Assembly (NCBI GenBank): GCA_004369085.1
Contig: ML210188.1
Location: 1-64,000, forward strand
Direction of reading: 5' to 3'
Length of the DNA stretch: 64,000 nt
Source of the DNA: Coprinopsis marcescibilis
Taxonomy: Eukaryota; Basidiomycota; Agaricomycetes; Agaricales; Psathyrellaceae
Below the pieces are notes generated by a model, which was not told where the DNA came from, searched no databases, and saw only the letters and a list, made by a program, of their open reading frames with translations. The translations under genes and the position numbers were made by a program. Of the stretch, positions 1-64,000 are shown piece by piece (position 1 is the stretch's first letter; each line of letters starts with the position of its first letter).

Positions 1-295
1 CATCATTTGGGACAGATAATGTACTGAGACAATACTCTGAACTCATGCATACATAATCAATTTAAAAAAATTCGGGGGATATTCCCCACGATGAGATCTG
101 CAGTCGGAGTTAAAGTTTTAGTTAAAAGTGGCCACCACAATGCTACTGTAGACTTCATGCCATATAACATCTCCCCAACATTTTAAATTTCATACATAGG
201 TTTGCTAACTACATGCCAATTGGGCTGTTTGCATATTGTCTCGGCAAATCGCAGTCCTGGTGCTCCTTCCACTTTCGAGTCCCGTGTCAGGACAG

Positions 296-425
296 GTCAG
301 GACTCTCAGACCGTGTCGAATTCTCACAACCGGACCCTCGGTCTCTCGGCCTCTCAGCCTTTCGGACGTTCGTACTTTCGTACAGCCGGACCGCCGGACC
401 TTCGTACGTCCGGACTTTCCATGAA
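296..425. repeat. Short imperfect repeats rich in CGGAC / TTCGTAC
   Basis: Within about 130 bases the words CGGAC, GTCCGGAC and TTCGTAC recur several times in both orientations. One example is the near-palindrome around 390-416, which contains ccggaccttcgtacgtccgg. The surrounding sequence is not coding. It could fold as a hairpin or hold several binding sites for a dimeric factor. No known element is recognised. Confidence 0.35.
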
Positions 426-2345
426 TGGAAAGCTCTCAAAGTTATCAAACCCGATCAGACCATGTTGCGTACTTATGTCGGGATTGTATACCGTCTTTTC
501 ATTCGCAGACGTTCAAATAAATATGTATAAAGGTTCAAACATCATATAAGTCAAGGGAAAGTGCGGGCGTACATATAAGTAGGTTCTACATGTTAGGGGC
601 GTGTTTGTTTGGCAAGAGCCTGCGAAATAACGGTTTCAATCGCCGCTTTTGGCAGTCCGTCTCTCCAGCTGTTGCACCCACCTTTGATTCTTTACCAAAT
701 GTACCATTCCAATCCCCTCCATCTGATTGATATGTCTCTGGCAGTAACACCACCAAATCTCACGGGACGGGGCATATACTGCAGTCTCCTGCTGAAATTT
801 GCCCCAGTAATGGCTTAGAATTCGGTGCTGACCATTTGGGGATCATTTTGCGTCAAGCGCAAGAAGGCGCGGACATCGGACAATGCTTTCATTGCACCTT
901 TTGCGATTGGGATCAATATGGAGGCAGCTTCACGACATAACTTGACAGCGTGAAAAGGATGCTGGATCTGTATTGATTTTCTGACGACTCTTCTGACTCT
1001 GACGCTGTAGGTACATTCCGTGATTGATGAGATAGGACAATAACCCATCTCCATGGTATGCACGATCCTGACATCTCTTCTTCCGGATGCAGCGAGGCAA
1101 CTGTGGTAAGTAGTCATCTTTACCATTGATTCCATTCACCCTACTGACCGAGTTCATACCAAGGGTGCGGTAACTGTACATGTCAGGCGTTATTTTGTGA
1201 GGATATGGCGCCGTATAAGTATTACCGTTGCTCCGTTCCCACTCTGTCATTACCTGGCTGTACATGCTGACATTACCATGAGAGTTGACATACCGATGTC
1301 CTTTATCAGGTAGCGCGTGGACTCGCAGCTTTCTTGTGCAGCGGGATGACACTCTCCTGGTTCGTCAAGGAGGCATAATAGAGCTTATGCCTATCTCCTG
1401 GGACCCAGAGGAGGGGAATCCGTCTATCCGCCGCCAGCCGAAGGTAATAGAACGCCTCAAACACGAGGAATGCTAGAAGAGTTGACCTCGATGGCAAGAC
1501 ACTCCAATAACGATGGAAACGCCGCTTCGGAATGTCAAGATCCCGCCAAGAATGCTTGGAGCGGCTTTCTCATATCCATATTTCTGTACCAACACGGTGT
1601 TCAGATGTGAATGGAGTGGCACAAATCTCTTTCGTCCTTTAAATCTCCCATTGGTGAGGTATGGAGTGCAGCCGACGCGAGCGGCCCTACGAATTAACGG
1701 GTTATTGCTTTCGGTCCTAGAACTCGACGAAAACCCGATTTCATTGAGGTACATCACCCGCCAGAAACGACCCGAGTACTGACCGAAATTCACAGGCCGT
1801 GACAAGTACATAAGAATGTGTCACTCAGGGCATCGTGATCAAGTTACTATCAGGCCCAGCCGGCGGTGAAAGCCTGTTGCACACCAGAAATTCTTGCCCA
1901 ACGCGTACGACAGAGGATTGGAGGACAACAGGCCCGCGCGGTCAATTCTTTTTTGAGAAGAAGCTCTGTACCCCACGCCACTTTGCGAGGGAATTGCAAG
2001 GTTGCTCCTTTTGATAGTTGGTGTGTAACCCTGGTACGATTTGACTGGACAATGCAGAGACACTTACCTAAAATTCTAAGGCACGATGGCGTTACGATTG
2101 AACCCCGAACGCAGGCTGTGGGTCGGTCATGACAGAAGCTTGGAAGACATGATGGGAGAGGGCTCGGCGTTGTCCTAGGGCTTGAGGCCCTATCAGAAGG
2201 CCTCACAGCACATAAACACTCCACTTTTAGAACACCTTTTTATTTGTCCGAATCTCAGGTACAATCCAGGCTAGGACTCAGAGCCAAGCTCGAGGATCGC
2301 GATCCAATGTCCTCCTTCCCAAAACATATGGTGGGTCATCCGAGC

Positions 2346-2352
2346 TATAAAT
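2346..2352 (+). promoter_or_regulatory. TATA-like box of laccase 1
   Basis: TATAAAT lies 42 bases upstream of the laccase ATG at 2394. The position suits a core promoter with a very short 5' leader. The call rests on motif and spacing only. Confidence 0.45.
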
Positions 2353-2393
2353 CTCTCTGAAAACCTCGAACAGTCCCCAGTTCGAGACCCGTC

Positions 2394-5060
2394 ATGGTTG
2401 TTTTCACTCCCGCGTTCAAGCTCCTGTCTCTCTTTGCTTTCTTCACGCCTGCACTCTCTGCGGATGTGTACTATAACTTTGACATCGTGAATGCAAACAT
2501 TGCACCAGACGGGTTCACCCGTGCTGCTGTCCTGGTCAACGGTGTCTTCCCCGGTACTCTCATTCAGGCCACGAGGAATGACGTCCTGCACATAACTGTC
2601 AACAATCTATTGACGAACCCCAATATGAGGTAGGATCTACTTCGCGTGTATTGGATCTCGACGGCTGACAGACTTTCGTAGGCGAAGCACTTCAATCCAC
2701 TGGCACGGTTTGGTGAGTTGCTTGTTCCGAACCCGGCTCCCACAACTGACTATCCCCTGTCTATCAGTTCCAAGGAAGGACCGCGTCGGAGGATGGTGGT
2801 TTGTATCCTTCACTCCCCGTTATTCGGGAATATGTTAACAGTTTCCCTCAGCGGCGATGGTTACTCAGTGCCCTATTGCGCCGGGCCATTCCTACACTTA
2901 TGACAGTAAGCCAACATACCTTCATCAATGACTTACAGTCGATTAAACGTATTCTCAGTCCCATTGAACGGCCAGTCTGGCACCCACTGGTAAGCGGGAC
3001 CGGAAATTTGCAGCTCTGTCGATGACCCTGACCACTCTCACAGGTATCACAGGTACGCTCACATAATATTGCGACCCTTGTTAGAGCTTGACAATATACT
3101 TCTGCGGTCGAAAGTCACCTTTCGTCTCAATACGTTGATGGTCTACGAGGGTGAGCGTTTCTGAAGTCGCTGAAGCAGAAACTCCCATCTGATGTCTCCA
3201 CTAGCGCTATCGTAATTTACGGTACAGATCCCTGTTTCTCCGCGAACACACGAGGATGCTGATTTATGCTGCGCAGACCCTACTGATCCTCATCTGGCCT
3301 TGTATGACGACGATAATGCTAACACAGTTATCCAACTCGGTGACTGGTATCATCTCGTAAGATAATGTTTTGCCCATTTCTATCTTGGTGTCTCACCGGT
3401 GCTCGCAGGCTGCACCAGGGATACAAGACAACTACTTGACCAACACCCACGATGAACCGGTGTGCTTCCATTCATACTCAACATCGTCATTTTTCTAACC
3501 CTCAAGCTTCAGGTGCCCGACTCTGGAACTATCAATGGTGTTGGCCGTTACGACGGCGGTCCTGCTGTTCCTTGGACCAGGATCAATGTTGTCGCAGGCA
3601 GGAAGTACAGACTTCGGATTATTAACATCTCTGCATACGGAAGCTTCGAATTCTCTATTGAAAACCATCAGCTTACCATCATCGAAGTCCGTTCTTTCGC
3701 TGTCTATGACCTCCAGCGCTTACTCAAATTGATGTATCAATCAATAGGCTGACGGCGTCAACCACCAACCGAGGACCGTGGACGGATTCCACATTTATGC
3801 CGGCCAGCGTTACTCGGCCGTGCTCCACGCCAACAAAGCGGTTAGAAACTATTGGATTCGCGCTCCAATGGAAGTAAAGAACGACAGCGACAATGACAAT
3901 CGTACGTCCGACAATATATCAGTACTACATCTCTACTGACTACTTGAATACTCTTTAAGTTGACGACGAGCTGATTTATGGTGTGCTCCATTACGATGGT
4001 GCCCCCAGCGCCAACCCTACAACTCGGGCTGACAGAGACCCCGACAATGTCCTTAACGAGTATCAACTTGTCCCACTCGAGAACCCTGGCCCTCCAGGTG
4101 GAAGTGGCCCTGCTGACAGAGTTATTAACCTAAGTTATGATCGTACCACCAGTGGCGGTGTTACCCAGGTAAGTTCATCTAAACGCAAAGTGAATGTGCC
4201 CGACTCCCCATCCTTCTGCAGTGGAGGTTTAACAACAAGGCATATCACTCCCCCAACATTCCGACCTTGTTAAAGATCTTGTCTGGCGCTACTGTCGATT
4301 CCGACTTCACAGCTTCCGAACACACAATCACCATAAACCACAACGATATTGTCGAACTTCACCTCAGTGGATCTGCAAATGGTACGTTCGTATTTCTTAT
4401 CGCTATCAAGAACTATCACTAATCCTGCCTTAGGCCATGACCAGTACGTGTGGCGAGCTTATCATCGCTTACTCGACCATTAAAATCTGTTCTACCGTTC
4501 TCCCACAGCCCATTCCAGTGAGTCTTCAACCCTCACTGTCCGGCTGGACTCGCTCTCAGCTTTCATTTCAGCCTGCACGGTCACGCATTCGATGTCATCA
4601 AAGGCAGTTCAGGACCCGCCAACTACGTCAACCCTCCTCGCCGGGATGTCTTCGCCATCAGGGGCGGAACTGGAATAATTCGTTTCAGGGCCGACAATCC
4701 TGGTCCTTGGTATGTTTTACCGTTCTTCGGAAAATACGATTCTGATTCCTGATTCCTGATTCCTCGAATCTCTAGGTTTCTCCACTGCCGTGAGCTTAAT
4801 GATCCCTTCGTCCGCGCTAAACGCTGATAAACTCTGGTGCTTCTTAAACGTATAGATATCGGTAAGTCCCAACTTAGTCCTAAGCCTTCAGACTAATAAC
4901 TGACTTGTCTCACCTAGACTGGCATCTTGAAGCAGGGTTGGCTGTCGTATTTGCTGAAGCGCCAGCTGATCAGCGCACTGGGCCGCAGGCCCAGATTATC
5001 AAGTCTGAGTGGCTTGATTTGTGCCCGATTTACGATGCACTCCCCCCCGCCCTGCAGTAG
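2394..5060 (+). CDS. Laccase (multicopper oxidase), copy 1
   Basis: Secreted blue copper oxidase that oxidises phenols and reduces O2 to water. The model has 20 exons and 530 residues: 2394-2629, 2682-2712, 2768-2798, 2852-2905, 2959-2989, 3044-3052, 3115-3150, 3205-3221, 3277-3356, 3409-3459, 3513-3686, 3748-3901, 3960-4168, 4222-4381, 4434-4443, 4509-4517, 4572-4709, 4776-4789, 4856-4861 and 4918-5060. All phases close. A signal peptide of about 22 residues precedes ADVYYNFDI. All four copper signatures are present: HWHG, HWYHSH, HPFHLHGH and [12 protein letters not shown], with Leu at the axial T1 position. The copper motifs are split across exons of 6-14 nt. It is very similar to the laccase at 10.5-13.1 kb, which points to a local duplication. 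Family and intactness are well supported; the physiological substrate is unknown. Confidence 0.96.
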
Positions 5061-5424
5061 ACCAACCGCACGCGGCACAAGCGACGGACGAATCGACATT
5101 ATTTTCCTGATCGAAAGGATTTCACTCTGAGCTAAGGTCATCCTCGCTGGCGTAGCTTCAAACATCTTCTACAGAGACATTTTTTATGCTTTTGAATATG
5201 ATTTCTACGGTTATCTTGTTATCGCATTCTGACGGGGCCAGCCGCCTTGGCAGCAATATCAATCGCGTGATGTCATCGCACGTGTTTCATCACGTTCTGT
5301 TGATTGACGTGAACACTGAAGACCATGATTCCATGTATTCACGCCGGTTGATCTTGAACTGCATCCCGGTTACTTTCTGAGGCTTTCTCCTTCTTCTTCG
5401 GCTTTGCACTGCAGATATACTACT
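5061..5424. other. Gap between laccase 1 and the Sos7-like gene
   Basis: The two genes are in tandem, so this stretch should hold the laccase 3' end and the promoter of the next gene. No open frame or clear motif is visible apart from a pyrimidine-rich run (ttctccttcttcttcgg) about 30 bases before the ATG at 5425, a common pattern at basidiomycete transcription starts. Confidence 0.4.
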
Positions 5425-6663
5425 ATGGCTTCCCAACGATTATCCACTGGAGCACCTGTAGAACAGGATCCAAAGCTCGAATTGGCCAAAAAACTCAATG
5501 AGCAATTGGAACAAGCCGATCTACGGATGGATCGCCACCAGAAGGATTTTTCGACGTATAGGCTGGAAGTGGATGACTTGTCAGACGGAGAGGATCAAAG
5601 GTTGAAGGATCCAGCGGTGGTAGCAGCAGATGTCGCAGAACAAATTGCAAGTGTTCGATGTCTAACACCTTCGCCTTAATTGACCTCGGTTCTCAAGGCT
5701 TTTCTTAGGAAACTTAAATTCCAGTATTTGGAGCAGAATGCGAAGGATAAATACGTAAAGTCCATCGTCAGTGATATTGAAGACGCTCCTATGGTAACCG
5801 CGGACGACAACCTCGAGCTGGCGGCGTCGAACGAGGAGAAGAAGGCGAAATTGAAGGTGGCGAAGGAGGGACTGACAGAGGCACAGCATAACATCAGAAC
5901 GTTGGCACCAATGGTTGAACAAGGCGCGTATTTTATAGCGCTGTACTTTATTGTGCTGATACCGCTCTCCAGACTATGCAGCAGTAGAAAAGGCGATTGA
6001 ACGAGCAGATTTCCTGGCACAGAGGATCCTAGACGCACGACTCGCCTTGATGAGACTACGTCAGACACATCCCCATCCTCGACTCACAGTGGCGACAGCA
6101 GAACAAAAGCTGGAAGACCAAGTTACTGAAATGCAAGAACTCAACGATGAGGTGGATATTGTGAAGCAGGAAGTACGATCTGTGAAGGACCATGCGAAGG
6201 CTGCTGCGCTCCAAGTGGAGAAGCTTCGCATCCAGCAGACGGAATCGGAGAGAGCCGTGGAGGCATTGCAGCTGGAGGAGGACGACAATAGGCTGGTGCC
6301 ATTATACGATTGGTCCGTAATGTTGTACAATTTTACGTCACAATTAACTAACCCATCTAAAGGTATACAGCCTCGCTGCACCTTCATCGCTCGATTTTCA
6401 ACCTCGAAGAGTCGCATTCTGTGTCAGAAAACGAACTAAGGCTGACCTATGCGCTGGAGCCATCGACGAAAGTGACAGTCACGCTGATATTCGCCCCAGA
6501 TACTCGGGGGCTGGCTGGCGTAGAGACCGTTGGGTTCGAGGAACTGGGCGTAGAGACCACCGATATAATCGAGGCCCATCTCCTTACCAACGATGTTCCT
6601 GGCCTCATCTCTCTGCTCCTCTCAAGAGCTCGCGCAGCCCTTGCTCCAAATCCCGACTCATGA
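5425..6663 (+). CDS. Kinetochore protein Sos7-like (coiled coil)
   Basis: Predicted 362 residues in four exons: 5425-5646, 5698-5923, 5973-6312 and 6363-6663; phases close. The protein is mostly charged coiled coil. It contains FLRKLKFQYLEQNAKDKYV near residue 75, which resembles the N-terminal signature I associate with fungal Sos7/Kre28-type kinetochore linkers. A compact C-terminal domain follows the coiled coils. Two introns appear to be GC-AG: 5647-5697 opens with GCAAGT, and 5924-5972 opens with GCGCGT. In both cases only that choice restores the frame. Sos7 works with Spc7/KNL1 in outer kinetochore assembly. The assignment rests on one motif plus architecture, so another coiled-coil protein is possible. 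Confidence 0.6.
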
Positions 6664-8767
6664 CATTCCGTTGGTCCTATGGCACTGTACACCATTGATT
6701 CGCTAATTTATCTTGGATTTCATTTTGAAGATATTGCCGACGATGACGTCCATGGCTGTCCTCGCACTCTCTTTTACCAAAATCCGACGAATGGAAGTTT
6801 TGTTTCGCTGAGGTACGTACGGGAAGTTAAACTTTGCTGGCTGCCTTCCTCGGACCGGTCTTCACGGCCGTTGGGAGCCGATGTTAAAGTCATCGCTCCT
6901 TTGCCATCCTCGAAGAGAACAGTGAATTCCTCTTAAGCCAGTTCCGCCGAACCGGCGCCAAGGGATGCTCCGGGTCGAAAGTGCCAAAGTGTGGGCGGAT
7001 TCTTACAGTAGTCACCTCGCGAAACAGTGCGTAAACCAGAAAACGTTGCGAATCAGTGGAATAGCCCACTCCCAAAGATCTACTGGACTCGTTACCGCCC
7101 ATCAATTCGGTTTCCTTTTCGCGTGAGCAGAACTAACGATGTTCCCCTGACGCAGAAAAAAAGTTCGTCGAGGAACCAGGCACAGGTCTAGAGATTTACA
7201 GGGACTTGGCTATACATCCGTCGGGAATGATCGAAGAATTGACGGAGGCGTTACAGGGCGTTACCACGATGTTACTTCTAAGTTCATGAAAACCACCTTT
7301 GACGTTAATCCATCCTGTCAACTCTGCGTTGTAGTCGTTCTCTTCCGGCCTCCCGATTTGATGCAGGTCATGTCTTTCGACAGCGAAATCGCATCTTCTG
7401 AGATACCATTCAACATTGTAATCTATTCAATCTCAACATCGGACTAAAGAGTTAATCATTGTTGATGAAGCCAGTAAATATTTCTTGAACCGCCGAAATT
7501 ACCGCCAGGCGGGCCAGTCAAAGCTTTCCTGTTTAAGAGGGAAGAACTCGCCGGGAATATGGTAAACATGGAGGAATAAGAGGTCACCACAAACTAGGAT
7601 CATCCACTCTGAAACGATTAATACCTGTTCACCCTTAATGGCGACGATATCGCGCTGACTCCGATTGAGGGGTGCCATCTTGCACCGGATTCACGTTTAA
7701 TGTCGAATGGATGACCGCTAAGATAAAAGTCCAGAGTTTGACGGCAACTCGATGATAATAGATGTGCTATGAATGGAATGGGCGGTGCGAGCGCAAGAAG
7801 TGCGTGCACTGGTTATTATTCTCATGGGGGTGAGTAGAACTTGCCATTGGCAGAACAGCGAGGACAGATCGCGGCAACACAGACCCTCGAGTATGCTATT
7901 GCTGTTGGCTTGAAACATATAACCGATCAAACCTACATTCTTATGTATCGGGAATGTTGAAAAGCAGATAGGCGCCAAGTTTCAACACCCAATTTGTGAC
8001 AATTACTCCCGATGTTGCCAATCAAAAATTTTAACATCATTGTTTGGTTTCAGGGGCTAAAGCCTTGCACGGTTCTGGAGATCATTCTGCGCGCTGGCAG
8101 TGAGTCCAGTCCTTGCAAAACCAATGTCCGAACAGGCTTGCGAGAGGCTCAACACGAACTTAAAAGTGATCCTGATATCGCTTATATTCACTCTGTCATA
8201 TACACTGTCTATCTCAGTCCAAGGTCAGGTCTCGGAATGATCGCTGACGCTTTAAGTGCTAGCTGTGTAACGGCCGCGGCTATGTTTCCCTCAACCGTTG
8301 TCATCTACACTATCCCCGCCCAGCGTGCGTCGAATTCGCTGAGACAGATTCAGTGATACCCTCTCCAACTTCGTGGATACCATCTGTTTTCTAATGACTA
8401 GTATGCCCAATGGTCCCCGCACTAGACGAGGTATGTATCGACTCTTGATTGAGGCAATATCCGATTCGTCCTTAGTTTTGACGATACTGCTTCAGGTCCA
8501 CACTGCTTTAAGCCGTATTTCCCTCGCAATGCGCCCTACATCTGGACAGGCTCTGTATATTGGTTGGTTCATTGAGGATACGCAGAGATAAAGGCTCAAT
8601 TTCCCCTGCTGATCTTCACATGGAACGTCGCAACCTTGGCCTGACCTGTCCAGTTCCTCTGGTCTCACCTCCTGATTGACAAGGAAAAAATCAGCCATCA
8701 CCTACTTATTTGATGCTGCTAGACATCCTGTTGAACGCTTTATAACGCCGGTATTTTCAGATTTTTT
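6664..8767. other. Intergenic region with degenerate coding-like stretches
   Basis: About 2.1 kb without a supportable intact gene. Open stretches at 6679-6936 (+) and 6890-7105 (-) overlap and match nothing I know. The right part (8012-8600) has remnants resembling a membrane-protein gene, listed separately. Just before 8768 there is only the presumed promoter of the next gene. Confidence 0.4.
8012..8600 (+). pseudogene. Possible decayed membrane-protein gene (DUF6534-like fragment)
   Basis: The stretch encodes SGLGMIADALSASCVTAAA near 8225-8280, reminiscent of the Gly...Ala-Asp transmembrane segment of Agaricomycete DUF6534-type proteins. In that family a segment like RTDSLIDTL follows. 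Here the corresponding words lie in another frame behind stop codons (around 8330-8400), and no set of introns restores a full reading frame. I infer a relic. The similarity is weak and could be chance. Confidence 0.22.
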
Positions 8768-10238
8768 ATGCAGGCTGGGCCCATCATGCAATCCACGAAA
8801 ATGCTCCTGTCAGTGACCTTTGCCAACGTAGGCATCGAAGGTGTCCTCACAGGCGCCTTCATAGTCCTCAATATGGCGGCATTGTCTCTGTTACTCTCCC
8901 GCGCGCGTACGACCATCGCAGGCGAAGATCGAAAGAATGTTATTCCACTGTCACTCCGACTGCGGTCCATCTTGAACACACCTCTCATCCCTGGAAGCTT
9001 GATCCTTTTATTCTCTGCCATTTCGGTGAGTTACGACAACGTACTTAGCGAAGAACGACTGCTTACATAAACAGCATTGGATAGTCACCTTGATTCGAGC
9101 AATGCAAGGCGTTGCAATAATCGATGATGGCGGGTCAGCCGCTGACTTCTTCAAGGACGCGTCGCAACCGACTCTCTCAGCCATGGCAGTCTTTACTGCA
9201 ACATCAATTGCAGTCGCAGATTTGCTACTCGTGTGGCGATTATGGGTCGTCTCAAACAGATGCAAATGGATCCTCATACCTCCTTTGGCCCTTTCGGTGG
9301 CGTTCAGCGGTTTGTCTAGAATCCTGTTTGCATTTGACTGCAAGTGATACTTACTGGACTGAATTTTCAGTAACAATGGCCCGCGTAACCGTATTTTTCG
9401 CCAGGGCATCGTCAGATATGACGGTCTTCAACGAAGGTATATTCAACTGGATGGTGGCGACAATCGTATTTACGGCGTGGTACGTTTACTTGCGACATTT
9501 GGATAATGTCATGTGGAACTCAATTAATTCCTATTCAAGCATTAATTTATACTGCTCAGGTTCGATATCCTTCACCTTTGTGTCCACTTCCATGCTCACC
9601 TATCTCTAGGTCTGATCGTATTCTATATCTGGAGGATCAACTCCGCATCTCGCCCCTACACACAAACTAACATGAACGTACGTGGGCGACATTTCCAGCT
9701 GTCGACGTACAATGCAACCCAACTCACGCCAATCCTAGCCAATTGTCGTTATCATCATCGAAAGCGGAGCGCTCCATGCGTCAGTCGCAATTTCGTCGAT
9801 TAACCCTCTATTCCTGACTTGACTTACGAATCTCATAGCTTATGGTCTATGTTCTCCCTTGTGGCGTATCAGACTCGTTCGTCCCTATGGTGCCTAGCCA
9901 TCGACAACGCACCTGCAGTTTCTGGAATTGCTTTCATGTTAATCAATGTTCGAGTAGCACTCGGGCGCGACATCAACCCCCAATCGACTGCCTCCTGGAA
10001 CGGCAGCATCAGCTCGGCGGTGTTCAAAGCCCGGCATCCCCACCGACGGTCCCAAGAGTCAGCAGATGTGTCGATACGGTCGTGCAGCACTGACCTGTCG
10101 ACCTTCACATCAATCAGCCAAACCACTATCTCCGAACCGGTGACATCAGAAACGGGCCTCAAAAAGGGCCAACAACATCTTCCCCATCCCTCAAGTGCTG
10201 CGGGAGCTCGGGAAAATTCTAATTTTAGCATGGCGTAG
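8768..10238 (+). CDS. Multi-pass membrane protein, Agaricomycete-expanded family (paralogue A)
   Basis: Predicted 386 residues in six exons: 8768-9025, 9075-9309, 9371-9479, 9560-9677, 9739-9779 and 9839-10238; phases close. It shows six to seven hydrophobic segments, the words LLVWRLWVV, IVVIIIESGALHA and AFMLINVRVALG, and a polar Ser/Thr-rich tail of about 80 residues. These words recur in many uncharacterised mushroom membrane proteins; I know no biochemical function. It lies between the two laccases, and its closest visible relative is at 16.4-18.1 kb. The first ATG of the open frame was taken as start, just before the first helix. An upstream exon cannot be excluded. Confidence 0.75.
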
Positions 10239-10504
10239 CTGACAGCGCCTTTCGATGGACACATGGGACAGTTAGCATTTTGTCAGAATTCTGATTCGAT
10301 ATGTGTTTTCAGTACGCTTTGGACCATCTGACGATAACAATCAGTATCAGTCATTCGTTTATCAGTCTTGTACAACAGGCCAAAAACAAGAATTCGTATA
10401 ATGTATAGTAATCATAGATAACTTCGAGCTCGCTCCACAATTGTTCGTGAATGGTGTTTCTTCTTGGTCTCTTCCGTGGAATGGGCATCCTTGAAATGTT
10501 TAGA

Positions 10505-13127
10505 TTACTGGAGCGCAGCAGGAAGGGCATCGTAAATAGGACACAAGTCCAACCACTCCTGTTTGATTATCTGGGCTGTGGGTCCGGACCGTTGCTCAGC
10601 TGGAGCTTCAGCGAACACGACCGCCAATCCAGCTTCAAGATGCCAATCTGACAAAGTGAAGTTAGTGATGTTGACACTTCTCAAACGACCGGGTGAAAAC
10701 CTACCGATATCTGTTGGAGGAATCCATAGATGAGACGTCAACCAATACTCAATTAGTGAAGACAAGGACGGGCTACTCACGGCAATGGAGGAACCTAGGA
10801 AAGGGTACAAGCAAGTCAGCCCAAATCCCACTATTTCGTACAGAGGCGGCTTACCATGGGCCTGGGTTGTCCGCCCTAAATCGGATTATACCTGTTCCAC
10901 CTTTGATGGCCACAACATCTCTCCTAGGCGGGTTCACGTAGTTTGCTGGCCCTGAATTGCCTTGAATTACATCGAAAGCATGGCCGTGCAGGCTGTTTCG
11001 CATCGAGTTAGTCGTCAACTTTCAAAATAAGCCGCAACTAAATACTCACTGGAATGGACTAAGTGAGCGAGTTAGAGGGATCAATTATATGCTCAAAATC
11101 TAAAAGAAAAGGGTAGGAACGCACTGATCATGACCTGTGAAGGATTATACTTAAGTGTACGATCAATTAGGGGGCGACAAACATGCATACCGTTAGCAGA
11201 GCCATGAAGGTGAAGTTCAACGACTTCGTTGTGATTGAGAACGAGGGTGTGCTCTGTCGTCGCGAAGTCACTGGGCAAAGTGGCACCGCTCATGATCTTC
11301 AGCAGAGTCGGGATGTTGGGTGAGTGGTATTGAATCCCGTTGAACATCCACTAACATAGGAGATGAGAATGAAATTAAGTAATGGTACAGAGTTTTGGGT
11401 GTGAATAGACGCCTACCTTCGTGCCGCCACTGGTCGAACGGGAGAATTCGAGGTCGATGACCCTGTCAGCGGGACCACTCCCTCCCGGAGGCCCAGGGTT
11501 CTCGAGTGGTGCCAGCTGATATTCTTGAAGAACGTCATCCGGGTCCCTATCCGCTCTAGTTGAAGGTTGAGCATTCGGGGCGCCGTCGTAATGAAGGACG
11601 GCGTAGACATCCTCTTCATCCACTGAAAGTATACATTCCTCAGTCAGAAGGTCATGAGCATGAACTTGCACACGTACGATTATCGTTGTCACTATGGTGC
11701 TGCAGATCCATGGGTGCGCGGATCCAGTAGTTTCGAACCGGCTGGTTTGCGTGCAACACGGCCGAGTAACGCTGACCCGCATAGATGTTGAAGCCATCCA
11801 CGGTCTTGGCGACATGGTTAACTCCGTCAACCTACGGTTCATTAGATGATGGACAGTTGGGTTGATTCAACAGCAGAAGAGTACCTCGATGATGGTAAGC
11901 TTGTGGCTCTCAACAGAGAAAAGGAAGCTTCCGTAGGCAGAGATGTTCACGATACGGAGACGGTACTTCTTTCCTTGAACAACATTCACTCGGGCACGAG
12001 TGACTGATGGTCCTCCAACGTAGCGACCAATGCCGTTGATAGTCCCCGAATCCGGAACCTTGCAGAAGTCAGAATAGGGTATGAATGCGCAGAATCAGGT
12101 GCGTACCGGTTCATGGTTACCTGCCATGTAGGTGGCCTGTATACCCGGTGCGGCCTGTTGAAAAGTACGATCAGTGAGCTGCAGTAAGAAAGAGAATACT
12201 AGGCCAAATTACCAGGTGATACCAATCGCCGAGCTGGATAACCGTATTGGCGTTGTCCTCGTCATAGAGTGCAGCATGAGGGTCAGTAGGGTCTTAAGCG
12301 CCCTTCGTTAGCATCAAGTCTCTAAGCCACAAGCTGATGTTATTACCGTAGACCACAATGGTGCTGTATAGAGTTTTAGACAGCTATTCTGAAGTATTGG
12401 TATTAGATGAGAGACTCACCCTCGAAGACCATCGACGTATTGTGAGGAAAGGTGACTAGTGAATTGTGAGCTTCGACAAGCCAACAGGAGACGCGGCACA
12501 TTTCATACCTATGGTACCAGTGAGTCCCCGATTGCCCATTCAGGGGGACTGAAGGTGTCATTTCGATCAGAGATGTATCACATATGCACCGTGTTTGACA
12601 GATACAGATACGTACTATCGTAAGTGTACGAGTTACCCGGAGCAATGGGGCACTGCGTAACCATAGCCGCTGTGAATGGGCTGAGTCATTAAAACCAAAG
12701 GTACGAACCAATTAGGAGCACTTACGTCCTCAGATGCGGTCCGCCCTTGGAACTGGAAGGATTCAGCGCTCAACGGTAAACGTGCCCCAGAACCACGATT
12801 CAACTCACCAACCCATGCCAGTGGATCGAAGTACTGCGCCTATGATGGCTTCAACATTGGTGTTCTCAAAATAAAACGTGATATACAATACCTCATATTG
12901 GGGTTGGTCAACTGGTTGTTGACGGTAATGTGCAAAACGTCGTTCTTTGTCGCTTGAATCAAAGTACCAGGGAAGACGCCATTGACAGTGACGGCGGCAC
13001 GAGTGAAGCCATCTGGAGCAATGTTTGCGTTCTGGATATTAAAAGTGTAGAACACATCCGCCGACAAGGTGGTCGCGAATAGCGTGAAGAAAGAGAGGGT
13101 TTTAAAAGCAGGGGTGAGTCGAACCAT
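10505..13127 (-). CDS. Laccase (multicopper oxidase), copy 2
   Basis: Reverse-strand laccase of 528 residues in 19 exons. In reading order they are 13127-12892, 12839-12809, 12752-12722, 12669-12616, 12548-12509, 12455-12420, 12363-12347, 12292-12213, 12154-12107, 12058-11885, 11831-11678, 11622-11417, 11350-11191, 11134-11125, 11058-11050, 10992-10855, 10794-10781, 10710-10705 and 10647-10505. The signal peptide and all copper motifs ([30 protein letters not shown]) are intact. Exon sizes match copy 1 almost one to one. Copy 2 lacks the intron that splits HW from YH in copy 1, and two exons are 3 nt shorter. Exon 3 needs a weak donor (GTGCTC at 12721) although a perfect-looking GTAAGT lies 4 nt before it. 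Using that site would frameshift the protein. Convergent with copy 1. Confidence 0.95.
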
Positions 13128-16100
13128 TCTTTTGGGAGAGGGGAACGACCTAAGGGTATCAAGATCATTGGTTGCCTTTAAAAAGCCTTGGAAAGTTGCC
13201 TAGCAGAAAAACAAACAAAGGATCGCGATTGCCGCTTTCCTTGACGGAAACCCAAACCCTTGCTCCATCGCACCAGAATAAAGACTGACCTAATTCTAGA
13301 ATTGTGAAGATCTCCATTTACCATGATAGCACTCATGGTGTTCTGTCCCAGATCCATTTTGACTAGGAGATGCCGAAGTGGACCGTGATTCCGTGACAAA
13401 TGCAGCCGGTCAACGGAGAGTGTATCAGGGAAGGGTCCGAAGAGATGACACTTCGTCGTGAGCCTGACTGTTCCTGAATGTGGTCTGTGTCACGGCATGG
13501 GTGAGGTCTAATCAATCCGGAGTATGGGCATTGCTGTCTTCGAACCAGTTAGAGTTGAAGTGCGAACTCCAAACACCAGATCAACAATTACATAGTTCCA
13601 CATTAATATTGAGGCTTTCTACCAAAGTAGACTTAGTAAGATAGGGATCCTCCAAAGTCGATTGTAAACGACTTAACTGCTTTAAATCGCATTCGACTGT
13701 ACTCTGTCATAGGCATCCCACGCCACCAGCTGGGGAATGCAGTATACCCAGCAGTTTTTGCCTACTCAAGATGAAAGGGGATCCGATTCTCATGGAAAAC
13801 TTAGCACCATCTGCAGCCTGGCAGGTCGTAATTCTGGAAACACAATAAACCGTGTCTGTCGGGAATATTTCAGAATGGTGCCTAGATAGTCGTGAGTGAT
13901 GGCGTTCGCAAGTGAAAAGAGGAGAATCGGAAGAGAGCTACCAACCGTGAGTGGCCCAGTCGTCGCCGCCAGGCCAGAGTCATTCAGGTTTGTTTTCGTA
14001 GGTTTGAGCAAGTACGCCGGTGCATGTATACTGTCGGGTAATACGAGCCGGAATTCTGTCGAGGCACACTGCGATGAGGCAGACCAGGGTCGGTGGATAC
14101 GTACATTTATCTTCTTTAAGATAGACTCGGGTCAGGTGAGGTGGGGAACAAAATTCACTGGACTTGGGGTGGCCGCATGCGCAGTATCATTCCTATGTTG
14201 GATTCTGACAAGTTGAGAGAAGTGCAAAATAGGGAAGGCCGCCACAACGTAAATCAGGCATCCGTGCCAACACAGCAAGATGAGAGGGGCTTAGACAAGC
14301 CGGGGCCAGAACTCTGAAAGGATATTATGCGAGCAATCCTCTTTCCTTACCAAAGTTACCATTAAACGGGTAAGAAAGCGGTCACCTTTCCTCTGGGACC
14401 CAGTAAATGGGAAGGCATACCTCTTCTCGGCGTACCATTAAGTCTGTAACTCTTGGTCAGCATATATACACGTCGAGTGATGGAAATGTAAAGTTGGTTT
14501 CCACGTCAGACTACAGTGGGTTGACACCACCGAATCAGTGCAATCGAAGAATGGAAGCAGGGAGTTGCGATCTCGGAGGAGCATCTCCCACTGATCCTGC
14601 AGTCGACCCAAGGAATCAGCCCTGTCCTAGCTCTTTGTGGGTTGTGATTCTATGCTTTCCGTCCACGCGTATGTGCGGACTGTGGATACTTCAACTCAAC
14701 CATAACCATGCAGAGCCATTTTCTCCAATAGTATTGAGACGGCTCCAAACCAAGTCCGGGAAATAGTATATACTGGGTGTGCCTCTCACCTTTGTGAATT
14801 GGGCCCATTATTCGTGAGGTACAGAAATGCAAGGGCTCCAGAACTTGTCCAGAACTGGACATATATATCTGCGGTTTCCCGCAATGAAACTGTCCAGGAA
14901 ACAGTTAGAATCCGAGATCACTAGTGACAAATCCAAGGCACGACTCACGCCCCAAAAGGAAAACATCTGTGGACCTTATTCTTTACACCTTGAGGTATCT
15001 TGAAGAAGGGCTTGTTCCGAACCTAATGGTAGCGCGAACTTGAAGGTGGGCAGTCGTCGACTATTTTGCTGTCCAGCCTCCACGAAACAATGGAAAACAG
15101 TGACCAACAGTTTCCCGTTCGGAGATCGACGGATCAATATATCATCCCGAGGTCCCAATAAGGAATATTGCGGGCTGCCAGCCAATGTTACAGTTGATAG
15201 CGTCCCGCCGTGAAGACGGTCGGTCTTGGTATGAGACTACCGCGCATGACTACTATCGGCTAGCTGACTCTGAGCTAAGTACGAATGTACCAGCACACGA
15301 TTAATTCTGTGGTCACTTTGTGGGGCTCTCGGAGATGTACAAGGCCTGCTCTGTCCAGGTAGTTAAGGCGTGGGGCGTGAACGACCAATTTATGGATTAT
15401 ATACAGGGTTTCATCTGTAAATACGCAAAACATCATGTGCAGCCTTGCGAACGCACAACGACTTCACCATCTTCCACGAGTGAATTGATAACTCGACTGA
15501 GGTAGGCTACGTGACAGAAGTCATAAAGTTAATATCCTTGGATTCCGACCAAGAGCGTTTCCTGTGCTAGGACCAATTCAGAATGAGCATCGCACAGTTT
15601 GGCTAACAGCTGCCAGATCTATCTTTATGTCCTCGCAAAGCCCGCCTCCCTCTTCGGTCAGTCTCAATTTCTCCAAAGTATTTCCGTGGGCGGATCGTGT
15701 TCAGTCTGCGTCTTCTCCCTTTGCGTCTCGATCTCACTGACAGAAATCGCAGGAATCCCAGCACAGGAGGACAAAAGTCACCAGTAGCCTCAATCTTAGT
15801 ATATTCCTTGAGACATATTGCCTTCACGGATTAGGATTATCCACAGCCATTCGGGTAGAGTAGTGCCAATATGGCTTATCTGTGACCTAGAGGCTATGAG
15901 CTACATACCCCAGTGCCAGTGAGCGTTACCCCATGTTCAACTTGTCATTCGGACGCATTACTCATGTCTCATAGATCTTCGAGGTACATATGTACATCAG
16001 GTGTGCAACTGTCGTCCATCTACGTCAGGTCGGTTGACGATCGATGCACAGCAGCGGTTATTTTCTCCCAGCAACTGAGAAATATCAGTATGTATGTTGA

Positions 16101-16371
16101 TCAACATAAGCCTTGAAGCAGGCCCAGGGAAAAACCAAATCACTATACTCATGAGACGAAACCCTGTTATTGATTCCCTGAGCTACGCTTCTATCAAACT
16201 CACAGCGTTAGACGGCGCCGTATGTCAGACTTACTATGTATATCTCATGGGAACCATCCCTATACTTGACTCCCTGATGATCAGTGATGTAGATGTACTG
16301 GCACTTAAGCCAGTCTTCTTTAGGGATTGCAACCAGCTCCCTGCCCTCACCGTCGCAATCCAGCTCGCACC
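13128..16371. other. Long intergenic region (3.2 kb), no gene recognised
   Basis: The left end is the promoter of laccase copy 2, which is read leftwards from 13127. Beyond it, short open stretches on both strands (for example 13896-14216, 14407-14766 and 16094-16371) show no family motif and cannot be spliced into a longer product. No long repeat or transposon terminus is visible. It may contain decayed genes. Confidence 0.5.
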
Positions 16372-18084
16372 ATGCCGGCCATGGCGAGCATCCACATTGG
16401 CGAGACAGTCGGACAAAGTGGAATGACGCCACTTCCCCAACTTCAGGCCGGCAAAGGGATCCACCACACAGATCTCACCTTCTCGTTCTTTACCGTTGCA
16501 TTCGAAAGTCTTCTGGTTGGTATTTTCTTCGTCCTGACTTCTGTAGCCCTTTATCTCTGGACCACACGTTCTCGCGGCTCCCTAGGGTTAATCCTATCAG
16601 CATCGCAGCGGCCTAGCTCGACAAAATCCGTGTCTAGATTCCAAGCACGTACTCAGCTCTTGCGTGCATGCTCAAGGAACCCTCTGGTATTTGGAAGCCT
16701 GGTTCTCCTGCTGTGCATCCTCTTGGTACGTCCAATGTTTCTCTTAGAGTGCCTCTGCTTATCGCACTAATTCATCGTACATAGCACTGGATATGCACAC
16801 TGTATCGACTCCTCCAGGCCGTCGAAATGATCAAGTCAGGGGAATCGCCCATTGATTTCTATGAAAACTATTCCCATCCAAGCTTCATTCTGATGTCTTC
16901 AGCAGTCACGGTGGGGATTCCTATCGCCGATTCATTGCTGGTAAGTGATGAACAACCGCTGACCATTTGTTGAAGTGCAGGAATGATGACTCATATTAAT
17001 CCATCAGATTTGGCGCTTATGGGTAGTGTCTGGCCGGTCTGACCTTTCTCGGTGGTTGATTTTACCACCAATCATCACCGCTGTTGGATTCACTGGTGGG
17101 TTAGACCTACTAGCTCGCCAGCTCTGTCCATTGACATCGACAACTCCTTTCAAGTGTGTGGTGTACGCGTTACGACATGGTTTGCTCTTGGTCGCACGAA
17201 CAACGACTTCTATTCTCCCGAAGTTAAGGACTGGATTCTGTGCAACGTGATCCTCACAGCGTTGTAGGTGACGGCATAGTTCTCATGCACCTCATCGCTG
17301 ACAGGGCTCGTATTTAGTGCGAACGTATATTGCACAAGTAAGCTCTTGATATATTTCCTTTCGCAGAGTTGCTTAAGCGCGTCATCTCGTCCAGTTTGCC
17401 TGACTTCCCACATTTACAAAATCAATTCAAAAACTTCAGAGTACACAAAGGTTGATCGCAAAGTGAGTGGTTTTTAAATAGAGAAACGACTCTTACATAT
17501 TTCAACTGCTCGCAGCCGGTCCTGGTAGTGATAATAGAAAGTGCAGGCTTGTACAGGCAAGCTCTCACTGTTGCCAAAACCATGACGATGCTTACCTCCA
17601 CACAACTAGCGCGTGGTGCCTTCTCACCCTGATAGCGTACCAGAGCAAGTCCACGATCTCCCTCCTGGCGTTCGACAACGGGCCTGCAGTCGCCGGTATC
17701 GCCTTCATGCTGATCAACGTGCGGGCAGCCCTTGGTTGGGATATCCGTCCGGAGGCCGAGCTCGCGCCGCTTCCCTTTGTGGACGAATTCCGGAACAAGT
17801 TTGGCATTGCGAGTAGGCGCTCGTCGAGCTTGTCGTCTATGTCTTTCGTTTCCGTAAGGAGCAGCCGGCGGTCGCGCCGATATGATCCATACTGGGAGGA
17901 CCTCAGACGTCGAGAAAGTGTGGAAGATCGGATACGTGAAGCTCTGTCATATCCAGATATGCAATGCCAGGAAATACTGTCACTTCCGTCGCCCCTTCTA
18001 TTATCTTCAGGTACCGGCGGTCGTGGGGAGAACCCGCAGGGACCTAGTTCATGTATATATAGTGTCAAATCCGATACCTGTTAA
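16372..18084 (+). CDS. Multi-pass membrane protein, Agaricomycete-expanded family (paralogue B)
   Basis: Paralogue of the gene at 8768. The closing model has 421 residues in exons 16372-16725, 16785-16940, 17008-17095, 17155-17263, 17318-17337, 17440-17462, 17516-17556 and 17610-18084. The ATG sits in a good CACCATG context. Family words are LLIWRLWVV, VLVVIIESAGLY and AFMLINVRAALGWD. The last intron (17557-17609) is GC-AG. Relative to paralogue A, the segment between the fourth and sixth helices is about 20 residues shorter. The unspliced sequence there has two in-frame stops (17265 and 17277), so this gene may be damaged or may use an isoform I cannot resolve. The function of the family is unknown. 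Confidence 0.65.
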
Positions 18085-18756
18085 TTGTGCCCAGATTCAG
18101 GTGACGATTGGAGGTACTTGCGCATCATACCTTGAGCTTTAAAGCCAGTGAGAGCGCCACTTCGGACAGGCTAACTCAGTATCATGATCACCCCATCAAG
18201 GACACATACTTGCTACTGTGGCATAACCGTTATTTTGTTCTGAAGTGACATACGACTCGTGCTTTATACAGATTTACCGCGCTCGATCTAAAGGAATGAG
18301 GGCCATCGAGAGACGTTGCAGCTTCTGTGCAGTCCGCAGCATGTAAATAGCCTCACAGCCGGCTACGCTCCAGGGGGCCTACTTCCCTTCTTCCAGAATT
18401 AATGATCCACGGCATTTTCATCGACGAAGGCATCTAGATCAAGGTCGGTTCTTCGGCTCTTCTCAAAACATGACTTGAAGTAGAAGCAATCAGCCAGACG
18501 CTGCAGTGTATCCACAACCATCACAACTCACCTCATTGGCAATTAGGAGACTAGCAGTGGAGACCAACACGGCATGTTTCCTCCATTGGGACCAGTCGCA
18601 AACAAAACAATATCAATACCAATACTTAACCCAAGAATGTAGTACACAGTGGATCTTATGACTGACCACGTGGCTGAGCTTTAGCAAGAATGTCCGCTCT
18701 TTGTTCAACTTGCTATAAAGGCCGTCTTCGCTGTCTCATACCAGAAGTCCCCCAGA
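18085..18756. other. Intergenic region upstream of the MYND gene
   Basis: About 670 bases between two plus-strand genes. It presumably holds the 3' end of the membrane protein gene and the promoter of the MYND gene. There is no supported open frame. A CAAT word lies near 18478, but its importance is unclear. Confidence 0.4.
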
Positions 18757-21092
18757 ATGGCTTCCACATCCGAGTCCGACCAACACATATCCATAGCCTT
18801 GGACCTCTGGTCCGCGATCGCGAAGATGGCTCTCGTCCAGCCACCTTTGCCCTTCTTGCTGTGTGCCAATCGAAGAATCCCTGAGAAAATATGTACCGTT
18901 CCAGGTAGTAAATCATGCGCTGCCTGCAAGCTTGTCTCGTACTGCTCGAAGGTGCGATGCTGAGCGAGTCCTTCTACGTGAGCACCCTGCTGATTCTGCT
19001 GCGTAGGAATGTCAAAAGGCCCATTGGAGTACGCATAAGAAAGGCATGTTCGCCCCTCATCCTAGGGCAACGCGGTGACAAACTCCCTAGCCTTGGATCA
19101 AACAGATTGCAAAGATCACATTCGATCCAAGGACTGGAGGCCAGTCTGGATACGCGAGCGGCGCCCACCGAGCTTCCTAAATCACGGTCCTCCCGACAAT
19201 TTGGAAAGCAAGTTCGGCAAACATATCATGGCAGGGCCGCAAGCACTCGGTATAGGTCTTTCATTGTGAGTATAAGCTTACTATATGTGCACCATTTGTG
19301 ACTTTCCATAGGTGGGGAAATTCTCCAGCCTTTGATGCAATCAATCTGGCGAAGAATGAGATGGATCCAAGTCGAGACTTCGCGATAGCTTTTGCTGGTA
19401 CGCTGTCTGAGAGAATGCTGTATGCAGATACTGACAGCTCTACTTACAGCGTCAGGGGATCTTCGTCATGTGGTAAAGACAGTAAACGGGCTCCCGGAAG
19501 ATTACAGCGGACATCTCAAGATGGTCATCAACGATAACAGCATGCCAGTCGTGTGCAGGAATGTGGCCCTTCTTATCATTTTAGGAACTGTCGAGGACCC
19601 CGTCTACGCCGCCGACATCGCGCTTCATTTTTGGTATTCAACCCACTTCCCCACCCAGTATCACGCACAAATATCAGCTTCCATCGTCGCATTCCTGACC
19701 CACAGCCATGAACAAGAAGTACCCTTTCCTGTAGGGGAGAAGGCTAAAATCTCTGTCGTGCTTGAAGGTGGCCCGCCGTTCTCTCTGGACTATTTCAGCC
19801 ACTTCACGATGCCATCGTCTGCGTCTGCAGAAGAGGCTCGCGCCGAGTATCTCCGCATAAGGACTGCGTATTCTCGACGTGATTTTAGAGACCGGATTTA
19901 TTCTGGTCTCCGTCCATCTCATCGGGCCGCTGTCCAAAAATATCAACAACTCGGCATAATCCTTCCTTTCGGAGCTCTTGACGACGAGTTTGATTGCGCG
20001 AACTCATCTCTCTTCTCCTTGGACGGGCGCTGGTTGCAGTCAGACTTTGCCGATCCACTCGAAGGATGGGAGTAAGTGCTGTCCTCGCCTAGTCACAAAG
20101 GCTAAACACTCTAACCTGTCTATATATGTAGCATAGCAGAAGTAGTCGAAGCGGGGAAGAAGTACGGTGCATGCTCAGAGGATATCTATGGATGCCTCTA
20201 CTTCTTCCTCTCTGACCAGCTGCGTACCTTTGCTAGTCGTCTCAGAAGGTTCCACATTACCTTCACTCTGCTTTCGCTTGACATGACTGTGCTGGCAAAA
20301 GGTATACGCGAGAACGTTTGGAGTACCGGAGTTCATGATCTCCCTTCTTCCATTCGTTTTGACCGCATTCTGGTTTCGAACACTGTGGATCCCAACTATG
20401 TTGGCATCCGTGCTGTTCTAAACGCATGGGGCCCATTTCTGGCATGTACTCAAACAGCGTCAATCGTTGCATATTTCATGAACTGGACACTCGTCCAGCA
20501 AGATGGGCGTGCACAGGCAGCGGGAAGCTCTGTGGTCAAACGAATCACGAAAAAGCTAGTAGCTCTCAACAAGGTCAGCATACTTATGAACTGGCTGAAA
20601 TCTACTCATGGCCCGCTTTCCGTCTGCAGGAGTTTGTTGACCAGCTTACAACGGCCGAGGAGGGAGCATCGTCAGTATACTGGATTTCAAAAGGCATCGA
20701 TCTATTCTACGACAACTCGGAGGCTTTTTCTACGTATTTAAAGAAGCAGGGTCTTGACCGTATTCTTCAGGAGCTTGGACTGGTGCTCAAAAAAAAGAAT
20801 ACAGTTGTTCCCCATGTAAGCAAAATTGCCTATCCCGCGCACTTGAACCAGTTCTAACTAATAATTTAAACACTTCACTTCACAGCGGATTGGAGTCTCA
20901 CTTGGAGCACAACCAAGCGCTCTGCCAGACAAGTTTGACGACCCTGAGGTCTTCTATCTCTACGTGAGTACTACAGAAACGGCTTACCTTACACTTGAAC
21001 TCACTCCACCATGCCGATCCAATGTCTTTAACTAGACTAAGCTTCAGAGCTATACCTGGGTGGAACGGTTTGTAGAATTCGGACAAAAGTAG
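18757..21092 (+). CDS. MYND zinc-finger and DUF4470 domain protein
   Basis: Predicted 616 residues in nine exons: 18757-18951, 19007-19028, 19091-19265, 19312-19397, 19450-20071, 20132-20573, 20630-20815, 20886-20963 and 21048-21092; all phases close. The MYND finger is near residues 50-85: CAACKLVSYCSK is joined across an intron to ECQKAHW and followed by a Cys in LDQTDCKDH. KDWRPVWIRE and the DUF4470 domain (LWGNSPAFD, ASGDLRHVVKTVNGLP) follow. A long helical C-terminal region ends in YTWVERFVEFGQK. Proteins with this architecture are numerous in Agaricomycetes; MYND fingers mediate protein-protein contacts, and the family role is not known. The 22-nt second exon carries the core of the finger. 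Confidence 0.88.
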
Positions 21093-22017
21093 TGTTCGGG
21101 GATCCATTATTGCTCATACGCACATTTCATTTCTCTATGATACATACATAGGGTAGTGAGACTTGAAGAATTTATCTCCTCAACATGCGCTGGCTATTTT
21201 CTTTTTACGTCCAAGCGTTTTAGCGCCTGGGGCATAATAAACCAGCACAGCCTCACCCAAATGAAGAGCAAACCAATGTCTTAGTGGGCGCAACAGTGAA
21301 CTTGAAGTTAGAAATTGGGTTTGGTAAAAAATGTTGAGCGAATCTCTGTGCCAGCTTAGCACCAACGTATTACGATTTCCTTCCAGATTGTGGCATAGGT
21401 ATTTGGTAAACGGTGCAATTCGGGTGTTTCATATGATATACTTGGTTCGTATTCGCCTTGTAACTCGAGATCCTATGTCCAGAACAAACATGATTGCTCT
21501 TGCAAATGTCCCAACCTTCGCTACATGCGAGAGTCGAGACGATGATGGCGCGCATTGTTAACCGAATATCGATACAGGTGCAAGCGTAGAAGAGGGGGTT
21601 TATATCGGCGAGAACATGTACAAGATACAAGAAAGTAGTACAACAGCGATGATTGGTATGAAGTGGTAATGCAGAATAACATGAGTGGATAGTCATGAGG
21701 AGACGTACAGGGATCATGAGATCATAAGATTACTGAACAGTGGCAAGAGAAATATGAACAGTGACAAAGCGATCAAAAAGAAAAAGGCCCAAAAGAGATA
21801 CAAGAGAGCAATGCAGAGTATAAGCCCGAAATGTTCGCGAGGAGTAATACATTGCAGTCGACAAAACAACACAGTTCATAAATGCCCCGGAGATTAGCTT
21901 ACGTTTGAAGCTTTGGTGAGCGAATGAGTTCGGGACAACGATAACGCACAAGCAAAACCCTGGACACCCGGACGCGGTCCCGACCAGCGAACGGAGGAGG
22001 AAATGCAACGAGCGCTT
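21093..22017. other. Convergent gap between the MYND gene and the Tup1 gene
   Basis: Two genes end towards each other here. The 925 bases should contain both 3' untranslated regions. A-rich tracts such as gatcaaaaagaaaaaggccc near 21770 are visible. No open frame with a recognisable product was found. Confidence 0.4.
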
Positions 22018-25000
22018 TTATGCTACAACAGATTTGTAGCTCCCTAATACAAAAAGCAAGATCAGCACACGATTTACCACCCAAATCAACCCGCAACTCA
22101 CATATCTTGGCTTGCCAATCTCCGCTTCCAGTCGCAAGCAAAGAGCCCGCGGGGCTCAAGTCTATCGAGATCACACTGTTCTTGTGACCTTGAAGTACAC
22201 AAGCACAGTTACCTGATCCAGGTCCTCGTTTTTCGGCCAGCGGGTTCTCGACCTCCTCGATTTTGGCCGACGAATTCCGACCTCCACCAAGATCCCAGAA
22301 CTGGACAGCCCTATCCTTGCTCCCACTGACAACCCATTGACCATCGCCACTGACGGCGACACTGAGCACATAGTCTTTATGCCCCAGAAAGGTATTCGTG
22401 CACTTTGCCAGCCCAAGGAACGTCGGGACGCGATTCGGGCCTCCAGGTTTGCTGCTCCGGAGTTTGCTTGGTAAAGATGCATTCGCAGAATTTGCAGTCG
22501 TTGATGACGACGAACTGGGCGGTTTGCTGCTGCTCTCCGTGCGCGTGACGTGCGTGACGATGCCAAGGTGGCCGACATCCCAGTACTTGATGGTGCGATC
22601 CAGACTTCCGCTCACCAGGCCCTTGCCATCCGGTGTGAAGGCGACACTGTACACAGAGTCCTTGTGTCCCTTGAGCTTCTCCACCAAGGTGCCGCCACGT
22701 ACGACGCTAGGACTACCTGAGCCAGAGTTTGTAGCTAGAAAGAAGATATGAAGCATTAACGATGACGAGCCGAATCGAGAAACCGAATCACTCACATCCG
22801 CCAGAGCTCACAGTCGCATTCGTCAATTCCCAGATCCGGACAATCCTATCCAGGGATCCAGCAGCCACAAATCGTCCATCAGGGGACATCGCCACACTAG
22901 TAACGCCAGCATCCGCTTTCGCAGAAGCAGCGGCAGCACCACTTCCATCGACATCCATCGCATCTTCGTCACCTTTCTCGCTCTCATCCGCATTGTCACC
23001 ATCACCACCATCGCCCTCAGTAGAGTCGCAAACATTCAGAACGGCACAATCTCCAGTGACCATATCCCAAATCCTAGCGGTCTTATCCCCAGACCCACTG
23101 ACGATCAATCTCCCGTCATGCGAGAAATCCAACGAGTAAATCTCTTGTTGATGCCCGTCAAACACCCTCTTGATCGCCTTCTTGGAAATATCCCATATCT
23201 GAAATCGACGTTAGCCCAAAGTGCAGATGGTGATGCTAACGAAGACTGACTCTGATCTGTTTATCCTCGGCACCCGTCGCCAAGAACCTTCCATCAGGAC
23301 TAAAGCACACGCTCCTGATGTACAAATCACCCTTTTTGCCCGCATTTTCATCCATCAACACACACGTTTTCGCTCCAGTCCTCGTGTCGTATATCTGCGC
23401 CGTACGATTGCACCCCGTCGCAAGGTACCTGCCATCCGCGCTAAACCGAACACAGCACACGACACTGCATCATATAAAACATCAGCGTTCAGTCTTAGCA
23501 TGCACAGTTGACGAAAGACCTACCTTTCATGAATAAACGAATGCTCCAACTCGACGTCCAGACCGGTAGCCGAAATGGTTCCTCCTTTCTTGCCCTTCGC
23601 GATACCCAGTGACGGGTTATAAGCCACGATCCATTCCTCTCGTTCCTTCCTGTATTCAGGCGGCATATCGAAGATATCGCCATCCCCAGGGAAGGCCAAA
23701 GCAGGGGAAGGCTGGAGAGAGGCCCTCGTCGGAGGTCGAGACCGGGCACCTTCCAAGGCAGCAGCTCCTCCCAAAACCTCCATGTTCGAACCAATGACGA
23801 CAACTGAGCCTTGAATGGGCTCATGGCTGGGCGGTTCAGGCTTTCCACCTAACCGATTGTCAATAAACATCGACTTTAAAAATATTAAACAGACCCGTAC
23901 TGAGAAGATGCGCTTGCTGAGCGGCGGCAGCTGCAAGAGCAGCCCCGCCCGTATTTGTTGTACCAGGAATAGGCGGTAGTTTTGGGGTAGCACCGATCAT
24001 AGAAACAGAGTGAATGTGGTTCTGAGCACCATGAACAGTCGGACTCGTCGATTCGCCAAATGGATCTAGAATGGCGAGTATCAGTATCGCGTTCAGCTGG
24101 GGGGCTTTAAAATATCACTCACCGACCATCCTCTCTCTCCTGCCAAATGCAGAAGACGAAGGAGCAGCAGCCCACAGCACAGCAGAAAGACCAGGCCCAG
24201 ATCCAGATCCGGATCCCTCTCTCTCTCTCTCCCGGTTATCACTTCGCATCCTCTTCGGGTCTCTCACATCCACAAGCCTCTCCCTCTCTCGTTCCCTAAT
24301 ATCCATCTCACGCTCCCTCTCTCGTTCCCGATCTCGCTGACCAGGATCGCCACGCTCATCTCGACCTCTCCCAACAGGGCCACCAGCCACACCGGAACCT
24401 CCGGGTCCAGTATAGAAAATAGAATCATTCACAAATCCAGACCTCGAATGCCGTCCAGCCTCTCTTTCTCGATCCAACCTCTCCTTGACCTCCCTCTCCC
24501 ACTCCGCATCCACCGCCCTCGCAGCGGCATGCACATCCCTCTCCCTCCCAGCTGGCATAGAAGGGAGTTGTTGTTGCTGCTGCTGACCATGGGAAGAAGG
24601 TAGCGGCGGCTGCCCATTATATGGCTGCCCACCATTCCCCCCTGAAGGTCCCACACCTCCAGATCCATTCGAATGCCCAGATCCACCATCCCGATCCCGG
24701 TCCCCATCTCTCGGTTTGCTAACATCCCCGCCATTGCCCTCAACACCACTCTTGGATGCAGCAGCCTCAATCGCCACCCTCAGCTCACCCTTAACTCTCG
24801 CAAGCTCCTCCTCAAACCGCTGCCGAACCTTTCCATGTTGGTCCTCCAAACTGTACAACGCCTGTCTGATAATGTTAAGCTCGTTCACCTGGCTTTGAAC
24901 TATCCACGATGACAAAAGCAAAATAATCAGCGTTGTGCAATTCATTTAATCACGGAAACCCTTACCTTTGGCCTCGAACTCGTCCCTCTGGTTCCTCACC

Positions 25001-26884
25001 AACGAAAGTTCATGAACCAAACTCTCATATTCATTCTTCACAACCTCAAAATTCTCCAGCACGGCCAGACTCAACCTTGTCCTCCCACCAGGCTGCGGTC
25101 CAGGGGCAGCGAGATTTTGCTGGGCCTGCGGACCACTGCTCTGACCTTGCAGACCGGCAGGGACGGGACCTTGACCGATGCCAATGCCACCCGCACCCTG
25201 CGCACCTCTTGCGGAACCACCACCCGCCACACCAGATCCAACGACACCCGGTCCAGATGCAGTTGACCCTGGTCCCGAAAGTACCATCGGACCACCAACA
25301 CCATTCCCACCCGCACCACCATGCCCATGCCCAGGTCCAACACTAACACTCCCAGCAGCAGGAACAGGAACAGACAATCCCAACCCCAACACACCCACCA
25401 TCTGCGCACTATTCCCGACACCGCCGCCAGCAGCATTGCCATTCACCCCATTCACCAAATGTCCTCCGCTCATGACGCCCGGTGGATGTCCAGACATAGG
25501 TCCACCAGGTACAACGCCCGGACCAGACACCGCAATCGAATTGACCCTCGGCCTCGAATTACCACCCTGCACATCCCTGTCTCTATCTCTGTCCCTTTCC
25601 CTATCTCTCCCATCTCGCTCCCGCCCTTCCCGATCGGGAATACCCAGCCGCTCCCTTTCAGATATCCGCTCGCGATCACGATCCCTCTCCCGCCCTTCCC
25701 TCTCGACGGGATGCAAAAGTGGAAGCGTCCCTTGGGGATGGCCCTGATGATGGCCTCCATGTCCCACCCCATGGTGATGGCCACCGTGCCCATGCACAGA
25801 GCCAGACAATTGCGGCGCCCCAGGTACCTGATGAAGCGGCAACGGCGGGCCTTGATGACCATGTCCAGGTGGGATACCGTGCTGCTGCTGCTGAGGCGTC
25901 ATCTGAATCCCTTCCATGCCCCTTCCCCTCTCCCGTTCACGATCACGATCACGGTCATGACCCCTCTCCCTCTCACGCTGCTCTCTATCTCTCTGCTCCA
26001 TCTCAACCCTCAACTCTCTCTGCCTATGCGTCTCGCGCTCGATCGCAACCGGAGGAGCACCTGGTCCAATTCCAGCACCAACATCTATCCTCTCTCGATC
26101 CCTTGCAGACGGCCGACTAGCCGCAGGACCAGAAGAATTAGGGAGTACATCCCTCAAGCCGACCCTCTCTCTCTCTCGCCCCTGATCCCTGTCCCTCTCA
26201 TGCACAACAATCCTCTCTCTCTCCCTATCATGTCGTTCGCCATGTCTCTCCCTCTCTCGGGGAGCCTCAACGTCCCTAACATCCCTAACGTCCCTTATCT
26301 CCCTCACATCCCTAGCATCCCTCAACTCCCTCGCCTCCCTCACATCCCTCTCCCCACCAATACTCTGCCCTCTCGAATGTCCTCTCGAATGCCCATGGCC
26401 ATGCACATGTCCAGGTCCCTGACCTCCCTGCACCCCATGCCCATGATGCACGCCCACACCCCCCACATGATGATGCCCCGGATGCCCCGGATGCCCACCA
26501 ATCGGATGATGGCCCACTCCTCCAGGATGCACATGATGCCCCGTACCCGTCGTCGCCCCACCCGCAGGATTCCCCCCAGACGGGTGTCCATGCCCTCCAT
26601 GGCCTAGATGCCCCACATGCCCATGGTGCCCCCCAGCATGCAAATGATGCGCGTGCGGGCTCGCATGCGGGTGGTGCCCATGCCCCCCCTGTGGAGGCGC
26701 TCCACCGCTCCCCGGAGGAGGACCAGAGGCAGGATGTTGTTGATGATGTTGTCCCTGCTGCGATGAGGATGGATGTTGCTGCGATGAAGAGGGGGGTGCA
26801 GGAACGGATCCGTGATGTTGTGGGTGATGCGACGGGTGTCCCTGCGCTATATGTGGGGTACCATGGTGCGAACCAGGATTCCCG

Positions 26885-26918
<34 letters not shown>

Positions 26919-28106
26919 GCTGCTGCTGCTGCTGATGTTGGTGTGCGGGCCCACCTTGCAGCGGTGGTCCACCTCGGTGCTGCAATAAAAAGGATTTTAG
27001 TAACCTGCTCGACATTCGCAAGGATCGAAAAAAAAAAAAAAAAAGTAGTAAAGAAAGAAAGTGAATCGTCACTACCCGGCGCAAGGAAAGAGGCACGAAA
27101 AAATAACAACCCCCTAAGGCGAACAAAAGAACCCGAAATTAAAAATAACAGTCGAACCAGACCCTGATTGATAAGTCGACGAACGAGTCCCTGAATGTTA
27201 AGAAATCCCTGACGATCACCATGCACCCCGGCGCATGACCATACCTGCTGCCAATCACATCGACAAGCAGGATAGCAGGACGACCCCTGGAAGAGGCGGA
27301 TAAAGGTGTCGAAGGAGCCGAGAAGGAAGTTGAAAGAGCAACTGGGCGCATAAATAAAGGTTGAACGTTGAGTTGACGGTGATGTCAACACCCGTATATC
27401 CGTCCATTTCCACCCACAAACATCTCCCGCTACGCAGCCCGATAACGCCAGCAGAGGGGAACAATAACTGCGGCATATCACATCAGCCCAACTTCCACAC
27501 CAACCTAGCCATCCACCGTGTCCCAAAATAATCCGAAACTCCAGTCTAAACCGAATCCAAAATAGCGTAGGAAGAATCGGAAAGCATTCAAAGAACAACG
27601 AACCCCCAACCAAGAAGATATGCAGCGTAAACCCATCCGAGTCCGAATGCGAACCGAACAATGCGAGACAACGCCCGATCCCAACGTGAACATGCTCACG
27701 GACCACGTCCTGCCTGTCCAGCGCCACACTGCTCCCGTCGCCGCTAATAAACATGAAAACCCTCAGACCCCATCGCGGCAAGCTTGAGATCGCCGAAGGT
27801 GGAATAGGCATGCCGGCAGTGCTTGACCCGTATAGAGTAACGGATGGATGGATACTAATAGATGGCGGATCCCTTGGCTCCGCTCGGCAACCGGAGCTGG
27901 GAGGTGGAGCTATACCGGGGATGGGAGTCGACACAGGAGGCGAGAACCTGCCCAAGTACCCCAACAGAAGAATGAAAGCAGAACCGATATAAAGAAAGAA
28001 ACGTGTAGAGAATCGCTCGAATAAGGGAAACGAATGAAACAAAGGGAGAGAGCAAGAAAGACAGACAGAGACAACGATGACTTACGCTATAGCCTCCCGA
28101 AGACAT
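22018..28106 (-). CDS. tup1: Transcriptional co-repressor Tup1 homologue (WD40), extended N-terminus
   Basis: Reverse-strand gene of 1,525 residues in nine exons. In reading order they are 28106-28086, 26979-24966, 24899-24123, 24065-23901, 23848-23524, 23464-23251, 23198-22796, 22734-22102 and 22043-22018; phases close. Residues 1-640 are low complexity: a polyglutamine run, His/Gly-rich blocks and Arg-Glu/Arg-Asp repeats. Two helices typical of Tup1 tetramerisation and Ssn6 binding follow ([18 protein letters not shown] and [18 protein letters not shown]), then another charged region, then seven WD40 repeats (about 1,098 to the end), the last closing with IWSYKSVVA. Tup1 with Ssn6/Cyc8 represses genes through DNA-binding partners and histones. 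Fungal Tup1 proteins I know are about 600-900 residues with the helices at the very N-terminus, so this one is unusually long. Intron 1 is 1,106 nt. Confidence 0.93.
26885..26934 (-). repeat. CAA/CAG trinucleotide run encoding polyglutamine in Tup1
   Basis: On the plus strand this reads as about eleven GTT units followed by five CTG units. On the coding strand it gives an uninterrupted glutamine run of about 16 residues near the N-terminus of the Tup1 homologue. Mixed CAG and CAA codons suggest two expansion phases. Such tracts vary in length between strains. Confidence 0.85.
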
Positions 28107-31100
28107 TCCTGCCTAATCTTCGTCGTCGGTAGCCCGTAAAACGTGTCTTCTCCAACGTTACGGTCCTTCCTAAGCACGAGGGTGTCGAGCGTGGTATGAG
28201 AATAACCAACAAAATAAATGTTGGGTGGTAAAGACCAGTCGTCGGGTCTTACTAAAGTTTACCGTCAGTACTTGTGTCCCAAGTACAATATAAATATAAT
28301 ATCAGAGCCACACTCACCAGTCAAGAAGTTCCAGTCAAAATCCCAGTCGTCCAAAATCCCAGTCGTCGTCAAAAGCCAACCTCGACTTTCCAGCTTCGCC
28401 AACCTAAACCACCGGCAATAATACCAATCGACAGTGCCTGGGAGTAACGAGCCACACTGCCCGTGCGTGTGGATGCGTGTGTACGTGTGGCAGCAAGCCC
28501 TGGGTGTGTGCGTGTCTTCCTGCTACGGTGCCGCCTCTACAACGTCCGTGCCTCGAGTATCCAACCGAATCACAAGCCACACTATATCGATGATCTTTCC
28601 AAACCGACCCTTCAACCTTGAGCTTCCACACCTGTCCCTGTCCTTCTTTTTCCCGTGTTCCCTCGGTGTAAGTAGCGCACAACTACCTCGCCTTGCGTAA
28701 ATTGACTCGCTGTCGGTTTACTCGTCGTAGTTGGTCGCGGCGGAAAAGAGGTGGTCCCAAAAAGTCCGTGTAAAGGGGTATCCTCGCACCCGTCTCGCTG
28801 CGAATCCCTGACTGCACCAAAGAACCGCAAAAAGCCAGCAAAAGGTGTGGAGAGTGCGTGGCGTCACAACTGGTAATGAACCTGTGAGTAAAAAGAAAAT
28901 CGCAGCAACGGACTTGTATGGCCCTGTTGCTGCAAAAGATGGCGACGCACCTCAAGGCTTTAGTGTTCCCCAAATCACAGCTTCCAGTCTTCTCGAAATC
29001 AACAAGTTATCAAATCGAGGCCGTCGACACTGGCCTTCTCCAGCCAACTAATCGCCCCAAGAATCCAACAAAAACGCGGCAAGGAGCTCGGAGAACGGGC
29101 TTCTATTCGTCCCTTCTATACGCCCTTATACAGCGATACGACTGACAATTTGCGTTTTTTGCCTTGACGTCGGCGTCGCCGCAAGCCTATCCTATAAGAA
29201 CGATGAACGGGCCTTCCAATTGGACTCGATTCCAAGAACGCTGTCCGGCTGTCAATTTCCCCTAGATACGATAGCCTGGATATCTACCGCGCTGTCTTCA
29301 AAGCTGCACGATGATTGCTTCCAGAAAGATATGCGGCAGACAAGTAGCAGATGCAGATTTATGTCGTCGTCGTCGCCGTATAGTCGTCGTCGCTGTCCTC
29401 TCGTCGCGCAGAGAAAAAAAAGTGTCGCCTAGGAGAACGGTCGTTGCAGTCACAGAACAAGGGCCTGTGCGACGTGTGCAAAACTGATCAATAATCGGAT
29501 TCAATCCTGCAAGTCAGATGTCGTGATCACTTATGTATACGAAACACTCGGACTCCGGAGCAAAGGCCTCTATAGGATTAGCTTGTGCGCCTCCTAACGG
29601 AACCTATTGCATCACATATATTCCGAGTTGGTTATTATATCCCCCGACTGTCTAGTCTCTTCGCCTCCGAATTCCTCCGTGAAAAGGGCAGTGAATACAC
29701 ACAAGCCCTAAGTACTATTAGAACTATATACAGAGCCCACAACTCCCAGCTTCAGCTTGAATAACGACGACAATTAGCCGAAGCGCAATCTAATAAAGTC
29801 AATTCCCATCTGCTCCTCCTCCCCCCCTTCCATCTCAGTATCACCACCTATTCCCCATTCATCATAGTTCTTCCAATCACCCCTTCAACCCCATCCACCG
29901 AATCACCCCTTCATCTCCATCCGAACCTTCCAATCATCCACGACCCTTTATGTCCATCACTTCATCCGCATCACGGACCTTTCCGTTCGGAGTTAGAGCC
30001 AAACTTCCGAGAAAAACATCATGTGTCCCTCCAGGCTCCGAGTACAAATACAGTCACTTAGCCTTCTTCTTTTCCTATTTTGAGGTAAGTTCGAGTACAT
30101 GCTGAGGCCACGAGTTCGTGAGAGGCCCCACGGGCAAGCCCCGGATCTCAATTCCAGCAGGAGGAACAATTTGTGTATGTTGGTTAACCAAGTTGAATAC
30201 TACGAAACTCGCCAAAAGTGTCTGCTATTATACATGTCTCTTGTCCCAAGTGATTGATTCTGTCAAGTGTAGGGTCATAGGCCATGCGACTGAACTGACG
30301 AAAGAAGATGAAATATTAGGGCGGTCTGCGGCCAGACATCCTAATAGTTCGACGCGCCCCCATTTTCCCAGGCCATAGGCCCGACTCAGCAGTCGAGATA
30401 GCTTTCAACCAAGGTGAAATAACCCTCGATACACCCACACTGTACGGGAGTAGCCCGACTACTCAGACTAACGCCACCTAACCTGAAACTAACTCTCTCA
30501 TGCCCTCATGGCTGCCCATCTGCACCCTTTATCGCCCACTGTTACTACCACTCACTCAGAGCAACCACGATATCGGAGATGGAAGAGGGCTGATACCCTT
30601 CTCCAGTCGGCCGCCCCGCACCCTCAAATTATTAAGCCATGGCAGTATGTTTTCCGCGTGCGGAGATATTAGGTTCTCCATTTTGTAGGGAGACCCTCAC
30701 CTAACAAGAGTAAAGGACACTCAAAAACTACATACTACATACTACACTTGTCATCCCTCACGCCGTATCGCGTGTATATAGAGTAAAATTCAAGTACACA
30801 TAGCAAAACTCGATCGCAAATTCAACTCGTCTACCAAACACCTACTCACCAATACGGTTGTCAGAACTGTGCGAAAACAAACATAGACTATCCTAGTACG
30901 CTCCGACTCCCGGTGACTCTCATCGGACCCATGGAATCTCTAAATCCATGCGGTAACCCCGAGTGGTACTCAATCCTCCCTTAGACTTCTTTCATAATTC
31001 AAGCCAAATAAGCGCTCAGGCTGACTCACACAGCAAGACGTCAGTCATGTAACCTTCCAAGCGTCTTACCAATTCCGAAGATCCTGTCTGAGCACCTCCG

Positions 31101-31358
31101 TCGAGCACTCCATCACCCAGACGGAAGAAATCACAAGATCCACAACCTATGAATTCCGCACAGTCCATTCCATTTCCAACGCAAGCTCCGTCTACGCCAC
31201 ATTCTTGACTATAGTCACATCACAACTGTCCTTCCCACATCCATACCACCTAATCCCTATGACAGTATCACCCAAGTAGCACAATCACACCACTTCCCCC
31301 TTCCAGACATCTACCCAAAACTGCTCAGCAAGGCACGACCCAGAATAAACAACGAGTG
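28107..31358. other. Long intergenic region (3.25 kb) upstream of tup1 and downstream of AA9
   Basis: The left part is the promoter and leader of tup1, read leftwards. It contains pyrimidine-rich tracts and a direct repeat of aaaatcccagtcgtc (two near copies around 28337-28371). The part near 29800-29950 is a C/T-rich, A-poor stretch with many ccatc words. No open frame over 100 residues and no recognisable domain is present. The right end follows the AA9 stop codon. Confidence 0.5.
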
Positions 31359-32569
31359 CTAGGACTCACCAGGACCGGGGACAGTATAGTTGTAGATATT
31401 CCACGAGGCCGGATCATACAAATCGAGAGTCAGACCTGGGTCAGTCGGCTTGTAGGCACCAGGGAGCGTCGCCAGGAACCGTTTCGGAGGTAAACTCCCG
31501 CCCCCTCCCGTTACCTCCAGTTGCGCACCTAAACACACATCAATTCCAAGCTTAGCGTTGAAACGCAAAGTTCGACACGCTTAAACAGAAACACGCACAT
31601 TCCGGGTAGTATTGAGGGCCCCCTTCGCCATGGAGCGAAATGAGCTCATGCTAAATCCTCGTCTCAGCGTCTGATACCGGATGGCAACCCAAGAGTAAAA
31701 GCATACCCTTATAAGATATTCTCCGTCTGCCAATGCAGCGGGTATAGTCACCGTGTACACCCCTTCGTTTCTCACAATCCCGAGCCCCCAAAATCCATCC
31801 CTATAGAACGATTAACCGACATCGCTCGAGCGACCTCCATCACCACCAGAATCGAACAAACTTACACAACATTCCCTTCAATCAGACCTAGACAGCAACA
31901 CTAAGTCCCATAACCCACAATTAGTACCGACATAACCTTAACATACCTGTCTGATCAATCTTAAACCAATCGAGGTCGATGCTGTTCGCCAACGAGCACG
32001 AGCTCGGGCACCTTGCCATGTACACAATTGCGGGTCCGAACGGGTGGATCCACGGGCTGGTTAAATCTGTCAACCTCCACGCATTACGACGCAAGGACGA
32101 TCCTACCCCCAGATAGCCGTAATCGAGTCCCCTGCACGGATAGGCGCAGAAATCTGCCGGGGTGCTGCCCAACCATCGTTGTTGCAAGAGAGATTCTAAG
32201 TATAACCACAGTTAATTACGACTGAAGTCCCCAATCGTAAGAACCTATACACACCATGTTATCTGTCCCACGGAGAGGATCGATTCCCGCTGGAGTTGAA
32301 GGCGCATAATATCAGCAGAGAACAAGATAAACCAAGGCGAATAAACCCACGGAATGGTCTCCCAATCGTCACCTGGTCATCAGGCGGCAAGAATGGCTGA
32401 TAACCCTCATAAAGAACACCTACAGGCAGTCGTGATAATCAGAGGCCTGCACGAGAACACAGGTCGCACATAGATCCTTACCATTAATAACATAACTCTG
32501 CACCGCTCCATGTGCGGCTATCTTCCCAACCAAAAGCGACAAACACAGCGCAAGAAACCGAGTCTGCAT
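31359..32569 (-). CDS. AA9 lytic polysaccharide monooxygenase (formerly GH61)
   Basis: Secreted copper enzyme that oxidatively cleaves cellulose or other beta-glucans. The model has nine exons and 248 residues: 32569-32482, 32419-32333, 32289-32255, 32195-32107, 32056-31947, 31887-31866, 31800-31707, 31650-31599 and 31528-31359; phases close. A 19-residue signal peptide ends in KIAA, so the mature protein starts with the copper-binding His (HGAVQSYVING). Other landmarks are NLSCNNDGWAAP, a Trp-Ile-His segment before GPAIVYMARC that probably supplies the second His ligand, LDWFKIDQTG, DGFWGLGIVRN and HELISLHGEGG followed by QYYPEC (active-site Gln and Tyr). It ends in YNYTVPGPGES with no cellulose-binding module. 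A further 3' exon beginning with the GTGAGT at 31370 cannot be excluded. Confidence 0.92.
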
Positions 32570-34014
32570 GGTAAGTCCAGGGCCAGCGTAAAATAAGCGA
32601 CACAAAGCTGGCAACGGGGTGAGAAGGAAGGTTTGGGAGAACAGTTTGCGCGGTTATTTTATATTGTTGCAAGCAGCTAGCCCTGGCAGAACCGTGCCGC
32701 ACCAATACATAGCCTGTGGAAAACATTTAGCAGTATGACCTAAAGCCGTGGTTCCGCGAATTTTCCTGTGGGGTTTTATGACCGTAGATATGCTCGTGAA
32801 CAGTCGTGAACCAGCCATGGATAAAAATAAAACAGGACCGTATTGGCATTGTCGGCGTTTTGTTGGCAAGTAGCGAAGCGTGTGCCAAGTCACACGAAGA
32901 TGTTTTGTGGGTCAGTGATGGGGAATAAGTCGTATAGGGATGATCATCGGAGGCGGTGGTCGCCTCCTTTTAGTGGAGCAAGAAATCGAAGTCGAAGCAT
33001 TTTGCTTTGTTGAACCATGTCGGAGTTCGGGTCGATGGAAGACGACAAAATTTCTCGCACCTAGTCCTCACCACCACCCCATACTTACTACTCCATACAT
33101 ATCGAACGCATAGACCGAATCTCTCATTGAAGTTCCTGCCACCCAGTTATTACTGATAAAATCGCAATGATTTTTGTCACAAACGCACCTTTTCTAACAT
33201 GCACAAGTTTTGAGAATAGTACCAGTACCAGTCACGGTGATATAAATGAGCAGGGCTCGAGCGTAGGTTAGGTGTTTGTGACGTCGACTCGGACGTTCAT
33301 TTACAAAAGAGTTGAGTGCCGGCTTTATCCGGCAGATTTATTCGGAGACTGAATATGTGCACCCAATTCGTCGGGCAAGAAAGCATTATGCGCCCAGGAC
33401 TAAGGGAGGCCTGGCTCTGGCATGAAGCCTTCTATGTAGACATCTAATATACTCTACGACAGCTCTGATCACACCCTACTAGCATATGATGGATCTCGTG
33501 CCATAGTTCCGACGGTCATCTGCCCTGCTTTAAATTTAGACGCCTAAAGAAGTTTAGATTCGATGCTTGTCAACGCAATTCCCGAGTTTCTTCTTTCGTC
33601 GGATTGCTATCATGCTCAACACCCAACGTCCAACATACAGCCTTCGCCGTTCTCAATCCCATACACAGCCTTCTGGCATGAACTGAACACTTAACGTTTA
33701 GCTGGCAAGATTTCAATTGTGTCATGTGTCACAACCCGGACGCACGCAGTCAACTAAATCAGGCGTAGATCTGCTTATCATTCAATTCAAAACTCAACAA
33801 TCTTCTTCTACGGGCTGTGTCTGTCAAGCAAAAAACACAGGCCCTCAAACAAAGTTCGCATAAAACCCGAAGTTGGCGTTCCCATTCTACCTTTTCCCCA
33901 GAGCCACCAGAGCAGGACTCACTCACCCACCGCAGACAATTAGCTTTCCCTATCTACGCGCCGGCCGCACCCGATACATACATCCTATACCCAACTCGCA
34001 CAACCACTGTCGCA
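32570..34014. other. Divergent promoter region of AA9 and the small secreted precursor
   Basis: This 1.4 kb separates two genes read away from each other, both for secreted products, so it should hold both promoters. Open stretches here (33817-34104, 33873-34097) are leader sequence and shadow frames of the gene at 34015. No family motif was found. Confidence 0.45.
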
Positions 34015-34569
34015 ATGAAGCTCTTCAGTATTGCACTACTCGGATCTCTTGTCATTGGCTCCTTGGCTGCCTCGAGCATCGAGACTCCAGAAATTGAAAA
34101 GTAAATAGCTCCTTTTGCTATGCTCCACACCTCGACCGAGAACTGACGCCCTTTGATTTCCTCAGGCGTGATCTTTCAACCGTCATCGAGGACCAAGAGA
34201 CTCGTGAAGTCCAATTTGAGGATTCGGACCTCTTCGAGAGAGAAGACATGGAACTGATCGAACGAGAGCCATTCTTCCTCAAAGCCCTTAAGATCGGGTG
34301 AGCACCTACCTTTTTAATCAAGATATTATTCATTGAAGCTTTACAACAGGTTCAGAGCTGGAAAGATGATTGCCAATCACATCCGAAATCGTAAGAGGAA
34401 ACGAGACCTCGAGGACGTCGACCCTGAAGAAATCTTCAGTCGCATGATTGAAGAGCATTTTTCAGAACTAATGACTCGTGACCTCGACGAGTACGACCTG
34501 GACGCACGATTTGACTTTGACGACATGGAGGAGGAGAACTTCACGCGTGACTATGATGAGTTGGATTGA
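34015..34569 (+). CDS. Small secreted dibasic-site precursor with cationic core
   Basis: Predicted 145 residues in three exons: 34015-34100, 34166-34297 and 34350-34569; phases close. A hydrophobic signal peptide of about 18 residues (MKLFSIALLGSLVIGSLAA) leads to a Lys-Arg site (EIEKRDLS). An acidic segment follows, then a strongly basic, amphipathic core, PFFLKALKIGFRAGKMIANH, that runs into a polybasic site (RNRKRKR). The C-terminal part is very acidic and ends in RDYDELD. The layout of acidic spacer, basic core and acidic tail is typical of precursors that keep a cationic peptide inactive until kexin cleavage. I recognise no family. It shares the Asp-Glu-Leu-Asp ending with the repeat protein at 42.3 kb. 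Confidence 0.78.
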
Positions 34570-34674
34570 GCATGTCAATACATATATACATGTAGATAAA
34601 GAATGCCTTATTTAAATAATGCGATTGTTTCAAAGGGTTATAGAATCGTGGGTCCGGACTTTGGAGAAAGATAT

Positions 34675-36388
34675 TTAGGAAGGTTGGTCCTGTTGCGAGG
34701 GGTACAGATTGACAAGGATGTCCAGATGCTCTCGAATAGCAATTTCTATCCCGATTGCTTTCCTAACTTTATCGACGAGACTCTTACCCATATAAAGGCG
34801 CTGGGCATCCTGGACCGTGAAGTATGCATTAGCCATCCATGTGTCAGACCAACATATGATGTAAAACTGACGTTGAGCCTCGGAGTCAGGCCTGAGAGGA
34901 CTGGAGACCGATGAAAGGTCGGGACCAACGAAACATCAAGGCATACAAGTCGGGGGCATCTATCTAGCAAATAGTGAACGGCAATCGCCGTCGGTTGCCG
35001 ACACCTAATCAGATACAGTTCCCTCAAAGTATTCGCCATCCTTCCGTCTGCAAGTGCATAAACGGCCTTATCGCAGACATTGGTCATTTCCATCAGTGAC
35101 AGGACTTGGAGATCGGTCAGGCAAGCGAGCTTTGCAATGCTGCTGCTTGTTATTTGCGGGGAATCTGAGAGATAAACAGACGGATCAACGATTTAGGCTG
35201 TTTAGTGAAGACTTTGAACGTACGTCCTAGCTCAAGGGATTTTAGGCGCGTGCATTGCGAAATAATTTGCGTTAAACCGTTGTCCGTGATGAATGGCATC
35301 AGTCTGAGGTCGAGATCGCAAAGGTGGCTCCCCAATGTGCTGATTGCTGCGAGTGAGATATCCGTCAGCAATATGCATTGAGGTAGTCTGAGGATAGACA
35401 AGTGTGGAGCGTGTCGTACAATTTCCTCGATGGAATCGTCGGAAATGTCGGGGCATGCGCTAATGCAGAGCGTCCTTAAATTTTGATGATAGCGGAGACC
35501 GGTGCCTTCCAAAGCCCCACTTCCAAGTGCTGGAAATCCTTCGTCCGTCAGATCAGTGGCGTTGTTGAGGTCCAGGTGCTCTATTCTATGGTTACTGGTC
35601 CAGATAGCGCTAACCATGTCGTTCGTGATTTGGTGTGGCCCTTCGCATGACAACGTGACAAACCTAAACCCCCTTCTCGAGAGGCTTAGAATACCCTGCC
35701 CAGTCACTCTAGCGAGCTCTAGTAGACTCAGCTCAGTTAGCTGGGGGCAGTGGTCTCCTATTGTCGCGAGAGTCATGTCCGAGATGTGAGTCCCGCAAAA
35801 GTCCAAACCAATGGTTCGAAGATTAGGATTCCTTGCGACGACGTGTGGGACTGTTTCTGGCAAAAGCTTAATGTCGCTGAGGTCGAGTTTGTCGAGTTTT
35901 GTGAAGTGAGGTAGCAAGAACTGTAGTGATTCGGCCATTGAAACCTGGAAATCCCTGTCATCTGTACGACTTGAAAGGCTGAACGCACGGATGTTTGTAC
36001 AAGGGAAAAACGCTTCCAAGCGTTCACCAGGGATATACGAGAACTGCTCGAGACTGAGGATCTTGATATACTTGCTATAGTCGACGAAGGGGGTCGGAGA
36101 ACGAATTGTGTTGACCAATTGCAAGAACCTGCCGTAGCTGGAAAGCTCTGGCTCTCTCCATAACAAAGGTGCGGAGGCGTGAAACCATGTTTTACAGATT
36201 CCGAGAAACGGGTGAAAGTCATGGTGGCCAGTGACGTAGCTGAGGATTTGCTCTACAAGTTCCAAAGTACCTGGGGGTTGATTTCAACAACTGGCAAGTC
36301 GAAATTGGGTCGAGACTCGGAAGGGATGCCCAAACTCACTCGTGACATATTCACTGGGGGTTTGACATTCGTGTTCAGAGGCAGACAT
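34675..36388 (-). CDS. F-box and leucine-rich-repeat protein (AMN1-like)
   Basis: Reverse-strand gene. Exon 1 is 36388-36340 (ATG in MSASEHEC), exon 2 is 36270-35224 and exon 3 begins at 35164. The F-box is near residues 15-60 (STLELVEQILSYV, then CKTWFHASAPLLW). About nine leucine-rich repeats follow (for example LTELSLLELARVTGQGILSL and LRTLCISACPDISDDSIEEI). Such proteins recruit substrates to SCF ubiquitin ligases. The 3' end is not fully resolved. After CPRLVCLDVSLVPTF the coding-like frame switches and continues as QRQFYIICWSDTWMAN to a stop at 34675. An intron of 68-80 nt starting at 34946 would restore the frame, but other choices exist. It converges with the gene at 34015. Confidence 0.8.
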
Positions 36389-36878
36389 TTGATTTTGCCA
36401 GCGCCGAACGAAGTCTTTGAAAGAGCTGGGTTCTACGGTTTGGCTATGTGGGTGCTGTGCTGGCAGTGGCACACATCCTCAGGGACAAATTTTAAAGGAT
36501 CCGGATGGTAGCCGGGGCGGCATCAGACATCCTCTTTTAACTCCGCTTGAAATAAGCGCTTTTGTTTTTCGGCGTCAATAACGGATCGGAACGTCATAGT
36601 GACGGCGAGATGATCATGGTCAGTGCCTTGTTCCACCACCACCACATTCATAATGGTTAAACGTTGAACGGTGATACCTGACTTCTTCCTCTTGACTTCA
36701 CCACAGTTGCCACTTTCGTCTGTCACTCGCCCACTGGTTGGGAGACATCCATCCACAGGATACTCCGGCTTGACGCAATTGGAAAGCTTCGGCAGGCCAC
36801 TCTACCTGGCACCACAATCGAACCATTCGAAAGGCTGGACTCCTCTCACTGGGACTATATCCAAGAATTACGAGCAAC
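36389..36878. other. Divergent promoter between the F-box gene and the DUF1769 gene
   Basis: A gap of 490 bases between two genes read away from each other. Open stretches on both strands here do not join either gene in frame and show no motif. The region should carry both promoters. Confidence 0.45.
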
Positions 36879-38126
36879 ATGACCAAGAAACGACTCCACG
36901 TTGTGGCTGGCCCTTCGCTCGAAGAATTGACACCTATCTCGGTCAACACTTCCAAACCACACACTGTTAGCTCGGACTTGTTCGACGGCCAGATTGTGGC
37001 GTACATCAAGGACTTTACGGATGAGGAGGGGCATACCACTCAATCCGAGTACTTTGACAGAGACGATAGACAAGGGGTCACATGGAGTATCCAGGTTCAA
37101 GGTGTGCAATCACCACTTTCAAGTCGATGAGGGCGAAGATTTGACACAGTGTTCAGGCAGGTTCTTGGTCCCATACAGTGCCGACGATATTCTGTTCGGA
37201 AACACATTTGACCGACCACTCAAGCTTCCTTGGGGCACCAGTGCAGTCCTACGATTTATGAAGTGCGTGGGCTCAGTACCAACGTGGCGTCCCCGTTAAT
37301 TGTTTACCATAGCTACGTGGATCCCACTTTGGAACATGATCTCCAATCGCAGACAAAGCCTTGGGCACTGTCGCCCCTCATCTCGACTATGCCGCATTTC
37401 ACTCACCACCGGGTTCGTGACTCTCTTTCTGACGAGGCGCCATTCCCTGGCAAGACTTCATTGGTCGACGATACCTCTGAGCTCTATCTCGCCGCAGAGG
37501 GAAGCAACCCCAGCTCTCAAGGATCATCCTCCCCTGGATCTCCCTCACTAGGCTCCGCCAACATGACGCCACACTCAGGAATATCACCATCATCATCTGC
37601 CATGTCTCTTGTAACACCTCGAAGCACCGCTGTGGAAGTACCCTCAAGTGCCCTGTCAAGTTCCTCAAGTAGCAGATCGACCAGGATGAGGGATGGCATA
37701 CGAAAGGCTCTGAACCACAAGTCCAAACGGAAACTACAGAGTTGTCTTTCGAGACTGCATCTCAGCGGAGAACCTTCTTCAGCTCCCCGGAGAAGCGACA
37801 GAAGGTTGCATTTGGACCCCTAGTGCGTGTTTTAATCCAACCTTGTTTTGGTGCCATGTTTGCTGAACTGGTGTCAGGACATCATCACAACCGACTTCTG
37901 CTACGGTTTCATCAGCTTCTGTCCATCCCTGTCCCTTCAACTTCCTGGTGGCTTGTCTTTTGACCTTATGCGTTATTGGGATGGGCAACCTGTGCGGTTC
38001 GTGTGCTGCGAGAGGGGTCAACCGGACGACGCAGAACCTTGGGGAAGGATCTTTTGGTGCGTTTCTATCGAAATGGTAGACGAGGAATCGGACGAGTCCG
38101 ATGGTATCAACGAGGACATTGATTGA
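36879..38126 (+). CDS. DUF1769 family protein
   Basis: Predicted 338 residues in five exons: 36879-37101, 37157-37262, 37313-37668, 37740-37822 and 37878-38126. N-terminal words are HVVAGPSLEELTPI, SDLFDGQIVAYIKDF, GVTWSIQVQGRFLVPYSADD and FGNTFDRPLKLPWGTS. A Ser/Pro-rich insert follows, then DIITTDFCYGFISF, LPGGLSFDLMRYWDGQPVRF and WGRIFWCVSIEMV. These are hallmarks of fungal DUF1769 proteins, whose function is not established. The donor of intron 3 is the least certain: GTAGCA at 37669 is used here, but 37648 or 37660 would also keep the frame. An acidic tail (DEESDESDGINEDID) ends the protein. Confidence 0.85.
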
Positions 38127-38238
38127 TTTCATTGTATCACAATTATGCAAACCGCACTATCCATAATCAGTCATATATCATACCACGCGTTCACCGTTCA
38201 AGATACAAGATGTAAGACAGGCAATGGTATGAATGTCT

Positions 38239-39076
38239 TCATCGAGCAGTCGGTTGTTGGGCAGCTCTGTTCTCAGCCCTGGTAGTTATTGAAGCGTCGG
38301 TTGCGTGATGAGCAGGAACTTCGAGTTCGGAAGCGGTTTCGCGCTTTACCGAGCGCATATCCCCTTTGAAGCCCAGGTAGAAGATGCGAGACTGTTCCTC
38401 GCCCACAGCTTCGCTCTGTACAAAGCAGTAAAGATCAATGATCAAGTGGGGGATCGAAAGCACCTACAAAGAACAGGCTTAGAGAGTGCACGCTTGCAAA
38501 GGCAGCACTTCGTAATGGATATTCGACAACTTTCGTCTCTCCTTCTTGTAGTGAGATATTCAGTTGTGGTCTAGTGTCTTCTGCGTCGGAAAAGTCGATA
38601 ATGGTGGCATGGTTAACATAGATTCGAAGGTGCCGTGGTGTAGATTCCCCCCTGCCTCCAGACGGGAGATGTCAGATGAAGCTGGATATACAGCTTGCAT
38701 TCCAACATACCAAGCTTCAAAAGGATGGACCTGATTCGTACGTTTTCGTTGAAAGGTACGTGTATGATCAACTATTGGAGGTCAGAAGCGCACGCGGAAA
38801 CAGCTTGATTAACGAACCTGATCGTCTACGTTTGATTCAGCATACTTCGTAGTATCTTCTCTCTCTGCCCATGGCTTGATAATCGCCTTCGCGTCCTCCG
38901 GTGTGGTCAAGTTCAATCCGTGAACGCTTGGCTCATTCTTCGGATTAGTCCGTCGACAAACGCATCTGCTAAAAGTAGGGGGTTGCTTACTTCTGTCTGT
39001 CTATTGAAGCATACAAGTTTGATAGATTAGTTCCAGCTAGCTCTGTAGCCAGAGAGTTCAAATCCTCTCCAGACAT
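38239..39076 (-). CDS. PITH domain protein
   Basis: Reverse-strand gene of 206 residues in five exons: 39076-38991, 38926-38818, 38771-38711, 38655-38468 and 38415-38239; phases close. The sequence follows the PITH domain (named after the proteasome-interacting part of thioredoxin-like TXNL1): NLYASIDRQNVHGLN, AKAIIKPWAERED, YAESNVDDQLIIHVPFNENV, RHLRIYVNHATIIDFSD and IFYLGFKGDMRSVKRE. No thioredoxin domain precedes it, so this is a stand-alone PITH protein. Relatives bind the 26S proteasome; here that is inference. It is divergent from the uS5m gene. Confidence 0.9.
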
Positions 39077-39301
39077 GCCTATGCGATGTGGAGAACGATG
39101 TGGTCGACTGTAAACAACGACTGCGATTGCTAATCCCGACCAGCTGCGGATAGGCGGTCCGGTATTTGACGCGGAATCAGACCTTCCGTTTATGGAAGGA
39201 GCCGTACACGCCCAATTTTGTGCTCTGATCGGACGCGCTGGCTGCCAGGCAAGGTCATTGGAAGACGACAGCGACAGCGCCGAAGACGACGACGACGACA
39301 C
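39077..39301. promoter_or_regulatory. Short bidirectional promoter, PITH gene / uS5m gene
   Basis: Only 225 bases separate the start codons of two divergently read housekeeping genes, so the two promoters must overlap or abut. The stretch contains gacgacagcgacagcgcc and gacgacgacgacgacac repeats just before the uS5m ATG at 39302. No TATA box is visible. Confidence 0.55.
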
Positions 39302-41031
39302 ATGAACCGACTAGCGCTGAACCATGTGCTGCGTGCAGCGCATCTCACACAGCGACCATGCCCTGCGCGACTTGCTCGGGTATCCCTCCAGCAACAGCCC
39401 CGCCGGTTTGCGAGCACAAACCGGAAGACGACGGTGGCCACGACGGTGACCCCACCAAGCGTCGAGTTCGAGCGTCTTTTCGCGTCCTTGAAGCCAGAGC
39501 TTAGCATTGATGAGCTCTCGAGACGCGTTGCTGCTCTGTTCCTGATGACGGACAAGTCGAATGAAATCGAACAGGTCGAGAAGCGGTTGAACTCGATTAT
39601 CAAGGGCCACAACCTCAACAAAGTGACTGAACGGATAAAGTTCTTTATCCAGAATCCACCAAAGGAGCTCGTCGAGACCGGTATGTGTCAAAATCTGTTG
39701 AAATGGCATCATATTGACCGTTTTATCCAGGGCAAGAATTGCTAACACCCCCGTGGCTGAATGCGGAAGCCCAGAGCGCGCTTTCAGAAGCTGGTATGTT
39801 TGCACAATTGCTCTAAATTGTATATGAGTTGACAATGGAATGTTAGATCTGAGTGCTTTCGAATACATGAGTACACTCATGGAGACCGACCCTTGCGTAA
39901 AACTGATGGAAAAGTTGGACGAACCGACGTCGGAATCCATCGAACATGATTGGATTGCCTTCAAGGAACGAGGGGAAATAGAAGCTCTCGAACGTCTCCT
40001 TCAATTCTTCTCGCGAAATGGCCTGGAGTTTGTCCCGCCAACGCATAAATCCGTTGCGGTCGTGAAACGAATCAAAGAACAATCCAAAATGGATGACACG
40101 CCCGTTATTCCTGAATCCGAGCTCGACCTCGAGGATGAAGATCCTGTCGTGAGGGCCAACATTGCTGCCAGAACTTCGCAGAGTAAGTCTTTTATTTGTG
40201 TTTGTTCAGGCTCTTCTCTAATGTCTGTTTTCAGACATCTTCGAACCACCGCCAGCCCCATACGAATACCCCGATTTGATGCAATCCGACCCCCTCCTTG
40301 ATCCAAAGGACGTCCTCGACCTCCCTCCCACCAAGGACTGCCCCTTCCACAACAAAGTCATTGTCCGTAACCACCGATCAGTCTTCCACGACTACAATGG
40401 TATCGACGACCTTGAAGGACCCGAACTCGTAGAGTCTGTCGACGAATTCTCGCAAGCCCTCACTGTCCCCAAAAACCTCTACGAAGGCCTTCATCAATCA
40501 GTCCTCATCCGCCGCGGTGTCATCCAACAAACCGGCAAGGGCAAGATCCGACGTGTCGCCTACACCGTCCTGCTCGGAAATGCCAATGGCCTCGTTGGCA
40601 TTGGCGAGGGTAAGCACGCCAACAGCATGGTTGCTCTCAAGTCCGCCAGGCTGGCTGCTGTGCGGAACATGGACTGGGTGGAACGGTTCGAGAAGCGTAC
40701 CGTCTGGACCGAGATGCACGCGAAACTCGGCGGTACTGAGCTCATTATCCGACCACGTCCCGTCGGATTCGGTCTCCGGTGCAATCCATACCTGCATCAG
40801 ATTCTTCGAGCAGCTGGATTCAAGGATATCAGTGCAAAGGTCTGGGGTAGCAGGAACAAGCTCAACGTCATCAAGGCTGCCATGCGTCTCTTGCAGGCCG
40901 GACATGCACCTACGGGCATGGGCGACGGTCTTGGCGGGCCAGGAAAGAAGCTGAGCAAGGGCAGTGGGCTAATCGGCAAACAGGAGTTGGAGAGAGCGAG
41001 GGGCAGGAAACTTGTTCCCTTGCGGAAATAG
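39302..41031 (+). CDS. MRPS5: Mitochondrial small-subunit ribosomal protein uS5m
   Basis: Predicted 524 residues in four exons: 39302-39680, 39731-39793, 39847-40182 and 40235-41031; phases close. An N-terminal arginine-rich presequence (MNRLALNHVLRAAHL...RRFAS) fits import into mitochondria. Residues of about 35-310 form a fungal-type extension rich in charged helices. The C-terminal third is the conserved S5 fold, with IRRGVIQQTGKGKIRRVAYT, LLGNANGLVGIGEGK, LIIRPRPVGFGLRCNPY and FKDISAKVWGSRNKLNVIKA. The bacterial homologue takes part in decoding fidelity and mRNA entry. The tandem AGR/RK basic tail is normal for the family. Confidence 0.93.
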
Positions 41032-42252
41032 ATGTATGCAAACCGTTTGTCGTTGCTTTCTTTCTTGCACATACACCCTATACTTCAAAAGTTCTAATCC
41101 AGGTTTAATCTTAATTATTTGGCATAGATTCGCCACCCTGTCACTCGATCGGATCTTCGCAAATAAAGCCTCTGGGATATCACCTCTATCAGAACATTGG
41201 AAGGGCTGCCGCTGTACCGGATTCCTACGACTGTCCTCAAGTATAAAAAAGAAACGGTCTATATGTGAACGCGGCTTTGGGAGCTGGTATCCCGAGGTGA
41301 TTCAAACAGTCGCTGCATCTCAGACCTGACGAGAACGTTAACGTTGTGATGCATTGCCGTTGCTATGATTGTGGAGCCGGAGTTGCGATCACGCACTGCC
41401 CTATGCGGTTACAGGTTTTCATTGAACAAAGATCATGCCATCACAGGTCGGTACTAGGACAACTGACTTAACATAACCTAGCAAAAAGCATCAGACGGTG
41501 TAACTTTGACCGTCAGTGACAAGCTGTGTAGTGCTCTTTCAGCTTGAGTTCCTTAGTCACCAACCGGTTACCTGGCTCCCTTCAGGTTTGAGGACCCAGC
41601 CAAGTAAGCCATAGACAGTTTATCAAAACCTGGCTGTGAAGTTGTTGCTGATGACCGGTGCTGTAGTGCATATGCAGTTATTTCCAGAGACCGTTGGCTG
41701 CTCGGACTGGGCTAACCATCGGCTTGCCTCTTTCCTGGTTTGGAACCTCCTTCAGCTGGCTCTGTATGTATGGATATTATCCTGACTGTTGCTCGTCAAT
41801 GTGAACTGAACACCTTGAATTTCAAAGATGCTCTAGCCAAGCGGAGCATTCGGGTTTGACGGTCACCCCTTGATCTCCTAACGATTCTCGGCCTACCTTT
41901 CAGCTCCTTTCAGGCCGCAACTGGTCGGAAAACTAAGGCGACCGACCTGAATGCATCTTCTCGGGTCACTATGTATCGCGTGGCAGTTACTTATGGTCGG
42001 AATCAGTACGCATGATGCGGCAATGATATGATCCTGAACTCGCATTTGTCAGTCACAGGAGCGACCGGGAGGGGATGTCAGGGGAGGCAGAAACATATAA
42101 AAGGTGGGTGTTGCTCCTCTTTGATTCCTCAGCTGGTCTCACCCCTTCAATCTCATCCTCAGAAACTACTAGCGTTGATCGCACACTCTTCTCTCTCTCC
42201 CTCAAAACTTCAATAACTTCTCATTCACCTCCAATCTCAACACATTCTCAAA
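41032..42252. other. Intergenic region and promoter of repeat protein 1
   Basis: No supported gene in 1.2 kb. The right end holds the core promoter of the repeat protein (a TATA box at 42096) and a C/T-rich leader. Bases 42129-42181 are closely similar to the leader of the paralogue at 56.4 kb (shared cagctggtctcac and gcgttgatcgca words), which marks the transcribed leader as part of the duplicated unit. Confidence 0.55.
42096..42102 (+). promoter_or_regulatory. TATA box of repeat protein 1
   Basis: TATAAAA in the context acatataaaagg lies 157 bases before the ATG at 42253. A leader of roughly 120 pyrimidine-rich bases would follow. A strong TATA box suits a highly or conditionally expressed secreted product. 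Confidence 0.6.
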
Positions 42253-43397
42253 ATGGTTCAAATCTCTACCACCGTTGTTCTCGCTGCCCTCGCCATTGTC
42301 CCTGCCCTGGCAGCCCCCGTCACCATCCCTGCCGATAAAGTCGCGTACGTTTCATCCGTCCCGACTTCAAAATTGGATAAAACTAATGGCCTTGCCTTTC
42401 CAGTCGCGAAACTGAACTCGAAACTCGCGAGCCCAGACGCGGTGCCCGCCGCAGCTGGGGAGGACCATCAAGACCCTCAACTGGCATCTCCACTGGCCTC
42501 GGTCAACTCGTTGGCCAGAAGATCAACGAGCGAGTGAACTCACGCGACATCGAAATCGTCGAGGTCGAAGCACGCGAGCCAAGACGCGGTGCTCGCCGCA
42601 GCTGGGGAGGTCCATCCCGACCCTCAACTGGCATATCCACTGGTCTCGGTCAACTCGTTGGCCAGAAGATCAACGAGCGAGTGAACTCACGCGAAGTCGA
42701 AATCGAAGCTCGCGAGCCCAGACGTGCTCGTGGCGGACGACCCCGCACCCCAACAGGGGTTTCTGATTCTGCCGGACGATTTGTCGGTGGACTGCTTGGC
42801 GGTGCCCTGAACCAACGAGACGTCGAGGACATCGAGACCCGCGAACCCAGGCGAGGGGCCCGTGGCGGACGATCCCGCACCCCCACTGGTGTCTCCGACT
42901 CTGCTGGGCGATTCGTCGGTGGACTGCTCGGCGGTGCCCTGAACCAACGTGACGTCGAAGACATCGAGACCCGCGAACCCAGGCGAGGAGCCCGCGGTGG
43001 ACGATCCCGCACCCCAACAGGGGTTTCTGATTCTGCCGGACGATTCGTCGGTGGGCTGCTCGGCGGTGCCCTGAACCAACGTGACGTCGAGGACATCGAG
43101 AGCCGGGAACCCAGGCGAGGAGCCGGCGGTGGACGATCCCGCACCCCCACTGGTGTCTCCGACTCTGCTGGACGATTCGTCGGTGGACTGCTCGGCGGTG
43201 CTCTGAACCAGCGCGACATCGAAGATATCGAAGCTCGTGCGCCCCGACGTGGAGCCCGTGGCGGACGATCCCGCACCCCAACAGGCGTTTCTGATTCTGC
43301 AGGACGATTTGTCGGTGGACTCCTCGGCGGTGCTTTGAACCAACGTGAATTCGAGGAAATTTTGAATGAAGTCCGAGAGTTCGATGAGCTCGATTAA
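42253..43397 (+). CDS. Secreted tandem-repeat precursor with dibasic sites (repeat protein 1)
   Basis: Predicted 361 residues in two exons: 42253-42344 and 42404-43397. The signal peptide MVQISTTVVLAALAIVPALA is followed by a short pro-segment and then seven repeats with Arg-Arg sites. The first two are type A (about 49 residues, core STGISTGLGQLVGQKINERV). The next five are type B (44 residues, 132 nt, core SDSAGRFVGGLLGGALNQRD). Each unit carries an acidic spacer (VEDIETREPRR). The end is REFEEILNEVREFDELD. The regular Arg-Arg sites after EP predict kexin cleavage into near-identical peptides with a glycine-rich hydrophobic core. In Ustilago the Rep1 precursor has a comparable layout; function here is unknown. 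The intron interrupts the Ala codon before the first Arg, as in the paralogue at 56.4 kb. High GC and long antisense open frames come from codon bias. Confidence 0.85.
42426..42719 (+). repeat. Two type A repeats (147-bp period) in repeat protein 1
   Basis: Two copies of a 49-codon unit, offset by 147 bases (the word cgcgagcc at 42426 and at 42573). They are nearly identical at DNA level over the part encoding GARRSWGG and the LGQLVGQKINERVNSR segment, which implies a recent duplication or gene conversion. Confidence 0.85.
42722..43352 (+). repeat. Five type B repeats (132-bp period) in repeat protein 1
   Basis: Five in-frame copies of a 132-base unit (44 codons). For example, ggtgccctgaaccaacg recurs at 42801 and 42933. 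Copies differ mainly at synonymous sites and in alternate spelling of the TPTGVSDSAG segment (two alternating DNA versions), which suggests that the array expanded by duplicating a pair of units. Confidence 0.9.
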
Positions 43398-43655
43398 ACA
43401 TGGGACCACGAGTATATACAATCTACTACAATATTACTAAACGTAGTACTTAACCTGCCTTTCTAAAGCAGCTCATACGCCCTCAAAAGCATTAGCACTA
43501 GCATTATGAATATCAAACAACTTTCATGACATTTTCAGTCTTCAGAGGGGTGAAGCTAAATCTGATAGATGTTAAAGGTACAAATACAGGTGCGTTAAAG
43601 ACTACTAGTAAAAATCATTAGTATCATCTTAGAAGATGACTCGTAACAGGCGTGA

Positions 43656-46298
43656 TTATTTTTCGAGAACGGGCTGTACAGCGACATCATGCCCGTCGCT
43701 CTTGTCATCTTTGATCTTGGAGCCGACCGACCCATCGGCACTAGTCCTCGAAGCCGCAATCTCACCCTTCCCTGGAATATAGTCGTAATTTGACAAGTCA
43801 ATCTCCTCAAACTTATCCGACATTCCAGGAACAGGGAAGATCTTGTTGAGGGTGAAGTAGATGAGTGCAGACACACCAAACCCGGTGAAGAAGGACATTT
43901 GGTAGACTCGGGTGGCAGCAATGGGGACTGACTGGCCGGCTACAAGCAGGGGATTGTTAGTACAGCGACATATTCTAGCACCATGAAGACGAAGCACGTA
44001 CTTGCGCCTGCGAATCCAACGACGTTGATCAAGATACCAGAGACGTATGCTGCATAAGCCCTATCGAGAGATGTAAGCGCCTCGCTTGTCTCCCAGATAT
44101 AAGCGCATACCTGAAATTGACGCCGTATGTGTAGAAGTACCAGCCGTCTTTGCTGGCGGAATAGAGATCGGCGACGCGATAATGGCCTCGTCGGACGACG
44201 AAGTACTCGGTTATCTGATAATCATCGAGCTCAGCATCTAACGTACTTCTTCAAATGTCTGAAGGAACACGCACCATGACTCCGGCGATAGAGCTAAGGA
44301 AGACGGAGTAGGCCGACAGATACGAAGTGAAGCTGTTGGAGCTCTTGAGAAGGTTCCAGGGCATCATGCACAAGCCAACGACTGCTGCAATATAGCCACC
44401 TCGTCGGATGTTCTGTGATACACATCGCATGAGCCTATGGCGCAAAAAAGGATGGCGAGATATATTAACTCACGATGAAGCGGGGGAAAAGTGCAGTCAA
44501 GTCACATCCAGCACTGATCGAGTTAGCGGAAATGTTGGTTCTGTTGATGCCATTCAGCGGAAAGTTCCACAAAAATGAAGTCGAGATGAAACATACCCAA
44601 GCTGAATTGGTGGACACAAGTAAGGAAAGTCAAGCAAGAATGTTCAGATGGATGTTGTTGAAAGATGCGAAAGAACGCTACCTGCGCGATGATGAACGAG
44701 AATGCAATGTACCAAACCTACAACATACAACATGTCAGCTGTCAGCCAATGTCCGGAGAACGAAGCAAAAATGGAAGCACGTACACCAAATCGGGTAGCC
44801 GGTGATGGGCTACCGTCCAAGAATCGTCCGAGGAGCTCAATGGGAGACCAGATAGGCTCGCCATAGATAGTCTCTGATGAGGAGGAGACGATGATACCGA
44901 CGAAGCTGACCAACGAGAAGCCCAATGGTACTGAAAACGCCTGAGGCCAGACGGCTGCTGACGGAGTCTTGGCACGAGAAGCAAAGTCAGGCGCATTACT
45001 GTTGCAAACAAAGAAGTAATAGTCATAAATAAAACTGTTGATAGTAACGGTGTGGTCTGAACTGACGTGACGAGAGTGGCCATGTTGCTGATGCAAGACA
45101 TAAGACTGGTGACCATGTGCCATCCAAGCTCTGAACCGTGTACTTTGGCGGGCTGCGCAATGATAGGGCCAACTCCCTTAGCCTTGACAATGGCCCAGAC
45201 GAAGAATACAATTCCGGCAATAGGCGTCACGATTGACTTCACAGTAAACAGGTGACGGCTTAGTATCGCAAAATGGTGTCAGAAAGGATGATAAAACACG
45301 GAGAAAGTGCTGGAACACATACATTTGGTGAATGGGGAACCAGATTGCTGGAAGTGAAATAAGCCAGAAGAGGAAGAAACACATGAAGTCAAGTGTGTTC
45401 GTGCCAGAAGACTCGGGCATGCCGTTGGCTGTCGTACATGGTCATCAGCATTCAAACTCGCCGCACAGTACCCAGACAGCCAGAGCACATTGAATAGAGT
45501 GAAACGTACGGATATTGGCCACGCTAGGCCACATTGCCCTTAGCATGACTTTCATACATTCGCCACCGATCCACGCTTGCACACCGTACCATACACTACA
45601 TTCCACAGAGAATAATAGAACGGGCGAAGTTGATGAAGACAATTGATCATGAGCGCCAGGGATTGTGATGGAGGGTAGAAATAGGAAGGAACGTACCATG
45701 CCATGGCACCCCGATTAAACGTGCACCATAGACTTCCATATATACCGAAACTCGTGCGCGCCACCACTGGGAAGGTGATATGGAAGATAGCACCGGGACG
45801 AGCGTTGAGAACAATGAATGGGGCGACGAAGCCATACCCTATCCACACGCATAACCAGGCTTGCCACCACGACAAGCCTAATTGCACCATCGACGAAACG
45901 ATCATCCATCTGTATGTGTTTTGAGGGATGCGAGATCGGAGGGCGGCGAATAGAAGATATTGTTAACGCCGTCGAATGCGGTGCTTTTCGACAAAGTACC
46001 TACGTGCTGACATTGAAGCAATCTGCAATCCAGCTAAGAAGTTCCGTGTATCATAGTTAGCCGGTAATGTGATGGTGTGTGAAGAGAAGGGTGCGCACAA
46101 TGTGACAAAATTGATTCCCCGCCATGTTCGATTCTCAGGCGGTACAGGCGTCAGGTCATCGTTCTGCAAAGATAGTGAGGTTGGTTCGATAGACAGTGGA
46201 GTACACAGATATGCGTACAGTCAGGAATATCTGACTATAAGTCAACCCTGGTGGGTGGGCACCTCCAAAGTCTTGAGGAACTTGCCAAATGCACCCAT
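43656..46298 (-). CDS. NCS1 family transporter (uracil / allantoin / nucleobase permease type)
   Basis: Plasma-membrane symporter of 544 residues in 15 exons. In reading order they are 46298-46263, 46163-46099, 46033-46004, 45909-45697, 45595-45510, 45428-45323, 45258-45067, 44998-44785, 44717-44682, 44601-44597, 44540-44474, 44412-44275, 44214-44111, 44060-44002 and 43939-43656; all phases close. Family words are [52 protein letters not shown] and [16 protein letters not shown], with about 12 membrane helices. NCS1 proteins of the Fur type import uracil, allantoin, uric acid or related compounds with protons; the substrate cannot be read from the sequence. Exon 10 is only 5 nt (cttgg) and is required to complete QLGTN. 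The first intron donor (46262) is the least certain boundary. Confidence 0.93.
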
Positions 46299-49297
46299 CT
46301 TCTCCTATAGTTGTTGCGTGATCTTCTAATGTTCACACTGTACCCGGACGGTGGTGTTCAGAGGCCAGGAAAGGGAGGAAGGGACTAGCTGGTTGGTAAC
46401 TAGTGAAAGGTACGAAAAGAAGACGACAAAAGACAACGCTCCACCAAAGGTTGGGGTGCTTCTTCCCTGAAAGGTGAAGGTCGGAAGGTGGTGCGAGCGA
46501 CGAAGCGATGAACTGCCTCTGTCAACCTTCACATTGGAGCTTCGCACTCATATATAAGATATCCACCGTGTGATATCATCCAAGGCTGGAATGCTAGATA
46601 CGAGTCGCTACAAAGTTCTCCCTTCCACTTTTGCAAACGTCGCGTAAGTGGAACCAGAGATAAGAGTTGTCTCCTATGATAGGATGATGGCAACGTCGAG
46701 ATAACGGGGGTTATCGACCACTTGATAGCGGCTCCCAGCAATGCCACCGAGCATCAGAAGCTATCTGTTACTGGGCCTCTTCGAAGAGACTTCTGAAGTA
46801 TGCCAATGGTTGTACCAACGTTCCCAAGTGAGATGGATTGACCTGTTCCTTCACTTTCCCTACTAGATGGGATAAAACTTTATCTAATTATGTCAAATGA
46901 CCTCGTCACACATTCAGTTCATAAGTATGCACGCTGACAGGACCAGGAAATTACGAGCCTGTGCCAAAAGTGGCTAGCACTTGCCGTTGTCTAAACAGGC
47001 ACGAAGAAGCAAAGCGACATTTCCCCGCGGCTTGGCAAGAGAGATAGGCGCCCAATGCCCGGCCCCTATCGGCCGATATCGCCAACTCTTTCAAGACTCT
47101 CGTATCAAGCAAGATCGTTCTGTGATGCTTGCACATATCATCAAACATGCAGCTTATAGTATGGCCTGCGAAAGGTAAACAGCATCTATTGCCGGAAATT
47201 TCTCCGCCTCGCTTCCGCAGCAGATAGTAGCTGGAGCGGTTGGGTTTTCCAAGCAGCCTGTCGCGATGCTATCTTTCACTTGAAATTCTCAGAAAAGTGC
47301 CAAGTAAACTGATAGCTATCTTTGTCTCTCAAGGCTGGGTCTCACAGATTATATGGATTCACTGTCGCTATTGTACTCTATTATACCTCCTTGTCCGAAC
47401 CTGAATCCAGCACCTCTAGTCTCGCGTGCCTGTGCGACTGGCCTACATCATACCAGTGCAGACCAGTGTCTACCCTTGCCGCTCGTCGAGGTCAAATTGC
47501 GAAAGGAAGCAAAACTACTACGGGACCCGGTCCAGTCCGGTCTCTGTTCTTGGGCCTGAAGCCAAGATACTTAATGCTTAGTGCATGAATACTGAGTGTT
47601 TCTTTTGTCCAGGCTAGCATGGTCCGTGCACACCGCTGCCCAGAAATCCGCCGCCATTCCAACGTCAATCCGAGTCGACGTCTGCACACGACATCTTAGA
47701 ACACCAAAGCATTGTTTGCTAACAGTCCGCACATCGGAAGAAGCGATCACTTGTTGTCGAGTTGACGCCTACCCGTGTACCCCTCATCCAACGAGCCACA
47801 GACCGGTACGTCACTGTGTATGTATTACCAGCAAGAAATAAGGCATCACTCAGGGTCCAATAGAAAGCGATCACCGCTTCTCAACCTTCCAGTTCTTTCT
47901 TTCTCGATTCCAGCTGATGGAACTTGGAACGATGCGCGCGCGCCTGCAACGCGCCCTCCACGCTTCATTGCCACCACAGCATGAATGATGCACAGTATCA
48001 GATGATGTACGAGGCCTATGCATGGGTGATCGAGCGCGGAGTAGTCCTTGCCGTAACTCGAAGCGACCCTTGTGATCTCAACTATTATTCCAAACTTTCT
48101 CCAACTCCTGCGCCGGTTGATCATACCGTTGGAGTTAAAATGTACGTGTTAAAACGAAAATATCCGAAACGGCGAGCACAAACGTTTGATGTTTGCCGAT
48201 ACATTTGTATCAGGACACCCGGCGATGTATGAGGACTGAGGGGCGCGCTCAAGCGTGTCGCGCAAGAAGATCCAATGGGGATCATTGCGACAATCCATGA
48301 TCCCTAACTCACCCTTGCTATGTACAACCACTGCCACAGTCCAGTCCATCAAACGCTCCTCGAGGGATCAAAACACAAATTCAAATTCATTCAAATCAGC
48401 TTGGATGAATGCTTGTCTGTCTCAAGTTTATACAGCATCTAAGTAATGTGTACGTGGTGACACGTGCGTTGCGCGATGGTCCAATCAACGATGCAAGTAT
48501 TTACGAACAGTCCTACATGTAAAGGAGCGAGAATCCCTGTGGACGCCAGTAGAAGGTATGTGTAGATGTAGGTAGAATGGTAAATGAGTAAATGAGCCAT
48601 GCAAATGCAAATAAATCTGAATGAAAGATGAATGAGATAGTAATAAAGATGCGAGATGAATGTAAGTAGAAGACGGTCAATGAGAAGGACGGATCAGAAG
48701 AAGGAAACCTAGTAAAGAGAAACGCAAAATGAAGGCAAGGAAAGCCGAACTAGAAGAACCAGAAACTGAACGATGCAATGGCCCGACTCGATAAAATGCG
48801 ATGCGATACGATGTAGTATGTGCCAAGAGTTCGATGCTGAATGTGAAGGGTCCATAGATGCAAAGGAGAAATATGCGGAAAGCTTGATGACCGAGAAGCA
48901 CACAAACAACGGCCGTGGAGCACGAGGCACGCGTCAGGCGTTGAGAAAAGGAATGAAAAGGCAAAAAGGTAACGCGGAACCGAGGGGGAAGTGACAACAG
49001 AGACCAAGTAAATTAAAGAACACGACGAGCGGATGGATAGCAATGCGACGGATGAAAGAGTCGAATGGGAATGCTTGGCCAAGCGGACGAGCACGAGAAC
49101 CTGGTGGCTGGAAAGCGTTGATTGGGTTAGACGATGATGGGGCGAAATGCAGATGTGATGTCGTTGAGAATGCGTGTGCGGCGTGGAGATATATGTACAT
49201 TGCGTCTTCATGTTGCTCATGTTCTTCTGATCGAGCGTTGGGGTATAACGGGACTCATTCGTTATGAGGCATAGCCAGCTGACGCAGAAGCGACGGA
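46299..49297. other. Long intergenic region (3 kb), no gene recognised
   Basis: It begins with the promoter of the NCS1 gene, read leftwards. The rest holds many short open stretches on both strands (for example 47322-47588, 47924-48232 and 48750-49220), none with a domain or a consistent spliced model. The part near 48560-48760 is A/G-rich with short degenerate repeats (gaatg, gatgaatg, aaatgag). The right end is downstream of the KEN-box gene. Confidence 0.45.
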
Positions 49298-50256
49298 CTA
49301 GGGTGGCGTTGCGGTGTCCAAAATAAACGGAGGTGGAGACCCTGCACGGGAGCCAGAGACGAGGTCCCTAAAGCGCTGACCGGAGGGCGACGGCGAGGTG
49401 AAAGTGAACGAAGAATAGATCTTCTTGCGCTCGGGAGTGGAGAAGACATACGAAGTCTGATTCTCCTCCTCAGCGAAGCGCTCCAGGGAAGACGCCACGA
49501 GAGAACTGGCTTGTTTAGGGGAGAAATAATCGCGAATCTCAGGTTCAACTGAGGCCTCCTACAGAAAAGGTTATATTGCACATTAGCACCGTTTGATATC
49601 GGTCATGAGAGTCGCGATGAACGTCATACCTTGATCATTTGGAAAGGACCCTTGGTGTTTTCGCCATTTCGCGAGCAAGAGGAGGATTCCGGTACTACAT
49701 AAGCATCGGACACGTCGGCTAAAGGTTTGACGGTGAGCTCGTAGCATCGAGAATCAATTGCCGCTTGGTTAGACTCCTGAGCCTGGGATCGGTTGTCGGC
49801 TTCATTTCCCTTCTCCTCTTCCACCTTGGGCAACGGCGAAGCCCGACGAGAAGGCGAGTTCCGTTTGGGCTTTCTGGTGGATGGGACAGTTTTACTGTCC
49901 TTCGCCTTGATCGCGGCAGGTTTGGCTTTTAAGGAAGAAGTCTTGCGCTTCTTGGCTTCAGGTATTTCGGCTTTCGACTTTTTGCTGGACGTGGCCACGT
50001 GCTCCTTGGCCGCAAGCACGGTGAGGGTCTTGCGCTTCTTTTCGGCGGCGGTACCCTGAGTTGTCCGTTCTCCCGTAACAGGGTTGAAGTTTTCCTTGTC
50101 AAGGATAACCCTAGCCTCAACCGTTGAATTTAGGTTGGTCCGTGAACTTGATCGTGCTACCAGGACGCCACTGGGGGCACGGGACGACTTCAACCCAGAG
50201 CGTGTTGGGTTGCTCAAAGGAGTATCCTGAAAGACTGTAAAGCTGCGAGTAGCCAT
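49298..50256 (-). CDS. Basic, disordered protein with KEN box (possible APC/C substrate)
   Basis: Predicted 295 residues in two exons: 50256-49630 and 49558-49298. It is low complexity and rich in Lys, Ser, Arg and Glu. A KEN box lies at residues 54-56 (ILDKENFNPVTGERT), and RxxL words occur nearby (RSGL, RTNL). Several basic clusters resemble nuclear localisation signals (EKKRKT, AKKRKTSS). The C-terminal exon carries YFSPKQASSLVASSLERFAE and several Ser-Pro/Thr-Pro sites (FTSPSPSG, FSTPERKK), candidates for CDK phosphorylation. Together these suggest a nuclear protein degraded by the anaphase-promoting complex, but no conserved domain is recognised. A securin-like or DNA-bound role is speculation. 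Confidence 0.7.
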
Positions 50257-52181
50257 GCTGTTTGCTGTGCTGTGCTGAAATATGTGAGGTAGTAGAATGT
50301 TGGTTGACGTCGGACACGAGGCAACTGAAATTTGAATGATTCAAGCAAAACTCGGTGGAAACGAAGGACGAGGATAATGAAGGAAGACGGTAGGCGCTTA
50401 TTGAGGTTTCGCTCACCGGCGGTGGGTGGTGCACGACGCAGCTGAGCCTTGAGGACAGCGAGGAAACTTGGAGGAGACAGTCAAGAAAACAAACAGCGAT
50501 CACATCCACCGGCTTAAACGGGCGGATCACATGATCCCGGAAACAACATTCGCCGCGAACCGCGTAACTGTCACGTGTGCGTTTGTCTTGTCTCGTGTTT
50601 CCATCAAAAGTACAAACCTCGTGGTGTTCCTCCCGACACAACACCGCCTTGTTCCCTCCTTGTCCCCAAACCCCGTGCCCCTTTTCGATATCTGCAACGC
50701 ATTTTGCGCCTTGTTATCCTCGTTGTCCTTTTCTCTGACAGTTTTATCATTCATCTAATGTCTGTGCTATCATGTTCGTGGCCGACGGCTTATTCGGCAG
50801 CCACCTGTGTCCTCGACCTGGGTCCTACTCCATGCCATGGGTTTATGAAACTTACAAGCCCGCTGTTCGTTGCATCATACATGGTAAATTCACTATCTGT
50901 GTCTGACCCGATGACACAATCTAGACCCCCTGGATGTGACGGATTGCTGGTTTTGTGTCCAATATTGATGACTTCGAGGGGTGGATCTTTGATCACCTTA
51001 TTCACCGGTTCATCGATTCATACCTACCTTGCTGGATCATTATGACGCCAATAGGATGGTAGCCTTTGACGGTCCAACTGCGTCTCGGTTTCTTTGACAT
51101 TCCATTTAATACCGTACTCAGTCCTTAGCGCAGGGACCTTTTGCGGAGCTTAAGGTTTGCACCCTCGAATCGATTGGCTTGTTTCTTTCCGCATTTTCTC
51201 TCGAACGTTCACCTGGTTTGGTTTGAGAATGCACAATGTGATCATGGCAACCATTTCCTTCTCATTTTGGCTTTCTTTGGGATAGAAATGGATGCAATCC
51301 AGCTGCGTCTCACAACTGTTGCGTGGCTCATATGATCGAGAGAAGGACTTCAAATTTGGGAATTTTGACTGAGTCGATCACCTACTTTTCCAGAAGGGAC
51401 CAAGCGTCTGCGCCTCTTGTTCCTCCGGATATGTCTATAGTAGTTTTTTGTTTGGTTCCATTATCTTCTGACCGCGTAACGTGAGCAATGCTCCGTTATC
51501 TGGCCGTCCCTTCAGTAGCGCGGTGTGAAACGCAATCTAATGGTATACGAGCAAGGCTCATTGCTGATGGCAACTCGGTCCAGCTTCTGTGACAACAACG
51601 GTGAGCAGTTTTCAGACTCTCTCAAAGGTTCTCGTTCATTTACGATCTCTGCCACGGGCTTACAGACCTTTGAGTACGTAGAGCTAAGATCGATGGAATG
51701 GAGTGCCCTGATTAGCTTCATTTTCAGGACGTCCGCGCTCAGAGCGGTATTGGAGTGCCACATGGCCTGGGATGTTGGGTTTTCAATACTGGCGCTTGCT
51801 AACCGATTCCATCCCTACATCATATTCGAGACATCTAAATATCCAGTCTGCACGATTCCTACTTTCTTCGCCAAACGCCATCATCGACGAGTCCGACTTC
51901 GCTCCTCCAAAAAGCAGCGGCTTACCCAAGACCGGATCAAACGTGCGGACTTGCCAGTGTGAGTAAGGCATTTTGATACACATTCCTGCCTCATGTTCTA
52001 CACGCACCTTGGGGTGTGTCGATCACGAGGCGTGCAGCCCAAGGGTGGGGATTCCATGTCATATATAATGCCTGTCCCAAGTTCCTGTTTTTTCCACCTT
52101 CGAAGTCCTGGTTTGCACTGGTGCTAACTCCTCTCCCTTCTGCACTTCGAACGCATCCCTTTAGTACGCTCTCCCTCATCC
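50257..52181. other. Divergent intergenic region, KEN-box gene / protein kinase gene
   Basis: 1.9 kb between genes read away from each other. Candidate coding stretches at 50575-51045 (+), 51525-51962 (+) and 51512-52007 (-) overlap each other and cannot be spliced into a product with a known motif. The minus-strand stretch at 51783-52007 has some protein-like composition but lacks a workable continuation. The region before 52182 is C/T-rich (ctctcccttctgc...), a probable transcription start. Confidence 0.4.
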
Positions 52182-54501
52182 ATGGCTTCGAAGATCCCTC
52201 AACCCTCCTCCGCCGTCCACCCGCCCATTGGGACTCTCATCGATGGAGATTCTCTCGAACTCGTTGAAGTTCTCGGCGTTGGCGGATATGGCGTCGTCTA
52301 CCGTGCAGTCGACGCCCGCTACCCCACGGGTCCGAAATCATACGCCGTGAAGTGCCTGGTCACCTCTGGTCATCAATCAGCGCGCCAACGACAGGTTCAC
52401 ATCCGCGAAATTGCGCTGCACCAACTTGCTTCGGCCCACCCTGGTGTCGTCACTCTCCACCGAGTCGTGGAACACTACAACCACACCTACATTATTATGG
52501 ATTACGCCTCGGACCACGACCTGTTTACTCAGATTCTTCACAATTGCCGCTATCTTGGCAAGGACGACCTCATTAAGGACGTCTTCCTCCAATTGCTTGA
52601 CGCAGTGGAATATTGCCACTCGCTCGGTATTTATCATCGGGACCTCAAGCCCGAGAACATCCTTTGCTTTGACGATGGCCTCCGCGTCGCCATCACAGAC
52701 TTCGGTCTTGCTACCACTGACAAGATCAGTGACGAATTCCGCACAGGTAGCGTCTACCACATGAGCCCAGGTACTTAATTTATACCTCCTGCTTCTCTCA
52801 TCGTACTGACTGAGCTTTCTAGAATGCCAAGGCGGAGCCTTCGCCCCAGGCGGCAAATACTCTCCGATGTTTAACGACATCTGGTCCCTCGGCATCATCT
52901 TGCTCAATCTCGCGACCGGTCGCAACCCATGGAAGTCTGCGACTCCCGACGATCCTACCTTCCAAGCGTACCTCCGCGATCCCTACGGATTCCTCCCCAC
53001 CGTTCTTCCCATTTCCTCCGAGCTCAACGACATTCTAGTGCAGATGCTCGACGTTGACTGGCGTCAACGCATGAAGCTCCATGAGATCCGTTATGCCATC
53101 GAAGAGCTCAGCAGCTTCTACTCTGACGGTGCTATCTTCGAGGGTAGCATGGCTCGATGCCCTTGGGAGGCTGGCATGGATATCGACGACAGCGAATCCT
53201 CCGAAGACGCCCCAGAGGTGTCCTCTTCTCCTCCTGTTTCCCCTGTCTCCCCGGTGGAGGAACCACGACTCACTTCTCGCTGGAGCAAGGACTCTACTTC
53301 CGATATCGTGTTCGCCCCCCGCTCTGCTGCCGGCGAGTCTGCGTATGGCGTTCCCTGGCCCGAATACTCATCCTGTGGCGCTACATGGGCCTACGAGTCC
53401 CCTGTCTCCTCTCTTTCCAGCGATGACGACGATCACTTTCGCATGGACACGTTTGACCGCCCAGACACACCGTCTGAGGCGTCAACGCAGTCGCCTTCAC
53501 CTTCGCTTCCTGCCACCCCCAACGACTTCGAAGTCACCTTCGCCGCTCAACAAGGCAAGCCACAACCCCGCTTGACCCTTGATACCGATATCCCTAAGCT
53601 CCGAATCTACCGAGCCGACACCCGCTCCAACTCCCTTTCCGAAGACACTGACATGATGCACACCGCAATCGAGTACGATCCCTACGCCTCGCTCTTCTTC
53701 CTCGGTACTCCCCTCTCTGCCAAGCTCATGGTTCCCGACTCCGCTGTGACCGCTATCGGAGAGGACAAGGAAATGACATCACCATCTGTCTGGCGGACGT
53801 CAGTCGTCATGTCCTCACCCTCGTTCTACTCTTCATCCGACAGCTCCTCATCCGACGACGTTGTCTTCTCCCGTTCTGGGACGCCTTCTCCCGAACTCTG
53901 GCCTACCGCCAACCGTTCCTCTCAGGTACAGTCTCAAGCTTCACCGCAATGTCAGCCCTCTTCTCCCGTCTATGGCATGATGACCGACTCTCCCTCAAGG
54001 CCCCCTCTCTTCTCCAACCGACGCTCCAAGCTCTTCAGCCACAAACCCACCACCCCCGTCGTCCTCGCCGCACACGCACCCCCTTCCCCCGCCACGCCCA
54101 CAGCCGCCAACCGCTTCTCAATCAAGCTCTTCCCTCGCCCGCCGCCCACACCAACAGCAGCAGCGCCTGCACCGGCTTCAGCAAGTCCGTCAGTCCGTCT
54201 TCCTTCACGTGGGCGCGCTCGCCACGCTAAACCTTATCCAACCTTTGGCCGCCGTAAAGCGGGTGTGGCGAAAGCTGGGCAGGGTGACTTTGGGGGAAAG
54301 GACCAAGTGGTGGGGGCTCCAGCCTCGTCGACAAGCTCATCAGCATCGTCCGGGAGCTGCTCGTCCGAGTCCTCCACTGTCTCCTGTGGAAGCGATGGTG
54401 TAGTGGAGCGGGCGGAGCGGAAAAAGGTCGTGGGGAGGAGGAATGCGAAGATGCACTGGTTCTCGGGCAAGTTCTTCACGAGTGCTGGTGTGGCTGCATG
54501 A
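52182..54501 (+). CDS. Serine/threonine protein kinase, Ran1/Pat1 (SKS1/VHS1) type
   Basis: Predicted 755 residues in two exons: 52182-52770 and 52823-54501. The kinase domain spans about residues 25-315. It has the glycine loop GVGGYG (32-37), the ATP-anchoring Lys57 in YAVKCL, HRDLKPEN from 152, DFG at 173-175, and the activation segment GSVYHMSPECQGG. The insert GAFAPGGKYSPMFNDIWSLGIIL is typical of the fungal Ran1 group, which controls the switch from growth to meiosis or nutrient responses. The long C-terminal tail is Ser/Pro/Thr-rich and disordered (for example SSPPVSPVSPVEEP and SSDSSSSDDVVFSRSGTPSP), probably a regulatory region with many phosphosites. All catalytic residues are intact. 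Confidence 0.93.
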
Positions 54502-56431
54502 GTCGGGTATAGGGTCGCTTTTGCCTTGCTTATCCTGGTTCCTCTTCACTCTTCGCGCCTTTTGACGACTTTGTTCTTCGTTAAAAATGTCATCACATTC
54601 GTTCTTTAGAGGTTATTGGCCTTTCTTCTTTGGTATCCTCTCCTTGCGCATTTTTCCTCCTTTCTTTTGGGGAACGACAGCATCCACGCATACTTTATGA
54701 AGCGCATAGCATACGATATCAGCATTAACATTAGCATCAGCATCGCATAAAACCAAAGCATCACATTCATTCATCATATGTATCTTATTTGCATCTTCTG
54801 CAACCTGTATGGCATAAATCATAGGCATAGGCAAACCATGTACACCAAATCATTCTTCCGTTCTTTTTCTTCAAGGAGACAAGTTGTAGTATATAAACCT
54901 TAACTTTAGCGTTATCGTACATCCAAAAACACAATACATAAAGATTGTTTCCAAGGAATCACTGCCAATTAGTTTGAGCTCTTGGGAAAAGCTTGACTTT
55001 TCAAAGCCACGGTGCGAGGCTTACTCGCTTGAGTCGGAGTACGATCAGACCAAGCGTGACCTCGAGGTTCGCCACTTGACAACTCGCCCGGTTGGCAATT
55101 CCTGCATCAGATTCACTGACAGCCAGAATAATTCAGCAATTCCACGCCTGTCGGTATAAAGCTATTCAACGCCTGAGAGATCCTGAACAAAGGGCCAGAG
55201 GGACTTCGGCCGGGGAGAGTCCCTGTCCTGTCCGAGCGCATGAGCCTTGAGGCCGGGCAGTGCAAGAACCACTGTAAGCACATCACCGTCGTCGAGTCAT
55301 CGGATCTCATCCTAGTACATCATGTCGCCCAAGACGCGTATCAGGTCCAAATTTAACAGGCCATTGCTTATCAAAACCACCAGCTGACCGGTGAAATGCT
55401 GTTAGACGCTCAAATGTATCAGCGTGTCAGCAACCCGGGTTGGATCATGGATGATAGATTCGATAAGGGGCAACAGACCAGCAGAGCGTTTCAATGACCA
55501 AAGTAGCGGTAAGCTACATTTATGGCATTGTCAGGTAGTAGTGAGGGTTTGGCGGTAATTCGATGGGATACCGTTGAGCGGCAAACTGCTCATTCGCCGG
55601 CTAAGCTGATATAGGCTGGCTCAGTAGGTACTATTTGGAAGTCTTGGAAGCAGCCTATGCATCTCAAGTCCTCGATGGAGTCCTGCTCAGAATCTTGGAG
55701 TTGTCCTAGGGGAGAAAGTAGAGAGCGCCGAACCTACGTTTTCATTAAATCAAAGATGTTCTATCTAACACACCACATCAACGACTTCCGGGCTTGTGGG
55801 CATTAGAATGGTGAGCTATTAAATTAAAACCAGGCTGCTCTATCGAACATATGTACATAATTCCGGGCTTGGGGGCACCGAGGCGGGGAACTCTTCCCAG
55901 ATAGCTACTAAGCATTTGGAGGTCTTGCAAGCAGCCTATGCACGTGGAGTTCTCAGGCTGCTCTGAATCTTGGAGTTGTCCTAGGGAGAAAGTGGATATA
56001 GCCCCGAACGTACGTTTTCATTAAATCAAGCTGTTCTATCTAACACACCACACCACCGTCTTCCGGGGTTTGTGGGCATTAGCAAGGTGAGCTATTAAAT
56101 TAAGACCAGACTCCTCTATCGAACCTATGTACATAATTCCGGGCTTGGGGGGCACCGAAACGGTGAACTCTTCCAGGGGCCTAAACTGCCAGTCCATTCA
56201 CAATGGGCATCACGATCCAGCGCAAAGTCGGAAACGTCGGAAACTCGGAAGGAATGCAAGGGTACAAAACATGGGCCCGTTAGCGTGCAGAATTCTTCAG
56301 CTGGTCTCACTCCTCCAACCTCACCTCCACAAACTACAAGTTGCGTTGATCGCAACAAGTACTCTATCGCCTCCTTAACCAACCCTCAAACAACTTTCAA
56401 ACTTTTTATAAACCCCTTACCGCAATACAAA
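54502..56431. other. Intergenic region upstream of repeat protein 2
   Basis: No gene is supported in 1.9 kb. The first 300 bases are T-rich and probably the kinase 3' end. From about 55627 to 56180 a roughly 280-base segment is present twice in tandem (listed separately). The last 150 bases carry the leader shared with repeat protein 1 (cttcagctggtctcac at 56296, gcgttgatcgca at 56343). Confidence 0.55.
55627..56180. repeat. Tandem duplication of a ~280-bp non-coding unit
   Basis: Two adjacent copies are offset by about 281 bases. The anchor cagcctatgca is at 55651 and again at 55932. Further shared words are cttggagttgtcctaggg, gttttcattaaatcaa, gttctatctaacacaccac, gtgggcattag, gagctattaaatta and gtacataattccgggcttgg. 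The copies differ by point changes and small indels, so the duplication is not very recent. It lies about 250-800 bases upstream of the repeat protein 2 ATG, where it could duplicate upstream regulatory sites. Confidence 0.85.
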
Positions 56432-57283
56432 ATGGTCCAAATCTCCACCACCCTCGTTCTCGGCGCCCTCGCCATCGCACCAACCTTGGCCGCCCCTATC
56501 ACCTTCCCCTCCAACAAAGTCGCGTACGTTTGACATTAATCCCATTCACATAGTACTATTAGCACGATAGACAACTAATTACTCGTTATGCACGACAGCC
56601 GCGACACAGAGCTTGAAACCCGTGCGCCCAGAGGCCGGGGAGCAAGACAACCCACCGGCGTTTCCTCCGGCCTTGGCCAACTGCTCGGACAGCAAGCCAC
56701 CCAACAACTCAACGCTCGCATCTCAGAGGACACAGTTGAGGTCGAAGCTCGCGAGCCCAGACGCGCCCGTGGAGGCTCAGGAAGACAGCCCACCGGTATC
56801 TCCTCCGGTATTGGCCAGATACTCGGCCAACAGCTGAATGCGCGTGAATTGGAGAGTGCGGATGTCGAAACGCGCGAACCAAGGCGCGGGGGTAGGTCTA
56901 GTGGTGCTTCTGGATCGGCTGGTCGATTTGTCGGTGGAGTCCTCAACGGCATAAACCAACGAGCCTTCGAGGAGGAAGTTGAACTCCAAGTCCGCCAGCC
57001 AAGACGCGGCGGGAGGTCCAGTGGTGCTTCCAACTCGGCAGGCCGCTTCGTCGGTGGAGTCCTCAACGGCCTAAACCAACGAGAATTCGAGGAGGAAGTT
57101 GAACTCCAAGTCCGCCAGCCAGGACGCTCCGGCAGGTCCAGCGGTGCAAGGTCCAACTCGGCAGGCCGCTTCGTCGGTGGAGTCCTCAACCAACGCGAAT
57201 TCGAGGAGATGGAATTCGAAGCCCGGGAATTCGAAGAGTACATGAATGAGGCGAGGGAATTTGATATTGAGGAGCTTGACTAG
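56432..57283 (+). CDS. Secreted tandem-repeat precursor with dibasic sites (repeat protein 2)
   Basis: Paralogue of the gene at 42253, with 258 residues in two exons: 56432-56523 and 56599-57283. Exon 1 is exactly 92 nt in both genes, and the intron splits the same Ala codon. The signal peptide MVQISTTLVLGALAIAPTLA differs from that of protein 1 at only four positions. The first two repeats are type A-like (PTGVSSGLGQLLGQQ and PTGISSGIGQILGQQLNARE). The last three are type B-like (SNSAGRFVGGVLNGLNQREF). The acidic spacers end in REPRR, RQPRR or RQPGR, so the last predicted kexin site is degraded from Arg-Arg to Gly-Arg. The C-terminus EAREFDIEELD parallels that of protein 1. Function is unknown; a kexin-processed surface or signalling peptide is the leading idea. 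Confidence 0.83.
56893..57190 (+). repeat. Type B-like repeats (120-bp period) in repeat protein 2
   Basis: Two and a half copies of a 40-codon unit. The word ctcaacggc followed by taaaccaacgag is at 56941 and again at 57061, an offset of 120 bases. The third copy carries a one-residue insertion (an extra Arg in GARSNSAG) and lacks the NG pair before NQR. Confidence 0.8.
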
Positions 57284-57624
57284 ATGGTCGTATTGCTTTA
57301 CTTGGTACGTAGATGGAGTAGTATATCAAGTATCATTTGTTGAGAAAATAAAAATCACCCATGCAAGTTTTCTATGTTGCGGTTGTCCGAGTTAGAGGCA
57401 ACGTTAGGGGAAGGATCCGCGGGCGCTTGGCCTTGAAACTCCATGCAGCTCTTGCATTAAACAAAACGTCCTTCAATTCGAATTCATTGCACCAGCAGGA
57501 TTAACAACATTAGCTACACCCAATGTTCAATATAAGTAAGTTAACAAAGAAAACCCAAGACATATATATATACAACATACAAAATTAATTTACAACTTCA
57601 TGTCTGCCCTTGACCTACCAGGAC
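57284..57624. other. Convergent gap, repeat protein 2 / C2-domain gene
   Basis: 341 bases where two genes end towards each other. A/T-rich with an aaaataaaa tract at about 57345 and a (ta)n run near 57565, which fit 3' untranslated regions. No open frame was found. Confidence 0.45.
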
Positions 57625-59454
57625 CTACCCCAGCCGTATCGGGAGTTGAATCTGTTGTACCTGATTCTGACTGTGGCCAAAAGGCGGGGCATTCGCCGCA
57701 TGGCTCAACGGGACCTCTCCCTCCGCCTGGACACTCGGCTGCAACTCTTCCTTCCTCACCCCCCTCACCTTCACCGCATACTCTCTACACGCCTCCCGAC
57801 TCTCCACCAACCTTTCATCCTCCCTATCATACACCACAACCCTAAACCTCCCAGTACCACTCTTCTTCACGTTTCCAGTCCCACCGTCCCCAGGGTTAGG
57901 CACAGGCACAGGCATCCCAACCTCCGGCAAATCACACCCAAAATTAAACTCCAAACACTCCTTCACAGTCGGCAACATCATCTTATCCGGCGCATACGTC
58001 CCCGAATTATTATCCACCACCAACTCCCACTCCACCTCCTCATCGCTCCTCTCCTCCTTGAAACGCCCCCAGCCCCCCACAGGCCTCGGATGGAACTCGC
58101 CCGAATACCTCACCTGCGTCGCACAATTACTATGCAACGCATGCTTCGACGCAAAGTCCACAAAAAACGCAGCACCAGTCTCGCTAAAGCGCAGCGTATC
58201 ATCCGCAGAGCTTATAATATACGTATACACCGCAGGCTTGATCCGCTCATTCTGCGCCCCTCCCGCATGCAGCAGCTGTTTCAGCGAAATAGGCTCATCA
58301 GCCAAACCAGGCTGATCCCCCACCCCATTCCTCGTATCAAACGTCCCCGAGCCATTATTCGCCAACCTTGCATACAGCATCGAATGCGCAGCCTGTATCG
58401 TACTCCGCACAGCCATGCTCGTCGGGGTGTTCCCAAAAATCTTCTGCGCAGCCGCGTATTTCGCATTCCACGGCTGGTGCACGTCCCTGAAGAACAGCGG
58501 GACGCGCTTGATGTGGAACTTCCACGTCGAGTACAAGCGCGGGTCCTGGACTGCTGCTGCTGCCGCTGCTGCGGGGTTGGCACCGGGACCGGAATCCCCA
58601 GGGTCCTCGACGGTTTTGACGGTGCTGGAGCGGGTGAACAAACCCAGCGCGGGTGAAAAATTACGCGTGAAGCGGATGGGGCCGTCGAAGAGGTACTGGA
58701 ACTCGAACCGCTGGCGCATCGTCGCCGGGCTGCTCTCGATCTTCAGCCAGAACGTCCCGCGCTGGCGTTTCCTGCCAATACCCAGCACTGAGCCCTCGAT
58801 GGCGAACTCCCTGGCCCCGTCTGGGTGGACTGGTGCTTTGAAAGTGCCGACGCTGTCGTCCGTCGTCGAGCCCTCGTCTTTATCCTTCACCTCCACGTGC
58901 AGCACGGCGCTGCTGGGTACGTTGCGCACCCGCCATCCCTCGTTCCATACGGGGGACAGCGTGTTGGGGATTACGTTCGACCTATGTACGCAACACGGTT
59001 AAATGAGTACATCTTTGCAAGTGTGTATGTATTACGGTGCGATGGTGTGGTGTGACGTACACAAAAGTGATTTTGTCGTCCAGTTTCGCGACAAAGTAGG
59101 GATCGGCGGTCCCCACCACGTCCATCTTGGGTAGATCGGATGCGCCGATGAACTATTATACACCACAAGTAGCAGCAGCAGAGGGCCCCGTCAGGCTGAT
59201 GCAACTCCACATAGGCAGGAAGCAGCATCATTACTCACCTGGATCTTCAGGTCCAGGAGCGGAGCTTCGTGCCCCATCTCGCGCGTGTTCTGCGCTAGGG
59301 AGGTCAAGTTTTTGTCGCGTGCCATGGATCGAATATTGCTGCCTCGTCGCTGGGCGACGGCGTTGAGGGAGCCGAACATTCGAGTCATCTTGTCGATCCC
59401 CAGTTTGACAGTTTGACTGGCGTTGGCGAGGGGGTCTTCGGGCCTCGATGCCAT
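57625..59454 (-). CDS. C2-domain protein of fungal type
   Basis: Predicted 554 residues in three exons: 59454-59239, 59152-59061 and 58981-57625; phases close. A C2 domain begins near residue 68: LLDLKIQFIGASDLPKMDVV, GTADPYFVAKLDDKITFVS and NVIPNTLSPVWNEGWRV, then LHVEVKDKDEGSTTDDSVG. The Asp residues expected for Ca2+ loops are present (DLPKMD, TADPY, EVKDKD). A larger conserved region follows (YSTWKFHIKRVPLFFRDVHQ, IKPAVYTYIISSADDTLRFS, KHALHSNCATQVRYSGEF), seen in uncharacterised fungal C2 proteins. Peripheral, calcium-dependent membrane binding is likely; the enzymatic role is unknown. It is divergent from the tricalbin gene, another C2 protein. Confidence 0.85.
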
Positions 59455-60904
59455 ATTGATCGTATGTGTATGTATTGGTTGGAGGATCGAAGGTGGATGA
59501 TGTCTGAGACGAGTCTTCCTTCGCAGGGGCCGTGGCCGTACTGGCGTTAGCGTTAGGGGGCGCCGCGGCTCTGCTAAGACAAAGAGAGGTGGGTGAAGCT
59601 CGAGGAGGTGCTGAAAGATACAAGCAGCAGGCAGGTATTAGGAGATAGAACAGCGGGCGCTGGAATCAGCGGGCGCTGGAATCAGCGCCGAGTTGCGCAA
59701 GCAACCGGGGATTCGAGGTACGGATGCTACAAGGTATCTTGGTCAACAACGAACAAAGGTTTAAAAGATCCACAGAGTTTTGCCACGGACGTCACTGCAC
59801 CGTTTGGGTGCTGCGCTGGGCAAGCCTTCTCCAAGGGCCCTGCGTATTCGGAGCCTGATGGGCAGTGTCGCTTGGCTGAGGGGTGGTGTAGAAGGGCTGT
59901 GCGGTTCTGCGCCCTGGTTATAAATCGGCAACGCTAGCTTCAGGCGGAAGCATAAAGTTGAGCTTGCACTATGCTGTTGGCGCAAGGTTAACCATTCCTG
60001 ATAGTGTGGATTCAAGGAACGGAGGCGGAGCATCGGCAAGAGACGTCATATCGTGATAATGATCTGCTATTTATAGTAAGGCTCCGGGGGGTCGGGGAAG
60101 TAGAGAGCTGTAGAGAGCTAGTCGCCGTTAGACTATAGAGAACTGAGTGCTGAATGGTTCTAAACGGGAAAAAGTCAGGAGGTGCCCAAGTTCCGTATCA
60201 ACTGTGCAAGTACCAACGGACTAGGAGCCCTTGACCAAGCTCGCTGCATCGTGATCAGCGGGCTATCGGTGCGCGTACCAGGCAGCCGTAAATTATAGGT
60301 CGGGTGCGGATTTTCGGCAATGGAACTTCATTTATCAGTAATTGTAATGCCTTGCATACTCATTCGGATTGAGTTTGGGACATTTAGAGATGCAAGAAGC
60401 GCGACGAGCTCAGGATTTATTTGCTGGGAGGAAATCTTGGCGTTGTTTGGTTTGTTATTGGAGAAGGCAAACCGAACCGATCCTAGATGTGATTTCAAAC
60501 GTTTCCATTCACTACCATGGTCGCCTATAACTTTTCTGATACTCTTCTCTTGGCCGTACAAGCTCTTTGGGTAAAGATATAGGATCTGAATAACTTTTCA
60601 AACTCGACTGGCAATTTGTACAGCGGTCCCTGACAAATCGGAGCTTTTAGGCAACCGAGCGGCGGCGTCGCCTCATGATGATGGTAAACTGGTGACATCA
60701 GGGTTTTCAGTGGAACCTGCTGCTCTCTTTGTCGTTCAAACTTCATTCCACCTGCCGCCCATCCACCAGGCATCCTTCAGGCCACAGTCTCTTCCTTCAG
60801 CTCGATACTTTCGCCGACGAGTCTCTCGCTAGCTCGCCAGCAAAGTACTCGGCACTCGAGAGCCACACGCCCCCTGGGACTGACACGTTACAACCGCCAG
60901 CCTT
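59455..60904. other. Divergent promoter region, C2-domain gene / tricalbin gene
   Basis: 1.45 kb between two genes read away from each other. A direct repeat of gcgggcgctggaatca (two copies near 59653-59684) is visible. Open stretches at 59593-59937 (+) and 60320-60574 (+) show no motif. C/T-rich sequence before 60905 is a likely transcription start. Confidence 0.45.
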
Positions 60905-63900
60905 ATGTCAACAAACCTGGCCGATGAGGCCGCACTCTTCAGGCGTGCTCGTGAAGAGTTTACGCAGGAAGTAGAGGCCAAGGGCGTACCTGTCCAACAC
61001 CTCAATCCCACTGCAACCCTCGCAGAAAAGGGTGCCCAACATATGGAGCACATGACGCAGAACCTCGCACCCAAATCCCCCACTGGCCTCGCAGACACTC
61101 TCTTCCCTGAGAGCGCCGGCGGTAAACCAGCACTAAAGGGTGCGTGCTTCCCAACAGCGTCATCACCGCTGTACTTTGCACTGACAAACTGAATATATTC
61201 TTTCGTAATACAGTCGTCGCAGATGCACTTCCTGGAAAGTTCAATGTTCCAACGATCATGGTTGAGGACTCGGACGCCGCAAACGCGCAAAAGGCCATCA
61301 AGGACACGCTGAAGATCGTCACCGACGCAAAGCCAGCTGCGAAAGCCACTGCAGAGGGCAAGACCCCTGTCACCAGCAGCAGCGGAACTCCCACCCCAAC
61401 CGCCAACACCAAGCAGGTCGTCCCCCCAATTCCAGATTGGTACATTGTGGGGTGGCGCCAGATGCTCGGGATTGACAAGCCCCCCGTCCCCACCACCGAA
61501 ATATCGCCAGAGGAAAAAGACAAGAACATCCTCAATAACTTCATCTCTGACCAATTCTACGTCCAATGGCTGCAAAATGCCGGTGTCATCGTCTTCGTAA
61601 GTCTCTTTACATTTCGCATACTACGACATGGTCTAACTACTCCACCAGGCTATCCTGTCGACCCACGTCCTCTCCTTTCTCGGATTCGGATTCGGCTGGA
61701 TTTTCCCCATCCTCGGCATCTGCTACACCCAACACACAACCAACATCCAACGCTTCGAGCGTGCAGCCCGCGACGACATGATCCGCGAGATGGTGCACAC
61801 CAACCAAGGTCCCGACACCGTCAACTTTCCGCACGAAAGCGTCGAATGGATGAACCAGTTCCTGCAGCGGTTCTGGTACATCTACATGCCGGTGCTTAAC
61901 AAGACCATCTCGACCACGGTGGACATGGTGTTGGTGTACAGCACCCCTGCCTTTCTTGACTCTATGAAGCTCACTGACTTTACGCTGGGGAACAAGGCTC
62001 CGCGGATCGACAAGGTGTGGACCATGCGGCGCGTGAGCTCCAAGGCTGCTAGCAAGCGCGACGGGGACGCGAACGAGAACGCGAACGCGAAGGACGCCGA
62101 GGAGGAGGTGAACGGGGAGGACATTGTCGAGTGGGAGTGGGACATCAGCTTCACGCCCGACGACACAAAGGAGATGACCGTCGGGCAGGCAGAGACGCAG
62201 GTCAGCCCGCGCGTTCTCCTACACGTGCGGCTGGGCAAGGGCTTTGCCACCGCCGCACTCCCTATCCTGGTGGAGGGCATCTCGCTGAAAGGCCGCATGA
62301 AGATCCGCATGAAGCTCGCGGCGGCCTTTCCGTACGTCCAGATCCTCGATTTTTGCTTCATGACCCCGCCGGAGATCAACTATGTCCTCAAACCCATCGG
62401 GGGCGAGACGTTTGGGTTCGACATTGCCAGTGTAAGTTGTAGACCCGGTCTTGACTGTGTGTGTTTGGCTGACGGGTTTTTTGGTGTGTAGATCCCGGGG
62501 CTTAGCACGTTCATCCAGGACACGACGCATGGGATCCTGGGCCCGATGATGTACCATCCAAACATCTATCGGCTGAACCTCGAGCAGATGATGTCCGGCA
62601 AGCCGCTTCAGAGCGCCATTGGGGTTCTGGAGGTGAGGATCAACTCTGGGCGCGGAATCAAGGGCGGGTCCATTGCGGATTCGACGCCGGACCCCTTTGT
62701 CGCCCTGTCCATTGACGATAAACCGGAGATTGAGAAGACCAAGTGGAAGGAGAATACGTGAGTGTTCCATGTCCCTCCCCTTGCTCGAGGTTCGCGGCTG
62801 ACGTGGTTGGGTGGTTTGCAGGCATAATCCGTCGTGGATGGAGGTTAAATATCTGTTGTTGACCAAGCTTGAAGGAAAGCTGAATATGCATGTGTATGAT
62901 TTTAATGAGCGGAGGCAGAATTTGAAGATTGGGAGTGCGGTGTTTGATTTGTCGGTTTTGAATGGGGAGCCGGTGCAGGAGGGGTTGTCTGCTCCGTTTA
63001 TGGATGGGGAGAAGGAGAGGGGGGAGCTGCGGTATGGACTTACGTGGTATCCGTGCCGCGATGAGGAGGCGGAGCTGAAGAAGAAGCTGCAGAGGGAGGC
63101 TGAGAAGGAGAAGGAGAAGGAGAAGATCGCGCGGGATGTGGAGGGTGGTGAAGTTGAGGGGGAGTCTGTTGTTGATGAGCCGGTGCTGGAGCAAGAGGAG
63201 GAGTCGAGTGAGTTGGTCGTTTTTGCAAGTTATGTTGAGGTGCTGATGGGGTTTTTCAGCGATTGGTGTTGTGAGGTTGGTGGTCCACCAAGCCAAGGAT
63301 CTAGGGGGCGGCGAGCCCAACCCGCTGGCCAAGATCTATCTCAACCATAGCTCCAAGCCGGTGTTCAGCACGGTGCCCTACAAGCGGTCCTCCAGCCCGT
63401 ACTGGGAGGCACCGTACGAGTATTTGTGCTCGAGCCGCGACACGGACGTGGTGACGGTCAAGGTTGTGAATGACCGCGATTTTGTCAGCGACCCTGTTAT
63501 GGGGCATGTGTCCGTCAAGCTGCAGGATTTGCTAGAGTATAAGAAGAGCGGGAAGGATTGGTTCCCGTTGAGCGGGTGCAAGACTGGCCAGCTGCGGGTT
63601 AGTGCGATTTGGAAGCCGGTGGTGGCGACGGAGGGTAATTTGGCTAGTATGGGCAAGTATCATGCGCCGATTGGTGTTGTGAGGATTTGGATTCAGAAGG
63701 CGACGAACGTCAAGTGAGTGGTGGTGTTGTTTTGGTGTTTGGATGATGCTTATTGGGGTATAGGAACTTGGAAAGCTTGGGGGGCAAGAGTGATCCGTAT
63801 GTCCGGGTGTTGAATCGGAATGCTGTGAAGGGAAAGACTGCTGTGGTTGATAATAGTGAGTGTGTTTTGGTGGATTAACTGGGTGATGCTGATTAGGGTT

Positions 63901-64000
63901 AAATAGACCTTAATCCTGTGTGGGATGAGATTTTGTACGTTCCTGGTGAGTTTTGTGTAGTTGCTGCTGTTGGATTAAGCTGAATCGAATGTTTTAGTGC
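60905..64000 (+). CDS. Tricalbin-type ER-plasma membrane tether (SMP and C2 domains), 3' end beyond window
   Basis: Partial gene. Exons are 60905-61139, 61214-61596, 61649-62431, 62492-62757, 62822-63207, 63260-63713, 63764-63855 and 63907-63945, then an intron at the window edge; phases close. An N-terminal cytosolic part leads to a hydrophobic hairpin (AILSTHVLSFLGFGFGWIFP) that should anchor it in the ER. The lipid-transfer SMP domain follows (ESVEWMNQFLQRFWYIYMP, FTLGNKAPRIDKVWTMRRV, FCFMTPPEINYVLKPIGGET). C2 domains then begin: the first from about GVLEVRINSGRGIKGG, another at GVVRLVVHQAKDLGGGEPNP, a third starting GVVRIWIQKATNVKNLESLG. Tricalbins tether cortical ER to the plasma membrane and move lipids. 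An acidic Glu-rich coiled stretch separates the C2 domains. Confidence 0.92.

Follow-up and report, generated by a model that had tools for sequence, protein, structure and literature searches.

The window analysed here, a stretch of 64,000 nucleotides of the ink-cap mushroom Coprinopsis marcescibilis (contig ML210188.1, positions 1 to 64,000), carries two genes, hereafter gene 1 and gene 2, whose features are collected in Table 1. Both spliced gene models, with products of 361 and 258 aa respectively, confirmed what an earlier note on this DNA had described: a shared putative signal peptide, a first exon of 92 nt and a common intron phase. The N-termini are hydrophobic by inspection (MVQIS..LAAP) and align with those of the relatives P0002 to P0005. 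The gene 2 protein matched the record FA15DRAFT_737720 (P0001) at 100%, this record being flagged as partial and having 41 additional N-terminal residues. Frames in the neighbourhood matched ribosomal protein S5, a purine/cytosine permease, a protein kinase and a C2 domain, with 2 of 8 lacking any match, and suggested no pathway.

Table 1. Positions in the window of the features of genes 1 and 2 and of a further likely family member.
Feature	Positions	Strand	Details
Likely member of the wider family	34015..34569	+	Script model; exons 34015-34100, 34166-34297, 34350 or 34356 to 34569
Gene 1 leader motif GCGTTGATCGC	42172..42182	+	81 nt before ATG
Gene 1 exon 1	42253..42344	+	92 nt; putative signal peptide MVQISTTVVLAALAIVPALAAP and beginning of pro-region (hydrophobicity by inspection)
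Gene 1 intron	42345..42403	+	59 nt, phase 2
Gene 1 exon 2	42404..43397	+	A x2, B x5; C-terminal ..EVREFDELD-stop
Gene 1 B-unit array	42729..43348	+	132-nt period (264-nt too); 24-aa core same in 5/5
Gene 2 leader motif GCGTTGATCGC	56343..56353	+	89 nt before ATG
Gene 2 exon 1	56432..56523	+	92 nt; putative signal peptide
Gene 2 intron	56524..56598	+	75 nt, phase 2
Gene 2 exon 2	56599..57283	+	A x2, B x3; C-terminal ..AREFDIEELD-stop

Reading of the units gave the sequence A,A,B,B,B,B,B for gene 1 and A,A,B,B,B for gene 2, as previously described, and TRF delimited arrays with periods of 147 nt (x2.0), 132 nt (x4.7, also with a 264-nt period) and 120 nt (x2.6). Similarity between the genes extends upstream of their ATGs (63 aligned columns, 81% identity, E 2.6e-12). 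The reading, made on sequence grounds, of a paralogous pair with the layout of secreted, kexin-type multi-peptide precursors is thereby upheld as to paralogy, and the layout, with putative signal peptides and tandem units, is likewise supported.

The leader motif GCGTTGATCGC was found at 25 places in the genome, against 6 for its reversed control, and precedes four known family genes (gene 1, gene 2, and those on C166 and C201). Examination of 20 of the 21 remaining places (C340 omitted) yielded one new member, C213, and the other 19 displayed no family-like start by inspection. By the rule of the script, 6 of these 20 places had a secretory-like frame, compared with 81 of 400 random windows, and so showed no clear excess; GCGTTGATCGC is thus at best a partial family motif, and its role as a family-wide regulator was set aside.

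Kinship, order and conservation of the units

The earlier note regarded A and B as two distinct classes of peptide released from one precursor in a fixed order. The two types are indeed distinguishable, but they appear to be related: the motif G[RQNG][FLI][VLA]G is common to all 20 distinct A/B-type units compared, a set chosen by hand in which identical copies were entered once and three Gly/Arg-rich C201 segments were excluded. Furthermore, the gene 1 B core resembled each of three A cores with z of about 6 (0/2000 shuffles scoring as high), the resemblance being weaker for the three B cores of gene 2 (z 1.3 to 4.4; between 3 and 246 of 2000 shuffles scored equally high). As judged from these comparisons, A and B represent two sub-types of a single unit, not unrelated classes. 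A tree of the 20 cores, in which the A clade received support of 96/97 and only 3 of 17 inner branches were well supported, supports the proposal that the A/B split, and with it both unit types, predates the gene 1/gene 2 duplication. The A-before-B order did not hold beyond the pair: the homologue P0002 has the order A,A,B,A, and the third paralogue, on C201, has no A units, being composed of B-like and Gly/Arg-rich units only. In the tree, the compared units of P0003 and P0006 came out on the B side.

Regarding conservation, the 24-aa B core of gene 1 has the same protein sequence in all five copies, and all ten pairs of copies differ by 4-12 synonymous codons and no nonsynonymous ones; likewise, the A pair displays 6 synonymous and 0 nonsynonymous differences. 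The intervening stretches of 20 codons vary, five of six pairs differing at 2-4 nonsynonymous codons. These substitution patterns support purifying selection on the A as well as the B units of gene 1, the gene for which the earlier suggestion of selection on each class is thus borne out, and the gene 1 B core constitutes an exact 24-aa target for detection and synthesis.

Unit boundaries and proposed processing

Acidic spacers and Arg-Arg sites had been reported to separate the units. Arg-Arg is present at 7/7 R-x-P boundaries of gene 1, but at only 3/5 boundaries of gene 2, the other two being APRGR and QPGR; because of this, and because gene 2 also fails the dibasic repeat test described below, Arg-Arg is not a constant junction. 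An acidic stretch closed by Arg was found in 8/8 proteins compared, with X-Pro following the closing Arg at each unit boundary of the gene pair. Spacer Arg residues with a dibasic site at a distance of 5 residues or less amounted to 7/8 in gene 1, 3/7 in gene 2, 6/9 in C201, 4/7 in P0002, 5/7 in P0003, 0/5 in P0004, 3/9 in P0005 and 6/11 in P0006; these counts exclude the first 26 residues and any Arg not after A, T, V, S or L, include the tail Arg, enter some overlapping Arg residues twice (two for P0002 and one for P0006), and leave the first spacer of P0004, EAREPRR, outside. X-P or X-A followed the spacer Arg in 0/7 cases in P0003 and 0/11 in P0006. On these counts, the steadier junction in the genes and their relatives is an acidic stretch with a single Arg, rather than Arg-Arg. 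In addition, charge segregation exceeded that of shuffled sequences in 12 of 13 proteins, gene 1 being the sole exception (304/2000 shuffles as high).

It is quite unlikely, in our judgement, that the proteins stay whole as disordered secreted polyampholytes (protectants or matrix binders, for instance) in which the Arg sites are incidental. Such a reading would agree, as would that of a peptide precursor, with the uninformative AlphaFold full-length model, which gives no confident fold for the chain as a whole (mean pLDDT 45.5), a low confidence that is weak evidence of disorder because the alignment had 6 sequences; it would also agree with the two of five gene 2 boundaries without Arg-Arg, and with the low dibasic counts of P0004 (EAREPRR uncounted) and P0005. 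However, all eight compared proteins close their acidic stretches with Arg, and cores that stay constant despite synonymous divergence, while the stretches between them vary, are hard to explain for a bulk chain.

In our view, genes 1 and 2 are probably paralogues within a larger Agaricomycete family of putative secreted multi-peptide precursors subject to Kex2-type cutting. The shared architecture comprises a putative signal peptide with a phase-2 intron close behind it, positively charged cores, short acidic stretches closed by Arg (..E-[ATV]-R) and an ELD C-terminus. A Golgi kexin would cleave after Arg, at Arg-Arg where available and otherwise at single Arg, a Ste13-like dipeptidyl aminopeptidase may trim the exposed X-Pro, and the acidic spacers would be discarded, having probably held the cationic cores inert and soluble before cutting. 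Gene 1 would thereby yield two A and five B peptides of about 31-32 aa, and gene 2 two A and three B peptides. The common ELD end probably serves in sorting or maturation. The genome encodes candidate enzymes for these steps, with a P_proprotein domain at three places and one DPPIV_N gene. For the fungal precursors described as KEX2-processed repeat proteins (KEPs), peptides have been detected in related mushrooms, and when KEPs were expressed in Pichia, cleavage at Arg-Arg, loss of X-A/X-P and apparent cleavage at single Arg were reported (PMC9769878).

Once extracellular, the released peptides probably target surfaces or membranes of other organisms, this being the weakest step of the proposal. 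The A/B cores are Gly-rich with GxxxG, and several relatives have cores that form cationic amphipathic helices; since none of the four A/B cores tested was significantly amphipathic (a fraction of 0.06 to 0.47 of shuffles scored as high), a membrane target is suggested by the relatives rather than by the pair. Counting against the proposal, six C. cinerea KEP knock-outs had no phenotype, and the tested KEP peptides had no antibacterial activity (PMC9769878). An alternative that we regard as unlikely holds that the cut peptides are neither signals nor antimicrobials and self-assemble as surface or aerial-hypha peptides, their Gly-rich GxxxG cores stacking on hyphal walls and working like Ustilago Rep1 repellents. 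The GxxxG step in 20/20 compared units, extended to GxxxGxxxG in 9/20, and the many identical copies per precursor, which fit a bulk product, speak in its favour, whereas the highly charged cores of the likely relatives C213, C82 and C43:68 kb, which have the same type of tail and spacer, are unlike a stacking peptide. Far less probable still are ribosomal cyclic-peptide precursors of the dikaritin/ustiloxin type, with cores cyclised by UstYa-like enzymes; these have the same gross layout of a signal peptide and repeated cores between Kex2 sites, according to the consulted portion of PMC7329392. The cores here, however, have about 30 aa and contain no Tyr or Cys, and at least eight UstYa matches were obtained, those listed lying on C59, C72 and C280 and none on C201 or on C43, the contig of the pair. 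With no UstYa/DUF3328 on C43 among the matches listed, a cyclic-peptide cluster was disfavoured.

The ELD tail and a probable wider family

Genes 1 and 2 and five further relatives (P0002 to P0006) all end in ELD, and at least five relatives besides the record of gene 2 itself were present among the matches listed. P0005, from Agrocybe pediades, scores weakly as a homologue (E 0.05), and its kinship rests on architecture; P0006 was recovered only with a profile built including P0002 to P0005. The tail and the family it marks were absent from the first account of this DNA.

Genome-wide, [DE]ELD-stop occurs at 43 places, and at 20 of them the final 80 aa contain an acidic spacer bounded by Arg; these represent 20 of the 25 frames of at least 60 aa with this ending. 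Such spacers were found in 27/511 window frames of at least 60 aa and in 0/19 control tails, which are mostly short chance frames and test chance, not other genes, because only 2 of the 19 reach 60 aa. Duplicate rows with identical last 60 bases had been removed (L051 and L068 among the targets, L095 among the 20 control stretches). By eye, two of the 20 spacer-positive frames (L038, L046) resemble chance, and five frames missed by the rule (L040, L063, L064, L074, L075) resemble members. Ten gene models judged clear have a phase-2 first intron. The gene-model script, applied to 23 rows (two being the same C201 gene), gave no model for 11 and an implausible one for another, and three further rows were ambiguous or single-exon, so that genes without a good model rest on their last exon. 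The likely member in Table 1, whose third exon has two possible acceptors, would encode a signal peptide, acidic spacers, one cationic segment (FFLKALKIG...NRKRKR) and the end ..DYDELD-stop. It lies 8 kb before gene 1, and another likely member is situated about 10 kb after gene 2.

A broader proposal, which we advance tentatively as somewhat short of probable, is that Agaricomycetes possess a large, undescribed family of secreted precursors, with about 20 or more genes in this genome, in which cationic peptides of widely differing sequence lie between Arg-bounded anionic spacers, that the ELD tail is their common sorting or maturation signal and the same signal as the DELD of Serendipita indica, and that the A/B pair is a member with two sub-types under strong selection on each released peptide.

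Comparison with known precursors

No structural or enzymatic family was found above cut-off in Pfam, NCBIfam or PDB sequences. In Pfam-A, gene 1 came closest with Glug (19.7 bits against a curated cut-off of 20.5), gene 2 had none, and none was over cut-off for P0001 to P0006, including the PF09849 and PF17724 listed in a precomputed database column for P0003 (here 35.9 vs 38 bits) and P0006 (21.7 vs 32.4). The layout nevertheless has precedents, among them the Ustilago Rep1 repellent precursor, whose repeats are cut by kexin into many similar peptides.

The pair would belong to a known kind of precursor, that of the KEPs, fungal secreted precursors with a signal peptide and tandem units split by basic sites (Le Marquer 2019, PMC6339444; Umemura 2020, PMC7329392; Vogt 2022, PMC9769878). 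The statement that no described family is recognised stands for Pfam but not for the kind of precursor, and two peptide types in one precursor are no novelty, as 79/1193 KEPs have two or three motif types (PMC6339444). In a re-implementation of the KEP repeat test with pairwise alignment, not the authors' scripts, in which a dibasic-cut fragment has to resemble two or more others, gene 1 qualified with 8 fragments of at least 8 aa, five of which had a similarity of 70% or more to 4 others, as did the C201 paralogue. Gene 2, with three Arg-Arg sites, did not qualify: it yielded 4 fragments (65, 41, 40 and 91 aa), none similar to two others. Because it fails this test, and ELD genes with few repeats may too, surveys seeking repeats between dibasic sites may under-count mushroom secreted peptides. 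The ELD tail and acidic spacers lie outside the KEP definitions in the consulted portions of PMC6339444, PMC7329392 and PMC9769878.

Two further systems are close by description. From Candida albicans Ece1, the candidalysin precursor, kexins free several non-identical peptides, one of them virulence-related, as summarised in part of PMC6339444; by comparison, the precursors here carry two sub-types of core in nearly identical copies, along with acidic spacers. The DELD effector candidates of Serendipita (Piriformospora) indica resemble the predicted products of genes 1 and 2: as the consulted portion of PMC3192844 describes them, they are secreted proteins without Cys and with a constant DELD C-terminus. 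That portion also mentions two proteins secreted by L. bicolor that end in DELD, and regards the tail and the central part as distinct entities. The S. indica proteins are His/Ala-rich, have 101-135 aa and end in RSIDELD, whereas the longer gene 1 and gene 2 proteins contain no His and end in EFDELD and FDIEELD, so that the common part is [DE]ELD only. If the broader proposal is true, the S. indica 'effector motif' would be an older feature, one that belongs to the secretion of peptide precursors, and a tail common to saprotroph precursors and root-endophyte effector candidates would offer a testable shared signal.

Two paralogous precursors and the relationship of their units

The two paralogous genes encoding predicted secreted repeat precursors (gene 1 and gene 2) are located on contig C43 of a 36.3-Mb assembly comprising 448 contigs, the window being C43:1-64000. 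The gene 2 product displayed a 100% match to record FA15DRAFT_737720 (P0001) of the agaric Coprinopsis marcescibilis; no record identical to the gene 1 protein was returned among 7993 scored candidates in the search with gene 1, so this gene may lack an annotated model at its locus. The leaders before the two ATGs share 81% identity across 63 aligned columns, and the equal exon 1 (92 nt) and equal intron phase described in the earlier note were both borne out, the intron being phase-2. The tandem arrays were independently detected by TRF.

Table. Coordinates of the genes, family members and further features
Feature	Position	Strand	Description
Gene 1	window 42253-42344 + 42404-43397		361 aa
Gene 2	window 56432-56523 + 56599-57283		258 aa
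Small secreted gene	window 34015-34569	+	tail DYDELD and a single cationic segment, with acidic spacers; probably the window's third family member
L023 gene	C43:63001-73000, about 4.5-5.57 kb into locus		MVRASTIVVAALAIVPVLALP.., segments rich in Lys and in His, ending ILDELD; likely fourth member on contig, about 10 kb beyond gene 2
L118 precursor	C213:36200-38000		near-identical pair of cationic segments of 42 aa (RFNLR.A.GRVRGLAKKAGG..), set between acidic spacers; tail of variant type, ..IDDLD
C201 paralogue	C201:14.7-15.8 kb		variant tail ..VDQLD
L067	C193:43500-52500		ELD-tailed frames; three members at 45-51 kb
L056	C57:154800-158800		two ELD-tailed frames, 2 kb apart
Leader motif GCGTTGATCGC	window 42172, window 56343; also C166, C201, C213		
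Direct duplication	window 55633-56151		upstream of gene 2; copies 275-281 nt apart, four blocks, 80-92% identity
Purine/cytosine permease gene pieces (PF02133)	window 44742-45962	-	just after gene 1

Comparison of the cores, i.e., the conserved parts of the repeat units, revealed a z of about 6 for the gene 1 B core against each of three A cores, with 0/2000 shuffles as high, and weaker scores when A was compared with the gene 2 B cores (n=3; z 1.3-4.4). Within the relatives P0003 and P0006, some units were equally near A and B (A/B z of 8.1/8.4, 7.9/7.2 and 8.7/8.5) and others nearer B (6.6/9.7, 6.4/11.8 and 6.5/10.4); three of the four units of P0002 were nearer A. Further, G[RQNG][FLI][VLA]G was found in all 20 distinct A/B-type units, a hand-picked set leaving out three Gly/Arg-rich segments of the C201 paralogue, the third of its kind. 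Given these cross-scores and the common motif, A and B would most simply be sub-types of one ancestral unit, rather than the two distinct classes originally proposed.

A tree of the 20 cores (27 columns; only 3/17 inner branches well supported) joined the A units of gene 1 and gene 2 with three P0002 units at a support of 96/97, in agreement with the proposal that the A/B split is older than the gene duplication, and its B side holds all compared units of P0003 (n=4) and P0006 (n=2). The A-then-B order, regarded as fixed in the earlier note, is not general: P0002 displays A,A,B,A, the C201 paralogue displays B-like, B-like, three Gly/Arg-rich segments and B-like, and the P0003 and P0006 units are B-side. 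This order is a property of the two paralogues; the original observation holds in the main, and the family behind both genes is of more interest than the order itself.

Probable processing sites and conservation of the cores

Junctions were counted at each Arg closing an acidic stretch (spacer) past residue 26, and a dibasic site was sought within five residues. Such a site follows 7/8 spacer Arg in gene 1, 3/7 in gene 2, 6/9 in the C201 paralogue, and 4/7, 5/7, 0/5, 3/9 and 6/11 in P0002 to P0006, respectively; X-Pro/X-Ala follows 7, 5, 3, 2, 0, 4, 6 and 0 in the same order, with no X-Pro after spacer Arg in P0003 and P0006. The proposed Arg-Arg separation of units stood in part, as two gene 2 boundaries lack Arg-Arg; X-Pro is present there nonetheless, as at all unit boundaries of gene 1 (7) and gene 2 (5). 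Ste13-type enzymes take off X-Pro/X-Ala after the cut; P_proprotein (kexin) domains were found at three places in the genome, along with one DPPIV-type gene. For KEX2-processed repeat proteins (KEPs) of mushrooms, X-Pro/X-Ala trimming and apparent single-Arg cutting are reported in one study (PMC9769878). In our re-implementation of the KEP repeat test, gene 1 passes and gene 2 fails. Cutting of gene 1 at spacer Arg would yield A/B peptides of +3 to +4, spacers of -2 to -3 and a tail piece of -4.

The gene 1 B core (TPTGVSDSAGRFVGGLLGGALNQR) has the same protein sequence in five copies, with 4-12 synonymous and 0 nonsynonymous codon differences in 10/10 pairs, and its two A units (35 codons) display 6 synonymous differences and nothing else. 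Since the 20 codons between B cores carry 2-4 nonsynonymous codons in 5/6 pairs and none occur within, the core is the guarded part of the gene 1 unit. Between the two complete gene 2 B units (40 codons), 8 synonymous and 4 nonsynonymous differences were counted. The resemblance of gene 1 B copy 1 to 3 and of 2 to 4, together with an additional 264-nt period, suggests that the array grew as a block of two units was doubled.

A probable wider ELD-tailed family

Five relatives (P0002-P0006) have an N-terminus MVQ or MVH and the C-terminal ELD also found in both paralogues; P0005, from Agrocybe pediades, is weak by score (E 0.05). The nucleotide pattern encoding [DE]E[LF]D plus TRR occurred 68 times in the genome, versus 42 for the reversed pattern, and every one of the 43 places that encode Leu and close on a true stop was read. 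At least one acidic Arg-bounded spacer was present in the last 80 aa of 20/43 ELD places and in 0/19 frames with the scrambled tail DLE[DE]-stop, mostly short chance frames (60 aa reached by 2/19). For this reason, window frames served as a second control: among frames of 60 aa or more, 20/25 ELD frames carried a spacer versus 27/511 in the window, the latter including the family genes. Two of the 20 spacer-positive ELD frames look like chance, and five frames missed by the spacer rule look like members.

The members are grouped in the genome: besides those on C193 and C57, C43 has genes at 34.0, 42.3, 56.4 and about 67.5 kb, C219 has a pair 8 kb apart, and C201 two members. The leader motif lies 49-89 nt upstream of the ATG in five family genes, and the C213 member was reached through it without a protein search. 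Ten gene models judged clear have a phase-2 first intron (both paralogues, the window 34-kb gene, two on C201, one each on C16, C116 and C168, and two on C219); the script returned no model for 11/23 rows. A shared origin of the complete set is likely, not proved, because sequence varies freely among the cores and both tail and spacers are short acidic stretches.

Charge segregation along the chain exceeded shuffles in 12/13 proteins or last-exon frames (≤23/2000 as high), gene 1 being the lone exception (304/2000). When 16 hand-picked segments were compared with shuffles for helical amphipathicity, five were at ≤0.025: both C82 segments (0.000 and 0.002), P0005 segment 1 (0.001), C213 segment 1 (15/2000) and the last C43:68-kb segment (0.025). 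The other eleven lay above 0.025; they include both 42-aa C213 segments (105/2000 and 296/2000) and the A and B cores (n=4; 0.06-0.47). A membrane or surface action of the A and B peptides would be a hypothesis taken over from relatives, since the four A/B cores compared are not significantly amphipathic and some relatives' segments are.

Comparison with known precursors

No description of an ELD-tailed precursor family appeared among the matches listed in open-access searches for DELD with Agaricomycetes/Basidiomycota secreted proteins, or for KEX2 with mushroom/Agaricomycete peptides, and a term search of the accessible main text of Umemura 2020 (PMC7329392) returned neither Coprinopsis marcescibilis nor DELD; such silence, supplementary tables aside, is not proof of absence. 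Two or three motif types within one KEP have been recorded before (79/1193; PMC6339444). Among the effector candidates of S. indica, 25-29 are recorded with a C-terminal DELD, and RSIDELD-like ends are scattered outside that set (PMC3192844, PMC4620400, PMC3708536, PMC13039781).
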